Source: an uncultured Bacilli bacterium
Lineage (GTDB): Bacteria > Bacillota_I > Bacilli_A > RF39 > UBA660
Length of the DNA: 40,621 nucleotides
Direction: 5' to 3'
NCBI GenBank assembly: GCA_947627675.1
Contig: CANQWY010000008.1
Location: 1 to 40,621, forward strand
Part shown: piece after piece, positions 1-40,621 of the stretch
How the letters are laid out: each line of letters opens with the position of its first letter
Numbering within the stretch: the first letter of the stretch is position 1
Made by a program: the position numbers and the translations under genes
Notes under the pieces: generated by a model
The model's input: the letters and a program-made list of their open reading frames with translations, nothing else
Database searches by the model: none
Told to the model about the DNA's origin: nothing

Positions 1-12
1 TCCTATCGGGGA
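1..12. repeat. Left end repeat, putative attL core
   Basis: The first 12 bases, tcctatcgggga, recur exactly as the last 12 bases of the window. The integrase gene lies just inside this copy and integrase-arm-like repeats lie inside both copies. This is the arrangement expected of a prophage bounded by attL and attR core sequences. The same pattern could come from the overlap of a circular assembly, which would make this a single attP-like position. Confidence 0.6.
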
Positions 13-29
13 TACCATATGTTTATTAG

Positions 30-52
30 ACCTTATTTTATAAGGTTTTTTA
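30..52 (+). terminator. Hairpin with T-run inside the left end
   Basis: A perfect 7-bp stem, ACCTTAT / ATAAGGT with a TTT loop, runs directly into six T residues. It would stop rightward transcripts entering the phage from the left flank before they run antisense into the integrase gene. Confidence 0.55.
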
Positions 53-66
53 AATTTTTAATATAT

Positions 67-87
67 TTTACCTCTTGTTTACCTCTT
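67..87. repeat. Tandem TTTACCTCTT repeats, left putative integrase arm sites
   Basis: TTTACCTCTT occurs twice with an 11-bp period (starts 67 and 78), just beyond the integrase stop codon. The same pair, with the same period, is found at the other end of the window (40484 and 40495). Paired direct repeats one helical turn apart in both arms of an integrative element are typical arm-type binding sites of tyrosine integrases. The assignment is inferred from position and pattern. Confidence 0.5.
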
Positions 88-94
88 TTTTTAT

Positions 95-1222
95 TCAATT
101 TTTATTTAATTTATTTAATATATTTACTGCATTACTTTTCTTTTCTGGAAACATATGATAATATGTTTTTTCTACCATTTGTACTGTATCACCAATACGT
201 TCAGCAACCTCACGACTGTCACATCCTAAATTAATTAATAAACTCACATGGCTATGTCTAAAACCGTGTATTGTTATTTTCCTTACACCAGAAATTTTAA
301 TATATTTATTAAGATGTCTTCTAAAAGTAGTAGGTGCTATATGTTTTATGTTTCCAAATACAAACAGTTTGTTACTGAACCCATATAATTTACTTTCTTC
401 TTCATAAAGTTCTTTTAACATCATTGTTAATTTATCATCTAAATCAACATATCTAATTGAATTATTTGTTTTTGGGTCTGTTATTTCATATCCACCATTT
501 TCTGCTCTCGTTAAATTATCTATTATTTTTATTGATTTTTTTGTTAGGTCAACATTATTCCAATTTAAACCAGCCATTTCCGAAAATCTAACTCCTGTAA
601 AGTATAAGAAATTATACATTTTTTTATCAAAGTCATTGTCTACAAGTTTAATAAATTTTTGAAACTCATCATATGTCCAAAAATTCCATTTTGCTTCGTT
701 TATTTTGTTGTTTTTTTTAGGTACTTTATCTTTCTGTAGTTTTTTGCTGATTTTAATGCTAAATTCGTAGTTAATTGTGCAATATTCAAGTAGTTCTTGA
801 AAATAACCAATTATTTTATTTATGGATTCAGGACATAAATTTTTAGTTTTTAATTTTTCTTTCCATAAAAGCAAGTTATTGGATTTTATAGAGAATAGTT
901 TAAAATTTTTAAAATAAGGTAGTAAATGATTATCTAAAGAATTTTTAAGTTTATAATATGTTGTATATTTTAAAAATTGTTTTTTATATAGTAGCCACTC
1001 TTTATATACTTCTTCAAAATTTATATTATAATTTATTTCATCATAACTTTTAATTTTAATTTTAAATTCACTTTCTGCATCTTCTGCTTCATTTTTTAAC
1101 TTATATAATTTTGACTGTTTTTGTTTAGAATTACCATACATATCAGTATAATAACATCTAAAATACCATTTGCGCCCATCTTTAGTCCACTTTTTTTTAT
1201 CTTTTTCTTGATATACTGCCAT
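95..1222 (-). CDS. int: Tyrosine recombinase, phage integrase
   Basis: This protein of 375 aa should catalyse site-specific integration and, with an excision factor, excision of the phage. The N-terminal part (about 1-60) looks like an AP2-type arm-binding domain (WYFRCYYTDMYGNSKQK). A SAM-like core-binding domain follows at about 65-160 and the catalytic domain at about 180-370. Visible catalytic residues are the Arg of FTGVRFSEMAGL, the HGFRHS motif (HxxR) and the nucleophile in KTYYHMF. The usual LGH motif reads IGD, so the second His/Trp position is Asp. A good AAGGAG site precedes the ATG. It sits at the left end pointing towards the repeat, as is normal for int. Confidence 0.95.
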   Translation of the reverse strand: MAVYQEKDKKKWTKDGRKWYFRCYYTDMYGNSKQKQSKLYKLKNEAEDAESEFKIKIKSYDEINYNINFEEVYKEWLLYKKQFLKYTTYYKLKNSLDNHLLPYFKNFKLFSIKSNNLLLWKEKLKTKNLCPESINKIIGYFQELLEYCTINYEFSIKISKKLQKDKVPKKNNKINEAKWNFWTYDEFQKFIKLVDNDFDKKMYNFLYFTGVRFSEMAGLNWNNVDLTKKSIKIIDNLTRAENGGYEITDPKTNNSIRYVDLDDKLTMMLKELYEEESKLYGFSNKLFVFGNIKHIAPTTFRRHLNKYIKISGVRKITIHGFRHSHVSLLINLGCDSREVAERIGDTVQMVEKTYYHMFPEKKSNAVNILNKLNKN

Positions 1223-1264
1223 ATATATTACTCCTTTTTATTGTTTTAAATTTTTATTTGTGAT

Positions 1265-1294
1265 ATAATTGTATAGAAAAGTCCATACAATTAT
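1265..1294 (-). promoter_or_regulatory. Inverted repeat in the integrase leader
   Basis: A perfect 10-bp inverted repeat, ATAATTGTAT and ATACAATTAT, is separated by 10 bases and lies about 45 bp upstream of the integrase start. It could be a protein-binding dyad controlling int, or a hairpin in the int leader RNA that restrains translation. There is no T-run, so it is not an ordinary terminator. Confidence 0.4.
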
Positions 1295-1336
1295 ATTGTA
1301 TTTAAAGTTTGCTAGACTTTGTGATTTTTCATTTTT

Positions 1337-1365
1337 GACTTCGTGTTACAGCACGAGGTCTTTTT
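1337..1365 (+). terminator. Hairpin between integrase and immA-like gene
   Basis: GACTTCGTG pairs with CACGAGGTC over nine positions (one G-T) around a TTACAG loop, followed by TTTTT on the plus strand. It lies just past the end of the leftward immA-like gene. With its T-run it would best stop rightward (antisense) transcripts. As a plain hairpin it may also mark the end of the repressor operon. Confidence 0.45.
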
Positions 1366-1367
1366 GT

Positions 1368-1682
1368 TTAATTAATTTCATTTAATATTTTTTTTATGTA
1401 TTCATCAGCTTCATCTTCATATTCTTTTGTATGCAAAGCCAATAAATCTTTATCTCTTTGTTCTAACTGTGATAATTCTATGTGTGCTAGTTCATGTAAT
1501 ATAGTTTTTCTTTTTTTATAATTGGATAAATCCTTTTCAATAAATATAACATTTATTCCCCTGTAATTAAATACACATCCATCTATATTAATTGGTAAGT
1601 GTAGGTATTCTATACTAGCATTGAAATAATTTAGCAAATCTTGTTGTGTTATTTCTCTTTTTAACAATTCTTTAATTCCCAT
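1368..1682 (-). CDS. ImmA/IrrE-family metallopeptidase, short
   Basis: This 104-aa protein carries the zinc-peptidase motif HELAHIE at about residues 63-69, with a likely third ligand in the YEDEADEY helix. The family (ImmA of ICEBs1) cleaves the phage or ICE repressor to trigger induction. It follows the repressor gene and the membrane-protein gene on the same strand, which fits a role in inactivating the CI-like repressor. It is somewhat shorter than typical ImmA proteins but contains the whole core. A clear AAGGAGT site precedes the ATG. Confidence 0.8.
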   Translation of the reverse strand: MGIKELLKREITQQDLLNYFNASIEYLHLPINIDGCVFNYRGINVIFIEKDLSNYKKRKTILHELAHIELSQLEQRDKDLLALHTKEYEDEADEYIKKILNEIN

Positions 1683-1725
1683 AATTTTACTCCTTTATAG
1701 AAGTACCTGTACTAGCATACTTTAT

Positions 1726-2142
1726 TTATATTTTGTTAAAGCATATTTCCTTTGCCTTAAGTAATGCTTTATAAAGTGCATCACTTTTATCTCGATATGT
1801 GATAGAACCACCGTTTTCTTTAAGGTAATTATTATAACTTTCTAAAGTTTTTCCCATTTTTTCATTCTCATTTTTTATACATTTATCATACATATATTTT
1901 TTGAAAATTGCTCTGTTTTTCATGTTCTGGCAACTTTTTACAGTATTATAACTATCACTATATAAACTATTAATACTTATTTTTCCAACTTTTGAATCTA
2001 TGCATTCAGCATAAATCTGATTAGAAAACTCTATTCCTTCAGTTAAAACAATTGTAAAAATAGTAATAGCTATTAAAATAATAACTCCACCAACAATTCC
2101 CAAAACAATAAGTAGTGGTTTATGATTTTTCTTTTTATTCAT
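1726..2142 (-). CDS. Membrane-anchored protein of the immunity operon
   Basis: This 138-aa protein has a basic N-terminus (MNKKKNHK) and one hydrophobic segment at about 9-33 (LLIVLGIVGGVIILIAITIF). A roughly 100-aa hydrophilic part with four Cys follows (AEC, KSC, DKC and EIC). The start overlaps the end of the repressor gene by 8 bp, so the two are probably translationally coupled and expressed in the lysogen. I do not recognise the family. Lysogen-expressed anchored proteins at this position are often superinfection-exclusion or other conversion factors, which is only inference here. Confidence 0.7.
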   Translation of the reverse strand: MNKKKNHKPLLIVLGIVGGVIILIAITIFTIVLTEGIEFSNQIYAECIDSKVGKISINSLYSDSYNTVKSCQNMKNRAIFKKYMYDKCIKNENEKMGKTLESYNNYLKENGGSITYRDKSDALYKALLKAKEICFNKI

Positions 2143-2494
2143 TATTATCTTCTCCTAACTGTTTATCAATTTCTCTTTTTCTTTTTTCAATTATAAATCT
2201 CATATATTCTTTATCTTCATCAGTTAATATATCTTTGTTTTTTGAAAATAATATATCCAGTTCATCAAATTTTGGGGAATTATCTATCTCATAATCTTTG
2301 TTAATCAAATCCTTAATATCAACATCAAGGATATTTGATAATTTTATTACATCTTCCATTATTGGAGAACGAGTACCATTTTCCCATTTGCCAATAGTAG
2401 AATAATCCTTGTTTATTAATTTTCCTAATTGCTCTTGTGTTAAACCTTTTTCCAATCTTAGATGTTTAAGATTAAAAGCAAAATTATTATTCAT
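2135..2494 (-). CDS. CI-like repressor, XRE-family HTH
   Basis: This 119-aa protein has an N-terminal XRE helix-turn-helix at about 8-62 (LRLEKGLTQEQLGKLINKDY...WENGTRSP). A short charged C-terminal helical part follows, and the LexA-like self-cleaving domain is absent. Such short repressors are usually removed by an ImmA-type protease, and one is encoded downstream. The gene is read divergently from the Cro-like gene, and operator dyads lie between them. The ATG has a GGGAGGAAA site. Confidence 0.9.
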   Translation of the reverse strand: MNNNFAFNLKHLRLEKGLTQEQLGKLINKDYSTIGKWENGTRSPIMEDVIKLSNILDVDIKDLINKDYEIDNSPKFDELDILFSKNKDILTDEDKEYMRFIIEKRKREIDKQLGEDNNE

Positions 2495-2517
2495 TAATTT
2501 TCCTCCCGTCTATAAAG

Positions 2518-2546
2518 ATTATACACCTAACAAGACAAAAAGTAAA
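2518..2546 (-). promoter_or_regulatory. Leftward promoter of the repressor operon
   Basis: On the minus strand TTTACT and TATAAT are separated by exactly 17 bases, about 25 bp upstream of the repressor ribosome binding site. The spacer contains an AAGACAAAAAG half-site related to the operator dyads, so the repressor probably controls its own synthesis. Confidence 0.7.
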
Positions 2547-2554
2547 TAAAATTG

Positions 2555-2567
2555 TGACAAATTGTCA
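2555..2567. promoter_or_regulatory. Operator dyad 1 between divergent promoters
   Basis: TGACAAATTGTCA is a perfect palindrome with a central base, placed between the leftward and rightward promoters and just upstream of the rightward -35 box. It shares the GACAAA/TTTGTC core with the dyad inside the rightward promoter and is a likely CI/Cro-type binding site. Confidence 0.6.
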
Positions 2568-2575
2568 AAAAAGTA

Positions 2576-2604
2576 TTGACATAAGACTTTTTGTCTTGTA
2601 TAAT
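2576..2604 (+). promoter_or_regulatory. Rightward early promoter with internal operator
   Basis: TTGACA and TATAAT are both perfect consensus hexamers with a 17-bp spacer. The spacer holds the palindrome AAGACTTTTTGTCTT (2583-2597), so bound repressor would sit between the two boxes. Transcription would start about 10 bp before the ribosome binding site of the Cro-like gene and enter the early region. Confidence 0.85.
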
Positions 2605-2624
2605 TAAGGCAGATAGGAGGTAAT

Positions 2625-2855
2625 ATGACAGCATCAAATTTTATAAAAAGTATAAGAAACAAATATGGATATACGCAAGATGATATGGCAAAAATGCTTG
2701 GAATGACAAGGCAAAACTACAATAAATTAGAAAACAATCCAACTAAATCTAGTTTAGATAAAATTTATTGTATATTTAATTTGTTGAATGAAAATATCGA
2801 TGAATTTTTGTATGCACTTAAACAAGACTATATGTCACATACAAAGGAAGAATAG
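2625..2855 (+). CDS. Cro-like XRE-family HTH regulator
   Basis: This 76-aa protein is almost entirely one XRE helix-turn-helix (KSIRNKYGYTQDDMAKMLGM, then RQNYNKLENNP). Its position directly behind the strong divergent promoter and opposite the CI-like repressor marks it as the Cro-type regulator of the lytic decision. It has a perfect AGGAGG site 5 bases before the ATG. Confidence 0.88.
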   Translation: MTASNFIKSIRNKYGYTQDDMAKMLGMTRQNYNKLENNPTKSSLDKIYCIFNLLNENIDEFLYALKQDYMSHTKEE

Positions 2856-2867
2856 AAAGGAAGTGAA

Positions 2868-2954
2868 ATGTTAATGTCAATAACAACGGCATCAATAATT
2901 ATCATATTAGTGATATTACTTTTAATACTTTTAATATTTTTATGTAATTATTAA
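2868..2954 (+). CDS. 28-aa single-pass membrane peptide
   Basis: This short ORF is not in the supplied track. It begins at ATG behind an AGGAAGTG site and codes MLMSITTA followed by an almost uninterrupted run of Ile, Leu, Val and Phe ending LCNY. It would be a minimal transmembrane peptide made with the Cro-like protein, whose stop is 13 bp upstream. The function is unknown. Its small size makes the call tentative, but the ribosome binding site and membrane-like composition support it. Confidence 0.5.
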   Translation: MLMSITTASIIIILVILLLILLIFLCNY

Positions 2955-2956
2955 TT

Positions 2957-3433
2957 TTATTTATTGTGATTATGAAATCTTAAAAAAATATAAAGAACTC
3001 CACGGGTAGAATATAACTTTAGAAGATTGATTTTTCTTACCTTTATAGGGGTATCACTATTTATAAGTATTGCACCTTCTTCAGATTCATAAGCATCAAG
3101 TTTTATTGGTAAACCCAAAGAATATTTATAATGTCTAACAGTTTGACCATATTTTTTTAAATCAACCCTTGCTAATCTTATCTTCTTTGAAAATGAGTTG
3201 AAATTATTAAATTTTATTTTATATATCTTTATCGGGAACTTATTTCTATTTTCAATTATACAATCTATTGCTAAAACATATTCCCCATCTTCATCTTTGT
3301 GATCTAAAAAAGTAATATAATTTATGTTTTTAATTTCAATATGGGATAGTGAAGAAATAAAGTTAAATAAAAAAGTAAGAAATGACACTATAAATGCTAA
3401 AATGCTTATAAAAACACTTATATCAAGTTTCAA
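2957..3433 (-). CDS. Single-pass membrane protein with beta-rich domain
   Basis: This 158-aa leftward protein has a hydrophobic N-terminal segment at about 5-28 (SVFISILAFIVSFLTFLFNF). A hydrophilic domain follows that looks beta-rich. The start is TTG, chosen because a strong AGGAGGTGAT site lies just upstream. Its own TATAAT box and a dyad lie immediately upstream. It is read against its neighbours inside an otherwise rightward region, which suggests expression separate from the lytic operon, possibly in the lysogen. I do not recognise the family. Confidence 0.7.
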   Translation of the reverse strand: MKLDISVFISILAFIVSFLTFLFNFISSLSHIEIKNINYITFLDHKDEDGEYVLAIDCIIENRNKFPIKIYKIKFNNFNSFSKKIRLARVDLKKYGQTVRHYKYSLGLPIKLDAYESEEGAILINSDTPIKVRKINLLKLYSTRGVLYIFLRFHNHNK

Positions 3434-3443
3434 ATAATCACCT

Positions 3444-3471
3444 CCTGTCTATAAAACTATTATAGCACAGG
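3444..3471. promoter_or_regulatory. Dyad overlapping the promoter of the leftward membrane gene
   Basis: CCTGTCTATAA and TTATAGCACAGG form an inverted repeat of 11 pairs with one bulged C and a 5-base loop. It covers the minus-strand TATAAT box and the ribosome binding site region of the TTG-started gene. It is either an operator or a leader hairpin that hides the ribosome binding site. Confidence 0.4.
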
Positions 3472-3524
3472 AGAGTAAATAAAATAAACAAAGTCTAGCA
3501 AATGAAAGGACGGTGAAAAAACAT

Positions 3525-3779
3525 ATGGTAAAAAGAGTAAGTAAATTGTATTCAGCAAATGAAATGCTTGAAATATTAAAGAAGCAGTGGTTAGATACAA
3601 AAGATATTCAGGCACTTGCATCAGTAAGTAAAGATAAAGCAAGAGAAATAAAGAAAAATATAGCAAAAAATTTAGAAGAACAGAATTATTTTTTACCAAC
3701 TGGATTAGTTCCAAATGAAAAGGTTGTCGAATATTTAAATTTAAATATTAAGTATTTAAAAAAAATTTCAGAGAATTAG
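3525..3779 (+). CDS. Small HTH-type DNA-binding protein
   Basis: The product is 84 aa from the ATG at 3525. The ORF track begins at GTG 3513, which is too close to the AAAGGA site. The sequence SANEMLEILKKQWLDTKDIQALASVSKDKAREIKKNI looks like a helix-turn-helix: a short helix, then LASVSKDKAREI. The C-terminal part is helical. Similar small proteins stand at the head of early operons in Bacillota phages, as regulators or excisionase-like factors. A 15-bp sequence shared with the int leader lies just upstream, which makes an excision or int-control role possible but unproven. Confidence 0.6.
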   Translation: MVKRVSKLYSANEMLEILKKQWLDTKDIQALASVSKDKAREIKKNIAKNLEEQNYFLPTGLVPNEKVVEYLNLNIKYLKKISEN

Positions 3780-3794
3780 AAAGAGGTTTAAATT

Positions 3795-4019
3795 ATGAAA
3801 GAAATAATAGGAGAAAATGCAAAACAGGGGTATAGGGAATATTTACAAACATTAAGGAAAACTAAAAGAAAAGAAAGAGCATTATCAATATTTATAGGCT
3901 TATTTATAGTAAGTGCAACTGGTTTATTAATGATATTAAGTTCAAAATTAACTGATGATGCACAAAAAAACTGCATTGAAGCAGGACACAGTGAGGCTTA
4001 CTGTGAAGCCAAGTTATAA
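3795..4019 (+). CDS. Small membrane protein of the early operon
   Basis: This 74-aa protein has a strongly basic N-terminal half (YLQTLRKTKRKERA) followed by one membrane segment at about 30-50 (SIFIGLFIVSATGLLMIL). A short tail with two Cys follows (NCIEAGHSEAYCEAKL). It is preceded by an AGAGG site and lies between the HTH gene and the replication gene. The function is unknown. Confidence 0.65.
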   Translation: MKEIIGENAKQGYREYLQTLRKTKRKERALSIFIGLFIVSATGLLMILSSKLTDDAQKNCIEAGHSEAYCEAKL

Positions 4020-4097
4020 GAAAAGAAATGCAGTCGAAAACATTTCTATAAGTAATTATAACAAAATTTATAGAGAAAATCAAATTAGGAGGTAAAG

Positions 4098-4739
4098 ATG
4101 AATGACATTAATAGTTTTACATTTTACAAAGGGTATTTTGAATTAATAGATACCATTCCTATTAAAGATAAAAAAGAAGTGCTATGCGCTATAGTTGATT
4201 TTATGTTTAAAGGTATAGAGCCCGATTTAACAGGACATAACCAAGCAATATTTAATACACTGCGTTATCAGTTAAATAAGAGTAAAAATAAATCGAATAA
4301 TGCAAAAAAAGATTGTGAAGAAAAAAATCAAAATGAAATCAACTTAAAATCAAATCAAAATCAAAATGAAATCAACAAGGGTAACATAACAAGTGTTTTA
4401 AGTATTAAGTATTTAGTATCTAGTTTTAAGTTTAATAAAGAATTAGAAATAAAGATAGAAGAATGGTTAAAATACAAATCTGAAAGAAAAGAAAATTACA
4501 AAGAAATTGGACTAAAAACTCTACTTGCACGAATACAACGTGCCACGAGCCAATATGGGGTAGAGAATGTAATAAATCTAATAGATGAGTGTATGGCATC
4601 AAACTACAAAGGTATAATTTTTGAAAAGTTAAAAGGCAATAAAATTAATCCTGAATGGATAAATGACAAAAATATACATGAGGAAGTAGCAAGTGCAGAA
4701 GAAATAAAAAAATTAGAGGAGAGAATGAAAAGGGAATGA
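4098..4739 (+). CDS. Phage replication protein, DUF6291/DnaD-like
   Basis: This 213-aa protein begins SFTFYKGYFELIDTIPIKDK...GIEPDLTG, matching the N-terminal domain (DUF6291 type) common in Bacillota phage replication-initiation proteins. A low-complexity Asn/Gln-rich linker occupies about 75-100. The C-terminal helical part resembles the DnaD-like domain that recruits the replicative helicase. The linker DNA contains iteron-like direct repeats, as in lambda O, where the origin lies inside the initiator gene. A perfect AGGAGG precedes the ATG. Confidence 0.7.
   Translation: MNDINSFTFYKGYFELIDTIPIKDKKEVLCAIVDFMFKGIEPDLTGHNQAIFNTLRYQLNKSKNKSNNAKKDCEEKNQNEINLKSNQNQNEINKGNITSVLSIKYLVSSFKFNKELEIKIEEWLKYKSERKENYKEIGLKTLLARIQRATSQYGVENVINLIDECMASNYKGIIFEKLKGNKINPEWINDKNIHEEVASAEEIKKLEERMKRE
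4326..4376 (+). repeat. Iteron-like repeats inside the replication gene, candidate origin
   Basis: AATCAAAATGAAATCAAC occurs twice, exactly 33 bp apart (4326 and 4359), with further AATCAAA units between. The repeats encode the Asn/Gln-rich linker of the replication protein. Direct repeats plus AT-rich DNA within an initiator gene fit a phage origin of the lambda type. The alternative is simple low-complexity coding sequence. Confidence 0.4.
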
Positions 4740-4897
4740 AAACAAGTGATAAAGAATTTAATAAGTTATTAAAAAAATTTAGTGCAAAAAAAGTTATAGA
4801 TATGCACATAATGAGTGAAATAAATCTGACGAGTAAGCAGTTAGATAAAGTAATTAAGTTGAAGAATGGAGAGGTTTATGGAAAAGGAAGTATATGA
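4736..4897 (+). CDS. 53-aa hypothetical protein
   Basis: The ORF is too short for the track. It starts at an ATG overlapping the stop of the replication gene (ATGA arrangement) and reads MKTSDKEFNKLLKKF, ending YGKGSI. It is Lys-rich and predicted helical, with no known motif. The overlap with the upstream stop and the lack of any other ORF in this interval support it. It overlaps the next gene by about 30 bp. Confidence 0.5.
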   Translation: MKTSDKEFNKLLKKFSAKKVIDMHIMSEINLTSKQLDKVIKLKNGEVYGKGSI

Positions 4898-5180
4898 GTA
4901 TTTATGCCAAAACCATCTTGGAAAAGACAACTTAATAAAGAATCAAGATTTAAGAGCCAAGTTTGGCATAAGAAGTGATAAAGCAATGAGAAAAGTAATA
5001 CAGAACATAAGAGAGAGTAAAGATTATCCTAAAATGGTAGGAAGTTTGTCAGGACATGCAGGAGGATTTTTTATCTGCGTTACCGATGAAGAAAAACAAG
5101 AAACAATAAATAACATTAAGCATAGAGCAAACCAAATGCTCCGTGCATGTCATATTTTAGAATGGAAGAGAGGTTTATAA
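4866..5180 (+). CDS. Small winged-helix-like protein
   Basis: The product is 104 aa from the first ATG, or 100 aa from the ATG at 4878 that follows GGAGAGG closely. The sequence YEYLCQNHLGKDNLIKNQDLRAKFGIRSDKAMRKVIQNIRES suggests a winged-helix DNA-binding fold with the recognition helix near SDKAMRKVI. It lies between the replication and annealing-protein genes and may help replication or recombination. The exact function is unknown. Confidence 0.65.
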   Translation: MERFMEKEVYEYLCQNHLGKDNLIKNQDLRAKFGIRSDKAMRKVIQNIRESKDYPKMVGSLSGHAGGFFICVTDEEKQETINNIKHRANQMLRACHILEWKRGL

Positions 5181-5181
5181 G

Positions 5182-5895
5182 ATGGAAGAATTAACACATT
5201 TTAACAAATTGTTTCAAATTAATTGTAATGATAAAACTGAAAAGAAAAGTAACGGTAGTGTTGAATTAACATATTTGAGTTGGACTTATGCTTGGGGAGA
5301 AGTAAAAAAACTTTTCCCAAGTGCTAACTATGAAATATTAAAATTTGGGGAAAACAAATTGCCATATGTCTATGATGAGAAAACTGGTTATATGGTATTC
5401 ACAAGAGTTGAAATAGAAGGCATTGAACATGAAATGTGGTTGCCAGTAATGGATAGTTCAAATAAAGCTATGAAGGACAAACCTTACAAATATTATGTAA
5501 AAAAATATAATTATAGAACAAAGGAAGAAGAAGAAATTGAAAAAGTAGTTCAATCAGCAACGATGTTTGATATTAATAAAACAATAATGAGATGTTTAAC
5601 GAAAAATTTGGCTATGTTCGGTTTAGGATTATACATTTATTCAGGAGAAGATTTACCAGAAAATATTGATATTAACGAAAATACAAGTCAAGAAGATTTA
5701 ACAAAAAAAGAAAGTAGCAAAAAAAATGAGAAAGAAATATTAATTCAAGATTCACAAAAAGAAATCATTAAAAAGAAATTTGATAAGGAAGAAATAAAGG
5801 CTTACTTACAAAAGGTTAATAAACCTAAATTAAGCGAATTAACAATACAAGAAGCAAGTGCATTAATTGTTACAAAGGCAGAGGTAAGTAAATGA
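5182..5895 (+). CDS. Single-strand annealing protein, Sak3/DUF1071-like
   Basis: This 237-aa protein contains YLSWTYAWGEVKKLFPSANY, a Y/W-rich VMDSSNKAMKDKPY section and a QSATMFDINKTIMRCLTKN helix, all characteristic of DUF1071 phage annealing proteins. These are Rad52-like recombinases that anneal complementary single strands. A charged linker and a short C-terminal helix follow. The nuclease and SSB genes downstream make up the usual annealase-exonuclease-SSB set. Confidence 0.85.
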   Translation: MEELTHFNKLFQINCNDKTEKKSNGSVELTYLSWTYAWGEVKKLFPSANYEILKFGENKLPYVYDEKTGYMVFTRVEIEGIEHEMWLPVMDSSNKAMKDKPYKYYVKKYNYRTKEEEEIEKVVQSATMFDINKTIMRCLTKNLAMFGLGLYIYSGEDLPENIDINENTSQEDLTKKESSKKNEKEILIQDSQKEIIKKKFDKEEIKAYLQKVNKPKLSELTIQEASALIVTKAEVSK

Positions 5896-6278
5896 CAGAT
5901 TACGAATTATATATGTCAGATAAAATTTATGAAGAGAAGAAATTGGAGGAATTAGAAATGGAAAATGAAATAGTAAAAGTAGAGAATAATGAGATAATTG
6001 TTGCTCAAGAAATGGTAAACAAAATAATTGAATTTAATAAAGCAAAAAAAGAAATGGAATATCAAGAAAAATTATTAAAAGATGGATTAATGGAAGCAAT
6101 GAATAGTGTAGGGTTAAAAAAGTTTTTTATTAACGGTCTATCAGCGGTAATAAAAGATGGAACTACAAGAACTACAATAGATTCCAAAAGACTTAAAGAA
6201 GAGTGCCCAGATATTTACGAGGCATACTCAAAAGTATCAGAAGTTAAACCAAGTCTTACATTAACAGTAGAAGAATAA
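5892..6278 (+). CDS. Gp157-like recombination accessory protein
   Basis: The track gives 128 aa from ATG 5892. A second in-frame ATG at 5958 has a stronger GGAGG site and would give 106 aa beginning MENEIVKVENNE. The protein has a helical, Glu/Lys-rich N-terminal part. The C-terminal segment TTIDSKRLKEECPDIYEAYSKVSEVKPSLTL is found in small proteins next to annealases in Gram-positive phages. It lies between annealase and nuclease and overlaps the former by 4 bp. A role in recombination is inferred from position. Confidence 0.65.
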   Translation: MTDYELYMSDKIYEEKKLEELEMENEIVKVENNEIIVAQEMVNKIIEFNKAKKEMEYQEKLLKDGLMEAMNSVGLKKFFINGLSAVIKDGTTRTTIDSKRLKEECPDIYEAYSKVSEVKPSLTLTVEE

Positions 6279-6853
6279 TGATAGAGTTTTTGGAAGAACC
6301 ACATTTGTATTTGAAAGATGGAATATTAGTTAAGTCAGTAACACAAATACTACAACTGATATTCCCTGACAAATATAAAGATGTTGATAAAAATACTTTA
6401 AGCAAAAAGGCTTTATTTGGAACACAAGGGCATTCAATAATAGAACATTTAGATGTTAGTGATTTAAATAAAGCAAAAGAAGAAGTAGAGCAAATACAAA
6501 ATAAAGACTTACAAATATGCATTAAAGAGTATTTAAGACTTGTAAAAAAATATGAAATAGTACCAAAAGAACAAGAGCAGATAGTAAGTTATAAACATTT
6601 ATACTGTGGAACTCTTGATATGACAGGTACAGTACAAGGTTTAAATAGTTTATTAGATATAAAATTTACTGCTGAATTAGACAAAGAATATTTAAGTTGG
6701 CAGTTAGGAATGTATAAATTAGCAAAAGGTATTGAATACGATAAATATTATTGTATTTGGCTACCTAAAAAAGAATTAGGACAATTAGTAGAGATTGTAC
6801 CTAAAACAGAAGAAGAAATATTAAAAAAATTGGAGGAATTAGGAATATGTTAA
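6278..6853 (+). CDS. PD-(D/E)XK nuclease, recombination exonuclease
   Basis: This 191-aa protein has the core GTLDMTG...LLDIKFTAELDKEYLSWQLGMY. This supplies the Asp of motif II, the D-x-K of motif III and the Q-x-x-x-Y of motif IV of the lambda-exonuclease/Cas4-like superfamily. An N-terminal T-x-I-L-x-L and a GTxxH helix (ALFGTQGHSIIEHL) complete the fold. It would resect DNA ends for the annealing protein encoded two genes upstream. Confidence 0.82.
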   Translation: MIEFLEEPHLYLKDGILVKSVTQILQLIFPDKYKDVDKNTLSKKALFGTQGHSIIEHLDVSDLNKAKEEVEQIQNKDLQICIKEYLRLVKKYEIVPKEQEQIVSYKHLYCGTLDMTGTVQGLNSLLDIKFTAELDKEYLSWQLGMYKLAKGIEYDKYYCIWLPKKELGQLVEIVPKTEEEILKKLEELGIC

Positions 6854-7188
6854 ATGATTTAAATAAAATTATGATAGACGTTCATGTAAAAGAGAGCTAT
6901 GTTGATGGAGATATTGATAAATTTATATCAAATGTAATTAATGGCTTTGAAGAATCTGAGAAAAAAACAGATAAAATTTTAAGAAGTTTATTTGAAGATG
7001 ACAAGTCAATAGATTGGGAATATATTGATAGAACTTCAAGAAATATTAGGAAATTGGATTTAATATCAACTGTCATGCAAACAAAAAAAATGGAAAAAAA
7101 TAAAAAGGATTTAATTAAACTTGGTTTAGAGCTTATAAAAATAGCAAATGATTTAATTGAATTCGGTAAGGGGAGCGCAAATGAATAA
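6847..7188 (+). CDS. Hypothetical helical protein between nuclease and SSB
   Basis: This 113-aa acidic protein is predicted almost wholly helical (EESEKKTDKILRSLFEDDKS and later LISTVMQTKKMEKNKKDLIK). It overlaps its neighbours on both sides by a few bases and so belongs to the recombination operon. I do not recognise it. Confidence 0.65.
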   Translation: MLNDLNKIMIDVHVKESYVDGDIDKFISNVINGFEESEKKTDKILRSLFEDDKSIDWEYIDRTSRNIRKLDLISTVMQTKKMEKNKKDLIKLGLELIKIANDLIEFGKGSANE

Positions 7189-7606
7189 AGTAATACTTAC
7201 AGGTAGGACTACAAAGACTATTGAATTAAGATACACTACAAGTAATGTAGCAGTAACTCAATTTACAATAGCGGTTAATAGAGATTTTAAAGATAAAGAC
7301 GGAAATTATAGCAGTGATTTCATAAGCTGCGTTGCATATAGAAAGACAGCTGAATTACTAGCTCAATATGTAGAAAAGGGGGACAAGCTAGGAATAGTTG
7401 GTAGAATACAAACTCGTGATTACACTGATAAAGACAATAACAGGAGATATGTAACAGAGGTAATTGTTGAATCTATCGAGTTTTTAGAGCAAAAAAAGAA
7501 AGATAGTAACACAACAACTGCAGCTCCACAACAAGAGGCTCCACAAACTGATCCATTTGCGGAATTTGGAGAGCAAGTATCAATAGACGATAATTTCTTG
7601 GAGTAG
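7181..7606 (+). CDS. ssb: Single-stranded DNA-binding protein
   Basis: The product is 141 aa from ATG 7181, which has a GGGGAG site. The track start at 7157 is too early. The OB-fold sequence MNKVILTGRTTKTIELRYTT, then TIAVNRDFKDKDG, DFISCVAYRKTAELLAQY and KGDKLGIVGRIQTR is classic bacterial/phage SSB. A Gln/Pro-rich linker leads to an acidic tail ending DDNFLE, a variant of the usual DDDLPF-type partner-binding tip. It coats single-stranded DNA during replication and recombination. Confidence 0.95.
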   Translation: MNKVILTGRTTKTIELRYTTSNVAVTQFTIAVNRDFKDKDGNYSSDFISCVAYRKTAELLAQYVEKGDKLGIVGRIQTRDYTDKDNNRRYVTEVIVESIEFLEQKKKDSNTTTAAPQQEAPQTDPFAEFGEQVSIDDNFLE

Positions 7607-7609
7607 GCT

Positions 7610-8062
7610 ATGAGTAAGTATAGGGGAACACCTAAAAAATTAATAGACTATCTTTACGAGCAGGATAAAGAAAAAGTATTTGAAATAACTGGGTACAAAG
7701 AAAAAAGAAATAATAAACAGAATTCAAGATACTGGAAGTTATTAAGTGAGTTATCTTTGGTATTAAAGATAGGCATTGAAGAGTTACACTTTGAGATGCT
7801 AAAGAATTATTCTCAAAGATATGAAATTTTAGTTCCTAGTGAAAAAGAAGTTAGAGGTATTGAGTATTATGAGAAGAAATCAAAGATAATCAGGAATGGC
7901 AAGGAGTATACAGTATATCACGTATTTACTCCCAGCCATGAACTTAATACGAGTGAATTTGCAATATTACTTGATGGGTTAATACAAGAATGTAAAAATG
8001 TTGGGATAGATACAAGAAGTCCAGATGAAATAAAGAGGGAGGAACAATTATATGAGATTTGA
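7610..8062 (+). CDS. NinB-like recombination protein
   Basis: This 150-aa protein contains KEKRNNKQNSRYWKLLSELS followed by a helix and a C-terminal ELNTSEFAILLDGLIQECKNVGIDTRSPDE. That pattern matches NinB/Orf-like phage proteins, which bind single-stranded DNA and assist recombinase loading. It sits between SSB and the RusA resolvase, the usual context. Confidence 0.65.
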   Translation: MSKYRGTPKKLIDYLYEQDKEKVFEITGYKEKRNNKQNSRYWKLLSELSLVLKIGIEELHFEMLKNYSQRYEILVPSEKEVRGIEYYEKKSKIIRNGKEYTVYHVFTPSHELNTSEFAILLDGLIQECKNVGIDTRSPDEIKREEQLYEI

Positions 8063-8414
8063 AATACCGATAAAATTACCAAGTTTAAATGAATATGTAA
8101 ATGAGTGTAGAAGAAATAAGTACAATGCTAATAATTATAAGGCTAAATATGAGCAAGAGATAGGGCTATATTTAATGAAAATGCCTAAATGGAACAATCC
8201 TATTAAAATAAATTTTATATGGGTAGAAGGTACTAAGAAAAGAGATTTGGATAATGTAGCATTTGCGAAAAAATTTATATTAGATGCTATGGTTAAATTT
8301 GGGAAGTTAAAAGATGATAATAGAAAGTGTGTAACCGCTTTTACAGATACGTTTGTTTATGGAGAAACAACTAAGGTTATACTGGAAATAGTCGAGGTAA
8401 AAGATGAGAGATGA
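8052..8414 (+). CDS. rusA: RusA-family Holliday junction resolvase
   Basis: This 120-aa protein has the RusA core: an N-terminal IPIKLPSLNEYVNECRRN strand-loop, then KRDLDNVAFAKKFILDAM and DDNRKCV. These supply the conserved Asp residues that bind metal. It would resolve Holliday junctions made during recombination or late replication. It overlaps the previous gene by 11 bp and starts just after an AGGGAGG site. Confidence 0.88.
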   Translation: MRFEIPIKLPSLNEYVNECRRNKYNANNYKAKYEQEIGLYLMKMPKWNNPIKINFIWVEGTKKRDLDNVAFAKKFILDAMVKFGKLKDDNRKCVTAFTDTFVYGETTKVILEIVEVKDER

Positions 8415-8841
8415 GATATTAGTTGAAAAAATCAAAAATGTAATACAAACTTTAGATGAAATTGACGAAATGATTAAAACACAGCCTACTGAATTGCAAA
8501 ATGTAGATTTTGAATTAAGCGACTATTATCATCTAATAGAAAATAATGAGTTAAGTGATATAGCCAGTATAAAGATAGTTAAAAAAATTCATGATTTAAG
8601 AAAAATAAGAAGAACATTAAATAACGAATATGAAATAGAAAACACTTATCAGACTCATAAATTGAAATTACCTGGAACAGAAACGAGAAAGTTTTTAGCA
8701 AACGAAATATATAAAACTGTTAAAAAATTAAATAGTGAATATAAAAACCGTATTTTAACGGAAAACGATATTAAGTTTTTATTAGAAGAAACAACTTTAA
8801 AGAGAAAACCAGGTAGACCTAGAAAGATAGTATCAGAATGA
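8404..8841 (+). CDS. Helical protein with AT-hook-like tail
   Basis: This 145-aa protein is largely helical (EEIDEMIKTQP region and KIVKKIHDLRKIRRTLNNEY). It ends in KRKPGRPRKIVSE, which contains the GRP core of an AT-hook that binds the minor groove of AT-rich DNA. The gene overlaps rusA by 11 bp. It is probably a DNA-binding accessory of replication or recombination, with no firmer function visible. Confidence 0.65.
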   Translation: MRDEILVEKIKNVIQTLDEIDEMIKTQPTELQNVDFELSDYYHLIENNELSDIASIKIVKKIHDLRKIRRTLNNEYEIENTYQTHKLKLPGTETRKFLANEIYKTVKKLNSEYKNRILTENDIKFLLEETTLKRKPGRPRKIVSE

Positions 8842-9053
8842 AATTAATAGATAAATATGGCATGATTTATTATCCAAAGAAAAAAGGGGATAATTACTAT
8901 CTTTGTGTAAAAAGATATAGTCAAGTTTATAAAGGAATGACATATGTCGTCGAAGTTAAAGGAAAAGAAAATATAAACCATTTTATTAGAAATAATCACT
9001 TAGTAAAGTATGAGGAAAAAGATGAAAGATTACATAATAGAGAAACTAACTGA
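8838..9053 (+). CDS. Small beta-rich hypothetical protein
   Basis: This 71-aa basic protein reads MKLIDKYGMIYYPKKKGDNYYLCVKRYSQVYKGMTY..., apparently a short series of beta-strands. It overlaps the preceding stop by 4 bp and is the first of a long run of small accessory genes. The function is unknown. Confidence 0.55.
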   Translation: MKLIDKYGMIYYPKKKGDNYYLCVKRYSQVYKGMTYVVEVKGKENINHFIRNNHLVKYEEKDERLHNRETN

Positions 9054-9168
9054 ATTATTAATTAAACAAGATATAGAGGATAAACGAAAGGGTAAACCTA
9101 CTTATGTAAAAAAGACTAGAGTATATAAAGATTTAATAAAGTTAGTAAAAGAGGTAGGCTATGAATAA
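9022..9168 (+). CDS. 48-aa basic hypothetical protein
   Basis: The ORF is below the track cutoff. It starts at ATG behind GAGGAAAAAG and reads MKDYIIEKLTELLIKQDIED, ending LIKLVKEVGYE. It is strongly basic and predicted helical. The overlaps with both neighbouring genes and the good ribosome binding site support it. Confidence 0.5.
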   Translation: MKDYIIEKLTELLIKQDIEDKRKGKPTYVKKTRVYKDLIKLVKEVGYE

Positions 9169-9292
9169 AAATATAAAAATAAATTTAATAGAGCTAATAA
9201 TTATAATAATACTCTTTGCATTATGGGGATTTGCGTTTGGATATTATATTGGAAATTTAAACGAATTATGTGGAGTGATAGATAATGAATAA
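9161..9292 (+). CDS. 43-aa single-pass membrane protein
   Basis: This short ORF is not in the track. It starts at ATG behind GAGGTAGGCT, overlaps the previous gene by 8 bp and is overlapped by the next. Residues 8-32 (LIELIIIIILFALWGFAFGY) form one membrane segment with a short outside tail. The role is unknown. Confidence 0.55.
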   Translation: MNKNIKINLIELIIIIILFALWGFAFGYYIGNLNELCGVIDNE

Positions 9293-9581
9293 AGATATTA
9301 CATTGGAAGATTTAGATTTTGAATTAAAAGAAATAAAAAAAATAAATGATAATGTTATTTATAATGGAAGTATTATAGAGCATAAATTTATTTACAAATG
9401 TAAGCCAAATATAAACAATAAATATTCATGGCTAGATATTGAATTTAATTTACTAACGAAAGAAATAAGTTTTTTTCAAAATTCAATGAATGCTGGACAT
9501 AGACCTATAATTATTGGGAAAGATTTACAAGAAGCAATATATAACAAATGCAAAGAAATGAAGTGGTTAGATGATAACTAA
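9285..9581 (+). CDS. Hypothetical protein in accessory run
   Basis: This 98-aa acidic protein begins DITLEDLDFELKEIKKINDN and continues with a YKCKPNINNKYSWLDIEFNL stretch that looks beta-rich. It overlaps the neighbouring genes on both sides. I do not recognise it. Confidence 0.55.
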   Translation: MNKDITLEDLDFELKEIKKINDNVIYNGSIIEHKFIYKCKPNINNKYSWLDIEFNLLTKEISFFQNSMNAGHRPIIIGKDLQEAIYNKCKEMKWLDDN

Positions 9582-9861
9582 AAGAACAGGAAATGGACAA
9601 ACAGAGTGTGTCAGATGTAAAGAAAAAGGGAAGTTTGCTCTTACTTGGGATAGTTTTTTATTTACTTATAATGACAAACCTTATTGTTCAAGTTGTTTAT
9701 TTGAAATGTTAGAAGAAAAAGACAATGCTATTGATGAAGCAATTAAATATATAAAAGAACATATTCAATATTATGATGATGGTGAATATTCTGGCTATGA
9801 ATGTGAAATTGATGGTTTAAAATTATGGGAAATATTAGAAAGAGGTAAAAATGGAAAATAA
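9571..9861 (+). CDS. Zinc-knuckle protein, GNGQTxCxxC family copy 1
   Basis: This 96-aa protein has an N-terminal GNGQTECVRCKEKGKF knuckle and a second Cys pair in YCSSCLFEM, together a four-Cys zinc site with TWDSFLFTYND between. The C-terminal half is helical and acidic. The gene at 13123 repeats the same plan (GNGQTTCLLCNKLTWDSF), so the two are paralogues inside this window. The function is unknown; nucleic-acid or protein binding is inferred. Confidence 0.65.
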   Translation: MITKRTGNGQTECVRCKEKGKFALTWDSFLFTYNDKPYCSSCLFEMLEEKDNAIDEAIKYIKEHIQYYDDGEYSGYECEIDGLKLWEILERGKNGK

Positions 9862-10048
9862 ATTAAACAAAATATTAGAAAAAGTAAAATCAATAGATAT
9901 TTCTTATCAAAATCAAATAAAAAATAAAGAAACTCAAATTAAAATATTAGAAGCAGAAATTGAACAATTATATGGATTTATTAATTCTATCCAAAGTATA
10001 GGAGAACTAATAAGTATTGAGTTAGATAGAGACAAGGAAGTGAAATAA
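9851..10048 (+). CDS. Small coiled-coil protein
   Basis: This 65-aa protein is a predicted single long helix with heptad pattern (NQIKNKETQIKILEAEIEQL). It overlaps the previous gene by 11 bp with AGAGGTAAAA before the ATG. The function is unknown. Confidence 0.55.
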   Translation: MENKLNKILEKVKSIDISYQNQIKNKETQIKILEAEIEQLYGFINSIQSIGELISIELDRDKEVK

Positions 10049-10049
10049 A

Positions 10050-10451
10050 ATGAAATTAGAAAAAGAAGTTAATATATATGAAATAAATCATTGGACTAAT
10101 ATATCAAAAAATTTTGGAGTTGATTTAACAATAGGCATAAAAGATTTATTAAATGAAAAAGAAATGGATATATTAAATACTATTATAGAGAAAAATAAAA
10201 TAAAATTAACTTTAGAAGTAGAAGAACCAATACTTGATGAAGAAGAAAGAAAATATTTAAGCGGTGTTATTAGACCTTTTAGAGATAGGATTAAATTTAT
10301 TAAAAAAAGTAGTTTTTCAACTGGCAGAGAATATATTCATATTGAAACAAAAGATAATTATATGATGACTATGTTTCCATTCGAGCCAAATACTATGTAC
10401 AAGAACATGGAATTAAATAAAGAATATACATTAGAGGATTTGCAATTATGA
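10050..10451 (+). CDS. Hypothetical protein upstream of RtcB
   Basis: This 133-aa acidic protein contains EEERKYLSGVIRPFRDRIKF and GREYIHIETKDNYMMTMFPF. Short phage and mobile-element proteins with the pattern YLS-VIRPFR-RV...I-I-ND are common in Bacillota accessory regions, but their function is not known to me. It overlaps the start of rtcB by 4 bp, so the two are co-translated. Confidence 0.6.
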   Translation: MKLEKEVNIYEINHWTNISKNFGVDLTIGIKDLLNEKEMDILNTIIEKNKIKLTLEVEEPILDEEERKYLSGVIRPFRDRIKFIKKSSFSTGREYIHIETKDNYMMTMFPFEPNTMYKNMELNKEYTLEDLQL

Positions 10452-11725
10452 AAGATTTGAAAATATTTACGAATAATATCGAACAAGAAGCAATAGACCA
10501 AATTAATTTGTTACTTGAACAAAAAGCATTTAAAAATAGCAAAATTAGAATAATGCCTGATGTTCATGCAGGTAAAGGTTGTGTAATTGGTTTTACTGGC
10601 GATTTAGGTGATAAGGTTATACCTAATATAGTTGGTGTAGATATTGGTTGCGGAATGTTATGTGTTGAGTTAGGAAATATAGATATAGATTTAGAAAAAT
10701 TAGATAGAGTTATTCATGAATGTGTACCAAGTGGAATGAATGTTCATGAAAATCAAAAATACAAGTTTTTGGAAATGGAACAATTATATTGTTTAAAAAA
10801 TTTAAAAAATAAAGATAATTGGTTAGAAAAGTCAATGGGAACTTTAGGTGGGGGAAATCACTTTATAGAAATTGATATTGATGAAGATAATAATAAATAT
10901 TTAGTAATTCATACAGGTAGTAGAAATCTAGGAAAGCAAGTATGCGAAATATACCAAAATAAAGCGATTGAATATTGCTCTTATAAAAATGAAATGCAAG
11001 AAGAAAAAGATAAATTGATTCAAGAATATAAAGAACAAGGTAGACAAAAAGAAATACAAGGTGCCTTAATTGAGATAAGCCAAAAATATGATGGAAAAAC
11101 TAAACTTCCTAAAGATTTATGCTATTTAGAGGGAAAAGATAGGGAAGATTATTTACACGATATGAGAATATGTCAAGAATTTGCTAAAGACAATCGTTTA
11201 TGTATTGCTAAACAAATACTATGTAATTACTTTGAAGTGCCATACAATAAAGATTGCTTTAGTGTTAGATTAAGAGAAATACCTACAGAACCGTCATTTT
11301 TTACGCAAGATTGGGTGGAGCATGATTTTTGGTATTTTCAATGTATTCACAACTATATAAATTTTGATGATAATATCGTTCGCAAAGGTGCTATATCAGC
11401 AAAATTGGGTGAAAAGGTACTAATACCGATGAATATGCGAGATGGCTGTATTATTGGTGTCGGAAAAGGGAATGATGATTGGAATAAATCTGCGCCACAT
11501 GGAGCAGGTAGAATTATGTCTCGTATGGAAGCGAAGAAAACGTTTAAAATAGAAGATTATAAACAATCTATGGAAGGTATTTATACGACATCAGTAAATG
11601 AAGATACAATCGATGAAGCACCATTTGTTTATAAACCAATGCAAGAAATAATTGATTGTATAGGTGATACAGTTGATATTATAAAAATTATAAAACCGAT
11701 TTATAATTTTAAAGCAAACGAATAA
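10448..11725 (+). CDS. rtcB: RtcB-type tRNA-splicing/RNA repair ligase
   Basis: This 425-aa protein has all RtcB signatures in order: DVHAGKGC, GVDIGCGM, GGGNHFIEI, HTGSRNLG, HNYI and the guanylylation site SAPHGAGRIMSR. RtcB joins 2',3'-cyclic phosphate (or 3'-phosphate) and 5'-OH RNA ends using GTP and manganese. Those are the ends left by anticodon nucleases and many toxins. With the RNA ligase and nucleotidyltransferase at 16.5-18.5 kb it forms a phage RNA-repair set. The His, Cys and Asp metal ligands are all present, so it should be active. Confidence 0.95.
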   Translation: MKDLKIFTNNIEQEAIDQINLLLEQKAFKNSKIRIMPDVHAGKGCVIGFTGDLGDKVIPNIVGVDIGCGMLCVELGNIDIDLEKLDRVIHECVPSGMNVHENQKYKFLEMEQLYCLKNLKNKDNWLEKSMGTLGGGNHFIEIDIDEDNNKYLVIHTGSRNLGKQVCEIYQNKAIEYCSYKNEMQEEKDKLIQEYKEQGRQKEIQGALIEISQKYDGKTKLPKDLCYLEGKDREDYLHDMRICQEFAKDNRLCIAKQILCNYFEVPYNKDCFSVRLREIPTEPSFFTQDWVEHDFWYFQCIHNYINFDDNIVRKGAISAKLGEKVLIPMNMRDGCIIGVGKGNDDWNKSAPHGAGRIMSRMEAKKTFKIEDYKQSMEGIYTTSVNEDTIDEAPFVYKPMQEIIDCIGDTVDIIKIIKPIYNFKANE

Positions 11726-11762
11726 GTTGAAAATAATTGTTTTAGGATAGGAGATAAATAAG

Positions 11763-12008
11763 ATGGATAAAGAAATATTAGAACAATTGGAAATCGCTGC
11801 AAAATACAATTTATCATTTGCAGTAAATACTGGATATGCTACTCAATTATATAATTATATTAATAATTTACAACAACGAATTGATAAAGCATTGGAATAT
11901 ATTGATTATGAAGTTGCAAGAGTTGATGGAGAAATTTGGAGATTAGAGTTGAATGACGATGAAACAGAAAAATTATTATCAATTTTACAAGATGAGGAAG
12001 TGAAGTAA
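11763..12008 (+). CDS. Small acidic helical protein
   Basis: This 81-aa protein reads ILEQLEIAAKYNLSFAVNTG...NLQQRIDKALEYIDY and is predicted helical. A GATAGGAGATAA ribosome binding site precedes the ATG. The unknown leftward ORFs on the opposite strand are shadows. The function is unknown. Confidence 0.55.
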   Translation: MDKEILEQLEIAAKYNLSFAVNTGYATQLYNYINNLQQRIDKALEYIDYEVARVDGEIWRLELNDDETEKLLSILQDEEVK

Positions 12009-12010
12009 AT

Positions 12011-12268
12011 ATGTTAAAAATTCGTGATGGGGTTGATTTAAAAGAATTAGAAAAGTTTGGATTCAAATATACACCTGATTGTTATGAAGATTATAAATTA
12101 TGGCTACAAAATGATTTAGAAGGAGCGATTTATATTAGAATTACTAATGATAGAATTGTTTATCCCGTGATTGATTTGGATATGTATAATTTAGGAAATA
12201 AAAACGAATTTAAAATATATGATATTTTATATGATTTAATAAAATCAGATTTAATTGAGAAAGTGTAG
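12011..12268 (+). CDS. Hypothetical protein
   Basis: This 85-aa protein contains FGFKYTPDCYEDYKLWLQNDL and a beta-like middle. Short proteins with the plan F-K...Y..W....I.I....R.I are widespread in Bacillota phages without known function. It follows the previous gene by 2 bp behind GAGGAAGTGAAG. Confidence 0.55.
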   Translation: MLKIRDGVDLKELEKFGFKYTPDCYEDYKLWLQNDLEGAIYIRITNDRIVYPVIDLDMYNLGNKNEFKIYDILYDLIKSDLIEKV

Positions 12269-12276
12269 GAGTAGAT

Positions 12277-12489
12277 ATGTCAAAAGAAGAATTTATAGCA
12301 AAATTACAAATGGTTTATGTAGGTGATAGGAATGCATTTAATGAACTTGTTCAAGTATATGATAACTTATTACAAAAAAACTCTAAAGCAATAGAAAAAT
12401 TATATTGTTGGGGAGAAGCATTAAATCCTGATTTTCAAAAAGAAATGTTATTTATTTTAAAAGAGGAGGAATTAGGAAATGAGAAATAA
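12277..12489 (+). CDS. Small hypothetical protein
   Basis: This 70-aa protein reads MSKEEFIAKLQMVYVGDRNAFNELVQVYDNLLQKN and is mostly helical. It is preceded by a weak GTAGGAGTAG site. It overlaps the next gene by 11 bp. No function is recognised. Confidence 0.55.
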   Translation: MSKEEFIAKLQMVYVGDRNAFNELVQVYDNLLQKNSKAIEKLYCWGEALNPDFQKEMLFILKEEELGNEK

Positions 12490-12886
12490 AATAATAACAA
12501 TATACGAATTAATGGGACTTATTAAAGATGGACAAGCACCCAAAAAGATAAAATTATGTGAAAGTAATAATATATATAAATTTAATAAAGATTATTCAAG
12601 CATAGAAGAATTATATTTAACTAATATCGGAAATAGATGGCTTGATTTTTTAGACATAACACTAGACACTAAAGTTGAAATTCTACCAGAAGAAAATGAT
12701 GAGTGGGAAGATATAGAAGAAATAGAAACTTTAGAAGAAAATATAAAATATACTAAAAATAATACAACTCATATTATTGGTATAGATAATAAAGAAAAAG
12801 ACGTCTATATACCTATTCTTAATCAACTTATTAAAAATCAAAAATACTTAAAAGAAAGGTTGGAGAATAAAGATGAAAAAGATTAA
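12479..12886 (+). CDS. Hypothetical acidic protein
   Basis: This 135-aa protein begins MRNKIITIYELMGLIKDGQAPKKIKL, a pattern of small phage proteins whose N-terminus resembles a short regulator-like strand-helix. It ends in an acidic middle and a helix (LNQLIKNQKYLKERLENKDE). It overlaps both neighbours. The last codons and the next ribosome binding site belong to the repeated KLExKDE/ATG junction described under findings. Confidence 0.55.
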   Translation: MRNKIITIYELMGLIKDGQAPKKIKLCESNNIYKFNKDYSSIEELYLTNIGNRWLDFLDITLDTKVEILPEENDEWEDIEEIETLEENIKYTKNNTTHIIGIDNKEKDVYIPILNQLIKNQKYLKERLENKDEKD

Positions 12887-13139
12887 AGGTTCTACACAAA
12901 TGAAATTATATAGACAAGATAATACATTAATAAAAAAAAGTTATTTTGCTGATATTATTGGTTATTTATACAATAGACATTTAATAGAATTGCCTAATGA
13001 ATATTTTGTAGAAGATGATAATGGGTGGAAATCAACTTATTATTACAATTATTATAAAATCTTTCGTGATTTTGAAAAATTAACTAATAACGAATACAAA
13101 ATAGAAAAGTTGGAGGGTAAAGATGAAACTAACTTATAA
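12873..13139 (+). CDS. Hypothetical protein with Tyr-rich middle
   Basis: This 88-aa protein contains YFADIIGYLYNRHLIELPNE and WKSTYYYNYYKIFRDFEKL. No known motif is seen. Its start (GGTTGGAGAATAAAGATG) and end (KLEGKDE) lie in the repeated junction cassette shared by neighbouring small genes. Confidence 0.5.
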   Translation: MKKIKGSTQMKLYRQDNTLIKKSYFADIIGYLYNRHLIELPNEYFVEDDNGWKSTYYYNYYKIFRDFEKLTNNEYKIEKLEGKDETNL

Positions 13140-13326
13140 AAAAAGAAATGGAAATGGACAAACTACTTGTTTGCTATGTAATAAATTAACGTGGGATAGT
13201 TTTTGCTATGATTTATATGTAAATGTTATTGATAAATTACTATTTAAAACAATTATATGTAACGATTGTTTTTATGAATTAAAAAATAAAGAAATAATAG
13301 AAAAATTGGAGAGTAAAGATGAATAG
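13123..13326 (+). CDS. Zinc-knuckle protein, GNGQTxCxxC family copy 2
   Basis: This 67-aa protein has GNGQTTCLLCNKLTWDSF followed by a second Cys pair in IICNDCFYEL, a four-Cys zinc site. It is a shorter paralogue of the product at 9571. It ends IIEKLESKDE, the repeated junction peptide, and overlaps both neighbours. The function is unknown. Confidence 0.6.
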   Translation: MKLTYKKRNGNGQTTCLLCNKLTWDSFCYDLYVNVIDKLLFKTIICNDCFYELKNKEIIEKLESKDE

Positions 13327-13498
13327 AAAAGAAATAGAAAAATTTCTTAAAAATTGTGATATTGATTATAAATTTTTTGATAAAGAAAAATATTTATTTG
13401 TTTTTAAAAATAATGTGTCTCGTAAAATACCTTATTGGGAATTTGAAAATGCAAATGTAGATTTTAGAATTATAATTTGTCAATATTTATTAAAATAG
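13319..13498 (+). CDS. 59-aa hypothetical protein
   Basis: The ORF is just below the track cutoff. It starts at ATG behind TTGGAGAGTAAAG and reads MNRKEIEKFLKNCDIDYKFF...ending QYLLK. It fills what would otherwise be a 190-bp gap in a tightly packed operon. It is Phe/Tyr-rich and probably alpha/beta. The function is unknown. Confidence 0.55.
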   Translation: MNRKEIEKFLKNCDIDYKFFDKEKYLFVFKNNVSRKIPYWEFENANVDFRIIICQYLLK

Positions 13499-13519
13499 AA
13501 AAGTTGGAGGAAAAATAAA

Positions 13520-13807
13520 ATGGAAACAATGTATGATAATACTAAAAAAAGTAAATTGACAAACACAACTAAAACAAATTATTACCAAGTAGATTATTCA
13601 AATGAAGTAACAAGATTAAATGTAGAAAAACAACAACTTATTTCTTTTTTGGAAGATAAGATAAAAGAATGTGATGACACTATAAAATTGTTTTTAAAGA
13701 AAAATGATGGAAGTATGTTTAATGGCATAGAAATAGCACATTTACAAGATTTTAAAAGAATATATCAAGAAGTCCTAGATTTTGTAGAAAAAGGTGGTAA
13801 AGAATGA
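13520..13807 (+). CDS. Hypothetical helical protein
   Basis: This 95-aa protein has a helical centre (YSNEVTRLNVEKQQLISFLEDKIKEC and FKRIYQEVLDFVEKGGKE). Such proteins with the ending LQ.F..IYQEVLDFV occur in phage accessory runs, with function unknown. GTTGGAGG gives a strong ribosome binding site 12 bases before the ATG. Confidence 0.55.
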   Translation: METMYDNTKKSKLTNTTKTNYYQVDYSNEVTRLNVEKQQLISFLEDKIKECDDTIKLFLKKNDGSMFNGIEIAHLQDFKRIYQEVLDFVEKGGKE

Positions 13808-13965
13808 AATTTATTAAATGGTTATTATTAATATCAATATTATATACAATATTTTATTTAATTAAACCAATTGATGATAATTATTGTTATTTTGTTGGAC
13901 TTACCATAGGAATGGCATCACAAACTTATTGGTTAGAAAAAGTTAACAAAGGCGGTAAAGAATGA
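13804..13965 (+). CDS. 53-aa membrane protein
   Basis: The ORF is below the track cutoff. It starts at an ATG overlapping the preceding stop, behind AAAGGTGGTAAAGA. It has a hydrophobic N-terminal segment (FIKWLLLISILYTIFYLI) and a second moderately hydrophobic stretch (CYFVGLTIGMAS). It ends KGGKE, like its neighbour. The role is unknown. Confidence 0.55.
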   Translation: MKFIKWLLLISILYTIFYLIKPIDDNYCYFVGLTIGMASQTYWLEKVNKGGKE

Positions 13966-14231
13966 CAGAATATGTATTTGATTATAGTGACTATGGAATA
14001 TTTAATGGTAAACCAACTATAACAAATTATAATCGTGAAGAAAGAAGAAAATACATAAAAAAACATAAACATAATAAAAATGCTGTAATTTGTCATAACT
14101 GTAATAATAAAACAATTTTTATTACTGATGATAATGGAAAACAATTTTGTGAATTATGTGGCAAATTATATCCAACATTAACTATTAAAAACGAAAACGG
14201 AGAATATGAACCATTAGGAAAAATAGGGTAG
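13962..14231 (+). CDS. Zinc-ribbon protein
   Basis: This 89-aa protein has a basic N-terminal part (REERRKYIKKHKHNK) and a four-Cys zinc ribbon (VICHNCNNKT...FCELCGKLYP). The start overlaps the previous stop behind AAAGGCGGTAAAGA. It is probably nucleic-acid or protein binding, and the function is unknown. Confidence 0.6.
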   Translation: MTEYVFDYSDYGIFNGKPTITNYNREERRKYIKKHKHNKNAVICHNCNNKTIFITDDNGKQFCELCGKLYPTLTIKNENGEYEPLGKIG

Positions 14232-14241
14232 GTGGTAAATA

Positions 14242-14427
14242 ATGACTAAAGAAGAATTATTTGAAATATTTAATTGGTTGGAAGAAAATATGAATGAAAA
14301 TAAATTATTATACTTTAAATTACTAGACAAAAACCAAATAGGAGCATATTTCAAAAGTAACAATCAACATTTTGCGGATTTTTATATTAGTATAATTTTA
14401 AAGATTATAAAAGGTGTTAAAGAATGA
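14242..14427 (+). CDS. Small hypothetical protein
   Basis: This 61-aa protein reads MTKEELFEIFNWLEENMNEN and ends IILKIIKGVKE. It is helical with an acidic start. It is preceded by GTAGGTGGTAAATA and overlaps the next gene by 4 bp. No function is recognised. Confidence 0.5.
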   Translation: MTKEELFEIFNWLEENMNENKLLYFKLLDKNQIGAYFKSNNQHFADFYISIILKIIKGVKE

Positions 14428-14819
14428 TACCAAATTTTAATCCTAACAAATGGGATAGAGAAAAAATTATCGATTATGTAATTGGAGAACAACCACTAAG
14501 CGACGAGCAACTAGAATTTTTAAATTATATTGAACAATTAAAACGAGAAAACAAAGAATTAAAAAAATATTGTTGTAAAAGAAATGATTGTGGTGGTCGC
14601 ATAAAAGAAAATCATAAACTAACTGATAGTGAAGTTTTAACTAAATTTGAAAAGTGGCTTGAAGAAGAAATAAAAAAAATTAATAATTTAATAAATCCTA
14701 AAAAAGGTATTAAACCTTATGGAGAAGAACTTAATATTTTAGAAACAATTAGAAATGTATATATGGACTGCAAAGATAAGTTAAAAGAATTGAAAGAGGG
14801 AAGGCGAAATGATACTTAA
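14424..14819 (+). CDS. Hypothetical coiled-coil protein
   Basis: This 131-aa protein has an N-terminal KWDREKIIDYVIGEQPLSDEQ followed by a coiled coil (NYIEQLKRENKELKKY). A CCKRNDC stretch comes next, then another long helix to the C-terminus. Similar phage proteins use an HTH-less coiled coil of unknown role. It overlaps both neighbours. Confidence 0.55.
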   Translation: MIPNFNPNKWDREKIIDYVIGEQPLSDEQLEFLNYIEQLKRENKELKKYCCKRNDCGGRIKENHKLTDSEVLTKFEKWLEEEIKKINNLINPKKGIKPYGEELNILETIRNVYMDCKDKLKELKEGRRNDT

Positions 14820-15060
14820 CAAATGGAATGTTAGATTACATAAATATGAGCCATATGAAATACCAGATGAATGGAATTGTCCAATTTACTGTTCTGATAT
14901 GGATGAAGTAGTAAATTGCCCTCACTGTGGTAAAAAAATGCTATTTGGAGAAACATATACATCAAAGGAAATTCACAATGGTATAGGATTAGGATACGGA
15001 GTATGTGAAGATTGTTATCAAGAAGAATGGGAGAGGAAGAAGAAATATGATATGGATTAG
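14809..15060 (+). CDS. Zinc-ribbon protein
   Basis: This 83-aa protein has VVNCPHCGKKMLFGETYTS and GYGVCEDCYQEEWER, a four-Cys zinc ribbon of the kind found in many short phage proteins. An N-terminal beta stretch precedes it. It overlaps the previous gene by 11 bp. The function is unknown. Confidence 0.62.
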   Translation: MILNKWNVRLHKYEPYEIPDEWNCPIYCSDMDEVVNCPHCGKKMLFGETYTSKEIHNGIGLGYGVCEDCYQEEWERKKKYDMD

Positions 15061-15229
15061 TTTATCAATAATAATAACTAATGTAAGTATATTGATATTA
15101 AACTTTTCAATACTTAAATTAAGAGATAAAGTAAGAATGAATTATACATTATTAGAAATTTTAAGAGTTAGATATGAAAATAAATTTAATGAATTGGAGG
15201 AAAAGAAAGATGTTAAAGAAAATATTTAA
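15047..15229 (+). CDS. 60-aa membrane protein
   Basis: The start is taken at ATG 15047, behind GAGAGGAAGAAG. The track start at 15005 lies deep in the upstream gene. The product has one membrane segment (IWISLSIIITNVSILILNFS) and a basic coiled-coil tail ending KKDVKENI. It overlaps the SPFH gene by 20 bp and may act with it at the membrane. Confidence 0.55.
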   Translation: MIWISLSIIITNVSILILNFSILKLRDKVRMNYTLLEILRVRYENKFNELEEKKDVKENI

Positions 15230-16073
15230 TTTTAAAAAAATAAAAATTGAAAAAGATTATTATTCAGATAAAGAAAAGGAAATAGAGGTATACAATATAC
15301 CAAAAATAACTATATTTTGTATTGTAGGATTATTTATACTAATAACTATATTCTCATCATTTACAACAATAAAAAGTGGAGAAGTTGGTTTAAAGATTAG
15401 ATTTGGTAAAATAGTAGATAGTAGTTTAAATGAGGGAATTAATTTTAAAATACCATATATAGAAAAAATCAAAAAAGTAAACATAAAAGTTCAAAAATAT
15501 GAAAATAATGATGCTTTATCTACATCAACAAAGGATATGCAAATAGTTAATAATATTAAAATATCAATCAATTATCAAGTTGATGGTAAAAAAGCAGTTG
15601 AATTATATAAAACTGTAGGAACTAATTATAAGGAAACAGTATTAGAGCCAGCTATTCAGGAAACAATTAAAGCAGTTATTTCACAATATACATCAGAAGA
15701 ATTAGTAACTAAAAGAAGTGAAATATCTCTTGATATAAATGAAACACTAGATGAACGAATCAATAAATATGGTATCACCAGTGTATCTGTAGCAATAAAT
15801 AATTTTGATTTTAGTGATGCGTACAATCAAGCAATAGAACAAAAAGCAGTAGCAGAACAAGAAGTTGAAACTTCAAAAAATCAATTAGAAAAAGCCAAAG
15901 TGGATGCAGAAACTAAGAGAGTTAAAGCACAAGGTGAAGCTGAGGCAAATAAGCTATTAGAAAAATCTTTAACAAAAGAAATAATCGAACAACAATTTAT
16001 TGAAAAATGGGATGGTAAATTACCAACGACATATGCAGGTGAAGATATATTATCAATGTTTAATTTAAACTAA
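15210..16073 (+). CDS. SPFH/prohibitin-family membrane protein
   Basis: The product is 287 aa from ATG 15210, behind TTGGAGG. One membrane segment (FCIVGLFILITIFSSF) is followed by the SPFH domain (SGEVGLKIRFGKI...SISTKDMQ-like region, INYQVDG). A long coiled coil follows (QAIEQKAVAEQEVETSKNQL...VKAQGEAEANK) with the Ala/Glu-rich heptads typical of prohibitins and HflC/K. The family forms large membrane-bound rings. In phages such proteins may alter host membrane proteases or protect the membrane, which is inference. It is complete and not a fragment. Confidence 0.88.
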   Translation: MLKKIFNFKKIKIEKDYYSDKEKEIEVYNIPKITIFCIVGLFILITIFSSFTTIKSGEVGLKIRFGKIVDSSLNEGINFKIPYIEKIKKVNIKVQKYENNDALSTSTKDMQIVNNIKISINYQVDGKKAVELYKTVGTNYKETVLEPAIQETIKAVISQYTSEELVTKRSEISLDINETLDERINKYGITSVSVAINNFDFSDAYNQAIEQKAVAEQEVETSKNQLEKAKVDAETKRVKAQGEAEANKLLEKSLTKEIIEQQFIEKWDGKLPTTYAGEDILSMFNLN

Positions 16074-16107
16074 ATTTTGTTTCAGGGGAATAAAATAGGA
16101 GGTATAA

Positions 16108-16515
16108 ATGGAATTATTTGAACTAAAAGAGCAAATAGAAGATACCAACATAGATATAGAATATTATAAAAGGGAAATAGAGAGATTAGAAACTAAAGTA
16201 GGAATAAGAGCATCAGATCCATCTAAAGAGATTGTAAAAGGTGGTAGATTTTCAAGAGAGGATGCATTGCTACAATTAGCTCAAATATCATCATATTTAG
16301 ATGATGCATTAAAAAGATTATCAAACCTTAATAGTGCAAAAGATAAAAAATACGAGTTATATCGTAAAGCAAACGATTATGATAGGCAGATATACATAGA
16401 AAAGAGATTATTCAAGTGGAGTAATGCTAAAATATCAGCTAGGCACTGTGGAATATCCAAGAGGACAATAAATAGAATAGTTAAAAGGATTGAAGAAAAG
16501 AGGAACAAAGAATGA
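16108..16515 (+). CDS. Late transcription regulator-like protein, ArpU/RinA type
   Basis: This 135-aa protein has an N-terminal coiled coil (DIEYYKREIERLETKVG). A C-terminal sigma-like helix-turn-helix follows (FKWSNAKISARHCGISKRTINRIVKRIEE). Size, plan and location just before the late region match the ArpU/RinA-like regulators that switch on late genes in Gram-positive phages. A perfect AGGAGG lies before the ATG. It is the best candidate for the protein that activates the tRNA and morphogenesis transcript. Confidence 0.68.
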   Translation: MELFELKEQIEDTNIDIEYYKREIERLETKVGIRASDPSKEIVKGGRFSREDALLQLAQISSYLDDALKRLSNLNSAKDKKYELYRKANDYDRQIYIEKRLFKWSNAKISARHCGISKRTINRIVKRIEEKRNKE

Positions 16516-17396
16516 TAAAGCAGAAAATGTTTAAAACATTAAATGAATACAAAAAAATATTGGAAGAACAAGGATATAAAGTTATATATGTTGGATTATA
16601 TGGTTCACAAAATTATAATTGTGATGATGAATATAGTGATATAGATGTTAAAGCAATCATTCTTCCAACTTTACATGATGTCATTTTTAGGAAAGTAACT
16701 AGCAAAGTTATTGAATGTGAAAAAGGTTCTATTGATGTAAAAGATTTAATTACATTTTACGATGTTATTAAAAAAGGTAATTTTTCTTATATTGAAAGTA
16801 TTGATACTAAATATTCGATAGGTGATAAATATATAAAATCATTATTTAGTCAATTTAAACCAAATTTAAAAAGTATATTAGGGGCAATGCATGAGAAAAG
16901 AAAAGCATTGACACATGAATATCCAAGTAAGTACAAAGAATTTGAACAATGGGGATTTGACCCAAAACAATATCATCACATTGTTAGATTGCTTCACTTA
17001 TTACAGGAGATAGATAAAACTAAAAAGGTTGTTAGTTATTTGGAATATGAAGATGGTAGTGAAAGAGAAGATATGATATCAATTAAAAGAAATAATTTTA
17101 ATTATACAAAAGAACAAGTGGAAACACTTAGTGATATATGTATAGAGGAAGCAAAAAAATACATACCAGATGATTATAAATATGTACCAATTAACATAGA
17201 TAATGAAATAAATGATTTTATAGAAAATAACATTAAAATTGAATTGTTGAAGAATCAACCAGCTTTGTCAGCGAGAGAATATCGTACATTTGATGGAGAT
17301 ATTCCCAAGAAAGATTTAGAAAAATTTCCAATATTAGAACAATATAAAGGCAAAGATATCTCTTATATTGTCTATGAAAGTGTCGAAATACTATGA
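16512..17396 (+). CDS. Pol-beta-type nucleotidyltransferase, RlaP-like
   Basis: This 294-aa protein has the GS-x-D-x-D signature GLYGSQNYNCDDEYSDIDVKAI at about 30-52, placing it in the DNA polymerase-beta nucleotidyltransferase superfamily. The helical C-terminal half (YHHIVRLLHLLQEI) resembles RlaP proteins that accompany RNA ligases in RNA-repair operons. It probably adds nucleotides to damaged RNA ends before ligation. It overlaps both neighbours by 4 bp. Its last ten codons (IVYESVEIL and stop) are repeated in degenerate form after the RNA ligase gene. Confidence 0.72.
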   Translation: MIKQKMFKTLNEYKKILEEQGYKVIYVGLYGSQNYNCDDEYSDIDVKAIILPTLHDVIFRKVTSKVIECEKGSIDVKDLITFYDVIKKGNFSYIESIDTKYSIGDKYIKSLFSQFKPNLKSILGAMHEKRKALTHEYPSKYKEFEQWGFDPKQYHHIVRLLHLLQEIDKTKKVVSYLEYEDGSEREDMISIKRNNFNYTKEQVETLSDICIEEAKKYIPDDYKYVPINIDNEINDFIENNIKIELLKNQPALSAREYRTFDGDIPKKDLEKFPILEQYKGKDISYIVYESVEIL

Positions 17397-17572
17397 GCCT
17401 AGATAAAGCAATAGCACATGGTAAAGAAAAACGCAAGCCATATAGAGGTGCAAAAGCAGTTGATATCCATTGCAGAAATCACGGTGGAGTTAGACATCAA
17501 CGGGAATGTGTATGGTGCAGAGAAAATCGTACTTATAAAAATAGAAAAAGAATGGTAGGTGATATTAAATGA
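17393..17572 (+). CDS. Short conserved zinc-binding phage protein
   Basis: The product is 59 aa and lies below the track cutoff. It reads MSLDKAIAHGKEKRKPYRGA and contains IHCRNHGGVRHQRECVWCRENR, a Cys/His-rich zinc-binding centre. Small proteins of this MSLDKAI..GKE.RKPY plan are widespread in Bacillota phages. Its ATG overlaps the previous stop and its stop overlaps the next ATG, so all three genes are coupled. The function is unknown. Confidence 0.68.
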   Translation: MSLDKAIAHGKEKRKPYRGAKAVDIHCRNHGGVRHQRECVWCRENRTYKNRKRMVGDIK

Positions 17573-18468
17573 GTTTTAGAAAATATCAACATATTGAAAA
17601 ATTTGGAACAGATGAAGTAGCAGGAATTGAAGCAGGATTATGCTATGTATTCTATAAAATTGACGGAACTAATTCATCAATTTGGAAAGATGAAAAAGGA
17701 TTGCATTTCGGAAGTAGGACTAGAGAACTTACACTTGATAATGATAATGCAGGATTTATGAATGCAATGATAAATGATGAACGAATAATTAAGTATTTTG
17801 ACAAACATCCTAATCACAGATTATACGGTGAGTGGTTAGTCCCTCATGCCTTAAAAACATATAGAGACGATGCTTGGAGAAAATTTTATGTATTTGATGT
17901 GGTTATTGATATTGATGAAGAAAATGTTGAATATTTAACATATGAAACATATAAATCAATGCTTGATGAATTTGATATTGATTATATACCACCAATTTGC
18001 ATAGTGCGAAATGGTAATCCAGAAACTTTTATTAGGTGTTTAGAAAAAACAGGTGAATTTCTTGTTAAAGATGGTATGGGTAATGGAGAAGGAATAGTTA
18101 TTAAAAACTATGATTATCAAAATAAATATGGTAGAAAAACTTGGGCGAAAATAGTAGGCAACGACTTTAAAGAAAAGCATCATAAAGCTTGGGCACCAAA
18201 TATAATAAGTGATGGAATTTGTGTTGAAGAAAAAATTGTAAATCAATATGTAACTTCAACTTTAGTAGAAAAGGAATATTCTAAAATATCTATTGATGGG
18301 TGGTCTAGTAAAAAAATACCGCAATTATTAAGTACAGTTTTTCATTGCTTGATAACCGAAGAAATGTGGAATATATTAAAAGAATATAAAAATCCAAAAA
18401 TTGATTTTAAAGTATTACAAAACTTTACTATAAGAAAAATTAAGGAAATAAGGGAAGATATTTTTTAA
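17569..18468 (+). CDS. ATP-dependent RNA ligase, Rnl2-like
   Basis: This 299-aa protein contains the nucleotidyltransferase motif I YKIDGTNSSIW, where the Lys is adenylated. It also has FGSRTRELT (motif Ia-like), YGEWLVPHAL (motif III), GEGIVIKNY (motif IV) and KTWAKIVG (motif V). It seals 3'-OH/5'-phosphate RNA nicks through ligase-AMP, as T4 Rnl2 does. With RtcB and the nucleotidyltransferase it covers both chemistries of RNA end joining. The gene and its small zinc partner appear to have been inserted behind the nucleotidyltransferase gene (see findings). Confidence 0.88.
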   Translation: MSFRKYQHIEKFGTDEVAGIEAGLCYVFYKIDGTNSSIWKDEKGLHFGSRTRELTLDNDNAGFMNAMINDERIIKYFDKHPNHRLYGEWLVPHALKTYRDDAWRKFYVFDVVIDIDEENVEYLTYETYKSMLDEFDIDYIPPICIVRNGNPETFIRCLEKTGEFLVKDGMGNGEGIVIKNYDYQNKYGRKTWAKIVGNDFKEKHHKAWAPNIISDGICVEEKIVNQYVTSTLVEKEYSKISIDGWSSKKIPQLLSTVFHCLITEEMWNILKEYKNPKIDFKVLQNFTIRKIKEIREDIF

Positions 18469-18499
18469 ATTGTTTATGAAAGTATAGAAATATTATAGT

Positions 18500-18990
18500 A
18501 AGATTAAAACAAGTCCCGTTCTGTCCCACCTGTGATAGTATTATGGTATTGTGGAATTAGTACAAGAACTAATACACATGATGTGAACCCTTTTTATTCT
18601 TAAAAACACTACTTAATTAGTAGTGTACTGATGGTATATCGCCTTGTTGCGAGGTCAAGTGATAGCAATATCGAGAACATATGCAACCAACGGGAAGTTT
18701 TATATCGTTAGTACAGTGCCAATTAAGGCACGGTGTAAATCTTTGTTTTTCATTATTCACACAAAATGAAGTACTGATTTAATTATCAGTACACTGGGTA
18801 ATATGAATGTTTGCAATTATATAGGTGGCTGTGCTCCAAAAGGATTAAATCCGATAGTGAGGTCAAGCCTAGTGTCCTACCTATCTAGGAATAGTTGAAA
18901 GTTATATTATCTGGTGTAGTGCTAATTAATAGCGCTATTGGGGATTGTTGTATAGCAGTCGGATAGAACTAGAGATAGTTCTATTTTTTG
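18500..18990 (+). ncRNA. Large structured RNA A, ROOL/GOLLD-like candidate
   Basis: About 490 bases without an ORF hold at least five strong hairpins. Examples are ATTAGT/ACTAAT (18556-18573), CACTACT/AGTAGTG (18607-18625), GTGCC/GGCAC (18716-18731), GTACTGAT/ATCAGTAC (18771-18792) and AGTGCTA/TAGCGCT (18918-18936). A longer-range ATAGGT/ACCTAT pair joins 18821-18826 to 18879-18884. Several loops are TTAATT or AATTAA, which are self-complementary. A terminator closes the region. It shares segments with RNA B. Size, phage location near a tRNA and loop pattern recall ROOL or GOLLD RNAs, but I cannot match a consensus. The 5' end is a guess. Confidence 0.62.
18966..18987 (+). terminator. Rho-independent terminator of structured RNA A
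   Basis: AGAACTA and TAGTTCT form a perfect 7-bp stem with a GAGA loop followed by ATTTTTT. It lies at the 3' end of the structured region and just before the ribosome binding site of the 54-aa gene. Some read-through is needed for downstream expression unless another promoter exists. Confidence 0.7.
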
Positions 18991-19003
18991 TAGGTGATAG
19001 TTT

Positions 19004-19168
19004 ATGAAAGAAATAACGATAAGCCAAATAACAGAATATATAAGTAAATTTGTAGATTATATAAATAACTTTATTGAAGATAGCAGAGAAAAAGCCTTTT
19101 CTATTCAAAAATTAGAAGAAGCTGTATTTTGGCTAACTTATTTAGATGAAGAAAATAAAGAGGTTTAG
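19004..19168 (+). CDS. Small helical protein, Acb2/Tad1-hairpin-like candidate
   Basis: The ORF is below the track cutoff. It codes 54 aa from an ATG behind GTAGGTGATAG. It reads MKEITISQITEYISKFVDYI, then an acidic turn, then SREKAFSIQKLEEAVFWLTYLDEEN. The R-x-x-A-x-x-x-x-K-L-E-E-A-x-x-W pattern resembles the helical hairpin of phage Acb2/Tad1-type proteins, which sequester cyclic nucleotides made by CBASS or Thoeris defences. The similarity is from memory and the protein is very short, so the function is tentative. The coding call itself is good. Confidence 0.55.
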   Translation: MKEITISQITEYISKFVDYINNFIEDSREKAFSIQKLEEAVFWLTYLDEENKEV

Positions 19169-19172
19169 AGAA

Positions 19173-19463
19173 ATGGAAGAAATAACAAATTGTATCAATT
19201 GTGGTGCGCCACTTAAGTATGGGGAAAACGAGTATGAAAATTTGGCAAAATGTTCATATTGCGGTACTGAATATCATATTGACCGATTAGGAAAAATTGA
19301 AGAATATAAAGTGAATCTTATGATTAATGGGGAAATACATAAATTTTATCTATCAGAATTTAAGTTACACCATATATCAGGAGATTGTTATAGGGACTTA
19401 AACGGTAGATTAGTTACAAATAAAGTAAAGGAAAAAAGGGAAATAACAATGATTGAATATTAA
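19173..19463 (+). CDS. Zinc-ribbon protein before the tRNA
   Basis: The product is 96 aa from ATG 19173, with AGAGG upstream. The track start at 19146 lies inside the previous gene. The N-terminal NCINCGAPLKYGENEYENLAKCSYCGTEYH is a four-Cys zinc ribbon. A roughly 55-aa domain follows (VNLMINGEIHKFYLSEFKLH). It stands between RNA A and the tRNA in the same orientation. I do not know its role; RNA or protein binding is possible. Confidence 0.65.
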   Translation: MEEITNCINCGAPLKYGENEYENLAKCSYCGTEYHIDRLGKIEEYKVNLMINGEIHKFYLSEFKLHHISGDCYRDLNGRLVTNKVKEKREITMIEY

Positions 19464-19479
19464 TCATTATTTTTTATAT

Positions 19480-19555
19480 CGCAGGGTAGAGCAGTTGGTA
19501 GCTTACAAGTGTCGTTAACTTGTGGTCGTAGGTTCAAGTCCTACCCCTGCAACCA
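19480..19555 (+). tRNA. Initiator-type tRNA with anticodon CGU (reads ACG)
   Basis: A full 76-base cloverleaf can be folded by hand. The acceptor is CGCAGGG/CCCTGCA with C1 x A72 unpaired, followed by A73 and an encoded CCA. The D stem is GAGC/GCTT with A11:T24. The anticodon stem is CAAGT/ACTTG with loop GTCGTTA, placing CGT at 34-36 (19513-19515). The variable loop is TGGTC and the T arm GTAGG-TTCAAGT-CCTAC. C1 x A72 and A11:U24 are the hallmarks of bacterial initiator tRNA, and the 3' half closely follows tRNA-fMet. The three G-C pairs of the anticodon stem are missing. It precedes a block of genes with ACG starts, so it is most likely a dedicated ACG initiator. Confidence 0.93.
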
Positions 19556-19580
19556 ATTAAGATAAATAGGAGGAGATAAA

Positions 19581-19793
19581 ACGAATTTAGATAAAATGAT
19601 AAAGGTAAAGTTATTAACATTAAGTTCTAAATATGATATATCTCTGATAGAAATACAAAAACCTAAAGATGGTAAAATAAGCAGAGTATTTAATTTTAAT
19701 TATAGATTAAAAGATGCTCCGAAGTTAGATAATATTTGTAAAATATTTTATAACAAGAGAGACTTAGTGAGTTGGTTATTATGCCTAGATTAA
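19581..19793 (+). CDS. Small protein before terminase, ACG start
   Basis: The product is 70 aa if it starts at ACG 19581. AGGAGG (19568-19573) is 7 bases before this ACG, an ideal spacing, whereas the first ATG (19596) is 22 bases away. The sequence after the start is NLDKMIKVKLLTLSSKYD and the rest looks alpha/beta (KDGKISRVFNFNYRLKD). It is the first gene after the tRNA and overlaps the terminase start. The function is unknown; it is not an obvious small terminase. Confidence 0.65.
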   Translation, partial: TNLDKMIKVKLLTLSSKYDISLIEIQKPKDGKISRVFNFNYRLKDAPKLDNICKIFYNKRDLVSWLLCLD

Positions 19794-21415
19794 CTGATAA
19801 GCAGAGAAAAGAGATAATTGCCGAGTATGTTGACTGTCAAAGTTACAACAAAGTTGCTAAAAAACATAAAATATCTGCTACTACTGTTAAAAAATGGGTA
19901 TTAAAAGATGTTGATAGTGTAAAAAAGTGCGAACAAAAAAAAGAAGAGAATACACAATCAATGCTATCAATGATAGAACAAACCAATAACAAGCGACTTA
20001 CTGTTATTTCTAAATTAGTTGATGCAATTGATTCAAAAATTGATAAAGTAGACCAATTTACAAATGTAAAAGATTTAGCTAGTGCATATGGAGTACTTAT
20101 AGATAAAGAGTTAAAGTTTGCCGAAATGCAAAATATTAAAAAGAATGCTGATGGGCAAAATGTTTCTTTACCTGCTAAGGATATTGGAAAATCATTTGTA
20201 GATTTAAACAGATGGATAGATGATAGAAGATATCTTGAATACTGGTTAGAGGGTGGACGTGCTTCTATAAAATCATCTTTTGCTAGCGAAAAAGGGATAG
20301 AAATTTTAGAAAATAATCCTAATATGTGTGCTATTTGTATTCGTAAAGTGGGAAACACCTTAAAGGATTCTATATATAGTCAAATGTTATGGGGAATAGA
20401 TAAGTTGTCTGAGACTTATCCTGATATTAGAGAACGATGGATAGCAACAAAAAGTCCATTAGAAATAAAAAATAAAGACACTGGACAAATAATTTATTTT
20501 AGAGGTGCAGACGACCCAGGGAAGATAAAATCAATAAAACCACCTAAAGACAAATATATCGGATTAATAATTTATGAAGAGTTTGACCAAATGAATGGAA
20601 TGAATGAAGTGCGAAAAATAGATCAATCAGTAATTCGTGGTGGTAATGATTTCATAGTGTTTAGATTATATAATACACCTAAATCTAACAATCACTTTGT
20701 CAATAAAGAAAAATTATTACCTAAATCCAATAGACTTGTGCATAAAAGCACTTATTTAGATGTGCCAGTTGAATGGTTGGGGCAACCTTTTATAGATGAA
20801 GCAGAATTTATAAAAAGTACCAACTATAAAATATATGTTAATGAATATTTAGGTGAGGCAACTGGAGACGGTGGTAATGTATTTGAAAATGTAGAATTAA
20901 GAGAAATAACTGATGAAGAGATAAAGAACTTTGATTATTTATATCAAGGCATGGATTTTGGGTGGTATCCCGACCCACTTGCTTGGGTAAAGATGTGTTA
21001 TCAATCAAACAAATTAACATTGTACATTTTCAATGAATTTGTAGTTAATAAAATGAGTAATGCAGATGTTTGGAAATATTTAAAAGAGAATAAAGGTGTT
21101 AAAGAAGAAGACCTAATAACTGCTGACAGTGCAGAGCCTAAATCAATAGGTGATTTTCAAAGTTATGGCTCATTGATGAGAGGTGCTAAAAAAGGTCCTG
21201 ATAGTGTGGAATATTCAATGAAATGGTTATCTGGTTTAGTTAAGATAGTTATAGATCCAAAAAGATGCCCTAAATGTGCCGAGGAATTTACAACATATGA
21301 ATATGAACAAGATAAAGACGGCAATTATATAAGTGGTTATGTTGATAAAGACAATCACTGCATAGATGCTGTAAGGTATGGTTTAAATCCTATATGGAGA
21401 AAGAAAGGAGAATAA
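19781..21415 (+). CDS. terL: Terminase with fused small-like and large subunits
   Basis: The product is 544 aa from ATG 19781; a TTG at 19772 is possible. Residues 1-120 (LTDKQRKEIIAEYVDCQSYN, then HTH KHKISATTVKKWVL) look like a small-terminase DNA-recognition domain. From about 130 the large subunit begins: Walker A variant WLEGGRASIKSSF, Walker B LIIYEEFDQM, and nuclease Asp residues in GMDFGWYPDP, ITADSAEP and HCIDAVRYGL. It cuts and pumps concatemeric DNA into heads. Large terminases usually have about 420-450 aa, and no separate small subunit is seen. This gene keeps a normal ATG start. Confidence 0.9.
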   Translation: MPRLTDKQRKEIIAEYVDCQSYNKVAKKHKISATTVKKWVLKDVDSVKKCEQKKEENTQSMLSMIEQTNNKRLTVISKLVDAIDSKIDKVDQFTNVKDLASAYGVLIDKELKFAEMQNIKKNADGQNVSLPAKDIGKSFVDLNRWIDDRRYLEYWLEGGRASIKSSFASEKGIEILENNPNMCAICIRKVGNTLKDSIYSQMLWGIDKLSETYPDIRERWIATKSPLEIKNKDTGQIIYFRGADDPGKIKSIKPPKDKYIGLIIYEEFDQMNGMNEVRKIDQSVIRGGNDFIVFRLYNTPKSNNHFVNKEKLLPKSNRLVHKSTYLDVPVEWLGQPFIDEAEFIKSTNYKIYVNEYLGEATGDGGNVFENVELREITDEEIKNFDYLYQGMDFGWYPDPLAWVKMCYQSNKLTLYIFNEFVVNKMSNADVWKYLKENKGVKEEDLITADSAEPKSIGDFQSYGSLMRGAKKGPDSVEYSMKWLSGLVKIVIDPKRCPKCAEEFTTYEYEQDKDGNYISGYVDKDNHCIDAVRYGLNPIWRKKGE

Positions 21416-21416
21416 A

Positions 21417-22715
21417 ACGTTTAAATTATTTTGGAGTAAAATTCTTGCTTTGTTTGGCAAAAAGCAGAACAATGATGAATTATTAATTGATGCAAACGAA
21501 AAATTTACAATAGATTATGAAAATACCAGAGATATTAATTTTACATCTATATTTTCCAACAAATTAGCAAATTATGTGGTAAATGATTCTAATATAGATT
21601 TAACAGGGGATGATAAAAGATCAGAACTGTTAAAAAAGATATTAAAAAAGTTAAGAAAGAAATTAAAAAAAGTAGTATGTCGAGAGTTAGGAACAGGCGG
21701 TGTTCTTGTTATTCCATATGTCACTAATAACAATATTTATTACAATATAGTTTCACAAAATAGATTGTGCATAAATAAAAAAATAGGTGACGATATAGTA
21801 GACTGTACTATAATGGCAGAGCATGTTGTAAAAAGCAAAAACCATTATTATAGATGGGCAGATTATACTTTGAACGATGGTACATTGTATGTTAAGTATA
21901 GGGCTACATTGGATGGTGACCCAGTACCTCTTTCAACAATTAATGAATGGGCAAACATAGAAGATATGGTTATACCTAACGTTGAAAAAATGCTATTCGC
22001 TTATATAAAGTCTCCAATAGATAATAGACACGAGAATGATGACTACGGAGTGCCTATAACTTATGGTTGCGATAAGCAAATTATGGAGATTAAAGATACA
22101 TTAAATCAAATATTGAGAGAATATAAACTTAAAGAGGCATTTGTAGGAGCAGATGTAACAATGTTTAAGGGTGATGATGCACTACCTACTAATGGCTTAT
22201 ATAAAAAAGTTAATTCTGGGGAAGATGACTTTTGGGAAGTATTTGATCCAGCATTTAGGGATACATCTTACTATAATAAGTTGATGAATCAATGCGCCTT
22301 ATTAGAAAAGCAAATAGGTACAAGTAGAGGAATTATTACAGAGCCATTATCAACATATCAAAATACAGATGAGACAAGGCGCTCATTATACGACACATTT
22401 AGTATAGTTGATGATATACGAGACGGAATAGTCGATGGGTTAGAAGATTTTATATATGCATGTAATGTTTTAGCAAATTATTATAATTTAACACCAATGG
22501 GAAAATATGAGATAAAAATAGATTGGGATTATTCGTATATTGAGGATAGCTCTGCGAATTATAATCAATTAGTTAGTGGTGTTAATCAGGGTGTTATAAA
22601 GAAATCTGAATTAAGACAATTTATTAAACCTGAAGAAACTTTAGAACAGGCGCAAGCAGTAATAGATGAAATAAAAAAAGAGAGCCCAACTACAAAGGAT
22701 TTATTAGGAGATTGA
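21417..22715 (+). CDS. Portal protein, ACG start
   Basis: The product is 432 aa from ACG 21417, read as MFKLFWSKILALFGKKQNND. AAAGGAG lies 6 bases before the ACG. The track start (TTG 21450) has no ribosome binding site and would cut off the amphipathic N-terminal helix usual in portals. The middle (NIYYNIVSQNRLCIN, later GTSRGIITEPLSTYQNTDETRRSLYDTF) and the C-terminal EETLEQAQAVIDEI fit SPP1/A118-type portal proteins. The portal forms the dodecameric vertex through which terminase loads DNA. It starts 2 bases after the terminase stop. Confidence 0.88.
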   Translation, partial: TFKLFWSKILALFGKKQNNDELLIDANEKFTIDYENTRDINFTSIFSNKLANYVVNDSNIDLTGDDKRSELLKKILKKLRKKLKKVVCRELGTGGVLVIPYVTNNNIYYNIVSQNRLCINKKIGDDIVDCTIMAEHVVKSKNHYYRWADYTLNDGTLYVKYRATLDGDPVPLSTINEWANIEDMVIPNVEKMLFAYIKSPIDNRHENDDYGVPITYGCDKQIMEIKDTLNQILREYKLKEAFVGADVTMFKGDDALPTNGLYKKVNSGEDDFWEVFDPAFRDTSYYNKLMNQCALLEKQIGTSRGIITEPLSTYQNTDETRRSLYDTFSIVDDIRDGIVDGLEDFIYACNVLANYYNLTPMGKYEIKIDWDYSYIEDSSANYNQLVSGVNQGVIKKSELRQFIKPEETLEQAQAVIDEIKKESPTTKDLLGD

Positions 22716-22718
22716 TAT

Positions 22719-22958
22719 ATGAAATTGGAAATAAAAACAGATAAGGATGGGGTTTGTGAATATTTTAAATTAGATGGTAAAAAATTTGGACAAGGTATAA
22801 TGGGGTATGAAATACATCACAATGCAGGGGAAAAACCTGTTGTTATTTTAAAAGTAAGTGCTGATGAATTTATTTTAGATAGTGAAAATAATAAACTTTA
22901 TTTAGATAAATTGAAGGAAAAAAGTTTATTAAAAAAAATCTTAAAGAATATAAGGTAA
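22719..22958 (+). CDS. Small conserved protein after portal
   Basis: This 79-aa protein reads MKLEIKTDKDGVCEYFKLDGKKFGQGI, a small beta-rich fold common next to portals in this phage type. ATG has AGGAG 8 bases upstream. The function is unknown; it may assist head assembly. Confidence 0.65.
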   Translation: MKLEIKTDKDGVCEYFKLDGKKFGQGIMGYEIHHNAGEKPVVILKVSADEFILDSENNKLYLDKLKEKSLLKKILKNIR

Positions 22959-22960
22959 AT

Positions 22961-24700
22961 ATGTTGAGTGAAGAAGCGCTAGAGAGATTATCAGAAAGAC
23001 TTGTAGATAGAATAGAAGAGTTAAACCTATTCATGATTAATAAACTAGGTGAACAAATAATGAGAATTGGTACATTAACGCCTACACAGTTAAGAGAGAT
23101 ATTCCAATCAGTCAAATATGGTAATGATCTTAATGAGATAATAAGTAAAATTGCTGAAATAACAAATAAGAATGTAGCAGATATATATAATATATTTGAA
23201 GAGGTTGCTAAGAAAAATCAGATATTTGCTAAACAGTTTTATGATTATAAAAAAATATCATTTATACCTTATGATAGCAATGTTGAATTAAAAAGTATGG
23301 TAAATGCTTTAGCTAAAGTTACTGCCGATAAATTCAATAATATAGCTCAAACTTCAGCTTATGCAATTTTAAATAGTAAAGGCGATTTAGAGTATACCAA
23401 ATTAAGTGAGGTATATCAAAAACTTACGGATGAAGCAATTTTAAATGTATCTACAGGAAGAGAAACATTTGAGCAAGCAATGAAAAACACTATGAAAGAA
23501 TTAACTTCAAGAGGCATTCAGGATGTAAATTATGCAACGGGCTATCATAGAAGATTAGATAGTTCTGTAAGAATGAATATGAATGATGGTATAAAAAATT
23601 TAACGAATGAACTTCAAAGAAAATTTGGAGAAGAATTTGGTGCCAATGGCGTAGAAGTAGTTCATCATATATATCCGGCTCCTGATCACTCAAGTAAAGA
23701 AAAAGAAGGTTGGTATGATATAGATGGTAAGCAATTTACTAATGAAGAATTTAAGAAAGTAAATGATAGTTTAAATAGGCAAGTAAGCGATATGAATTGC
23801 AAACATTTAACAGTACCCATTATTCTTGGGATCAGTGAACCTTTATATAGTGAAGATCAACTAAAAGCTGATAAAGAAGCCAATTTAAAAGGATTCGAAT
23901 TTGAAGGTAATCATTATACTATGTATGAGGGAACACAATTACAAAGGCAAATAGAGACTAAAATAAGACAATATAAAGATAGACAAATAGGTGCAAAGGC
24001 AATTAATGATAAAGACGAAGTGTATCGTTGTCAAGAAAAACTAGACCAATTAACCCAAAAATATAAGAATTTATCTGATGTAAGTGGATTGCCTACAAAA
24101 GTAGATAGGTTAAGAGTTGATGGGTACAGAAAGGTTAATATTAATAAAAGTTTATATGATGATAGTTCTGATATAAGATATAAATATAGCACAAATGAGA
24201 TAATATCTAAAGCAAAAGACATAACAACTAATAACTTTTATGAAAAAACAAAAGGTGTAAAAATAGAAAGACTAAATGAGAATTATAGTTATTATCAACC
24301 TTATACAAATAAAATTTATTTGGGGAAAAAGGCCAATGAATATAGTTTAATACATGAATTAGGGCATAAATTGTCATTTAACTTTACAGAAGAAGAAAAA
24401 ATACAGTATAATAATATATTAAGGGAAAAATTTTCTTTTTATAAAAAATCAGATTTCAAAAAAATCGAAAGTAAAACAGGTAAATATTGGGTGCTAAAAA
24501 ATAGCGATGGATTTATAACCGAATATCAGAGTAGAATATATGATGGCTTTAGGTCATTTGTTAATGGTAAGCCAAATATTAAATATGCTTATGAATATAT
24601 ATCAGTTGGAATAGAATACTATTTTAAAAACCCAAGATTGTTAAAAAACACAGATAAAGAATTATATAATTTTATAGATAGGATGTTAAAAGATGAATAG
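22961..24700 (+). CDS. Minor capsid protein with C-terminal zincin domain
   Basis: This 579-aa protein has an N-terminal 390 aa of the phage minor capsid protein 2 type (ALERLSERLVDRIEELNLFM, TGRETFEQAMKNTMKELTSRGI, DMNCKHLTVPIILGI and GNHYTMYEGTQLQRQIETKI). From about 400 it adds KAKDITTNNFYEKTKGVKIE and a metalloprotease-like EYSLIHELGHKLSF, then GFRSFVNGKPNIKYAYEYIS and KNPRLLKNTDKELYNFIDRM. HELGH is an HExxH zinc motif. Such variable C-terminal enzyme domains occur in virion proteins that may enter the host with the DNA. The start is ATG. Confidence 0.82.
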   Translation: MLSEEALERLSERLVDRIEELNLFMINKLGEQIMRIGTLTPTQLREIFQSVKYGNDLNEIISKIAEITNKNVADIYNIFEEVAKKNQIFAKQFYDYKKISFIPYDSNVELKSMVNALAKVTADKFNNIAQTSAYAILNSKGDLEYTKLSEVYQKLTDEAILNVSTGRETFEQAMKNTMKELTSRGIQDVNYATGYHRRLDSSVRMNMNDGIKNLTNELQRKFGEEFGANGVEVVHHIYPAPDHSSKEKEGWYDIDGKQFTNEEFKKVNDSLNRQVSDMNCKHLTVPIILGISEPLYSEDQLKADKEANLKGFEFEGNHYTMYEGTQLQRQIETKIRQYKDRQIGAKAINDKDEVYRCQEKLDQLTQKYKNLSDVSGLPTKVDRLRVDGYRKVNINKSLYDDSSDIRYKYSTNEIISKAKDITTNNFYEKTKGVKIERLNENYSYYQPYTNKIYLGKKANEYSLIHELGHKLSFNFTEEEKIQYNNILREKFSFYKKSDFKKIESKTGKYWVLKNSDGFITEYQSRIYDGFRSFVNGKPNIKYAYEYISVGIEYYFKNPRLLKNTDKELYNFIDRMLKDE

Positions 24701-24893
24701 AGAAGAATTATTGAAAATAAATGACAAAGAGTTGTTTGAAGAAGAATTAATAAAAATATCTAAAGACTATGAGAGCAACATAAAAAAATGGGATGAAGAT
24801 TTAATAGAACATTATTTAAAAATAGCAGATATAAGTCTAGAGCAATTTAAAAATAGTTTTGATGATAATTTTATTCCAGAAGATTATGAATAA
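24693..24893 (+). CDS. Small acidic protein behind the zincin-bearing gene
   Basis: This 66-aa acidic helical protein reads MNREELLKINDKELFEEELI and ends NFIPEDYE. It overlaps the previous stop by 8 bp and is followed directly by a terminator. The position behind a gene with a toxin-like C-terminal domain suggests a partner or inhibitor of that domain, which is only inference. Confidence 0.6.
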   Translation: MNREELLKINDKELFEEELIKISKDYESNIKKWDEDLIEHYLKIADISLEQFKNSFDDNFIPEDYE

Positions 24894-24903
24894 AAAAATA
24901 AAT

Positions 24904-24930
24904 AAAGCACTTAAGAAGTAAAGTGCTTTT
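24904..24930 (+). terminator. Terminator after the minor capsid pair
   Basis: AAAGCACTT and AAGTGCTTT form a perfect 9-bp stem around AAGAAGTA, and the stem ends in four T residues. It separates the head-gene transcript from structured RNA B. Confidence 0.65.
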
Positions 24931-24931
24931 A

Positions 24932-25232
24932 TTATGCACTACTTTATAGGTAGTGTGATGGTAGTATATATGAGCGGATAGGAACCTTATACTGTTTCTT
25001 GACGAAGAAACGCCAAGTGTACATATAAAGGCAAGTAGGGTGGAGTTATGAAAATTCCTATGGCAGTCGGGTGGAACTCCCCATCCGTCAGTAAAACAGT
25101 ATATTACTGTCACAGTGCTTATAAAATAGCACTATCACTCATCTACCAAGAGTAGATAGAGTCCTTGTGTCGTTAATAATTAAATGTTGACGATAACTGT
25201 TTTAAGTCGATAGAAGTATCGGCTTTTTTGGT
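24932..25232 (+). ncRNA. Structured RNA B, related to RNA A
   Basis: This ORF-free stretch of about 300 bases lies between two terminators. Hairpins are CACTAC/GTAGTG (24937-24955), GTTTCTT/AAGAAAC (24994-25011), GGAGTT/AACTCC (25042-25080), ACAGTA/TACTGT (25096-25110), AGTGCT/AGCACT (25114-25133) and ATCTAC/GTAGAT (25141-25157). It shares with RNA A the opening hairpin followed by TGATGGTA, and TATGGCAGTCGGGTGGAACT (25059-25078) against TATAGCAGTCGGATAGAACT in RNA A. This supports common ancestry and an RNA-level function. The role is unknown. Confidence 0.6.
25206..25229 (+). terminator. Terminator of structured RNA B
   Basis: GTCGATA pairs with TATCGGC (one G-T) around GAAG and is followed by TTTTTT. 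It closes the RNA B region upstream of the scaffold gene. Between it and the scaffold ribosome binding site about 70 bases hold no clear promoter. Confidence 0.7.
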
Positions 25233-25315
25233 GTGGCATAGCAACCGTAGGACTAGCAAATATCTAAAATTCTAGGAGGACACGACCTCTGAAAAAAGTG
25301 GAAGGAGAAGAAGAT

Positions 25316-25930
25316 ATGAAAGAATTTTTGGAAAGTTTAGAAATCGGAGAAGGTAAGGTAAAGTTAAGTAAAGATGAAATTAAATCTATTTTAACTGAAA
25401 GTGGAAAGATTGTTACTAATGAGACTCAAAAAGTAAAGGACTCATTTAATGATGAAATTAACACTTATAAAACTACTATTACTAAATTGGAAAATCAAAT
25501 TAAGGATATGCCAAGTTCTGATGATGTAACTAAACTTCAAAACGAGATTAAAGCATTAAAAGATGCCGAGACTCAAAGACTTGCCGATGAACAATCAAAA
25601 AGAGAAGATGAAGTATTAACATCTAATATTTTAAGTTCATTTGGTGACAAAAAATTTGCAAGTGATTATGCAAAGAATGGATTAATTGCTGATATCAAGT
25701 CTGAATTAAGTAAACCCGAAAATAAAGGAAAAGGAATAAGTGAAATAATGGAATACTTAACAAAAGATAAAGATGGAATTTTTGAAAATCCAAATAAGCC
25801 AAAAGATATGCCATCAATGGGAGATGTAACAACAGAAGTTACAAAAGAGGCATTTGACAAAATGGGTTATAGGGAAAGAATAAAATTCAAACAAGAAAAT
25901 CCAGAAAAATTTAAAGAATTTAATAATTAG
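25316..25930 (+). CDS. Capsid scaffolding protein
   Basis: The product is 204 aa from ATG 25316, behind AAGGAG; the track start is GTG 25298. It is an acidic, nearly all-helical protein with a long coiled coil (EINTYKTTITKLENQIKDMP...VTKLQNEIKALKDAETQRL). It ends with a short motif (MGYRERIKFKQENPEKFKEF) typical of phage scaffolds (DUF4355 type). Located directly before the major capsid gene, it would template procapsid assembly and then leave. Confidence 0.82.
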   Translation: MKEFLESLEIGEGKVKLSKDEIKSILTESGKIVTNETQKVKDSFNDEINTYKTTITKLENQIKDMPSSDDVTKLQNEIKALKDAETQRLADEQSKREDEVLTSNILSSFGDKKFASDYAKNGLIADIKSELSKPENKGKGISEIMEYLTKDKDGIFENPNKPKDMPSMGDVTTEVTKEAFDKMGYRERIKFKQENPEKFKEFNN

Positions 25931-25946
25931 AAAGAAGGAAGAATTA

Positions 25947-26804
25947 ACGGAAAATTTAACAAAATTAGAAAACATGATTGACCCTGAGGTCATGGCACCA
26001 ATGATAAGTGCCAAATTAGAAAAGGCTATTGTAGAAACTCCATTTGTAAAGGTTGATACAACATTACAAGGACAGCCAGGAAGTACTGTTACAGTACCAA
26101 AATATAAATATATAGGAGATGCTGAGGATGTTGCAGAAGGTGTTGAAGCTGGTGTAACTAAATTAGAGACATCTAGTGAACAATACACAATAAAAAAGAC
26201 AATGAAAGCAGTAACATTATCTGATGAAGCAGTATTAAGTGGTTATGGTAATCCAGTAGGAGAAACTAATAATCAATTAGCACTTGCTATGCGTGCTAAA
26301 GTAAATACTGACATTATCAATGCTTTATTGACTGCATCATTAACTCACTCTGAAGAAGGGATTATTAGTTATGAAGGTATAGTAAGAGCAATTGATAAGT
26401 TTAATGAAGAAGTAAATACTGATAAGGTAATGTATGTTTCTCCAGCTCAAGTTACACAATTAAGACTTGACCCAAATTTCATTAGTGCAGACAAATATAA
26501 CAATGATGTTGTTATGACTGGTGAAATAGGTAAAATCGCTAATGCTAGAATTATACCTAGTAGAAAGATAGTTGCAAGTGGAAGTAAATTTAAATGTCCT
26601 ATTGTTCAATTAAACCCTGAACCAATGACAGATGATGATACTCCAGCAGTAACTGTATATTTAAAACGTGATATTAATGTTGAAACTGAGAGACATACAC
26701 TTTCAAGAACAACTGATATATCTGCTGATGAAAATTATATTGCTGCATTAACTGATGAGAGTAAAGTAGTAGTTGTTGAATTTGCAGAAACTGCTACACC
26801 CTAA
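25947..26804 (+). CDS. Major capsid protein, HK97 fold, ACG start
   Basis: The product is 285 aa from ACG 25947, read as MENLTKLENMIDPEVMAPMI. This is the N-terminus expected in this capsid family. AAGGA sits 7 bases before the ACG; the first ATG (25974) has none and would remove part of the conserved start. GQPGSTVTVPKYKYIGDAEDVAEGV and KKTMKAVTLSDEAVLSGYGNPVGE belong to HK97-like capsids of siphoviruses. The ORF ends ETATP and TAA, where a CCC TAA context probably allows +1 slippage into the next feature. Confidence 0.92.
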   Translation, partial: TENLTKLENMIDPEVMAPMISAKLEKAIVETPFVKVDTTLQGQPGSTVTVPKYKYIGDAEDVAEGVEAGVTKLETSSEQYTIKKTMKAVTLSDEAVLSGYGNPVGETNNQLALAMRAKVNTDIINALLTASLTHSEEGIISYEGIVRAIDKFNEEVNTDKVMYVSPAQVTQLRLDPNFISADKYNNDVVMTGEIGKIANARIIPSRKIVASGSKFKCPIVQLNPEPMTDDDTPAVTVYLKRDINVETERHTLSRTTDISADENYIAALTDESKVVVVEFAETATP

Positions 26805-27174
26805 ACCAGCCCAAAAAACGGTAACAATAACTTTACCTGAGGGCGAAGTTTTAGGAATGAATGTAAGTTCATTACAAGAGGCTGAAATCAATGATATTAA
26901 AATAACTGGTACTTCTAAATATGTTGAAAGTTTTCCTGAATTTAGCAAGAGTGCTAAAGGTAATTTCTTAGCAATAAAGTGCGATGAGGCTACAAAAGGT
27001 GAAACAATTAACTGGGAATTATCAGAAGCTAAAACTAAAGGAAAAGGTACTTTAGATGAGGATGGTATCTTAGTAGTTCAACTACATTCAAATACTCAGA
27101 CTATAACACTTAAAAACGGTGAAACATCTAAAGTATTAGATTTAAAGGGCTTAACATTAAGCCCATCAGAATAG
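26803..27174 (+). CDS. Frameshifted C-terminal extension of capsid, Ig-like domain
   Basis: An open +1 frame continues from the capsid stop. It has no start codon with a ribosome binding site. After CCC TAA, reading AAA CCA GCC gives KPAQKTVTITLPEGEVLGMN. A domain of about 110 aa follows, resembling bacterial Ig-like or decoration domains (GETINWELSEAKTKGKGTLDEDGI). A fusion of about 408 aa would form when the ribosome slips on CCC. A +1 frameshift at the capsid end is known in Listeria phage PSA. An ACG at 26818 could in theory start a separate protein, but it has no Shine-Dalgarno sequence. Confidence 0.75.
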   Translation, partial: KPAQKTVTITLPEGEVLGMNVSSLQEAEINDIKITGTSKYVESFPEFSKSAKGNFLAIKCDEATKGETINWELSEAKTKGKGTLDEDGILVVQLHSNTQTITLKNGETSKVLDLKGLTLSPSE

Positions 27175-27192
27175 TAAAAGGAGGGCAATTCT

Positions 27193-27573
27193 ATGGAATT
27201 TAAAAACCAATATCTAACTTATGAAGAATATAAGGAATTAGGGGGAAAATTAATAGAAAAGCCCTTTAATTTGTTAGAATTTAAAGCAGAAAAAACTGTT
27301 GATGAAATAACATTTAACCGTTTTAGAAAGTTATCTAAAGAAGAATATCCACAAGAATTAAAAATGTGTGTATATGACTTAATAGACATTATCCATAGTG
27401 AAGGTAAATCCAACTCTCCAGTTAGTGAAACAGTAGGAAGTTATAGTATAACAAGACAATCAGCAGAAACTATAAAAAAGAACAAAGGAGAAATTATAAC
27501 GCAATACTTATCAGGAGTAAAGGTTGATGATGTTCCTGTTCTTTATAGAGGTGCAGATTTAAATGGAAACTAA
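27193..27573 (+). CDS. Head-tail connector, Gp6-like/adaptor
   Basis: This 126-aa protein has YLTYEEYKELGGKLIEKPFN, then FKAEKTVDEITFNRFRKL and ELKMCVYDLIDIIHSE. This is the helical plan of phage head-tail connector complex proteins. It follows the capsid gene and opens the connector block. ATG is preceded by AAAGGAGGG at 8 bases. Confidence 0.78.
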   Translation: MEFKNQYLTYEEYKELGGKLIEKPFNLLEFKAEKTVDEITFNRFRKLSKEEYPQELKMCVYDLIDIIHSEGKSNSPVSETVGSYSITRQSAETIKKNKGEIITQYLSGVKVDDVPVLYRGADLNGN

Positions 27574-27916
27574 TACAAGTCTTACATTGTTTCATAAACG
27601 ATTTAATACGGAAAGTAGAATTGATGAATGGGATAGATATTTAATTGAAAATGTTATGTGGCAAGGAGGAAAAGGTGCTAGTATCAACAAAGGTTATGAA
27701 AGAGCTAATGATATTAGCGTTTGGATACCTTATGACCAAAACAATGATTTAAATGCTGTCCCTTTTGCTATTGGAGATATAGTTGTAAAAGGAAATATTG
27801 AGCAAAGTATCACTAAACAAAGTGATTTGCAGGTAGACAATTTTAATATTACAACTTTAATAAATAATGATTATGGAAGTTACGATATGCAACATATTTT
27901 TATAGGAGCAAAATAA
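27563..27916 (+). CDS. Connector/minor capsid protein, head completion
   Basis: This 117-aa protein reads TSLTLFHKRFNTESRIDEWDRYLIENVMWQGG and later VWIPYDQNNDLNAVPFAIGDIVVKG. It matches the second connector protein found after the capsid gene in A118-like phages. Its TAA stop shares its last A with the ACG of the next gene. The start is ATG, with GAGGTG upstream. Confidence 0.72.
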   Translation: METNTSLTLFHKRFNTESRIDEWDRYLIENVMWQGGKGASINKGYERANDISVWIPYDQNNDLNAVPFAIGDIVVKGNIEQSITKQSDLQVDNFNITTLINNDYGSYDMQHIFIGAK

Positions 27917-28317
27917 CGAGTGTTTATTTGAAGCCGGTAAGCACTATAGAAGCAAGGTTAGGTATTCAAAACGGTGGACCAGCTCATGCTTATTTCACAG
28001 AACAGTGCTATAAACATATGATGCCGTTTGTTCCCGGTGGAGTTATAAGTCATTTAAATAATCTTGCAAAGTTAAACGTTGACAGTATAACTTATGCAAG
28101 CCCAGATGCACATTATTTATATGTAGGAAAGTTATACGTTGATCCAGTAACAAAAAGTAGTTATGCAAGAAAAGGTGTAACAAAAATTCCTACTAATAAG
28201 AATTTAAAATATCATACACTTGGTACAGGTGCTTTTTGGGATAGAAGAATGATAAGTTTTGACATGAATGAGGTAGTGAAAGAAGTACAGACGTATGTAG
28301 ATAGAGGGTGTAAATAA
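27916..28317 (+). CDS. Minor capsid/connector protein, ACG start
   Basis: The product is 133 aa from ACG 27916, read as MSVYLKPVSTIEARLGIQNG. AGGAG is 7 bases upstream. The track start (TTG 27928) lacks a site. AHAYFTEQCYKHMMPFVPGG and LKYHTLGTGAFWDRRMISFD are typical of the minor capsid/head-tail joining proteins in this position. The ACG overlaps the previous TAA stop by one base (TAACG), the counterpart of a TAATG overlap. Confidence 0.8.
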   Translation, partial: TSVYLKPVSTIEARLGIQNGGPAHAYFTEQCYKHMMPFVPGGVISHLNNLAKLNVDSITYASPDAHYLYVGKLYVDPVTKSSYARKGVTKIPTNKNLKYHTLGTGAFWDRRMISFDMNEVVKEVQTYVDRGCK

Positions 28318-28739
28318 CGATAGATAAGATAAGGAAATATTTTATTGAAAATAATATTATTGATGAAAATGGCAGAATTAATGTAGATTTCTTAGGTGAA
28401 AATCCTACGGAATTTGCCTTAGAACCCATGCCTGTTAATCCAATATTAAATTCGTTTATTAATGGTGATTCTTTAAGACAATTTCAATTTCAACTGTTAA
28501 GTTGCAATTATTATGGAGCAGATGTAATGCAAAACATGTCTAATAGCAAATATTATGAGGACTTATATAAATTGATAGAGAAATTTAATAGAGAAAAGAA
28601 CCTGCCTAATATAGAGGGTATTAAAACTATCGAATGCTTAAATAATGGTGGAATTTTAGATGCTAGTACAAATACTGCTAGGTATTCTATACAAATGAGA
28701 GTTACTTATTATGAAAATCAGAGAGGAGTAAATAAATGA
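28317..28739 (+). CDS. Tail terminator-like protein, ACG start
   Basis: The product is 140 aa from ACG 28317, read as MIDKIRKYFIENNIIDENGR. The track ORF starts only at 28428, losing the segment RINVDFLGENPTEFALEPMP that is conserved in this minor capsid/tail terminator family. The ribosome binding site is a weaker AGAGGGTG. The ACG overlaps the upstream TAA by one base. The protein probably caps the tail tube and joins it to the head. Confidence 0.78.
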   Translation, partial: TIDKIRKYFIENNIIDENGRINVDFLGENPTEFALEPMPVNPILNSFINGDSLRQFQFQLLSCNYYGADVMQNMSNSKYYEDLYKLIEKFNREKNLPNIEGIKTIECLNNGGILDASTNTARYSIQMRVTYYENQRGVNK

Positions 28740-28957
28740 AAACTATAATAGCAAAAAAAGACTTTAGACTTAATGGAAAATACTATTATAGAGATAGTGA
28801 AATCAAAATAAAGAATTATGCTGATTTAGTTAAATTAAATCAAAATGGATTTATTATACCTCTAAGTTCTGAAGATATGAAAGAAAAAAAAGAAGAGTTA
28901 AAAAATAAAAGAAGTGTTACTTTGAAAAAAAAGAAGGAGGAAGAAGTAAACGGATAA
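28736..28957 (+). CDS. Small protein before tail tube
   Basis: This 73-aa protein reads MKTIIAKKDFRLNGKYYYRD, followed by a very Lys/Glu-rich tail. It overlaps the previous stop by 4 bp behind AGAGGAG. Small beta-then-charged proteins are common between terminator and tube genes. The function is unknown. Confidence 0.6.
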   Translation: MKTIIAKKDFRLNGKYYYRDSEIKIKNYADLVKLNQNGFIIPLSSEDMKEKKEELKNKRSVTLKKKKEEEVNG

Positions 28958-29438
28958 TAAATTAGAACAATTATATCGTGATCAATTTGCTCATTATTAT
29001 AATACTACACCTGATAAAGAAGAAACTTGGGTAAGAGAAGGAGTAGGTGTAGAGGCCTTAAGTATGGCTTTTAATGCACAAGTAGATCAATACAAAACTA
29101 TAATTGACAGAAATGCCAATGCGACATTTAATAACTATCAAATACAAAGTGCTGTAAGTGGTAAAAGAATTTATAAAGGCGATGCAATTTATGATTTCTT
29201 AAATACTGCTAGAAAAAAAGCAAAAGCCATTGAAACTCAATTACTAGAAGTAGATATGGCTGATAGTGCAGATGAGGGCGAAAGCTTTGCATCATTAAAG
29301 TACAATGTATTAATAGTAATAAATGAATTTTTAGGGGACGGAGCAACAATAAGCTATGATTTATATGTAAAAGGGGATCCTGTTGAGGGAACATCAACTA
29401 TTGCTGATGGTAAACCAACTTTTACAGCAACAGTTTAG
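28950..29438 (+). CDS. Major tail tube protein, ACG start
   Basis: The product is 162 aa from ACG 28950, read as MDNKLEQLYRDQFAHYYNTT. AAGGAGG stands 9 bases before the ACG. The track start (29064) would lose 38 residues, including the TPDKEETWVREGVGVEALSM segment. The C-terminal half (ALIYDFLNTARKKAKAIETQ-type helix and FASLKYNVLIVINEFLGDGA) fits tube proteins of this phage type. A terminator follows directly, as is common for this very abundant product. Confidence 0.8.
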   Translation, partial: TDNKLEQLYRDQFAHYYNTTPDKEETWVREGVGVEALSMAFNAQVDQYKTIIDRNANATFNNYQIQSAVSGKRIYKGDAIYDFLNTARKKAKAIETQLLEVDMADSADEGESFASLKYNVLIVINEFLGDGATISYDLYVKGDPVEGTSTIADGKPTFTATV

Positions 29439-29446
29439 TAAACATC

Positions 29447-29475
29447 AAGGGCAAGGGGGAACTCTTGCCCCTTTT
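29447..29475 (+). terminator. Terminator after tail tube gene
   Basis: GGGCAAG and CTTGCCC form a perfect 7-bp GC-rich stem with a GGGGAACT loop and a CTTTT tail. A partial terminator here would raise tail tube mRNA relative to the downstream tail genes. Confidence 0.75.
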
Positions 29476-29505
29476 ATTAAATATAAACTAAAAAGGAGAA
29501 CGATT

Positions 29506-30006
29506 ATGGAAGATAAGATAAAAGAACAAGCAAATTTCATTCAGTTAAAAAAAGATAATATATTAAGAATTGGTATTAAAGATAGTGATGGTAATGATAC
29601 TGGAGAACACTTAGAATTTGATATGGAAAGTGTGGATTTGCCATTAAAATTAAATCAATGTGAAGCCCAACATAGAAGAAATATTTCAGATTTAAAGATG
29701 CAGATGACAATATTGAAAAAAAAGCAAGATAAAAAAGGAGAATATTTATTATCTTGGAAACAAGAGCAAGAAATGAAATTAATTAAGAATTTTTATTTAA
29801 AAGAGATAGATGCGCTTGACTTGTTTTTGGGGAACGGTGGCACTAGAAAATTATTAAATGGCAGAGAGCCTTATTATTCAATGTATGATGATATAAGTGA
29901 AATTATAAAACCTATTTTGCCACTGTTGAAGTTAAGAACTGATGATATAATTAGCAAAATTAAAAATAAATATAATGACAAAAATGACGGGAAAGTATTA
30001 GAATGA
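29506..30006 (+). CDS. Tail assembly chaperone 1
   Basis: The product is 166 aa from ATG 29506, which lies 7 bases behind AAAGGAG. The track start (29383) runs back into the tail tube gene. An ACG six bases earlier is too close to the site to be used. The sequence contains IGIKDSDGNDTGEHLEFDME and RRNISDLKMQMTILKKKQDK. Its position between tail tube and tape measure is that of the lambda G-type tail chaperones. Confidence 0.7.
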   Translation: MEDKIKEQANFIQLKKDNILRIGIKDSDGNDTGEHLEFDMESVDLPLKLNQCEAQHRRNISDLKMQMTILKKKQDKKGEYLLSWKQEQEMKLIKNFYLKEIDALDLFLGNGGTRKLLNGREPYYSMYDDISEIIKPILPLLKLRTDDIISKIKNKYNDKNDGKVLE

Positions 30007-30590
30007 ACTATCCAGAATATGTAAAAATTGGAGAAAAAAAATACAAAATTAACACAGACTTTAGAGTAGCAATCGAGTGTAATTCAATTGCGACTGATGT
30101 TGAAATAAGTGATTATGAAAGAGCATTAGGGATAATCTACAAATTATTTGGTGAAGATGGACTTAGTGATTTTGATAATCACGAAAAGTTGTTAGAATTA
30201 GCAAAAAAATACTTATCTTGTGGTAAAGAAATACAGGAACAAATTACAGAAGAGCCCGATATGGATTTTGTTCAGGATATGGATTATATAAAAGCAAGTT
30301 TTAGAAGTGATTATTCTATAAATCTTGACGAAGAAAAAATGCATTGGTGGGAATTTTGCAATTTACTAAATGGATTATCTAATAGTGAAATGGGTAACTG
30401 CTGTATACTTAATAGAATTAGAAATTTAAGGAATTTAGACTTAAAGGATATTAAAGATCCAAAAGAAAGGGAAAAGTTGTTAAAAGCGAAGGAGCAAGTT
30501 TCTTTAAAGAAAAGAAGGCATAAAAAACAATTTACTGAAAAGCAAATAGAAAATATGAAGAAATTTTATGAAAAAACAAAAGATTTCTAG
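30003..30590 (+). CDS. Gp15-family tail assembly chaperone 2
   Basis: This 195-aa protein has the Gp15-family features: VKIGEKKYKINTDFRVAIEC, ALGIIYKLFGEDG, and MHWWEFCNLLNGLSNSEM with the Trp pair, ending in a Lys-rich helix. It overlaps the first chaperone gene by 4 bp (ATGA), the usual coupling. A programmed frameshift as in lambda G/GT is not needed because it has its own start. It helps the tape measure protein assemble the tail. Confidence 0.78.
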   Translation: MNYPEYVKIGEKKYKINTDFRVAIECNSIATDVEISDYERALGIIYKLFGEDGLSDFDNHEKLLELAKKYLSCGKEIQEQITEEPDMDFVQDMDYIKASFRSDYSINLDEEKMHWWEFCNLLNGLSNSEMGNCCILNRIRNLRNLDLKDIKDPKEREKLLKAKEQVSLKKRRHKKQFTEKQIENMKKFYEKTKDF

Positions 30591-30603
30591 AAAGGAGAAA
30601 CTA

Positions 30604-32952
30604 ACGGATGGTTGGATTACAATAGGTACTAAATTAGATTCAAACAGTTTGGACAAGGATTTAAGGGATAGTGAAAGAAAACTTAAACAATACGAACGAG
30701 AGGCAGAGAAATTAACAAAACAAAAGGCAAAAATAGATATTGATTTAAGTAGTTATGAAGCAGAAAAGACTAAAATACAAGAAGAAACAGACGAAATATT
30801 AAAACAAGCAAATGCGGAAGAGCAAGTTAACTATATATTAGAATCCGAGAAAATACAGTTGGAAGATTTAGAAACCAAATATAAAAAAATTTTAGATAAA
30901 AATAATGAAATAACAAAAGAATTAGAAGAAAATATAAGTAATCAAGGATTATTAAACACCAAAGTTTCTGAAATGAAAGAAAAATTATCTCAGACTCAAG
31001 GTTACAATGAAGTAAAAAAATCTATTGATAATATAGGTAATTCGATGAGTAGCATAATAGGAAAGGTTGCAAAATGGTCTTTAGCTATTTTTAGTGTAAG
31101 AAGCGCTTATTCTTTAATTAGTAGTTCAATGAGTACACTTTCACAATATGATGAGCAAATGGCTACGGATATTGAATATATTAGATATGCTTTAGCATCA
31201 GCATTAAAGCCGGTAATAGAGGGCATTATTCAACTTGTTTATAAATTGTTAGCATATGTAAATTATTTAGCACAGGCTTGGTTTGGTGTAAATTTATTCG
31301 CTAAAGCGGGTGCTGATAATTTTGCTAAAGTAAGTAGTGGGATAAAGGATGCTACTAATAATGCAAAGGAATTAAATAAGCAACTAACTGGATTTGATGA
31401 AATGAATGTATTACAAGAGAATGGTCAAGTTTCAACAGGTGGTGGAGGTGGAGGAACAACTTTGCCAAGTGTTGATTTAGGAAATATTCAAGATGTAGAA
31501 ATACCAAGTTGGTTAAAATGGATTAAAGATAATGGGGAACTTATTGCAGGACTTATTACAGGGATAGGATTAGCATTATTGGGATTTAAAATAGGAAATT
31601 TTATTTCTAATATAACAAATAGTGGAAAAGCACTACAAGGTTTTGGGGATATAGTATCTAGTGCTACATTCTTAACAGGACTAACAATACTTATTACGCA
31701 TTTATCTAACTTAATTACTCACTGGAATAGCCTAGATACATCTGAGAAAGCTGCTGAAGTTGTTTTTGTTGCATTCGGAGTTGCACTTATGGCGCTAGCA
31801 GTTGTAATAAGAACAGCAATAGATACTGCTACATTTGGAGTTGCTGAAATCATAAGTTTAGTTGTAATAGCAATTGCAGGACTTGTTGCAGGAATATCAG
31901 AATTAACAAGTGTTTTGAATGATAATAATGGTAGAGTGTTTGATGCTACTGAAGCACAAGAGAATTTAACTGATGCGATTAACAATACAAAACAAGCAAC
32001 AGAGAATTATGCCAACTTCTTAGATAATTATGATAATGCTGTCAAAAGAGCTGAAGAGGCTACAGAAAAATTAACTACCGTTCAAAATGAAACAGGAATA
32101 AGCATAGATAAACTTTTAGAAAAAATGGAAGAAGAAAATTTATCTTATATAGATTTAAATGATAATGAAAAAAAAGTTTATAAAGCTTATTATGACAATA
32201 TGGCGGCTCAAGACAATCTAAAGAAATCCACACAAGATTTGGAAGAGGGGGTTGATGCTATAGTTGAAGCTAAAAAGACTGAGCATGATGCTTATTGGAA
32301 GAATGAAGTTGCTATAGCACAACAAAATAAATCTTACGATAAATTAAAAGAAAAAGTTATTGATGCATTTAAAAATGGAGAATTAAGTGCAGAAAGTGCT
32401 AGAGATATAATAGCAAGATGTATGGGGGATATGAGCGAAGATGCAGCCAAAACTTTCGGGAAAGATATACCTAAAGAAATAAAAGAGGGATTAGATCCTC
32501 AACAATATCATTCTAATGGATATAAATTAGGAAAATTTTTTGAAAATACTTGGAATGAAGCATTTAAATCTGTTAAGGATACTTTTAATAGTATTGGAAA
32601 ATTCTTTGGATTTTCTTCTGGAGGAGTAACAACAGGTAAAACAGGTTTCTACAATGGTGGTATCATTGGATTTGAAAATGGCGGAGTAACTAGGAATGTT
32701 GTTAAATGTGCTAACGGTTCTATTATAAATCAACCTGGAAGAGGAGTACCTATATCAACAGCAGTCGGTGGAGAACGCGGACAAGAAGGTATAATTCCAT
32801 TAACTAATAGTCAAATGATGGAACAACTTGGACAAGCAATAGGAAGATATATAACTGTAAATACACAAATGAACAATTATATGAATGGTAGATTAATAAG
32901 TAGAGAGATACAAAAAGTACAAAATAATAGTGATTTTGCAATGAACAGATAG
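30604..32952 (+). CDS. Tail tape measure protein, ACG start
   Basis: The product is 782 aa from ACG 30604, read as MDGWITIGTKLDSNSLDKDL, which is the classic tape-measure N-terminus. AAAGGAG is 6 bases before the ACG. The track ATG (30568) lies inside the upstream gene and has no site. Features are a long N-terminal coiled coil (30-160), a hydrophobic GLITGIGLALLGFKIGNFIS and GVALMALAVVIRTAID region, Gly-rich STGGGGGGTT, and a C-terminal GGVTTGKTGFYNGGIIGFEN. It sets tail length and forms part of the DNA channel. Confidence 0.92.
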   Translation, partial: TDGWITIGTKLDSNSLDKDLRDSERKLKQYEREAEKLTKQKAKIDIDLSSYEAEKTKIQEETDEILKQANAEEQVNYILESEKIQLEDLETKYKKILDKNNEITKELEENISNQGLLNTKVSEMKEKLSQTQGYNEVKKSIDNIGNSMSSIIGKVAKWSLAIFSVRSAYSLISSSMSTLSQYDEQMATDIEYIRYALASALKPVIEGIIQLVYKLLAYVNYLAQAWFGVNLFAKAGADNFAKVSSGIKDATNNAKELNKQLTGFDEMNVLQENGQVSTGGGGGGTTLPSVDLGNIQDVEIPSWLKWIKDNGELIAGLITGIGLALLGFKIGNFISNITNSGKALQGFGDIVSSATFLTGLTILITHLSNLITHWNSLDTSEKAAEVVFVAFGVALMALAVVIRTAIDTATFGVAEIISLVVIAIAGLVAGISELTSVLNDNNGRVFDATEAQENLTDAINNTKQATENYANFLDNYDNAVKRAEEATEKLTTVQNETGISIDKLLEKMEEENLSYIDLNDNEKKVYKAYYDNMAAQDNLKKSTQDLEEGVDAIVEAKKTEHDAYWKNEVAIAQQNKSYDKLKEKVIDAFKNGELSAESARDIIARCMGDMSEDAAKTFGKDIPKEIKEGLDPQQYHSNGYKLGKFFENTWNEAFKSVKDTFNSIGKFFGFSSGGVTTGKTGFYNGGIIGFENGGVTRNVVKCANGSIINQPGRGVPISTAVGGERGQEGIIPLTNSQMMEQLGQAIGRYITVNTQMNNYMNGRLISREIQKVQNNSDFAMNR

Positions 32953-32962
32953 GAGTGGTGTA

Positions 32963-33337
32963 ACGTATGTAGATAAAGACAGTGTTGTTGTAGATGGGCT
33001 ATCTATGGGGCCATATATTGTACAGGCAACATTCGGATATTATAAATTATGGAGTTCTGACAGTGGCAGAAACCTAGCAGGAACACAATCAGGAACATTA
33101 ATAGGAATTTTCCCTAAAATAATACTAGAATTTAGACCAGATTTAACAAAAGATGAATTAAATAAAATAGCTGCTATTTTAGATAAAGCAAATCAAACTG
33201 TTGAGTATTTTGATGCTAATAAAAACAAGAAAATAACAATGACTACTTATACTGGAGATTGGGAATTGGTAAATACAAGCATAAATAAAAACAAAGGGTT
33301 TAATTGTTCATTTATAAGTGTTAGGAAGAGAGCATAA
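32963..33337 (+). CDS. Distal tail protein-like, ACG start
   Basis: The product is 124 aa from ACG 32963, read as MYVDKDSVVVDGLSMGPYIV. AGGAG is 7 bases upstream. An ATG two codons further (taacgtATG) is out of frame and meets a stop at once. The track start (33005) cuts off the conserved N-terminus. YYKLWSSDSGRNLAGTQSGT...IFPKIILEFRPDLTKDELNK matches the short protein between tape measure and tail endopeptidase in many Bacillota phages. Confidence 0.8.
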   Translation, partial: TYVDKDSVVVDGLSMGPYIVQATFGYYKLWSSDSGRNLAGTQSGTLIGIFPKIILEFRPDLTKDELNKIAAILDKANQTVEYFDANKNKKITMTTYTGDWELVNTSINKNKGFNCSFISVRKRA

Positions 33338-35929
33338 ATGAAATTACATACTGAGGCATTTAAAAATAATATAAAATTATTGGGTCGTGAGTTGGATAGC
33401 ACAATTTCTTATATTTTAAATGACAAAGAAATTATATTAGACAGTGAACAAATAAATTCTATTACTCCTGTATTTGAAACAACACTATTAAAATCAGTTA
33501 TGCGTGAATTAGATATTGACAGTAATATAAGTATTCCAATAGGAACAGTTATTAATTATAAGTTTGGTATTAGGTTTAACGATAGTAAATATGATTATAT
33601 AGATTATGGTAATTATGTAATTTATTCGATTGAAAAGCAGGAAGATACTAATAGTTATAAAATAGTTGCTTATGATAAAATGCTATATTCTATGATTGAA
33701 TACATTGATATAGGTATAAAATACCCAATACAAGTCAGAGATTATCTTAAAGAAATCTGTGACTTTTTAAATATTGAATTTGCAAGTAAAGATGTAGAAT
33801 TTGCTAATTACGATAAAGTAATACAAAATGAGTTATATTTAGACTCTGAAGGAAATTCTTTAGGTTATACATTTAGGGATGTGTTAGATGAGTTATCACA
33901 AGTTACCGCAAGTAATATTGTTATAAACGAGAATGATGAGTTGGAAATTAGATACATAAATGAAACAAATGATGTAATAGATAAGGAATATTTAAACGAT
34001 GCCAATGTTAATATTGGTGATAAATATGGACCAATAAATTCGATTGTATTGAGTAGAAGTGCAGGAGCAGATAATGTATATCTAAAAGATGAAGAGAGTA
34101 TAGAAAAAAATGGTCTATGTGAGTTCAAAATATCAGATAATCAAATAATGAATTTCAATGATAGAAGTGATTATTTATCTGATATTTTAAGCAAATTGAA
34201 TGGATTAGAATTTTATACAAACGACATAGAGAGTACGGGTATTTGTTATTATGACGTTTGTGATAAATATAGTATTCAAATAGATGACAATGTTTACCCT
34301 TGCATTATGTTTAATGACGAAATATTAATTACTCAAGGATTAAAAGAAAATATAAATACTCCATTGCCAGAAGAAACAACTACTGATTATTCAAAGTCTG
34401 ATAAGACAGATAGAAGAATTAATCAACTTTATATAATTGCAAATAAACAGGAAGGGACAATAGAGGCATTATCTAAAAAAGTAACTCCTTTAGAAGAACA
34501 AGTAAATAATTTGGCAAACTCAATAGAATTATTTAGTGTAGATTTGGATTCATATGTATTAATAATACCTAGTGATAGCAAAACACCTTTAGAAACCAAA
34601 GATTACATATTTAATCATTATTCTTACTTTAAAGGTAAACAAGTACAAGTAGTACCTAAATCTTTAACAAATATTGAAGGCATAACAATAACTACTACAC
34701 AAGAGGATATAACAATATCTGTTGACAGTTCTAAAACTATTGAAGAGTTGAGTAGTGAGTTAGAATTTCAATTTGATTATATTGATGGTGAAGATAATTA
34801 CTCTGTTGTCAAAAAGATTAATGTATCATTAGCACCAAAAGGAATAGATGGTAAAAATGGTGAAAATGGTAAAGATGGCGCTCCAGGAAAAGATGGTGAG
34901 CCAGGTAAGGACGGAGCTCCAGGAGAACCAGGACCAGCAGGAGAGCAGGGATTACCTGGAGAAAAAGGCGAAAAAGGTGAAAAGGGAGATAAAGGTGACC
35001 CTGGGCAACAAGGAATACAGGGACCAAAAGGTGAAGATGGTTCAAGTACATATTTCTATGTTAAATATTCTGAAAACTCTAATGGAAATCCAATGACCGA
35101 TACTCCTAATGACAAAACACAATATATGGGGGTAGCAAGTACTACATCAGCAACTGCTCCTACATCATATAGCGCTTATACATGGTCTAGGATTAAAGGT
35201 AATGATGGTGCAAGTGGAACACCAGGACAACCTGGTGCAGATGGTAAAACTCCATATCTTCATATTAAATATTCTGAAGATGGACAAACATTTACTCCAG
35301 CAGATGAAGATTTAGGGTATGACATAGGAGAAAAACCAAGTGCTTGGTATGGTCAATATGTTGATTATACAGAAGAAGATAGCACTCAATTTGAAGATTA
35401 TACTTGGTATAAATTTACAGAAAGCATTGATGGTACTCTAGATAAATTACAAGAACAAATAAATGATAATTCAGCAAGTATTCAAAATAATTATTCTGAT
35501 TTAATACAAGCATTATCGGAAAAAGCAGATATATCAAAAATAGATGATATAACAACACAAGTAAAGCAATTACAAACTGATACATATACAAAGACTGAAA
35601 TTCAACAAATAGCAAACGGAACAGGTGTAGATGGAACAACAGTGACAGCCGTTATATCAACAGAAGGTACTTTTGATAAAGATGGTATGCATTATTCGAG
35701 AAGTGATAAAGACACGGCTACTACAATTAATTACAAAGGACTTGAAGTAGATGATAAAAACGGAAATGAATTATTATTTGCGGGTGTTGAAGATGGAACA
35801 GAAAATTCTATAGTTAGAACAGATAATTTAACTGTATCAACTTATTTAAGAGTTGCAAATAACAGAGGAAGAATAGAAGAGTATGAAGACGAAAACGGAA
35901 ATGTTGGAGTCGGCTTCTTCTTGGTATAG
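33338..35929 (+). CDS. Tail endopeptidase/tip protein with collagen-like region
   Basis: This 863-aa protein starts 1 base after the previous stop. Residues 1-330 resemble the Tal/gp18-type tail tip hub (FKNNIKLLGRELDSTISYIL, YSIEKQEDTNSYKIVAYDKM and GNSLGYTFRDVLDELSQVTA). A linker and Ig-like segment follow. Residues about 505-580 are a collagen-like G-x-y series (GKDGAPGKDGEPGKDGAPGE), then repeated YLHIKYSEDGQ-type modules and a coiled coil before the end. It forms the tail tip and carries adhesion modules. The start is ATG. Confidence 0.85.
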   Translation: MKLHTEAFKNNIKLLGRELDSTISYILNDKEIILDSEQINSITPVFETTLLKSVMRELDIDSNISIPIGTVINYKFGIRFNDSKYDYIDYGNYVIYSIEKQEDTNSYKIVAYDKMLYSMIEYIDIGIKYPIQVRDYLKEICDFLNIEFASKDVEFANYDKVIQNELYLDSEGNSLGYTFRDVLDELSQVTASNIVINENDELEIRYINETNDVIDKEYLNDANVNIGDKYGPINSIVLSRSAGADNVYLKDEESIEKNGLCEFKISDNQIMNFNDRSDYLSDILSKLNGLEFYTNDIESTGICYYDVCDKYSIQIDDNVYPCIMFNDEILITQGLKENINTPLPEETTTDYSKSDKTDRRINQLYIIANKQEGTIEALSKKVTPLEEQVNNLANSIELFSVDLDSYVLIIPSDSKTPLETKDYIFNHYSYFKGKQVQVVPKSLTNIEGITITTTQEDITISVDSSKTIEELSSELEFQFDYIDGEDNYSVVKKINVSLAPKGIDGKNGENGKDGAPGKDGEPGKDGAPGEPGPAGEQGLPGEKGEKGEKGDKGDPGQQGIQGPKGEDGSSTYFYVKYSENSNGNPMTDTPNDKTQYMGVASTTSATAPTSYSAYTWSRIKGNDGASGTPGQPGADGKTPYLHIKYSEDGQTFTPADEDLGYDIGEKPSAWYGQYVDYTEEDSTQFEDYTWYKFTESIDGTLDKLQEQINDNSASIQNNYSDLIQALSEKADISKIDDITTQVKQLQTDTYTKTEIQQIANGTGVDGTTVTAVISTEGTFDKDGMHYSRSDKDTATTINYKGLEVDDKNGNELLFAGVEDGTENSIVRTDNLTVSTYLRVANNRGRIEEYEDENGNVGVGFFLV

Positions 35930-35939
35930 AGGTGATTGT

Positions 35940-37775
35940 ATGTATTTGAGAAAAATGAAAAAATTAATGAAATTAAATATACAAAAATTTGCAAATAGTG
36001 GAACATTAGGAACTTTAAGTGGTCAGTGGAAAACAACATTCACTGTAACCTGGTCTTTACTTTCACAATCAATTGAAACCAACACATCTACTATAAGACT
36101 TACAGGTACACTTCATACCGATAACTCAACTACAATACAAAGTTCAAGTTCTAAGTTTGTAATAGATGGAACAACAGTATATAATGCATCTTACAAAAAA
36201 ACTGGAGCAGGGGATATCTTTACGAAAACTAAAGATATAACTGTTACCCATAATAATGATGGAACATTCCCTAATAGAGCAGTTAGTTTTAGCGCTTGGG
36301 ATTACGGAGCATTCTCAGCAAGTCCAAGTGGTAGTGGGACGATATCAGGAGTTCCAACTATACCTAGAACCAGTGTGTTAAGTAATTTAGTTACTACAAT
36401 TTCAAATGATGGTAGCACAATCACACTAAGACCAACAATTACAAAATATGCAAGTGCATTTTACGATAGATTGACTTTAGTAAATGGAAGCACAATAATT
36501 GCCCAAATAGATGGTGTTAGTAATAATACTTCAGTATCATTAAATAGCAGTCAAATTAGTGCATTATATAGAGAAATGGGCAATAGTACAAGTAAATCAT
36601 TTAGTGCATATTTAACAACATATACATCAAACGATAAAAGTTCTACAGTAGGAACATCTACATCAATAAATACGACTGTAACCTTGCCTAATTACAATTT
36701 AAGTATTGGTAACGCAACAATTGAAGATACAGACACAAATTACGATGAATATAAAGAGACACCAAATACATTTATTGCTAATATATCTAAGCCTAAAATG
36801 ACATTTAATGCTACATCAACGACAGGAAGTACCTATGGGAATAGTATATCTTATAGAATTAACGATGTAGTAGTTTCTAGTCCTTACACAGTAGATGATT
36901 ACAAAGGTGATAAATATACATTAGTTGCAACTGATGGAAGAAAACAGGTAAGCAAAGAATTCGATATGAAAGTAGTACCTTATTTCAAGCCGACAATTCA
37001 GGCGACAGTAAAAAGGACAAGCCCTACAGGAAGTACAGTAGATGTATCAATCGAAGGTAAATATTATTTAGGTAGTGACTTAACTAATAAATTAACACCA
37101 ACTTATAAAATAAAATATACACCTAGAGGTGGTTCACAGTTAATTGAAAATATATCAGTAACTACAACTACAGAAGGCAATGAGGTCACATTTAAAGGTA
37201 CAACACAATTAACAGGACTTGATTATAAAAAGATTGTTAGTTGGCAGATAGAAATGACAGATGTAATTGGTTATTTAACTATGGTTAGTGATACATTAAA
37301 ACAAGGTTTACCTGTTTGGAATGCATATGAAAAAAATGATGAGCAATACTTCAATGTAAACGGCAATTTCCTAATTGAAAATGAACCATTAATAAGTTTT
37401 CTAAAACCATTATTATTGGATTTGGAACATCCAGTTGGCTCTCTTTATATTTCTACTGATTCAACAGAGCCTAGTAAATTATTTGGAGGAACATGGAAAC
37501 AAATTGAAGATGATGCCTACCTGAAAATTGTAATATCAAAAGCAGGTCAATGTGGTGGTACTTCCAATAATCATACGATACCATTATCGAGCATACCAAA
37601 GCATAGCCATAAACAAAATTATATGTCAACAGACTTCGGACAAGAGGGAAGCAGCGGAAACTACACTTTTGCAAGAGCGACTGGGCAAGACCCTGCCTAT
37701 ACAGGTAGTGCTGGGGGAGGTCAACCATATTACCCATACTACTACGGAATTTATGCATGGATAAGAATAGCATAG
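35940..37775 (+). CDS. Tail fibre/receptor-binding protein, DUF859-like with Gp10-like tip
   Basis: The product is 611 aa from ATG 35940, preceded by AGAGGTGATTGT. The N-terminus contains MKLNIQKFANSGTLG, a leader-like segment often seen in Gram-positive phage structural proteins. It is followed by a series of Ig-like domains (DUF859 type: WKTTFTVTWSLLSQSIETNT and NNDGTFPNRAVSFSAWDYGA). The C-terminus (HPVGSLYISTDSTEPSKLFG, GTSNNHTIPLSSIPKHSHKQ and PYYPYYYGIYAWIRIA) is the T4 Gp10/short-fibre-like collar and tip. It is probably the host-recognition fibre. Confidence 0.82.
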   Translation: MYLRKMKKLMKLNIQKFANSGTLGTLSGQWKTTFTVTWSLLSQSIETNTSTIRLTGTLHTDNSTTIQSSSSKFVIDGTTVYNASYKKTGAGDIFTKTKDITVTHNNDGTFPNRAVSFSAWDYGAFSASPSGSGTISGVPTIPRTSVLSNLVTTISNDGSTITLRPTITKYASAFYDRLTLVNGSTIIAQIDGVSNNTSVSLNSSQISALYREMGNSTSKSFSAYLTTYTSNDKSSTVGTSTSINTTVTLPNYNLSIGNATIEDTDTNYDEYKETPNTFIANISKPKMTFNATSTTGSTYGNSISYRINDVVVSSPYTVDDYKGDKYTLVATDGRKQVSKEFDMKVVPYFKPTIQATVKRTSPTGSTVDVSIEGKYYLGSDLTNKLTPTYKIKYTPRGGSQLIENISVTTTTEGNEVTFKGTTQLTGLDYKKIVSWQIEMTDVIGYLTMVSDTLKQGLPVWNAYEKNDEQYFNVNGNFLIENEPLISFLKPLLLDLEHPVGSLYISTDSTEPSKLFGGTWKQIEDDAYLKIVISKAGQCGGTSNNHTIPLSSIPKHSHKQNYMSTDFGQEGSSGNYTFARATGQDPAYTGSAGGGQPYYPYYYGIYAWIRIA

Positions 37776-37791
37776 CAAGGTAGGTGATAAA

Positions 37792-38076
37792 GTGAAAAAA
37801 ATTCTAAATAAAATAAAAGATTCATGGCAATGGATTACACTTTTTATAACAATAATATGTGGTTTTTGGACAATATTTAAATATTTTGATAATCAAAATG
37901 ATGAAATGGCAAAGACAATTCAAATGGCAGAAAAATCAATTATATGGAATGAAAACATACCAGTAATTGAAAGAGCAAGTGTTTGCGATGATTATTTAGC
38001 AAGAGGGTATAATTCATATACAAAGAAATTATGTGAGAATGTAATACTACAAGATGATAGATTAGCAAAGAAATAG
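37792..38076 (+). CDS. Membrane-anchored protein before holin
   Basis: The product is 94 aa from GTG 37792, behind AGGTAGGTGATAA. One membrane segment (WQWITLFITIICGFWTIFKY) is followed by a hydrophilic tail with two Cys (ASVCDDYLAR and KLCENVI). It opens the lysis module and may be an anti-holin or spanin-like accessory. Its identity is not clear. Confidence 0.65.
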   Translation: MKKILNKIKDSWQWITLFITIICGFWTIFKYFDNQNDEMAKTIQMAEKSIIWNENIPVIERASVCDDYLARGYNSYTKKLCENVILQDDRLAKK

Positions 38077-38086
38077 AGGTGATAAA

Positions 38087-38296
38087 ATGAAGAAAAAAGA
38101 TTTAAAAAGCATAATAACATTATTAACAGTAATCACATTATGTTTATCATTTTGCTATGCTGTAGTTGTATTCTGCGACTCTGACATTGCAAACCAAATC
38201 GTTTCAACATTCTTAACAATGGCAATATCAGTTGTAGGCTTCTATATAGGCTATCAAAACAATAAACCAAAAAACAATGACAAGGAAGGTGAATAA
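38087..38296 (+). CDS. Holin
   Basis: This 69-aa protein has two membrane segments (IITLLTVITLCLSFCYAVVVF and IVSTFLTMAISVVGFYIGY) and a charged tail ending NDKEGE, the typical class II holin plan. It stands immediately before the endolysin gene. Holins form the membrane lesions that release or activate the endolysin. Ribosome binding site AGAGGTGAT. Confidence 0.78.
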   Translation: MKKKDLKSIITLLTVITLCLSFCYAVVVFCDSDIANQIVSTFLTMAISVVGFYIGYQNNKPKNNDKEGE

Positions 38297-38297
38297 T

Positions 38298-39083
38298 ATG
38301 CAAAAAGCAGTATTAAATTTAAATGTCTTAAAGGTAACTCAAGGAATGAATAATACATTCTCACATAAAGGTGTACTTGCCATAGATATAGCAGGTCATA
38401 ACGGATTTAGAGCCCCATTTACTGGCATTATAAAAAAGATTTACACTAAAGACGCTAATCAAGTATGGTTAGAATCTACGGACAAGGTTAAATATGCTGA
38501 CGGTACAGAAGATTACATGACATTATCAATATGGCATGATAACGATGTATCTAATTTAAAAGTAGGACAAGTTATCAAGCAGGGTGAGATATTTTATCAG
38601 CAAGGAACAAAAGGACAAGCAACTGGTGCTCATAATCACTTAACAGTAGGCAAAGGTAAATTCACAGGTACTGGTTGGGGCAAAAACAGTGTAGGGAATT
38701 GGTGTATAAATAATCAATACGACATTACTAAGGCGTTATTTGTTTATGACAAAACTGAAATCAAAAAGAGTGGCGGTTATACTTGGACTAAAACATCTGA
38801 TTTTGAATATAATACACCAGTATCAAATGACAGATACCTAAATTTAAAGCCTACGGTCAGTTCTTGGACGATTTACAAGACTAATAAGTACTTTGTACCA
38901 TCTAAGGCTTCTGACGTCCTAGCAAAGCTAAATCCAAAGAAATTTGGGGGATTAAGTTATAAAATACTTGAAGACTGTGGGAATTATCACTTTAAAATAA
39001 AAACTGATATGTATGGTTACGGATATATAGCAGGTAATCCAAATAAGTATGAATGTACTATCACTTATAAACCTATTTATTAA
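38298..39083 (+). CDS. Endolysin, M23-type metallopeptidase
   Basis: The product is 261 aa from ATG 38298, behind AAGGAAGGTGA; the track start 38277 is inside the holin gene. The N-terminal half is an M23/LytM peptidase-like domain: HKGVLAIDIAGHNGFRAPFTGIIKKIY has the first His/Asp ligands and GATGAHNHLTVG-like TGAHNHL supplies the H-x-H. The C-terminal half (about 160-261, WTKTSDFEYNTPVSNDRYLN) looks like a cell-wall binding domain. It would cut peptide cross-links of host peptidoglycan. Confidence 0.82.
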   Translation: MQKAVLNLNVLKVTQGMNNTFSHKGVLAIDIAGHNGFRAPFTGIIKKIYTKDANQVWLESTDKVKYADGTEDYMTLSIWHDNDVSNLKVGQVIKQGEIFYQQGTKGQATGAHNHLTVGKGKFTGTGWGKNSVGNWCINNQYDITKALFVYDKTEIKKSGGYTWTKTSDFEYNTPVSNDRYLNLKPTVSSWTIYKTNKYFVPSKASDVLAKLNPKKFGGLSYKILEDCGNYHFKIKTDMYGYGYIAGNPNKYECTITYKPIY

Positions 39084-39091
39084 TAAAAAGG

Positions 39092-39118
39092 GCTAGTCTC
39101 AATTGACTAGCTTTTTTT
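39092..39118 (+). terminator. Terminator of the late/lysis operon
   Basis: GCTAGTC and GACTAGC form a perfect 7-bp stem with TCAATT loop followed by seven T residues, just after the endolysin stop. It ends the rightward late transcript before the convergent leftward genes. Confidence 0.9.
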
Positions 39119-39127
39119 ATTAATAAA

Positions 39128-39616
39128 TTATCTATAATCAGTAAAAATATAATCACATTTTATAATATCTGCATCGGTGTCTAAATCTAAATCAGATAAA
39201 TCATCTTCAGTAATATCATTATTAATTTCATATAAAATTTTATATGAAGAATATCTATAATTACCATCTATATTATCATTTAATTCTATTTCATCATAAA
39301 ATTTAGTAGCATCTTCTATATTATTAAATATTTTATTATTTTCAAAATTACTATAAGTAACATCACCATTATAATACCAATCGTTGCCTTTTAAAGTACA
39401 AGAATATTCATTACTATGAACTAAATATTTTTTCATTTTCTTTTCCTCCTTAAAATTATAAATAGAATTTCGTAAAAACTGTGCCTTACTTAAATTATAC
39501 ATTTTTAACATTTCATTTAAATCTATCATCTCATCTTTATTTAAATCTACACTAAATGTGGATTTATGCTCTTTAATGTAACTTCGTATGTATTTTGATT
39601 GATTAAATTTTTCCAT
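39128..39616 (-). CDS. RHH-type regulator fused to small domain, two starts
   Basis: This 162-aa protein has residues 14-58 (STFSVDLNKDEMIDLNEMLK, then NLSKAQFLRNSIYNF) that look like a ribbon-helix-helix DNA-binding domain. From residue 61 a second, acidic domain begins with MKKYLVHSNEYSCTLKGNDW. The DNA encoding KEEK at the joint is a perfect AAGGAGG eight bases before this internal ATG (coordinate 39436). A separate 102-aa protein (39128-39436) is therefore probably made as well. It belongs to the leftward cargo operon next to attR and may bind the dyad upstream of that operon. Confidence 0.7.
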   Translation of the reverse strand: MEKFNQSKYIRSYIKEHKSTFSVDLNKDEMIDLNEMLKMYNLSKAQFLRNSIYNFKEEKKMKKYLVHSNEYSCTLKGNDWYYNGDVTYSNFENNKIFNNIEDATKFYDEIELNDNIDGNYRYSSYKILYEINNDITEDDLSDLDLDTDADIIKCDYIFTDYR

Positions 39617-39628
39617 AGTTATTTCCCC

Positions 39629-39913
39629 CTAATCTATACCATATCTGTCAAAATTTACATAACTTTGTCCAATTTGGTTTAAACAAGTTTTTTTAAATAA
39701 ATTTTCTTTATGAGAGTTGTCATTTAATTTTATAGAACCTTCTGTTTCATATTCGTATATATTTTTGAATTTAGCTAATTTTCTCATTTTTGCATTTGTT
39801 TTAACAATTTTTGTAAATATAAATGTTGTTGGTTCAGTTATATCAAAATTATCTCTTATATATTCAACAATCTCTTCATAAGTACCCTTCATTTCTAATT
39901 TAATTTCTTTCAT
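39629..39913 (-). CDS. Hypothetical protein of the leftward cargo operon
   Basis: This 94-aa basic protein begins MKEIKLEMKGTYEEIVEYIR and has a beta-like middle (TTFIFTKIVKTNAKMRKLAK). It is the first gene after a strong promoter on the minus strand and precedes the RHH-type gene by 12 bp. The site is AGAGG at 8 bases. The function is unknown; expression from the prophage is likely. Confidence 0.65.
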   Translation of the reverse strand: MKEIKLEMKGTYEEIVEYIRDNFDITEPTTFIFTKIVKTNAKMRKLAKFKNIYEYETEGSIKLNDNSHKENLFKKTCLNQIGQSYVNFDRYGID

Positions 39914-39943
39914 AGTTCATTCCTCTTTCTTCATTACAGTCAT

Positions 39944-39972
39944 ATTGTACCACATTACTCGGGTAATGTCAA
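39944..39972 (-). promoter_or_regulatory. Leftward cargo promoter with 18-bp operator in its spacer
   Basis: On the minus strand TTGACA and TACAAT are separated by exactly 17 bases. A palindrome with 7-bp arms, ACATTAC-4-GTAATGT (39952-39969), fills the spacer and overlaps both boxes. A DNA-binding protein there would block the promoter. The RHH-type product of the same operon is the obvious candidate, giving autoregulation. Confidence 0.8.
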
Positions 39973-39989
39973 TACCTTTTTGAAAATTT

Positions 39990-40481
39990 TCATTTTTTGT
40001 ATTTCAATATTTCTTCGTTCCACCCGTCATATTTTGATTTTAGGTACTTTCTAGTGTAATTTATCATATTTTGTATATTTATACCAAAATCATATTTATT
40101 GTGGCATCTTGAACAAGCGCATACAATATTTTCAGGTATTCCTAAACCAAGTTGACTGCGTTTTATATAGTGACTATTGGCACATGATAAAGGTACAGGT
40201 GTATGACAGTATATACATCTATGATTATCTCTTTCCCATACTATCTTTTTTACTTTCATTGGAATATCAGTTGCTTTAGTTGATTTATGCTTATGATCCT
40301 TAATTTTTGCACAATATTTTTGATTTATTGTGAACTTCTGATTTGTTGTGAATTTCACAATTTTATATTCCTTGTGTTCACAATCGTTGCAACTATTGAA
40401 TGTTATTTCTTTTTTTAATAAGTTACAGTAGACATATTTTCTTCCTTTTTTAGTTTTGACTTTTAAATTTATACAATTCAT
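39990..40481 (-). CDS. HNH endonuclease
   Basis: The product is 163 aa. The N-terminal third has Cys pairs (MNCINLK, YCNLL, NSCNDCEHKEY) that could bind zinc. The C-terminal half is an HNH nuclease domain: VWERDNHRCIYCHTPVPLSC, SHYIKRSQLGLG and NIVCACSRCHNKYD, with the two CxxC zinc pairs framing the His catalytic region. HNH proteins often assist terminase cutting, but this one lies apart from the terminase and reads leftward beside attR. It could equally be a homing or cargo nuclease. Confidence 0.82.
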   Translation of the reverse strand: MNCINLKVKTKKGRKYVYCNLLKKEITFNSCNDCEHKEYKIVKFTTNQKFTINQKYCAKIKDHKHKSTKATDIPMKVKKIVWERDNHRCIYCHTPVPLSCANSHYIKRSQLGLGIPENIVCACSRCHNKYDFGINIQNMINYTRKYLKSKYDGWNEEILKYKK

Positions 40482-40483
40482 AT

Positions 40484-40504
40484 TTTACCTCTTATTTACC
40501 TCTT
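40484..40504. repeat. Tandem TTTACCTCTT repeats, right putative integrase arm sites
   Basis: TTTACCTCTT occurs at 40484 and 40495, with the same 11-bp period as the pair at 67 and 78. The pair overlaps the region just upstream of the HNH gene start. It is the likely right arm of the attachment region. Confidence 0.5.
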
Positions 40505-40523
40505 GTTTTTAAGATTTTATAGG

Positions 40524-40552
40524 TAAACAAAAAGTTATATATAAACAAAAAG
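40524..40552. repeat. TAAACAAAAAG direct repeats near attR
   Basis: TAAACAAAAAG is present at 40524-40534 and 40542-40552, 18 bp apart. The first copy extends to GGTAAACA, the inverse of the TGTTTACC in the left arm repeats. These may be further integrase or excision-factor sites. The rest of 40482-40609 is AT-rich and has no gene. Confidence 0.4.
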
Positions 40553-40609
40553 CCTTGTTTTTTAATACATTAGAGTTTATTAAAACTTATAAAATATGTT
40601 AAGAATATT

Positions 40610-40621
40610 TCCTATCGGGGA
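40610..40621. repeat. Right end repeat, putative attR core
   Basis: The last 12 bases, tcctatcgggga, exactly repeat the first 12. They are GC-richer than the surrounding DNA and lie outside the arm-like repeats, as an integration core would. Confidence 0.6.

Follow-up and report, generated by a model that had tools for sequence, protein, structure and literature searches.

A phage in an uncultured Bacilli bacterium in all likelihood encodes a second initiator tRNA dedicated to the codon ACG. This tRNA has the body of tRNA-fMet with the anticodon CGU, and eight genes of the adjacent virion module begin with ACG. It lies in a stretch of 40,621 nucleotides, hereafter called the window (contig of a 1.57-Mb, 94-contig genome; 28% GC; integrase at the left end). 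Three features can be read directly from the DNA: the anatomy of the tRNA, the match between start codon and anticodon across relatives, and the exchange of one start codon for another between orthologous genes. Considered together, they indicate that the tRNA is very probably a working, dedicated ACG initiator.

Initiator body with an altered anticodon arm

A single tRNA was called at 19480-19555 by both ARAGORN and Rfam (RF00005, 51.6 bits), and its predicted fold is a cloverleaf. The acceptor stem (CGCAGGG/CCCTGCA) leaves 1:72 unpaired, and the D stem (GAGC/GCTT) contains a purine 11:pyrimidine 24 pair; both are marks of initiator tRNAs. The variable loop reads TGGTC. The anticodon arm is composed of a stem (19506-19510/19518-19522) and a loop (GTCGTTA, 19511-19517), in which G32 is found at 19511, CGU instead of CAU at 19513-19515 and U37 at 19516.

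The host's own initiator has the arm TTGGG-CTCATAA-CCCAA with all three characteristic G-C pairs. In the window tRNA, 29:41 is A-U and 31:39 is U-A, and G30:C40 is retained. The original prediction, according to which the stem CAAGT/ACTTG lacks the three pairs, is thus correct for the two outer pairs and wrong for the middle one. It also described an arm replaced or heavily re-evolved on an initiator body, with U at position 37. The combination of C1:A72 and A11:U24 with such an arm bears this out, as does U37, although the latter proves common in this class of tRNAs: among 12 lineages in which cognate starts were seen (see below), nine have U37 and three A37. All 12 of them keep G30:C40, and so do the 28 phage tRNAs compared except L165 (27 of 28). 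Since weakening of the stem recurs in the class while G30:C40 is kept, the absence of the two outer pairs does not argue strongly against function. By these counts, the arm is unlike that of tRNA-fMet but typical of altered-anticodon initiators.

ACG starts in the virion module

The tRNA gene immediately precedes the virion-assembly module and has the same orientation. Behind it come, in order, the 70-aa ORF, large terminase, portal, minor capsid, scaffold, major capsid and tail genes. All eight ACG-start genes are downstream of the tRNA (Table 1).

Table 1. The tRNA and the virion-module genes of the window, with start codons of homologues in other sequences (L numbers)
Feature	Position	Strand	Start	Details
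Initiator-body tRNA, anticodon CGU, CCA encoded	19480..19555	+		C1:A72, A11:U24, G2-C71, C3-G70, A73
Anticodon arm CAAGT-GTCGTTA-ACTTG	19506..19522	+		Anticodon CGU; U37; sole initiator G-C pair G30:C40
Conserved 70-aa ORF	19581..19793	+	ACG	SD AGGAGG; ATG in L137, L138, L141; AGG in L139, L154
Large terminase	19781..21415	+	ATG	Terminase_3, 2.5e-24; query for finding relatives
Portal protein	21417..22715	+	ACG	phrog_533, 7.7e-59; ATG/GTG in tRNA-less relatives; AGG in L139, L154
Minor capsid protein	22961..24700	+	ATG	PF06152, 4e-51; AGG in both CCU relatives
Scaffold	25316..25930	+	ATG	PF06810
Major capsid protein	25947..26804	+	ACG	phrog_544, 9e-79; homologues in L041, L045, L053 have ATG 1-2 codons away
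Minor head protein	27916..28317	+	ACG	TAACG overlap; phrog_556; ATG in L139, L142, L059; AGG in L154
Tail completion protein	28317..28739	+	ACG	TAACG overlap; phrog_3266, 4e-31; AGG in L139, L154 at same junction; ATG in L137
phrog_3099 protein	28950..29438	+	ACG	Strong SD; putative tail tube, from position; phrog_3099 protein at L191:10358 starts ATA
Tape measure protein	30604..32952	+	ACG	phrog_1535, 3e-21; AGG in L154, GTG in L045, ATG in L142
phrog_1194 protein	32963..33337	+	ACG	phrog_1194

SD sequences above the scan cut-off precede six of the eight ACG codons, and weaker ones are found at the major capsid (AAGGAAG) and minor head (GGAG) genes. The same scan detected no SD-preceded ACG start among ORFs left of the tRNA. 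Where ACG overlaps the preceding stop codon, as it does in two cases, ATG would read TAATG. Standard ORF calling proposes ATG, GTG or TTG in the vicinity of most of the eight ACG codons; none of these nearby alternatives has an SD above the cut-off. Many module genes keep ATG (terminase, minor capsid and scaffold genes and those at 27193, 27563, 28736, 29506, 30003 and 33338), so the switch of start codons is partial.

Start codons follow the anticodon in related phages

Terminase and portal searches of IMG/VR and of the host family yielded relatives of the module. In relatives that have no such tRNA (e.g. L138, L141, L059), ATG or GTG occupies the position of the window's ACG in nearly every alignable orthologue, a few alignments leaving the start undecided. 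Two further relatives, L139 and L154, possess the initiator body with the anticodon CCU, and AGG is the start codon of orthologous genes there. This concerns the 70-aa ORF, portal, minor capsid and tail completion genes in both, and the minor head and tape measure genes in L154. At the junction before the tail completion gene, the window reads TAAATAACG (gtaaataACG) and both CCU relatives read TAAATAAGG (gtaaataAGG). Start codons track the anticodon: ACG occurs with CGU and AGG with CCU among the relatives, ATA with UAU and AAG with CUU in other lineages.

Several loci deviate from this scheme. The tape measure gene of L139 (19916), a phage with a CCU initiator, has GGG behind a strong SD. First-base wobble of CCU, analogous to reading of GUG by CAU, is a tentative explanation of this single case. 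GGG at 3880 on the reverse strand of L157 looks similar. In L137, an initiator-like CGU tRNA (2216-2289; G1:A72) is located upstream of the terminase gene and neighbouring genes start with ATG; as its 30:40 pair is A-U, this tRNA is perhaps a relic of a lost switch. L002 and L003 combine C1:A72 with CGU, yet no ACG starts were seen in them.

Survey of altered-anticodon initiator tRNAs

Three scans of IMG/VR, with a pattern that combined an initiator body with any anticodon other than CAU, retrieved 69 contigs. Adding the window, L139, L154 and L137 brought the total to 73 sequences; position 1:72 is mismatched in 66 of these, which form 32 clusters. Four clusters with GTG as cognate codon were left out. 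The remaining 28 were each represented by their longest member and searched with one setting, short contigs having little power. We counted cognate codons at SD-preceded ORF starts that have no SD-preceded ATG, GTG or TTG. There were 33 such starts, compared with a permutation mean of 8.5 (sd 3.6, maximum 26 in 20,000; p <= 5e-5); after removal of the window's own cluster, 29 were found and 8.3 expected. This cluster permutation is our main statistic; it was preceded by a looser codon count and by a per-codon Fisher test on loci without dereplication.

Individual codons contribute unevenly. Support is greatest for ATA (anticodon UAU) and AGG (CCU); AAG (CUU) and GTT (AAC) come from few loci, and no cognate starts were seen for GAU, GAC, CAG or CCC. 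In L191 (UAU), ATA starts the portal, major head, phrog_3099 and tape measure genes, a set similar to that starting with ACG in the window. L001 was set aside because its 1:72 position is able to pair (T-A). Because the scan pattern required the initiator body exactly, related tRNAs shaped differently were missed.

The L167 cluster (eight contigs) has a CCU initiator without encoded CCA, and a tape measure gene with AGG and a strong SD was seen in L167, L179 and L187. The CGU pattern scan of bacterial genomes gave three matches, all unrelated. Initiator-like CGU tRNAs are present at L110:1154-1229 (Candidatus Jorgensenbacteria MAG) and L109:289-363 (Lysinibacillus contaminans tRNA cluster). 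Among 11 regions of cultured phages from the annotated collection, ARAGORN called an initiator-like CAU tRNA in 10 and an altered anticodon in none; there was no call in L230, where only the 3' piece had matched. The long regions L167 and L191 had no matches in the phage collection, and L164 matched it in distant pieces only.

Proposed mode of action

Charging, formylation, initiation and a regulatory purpose are what we infer from these data and from known initiator biology. With the 1:72 mismatch, A11:U24, G2-C71 and C3-G70 of a tRNA-fMet body, the charged tRNA should be a substrate for formylation, bind IF2 and avoid EF-Tu. Its CGU would pair with ACG behind the SD at the eight starts, where relatives have ATG or GTG. 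Between the host fMet-tRNA (CAU) and ACG the second codon base does not pair, and this tRNA would start poorly there, so ACG genes are expected to need the phage tRNA. Initiator tRNAs whose anticodon has been altered start translation in vitro at the codon that matches it, provided that the first and second codon bases pair (PMC10158994); in E. coli, both formylation and the G-C pairs matter for initiation (PMC2268962).

Head and tail proteins would consequently become abundant only once the mRNA and the matured, charged tRNA are both present. Virion protein synthesis would be coupled to expression of the tRNA-bearing module, and dependence on the tRNA might, for example, guard against leaky expression in the lysogen. 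A promoter consensus scan of this region found fewer promoter-like sites than in its shuffled versions.

Identity of the initiating amino acid and alternative explanations

Which amino acid starts these proteins was a fair question to raise. Determinants of bacterial tRNA-Thr in the acceptor stem are G1-C72, C2-G71, G4-C69 and G5-C68; those of initiator tRNA-Met include A73, G2-C71 and C3-G70 (PMC9976931). Met determinants present in the window tRNA are A73, G2-C71, C3-G70, U33, C34 and U36, with A35, C32 and A37 absent. Thr determinants present are G35, U36 and G5-C68, with G1-C72, C2-G71, G4-C69 and G34 absent. The host tRNA-Thr(CGU) has G1-C72 and C2-G71 where the window tRNA has C1:A72 and G2-C71. 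In the account of Jones et al. (2011) given in PMC9976931, E. coli MetRS methionylates tRNA-Thr(CGU) and tRNA-Arg(CCU), and the anticodons named there are both anticodons of the window's phage family. Because the acceptor stem fits Met rather than Thr and such mischarging is reported, we lean towards Met (fMet). Against it, MetRS strongly depends on A35, and a G at this position should reduce Met charging. The ANG series (CGU, CCU and CUU), in which C34 and U36 are constant, would be suitable for MetRS, and an AAC initiator would more naturally be charged with Val.

The same dedicated initiator might instead be charged by ThrRS, with proteins beginning with formyl-Thr or Thr, which we regard as possible but rather unlikely. 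The earlier argument that G35 and U36 are ThrRS identity bases is sound, as both are determinants, and E. coli initiators given new anticodons accept the amino acid of the matching synthetase (Gln when UAG is read, Val when GUC is read) without losing the ability to initiate (PMC2268962). Yeast elongator tRNA-Met changed to CGU stood in for tRNA-Thr, although this tRNA possesses the terminal acceptor-stem element of tRNA-Thr (PMC8092322). In the window tRNA, however, only one of the four Thr acceptor determinants (G5-C68) is present, which weakens the lean towards Thr. Moreover, CCU phage tRNAs mostly have U20 or C20, whereas ArgRS would want A20; this suggests that the codon match was selected rather than the amino acid. 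A broader scheme, a second natural initiation code of phages under which virion-module proteins take as their first residue not Met but the one specified by the new anticodon (formyl-Thr in the window; formyl-Arg, -Lys, -Ile or -Val in other lineages), seems slightly less likely still.

The anticodon arm is the most altered part of the tRNA, as might be expected if the latter evaded a host anticodon nuclease destroying the host initiator, with changed starts following from the escape. VapC, for instance, targets initiator tRNA, and altered-loop phage tRNAs have been proposed to evade such nucleases (PMC10264068). We consider this improbable, since the PIN domain (PF01850) was not matched in the 94%-complete host genome and most window genes keep ATG, for which the host initiator would still be needed. 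Far less credible is an ordinary elongator tRNA-Thr(CGU), or a decayed tRNA, accompanied by coincidental or misread ACG starts. It accords with the label Thr given by ARAGORN and with the conventional start codons close to most of the eight ACGs, but these lack an SD above the cut-off, the 1:72 mismatch and A11:U24 mark the tRNA as an initiator, and start codons co-vary with the anticodon in relatives and independent lineages alike. Compensation for codon usage was also considered and rejected: internal ACG makes up 20 of 417 Thr codons downstream and 14 of 201 to the left, and with no downstream enrichment and the host's own tRNA-Thr(CGU) at hand, it is unlikely.

Relation to known systems

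In phage stop-codon recoding, certain phage genes depend on a suppressor tRNA of the phage. A phage tRNA needed by some genes is common to both systems, but the window tRNA would act at initiation through a sense codon: CGU reads ACG, and there are no internal stops in the portal and terminase frames. Phage-encoded tRNA-fMet(CAU), present in several phage records, shares the initiator body; it keeps the normal anticodon and requires no change of starts. With bacterial tRNA-fMet, the window tRNA shares the 1:72 mismatch, A11:U24, G2-C71, C3-G70, A73 and G30:C40. It differs in the CGU anticodon, one instead of three G-C pairs, U37, G32, its phage origin and its pairing with altered starts. With elongator tRNA-Thr(CGU) it has G35 and U36 in common, and not G1-C72 and C2-G71.

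Starts at matching codons are also known from engineered initiators, namely UAG- and GUC-reading tRNA2fMet in E. coli and 64 anticodons in vitro (PMC2268962, PMC10158994). These are laboratory constructs acting on reporters, whereas the system described here is natural and the genome's own starts have changed to match. In the open-licence literature, preprints outside its scope, no natural phage initiator with a non-CAU anticodon was found; as far as that literature reaches, a natural system of the ACG type appears to be unreported.

Start codons are treated as near-fixed, and ATG, GTG and TTG are built into gene finders. Apparently a start codon and its tRNA can change together: in this virus some genes seem to have switched to a new start codon with a matching initiator, and relatives seem to have done likewise with different codons. 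If so, it would be a natural counterpart of engineered initiator mutants and a ready-made orthogonal initiator for synthetic biology. It would also explain some misplaced phage gene starts, and the amino acid permissible on a natural initiator would become directly testable.

Two further observations concern the module itself. Within its tightly packed genes, a 422-base stretch (24893-25316) has no assigned gene. At 26790-27174, the major capsid gene ends in ACA CCC TAA and the +1-shifted frame (ORF 26773-27174) runs on as PKPAQKTVTITLPEG, which suggests a +1 frameshift extension of the major capsid protein. L140 may share this layout.
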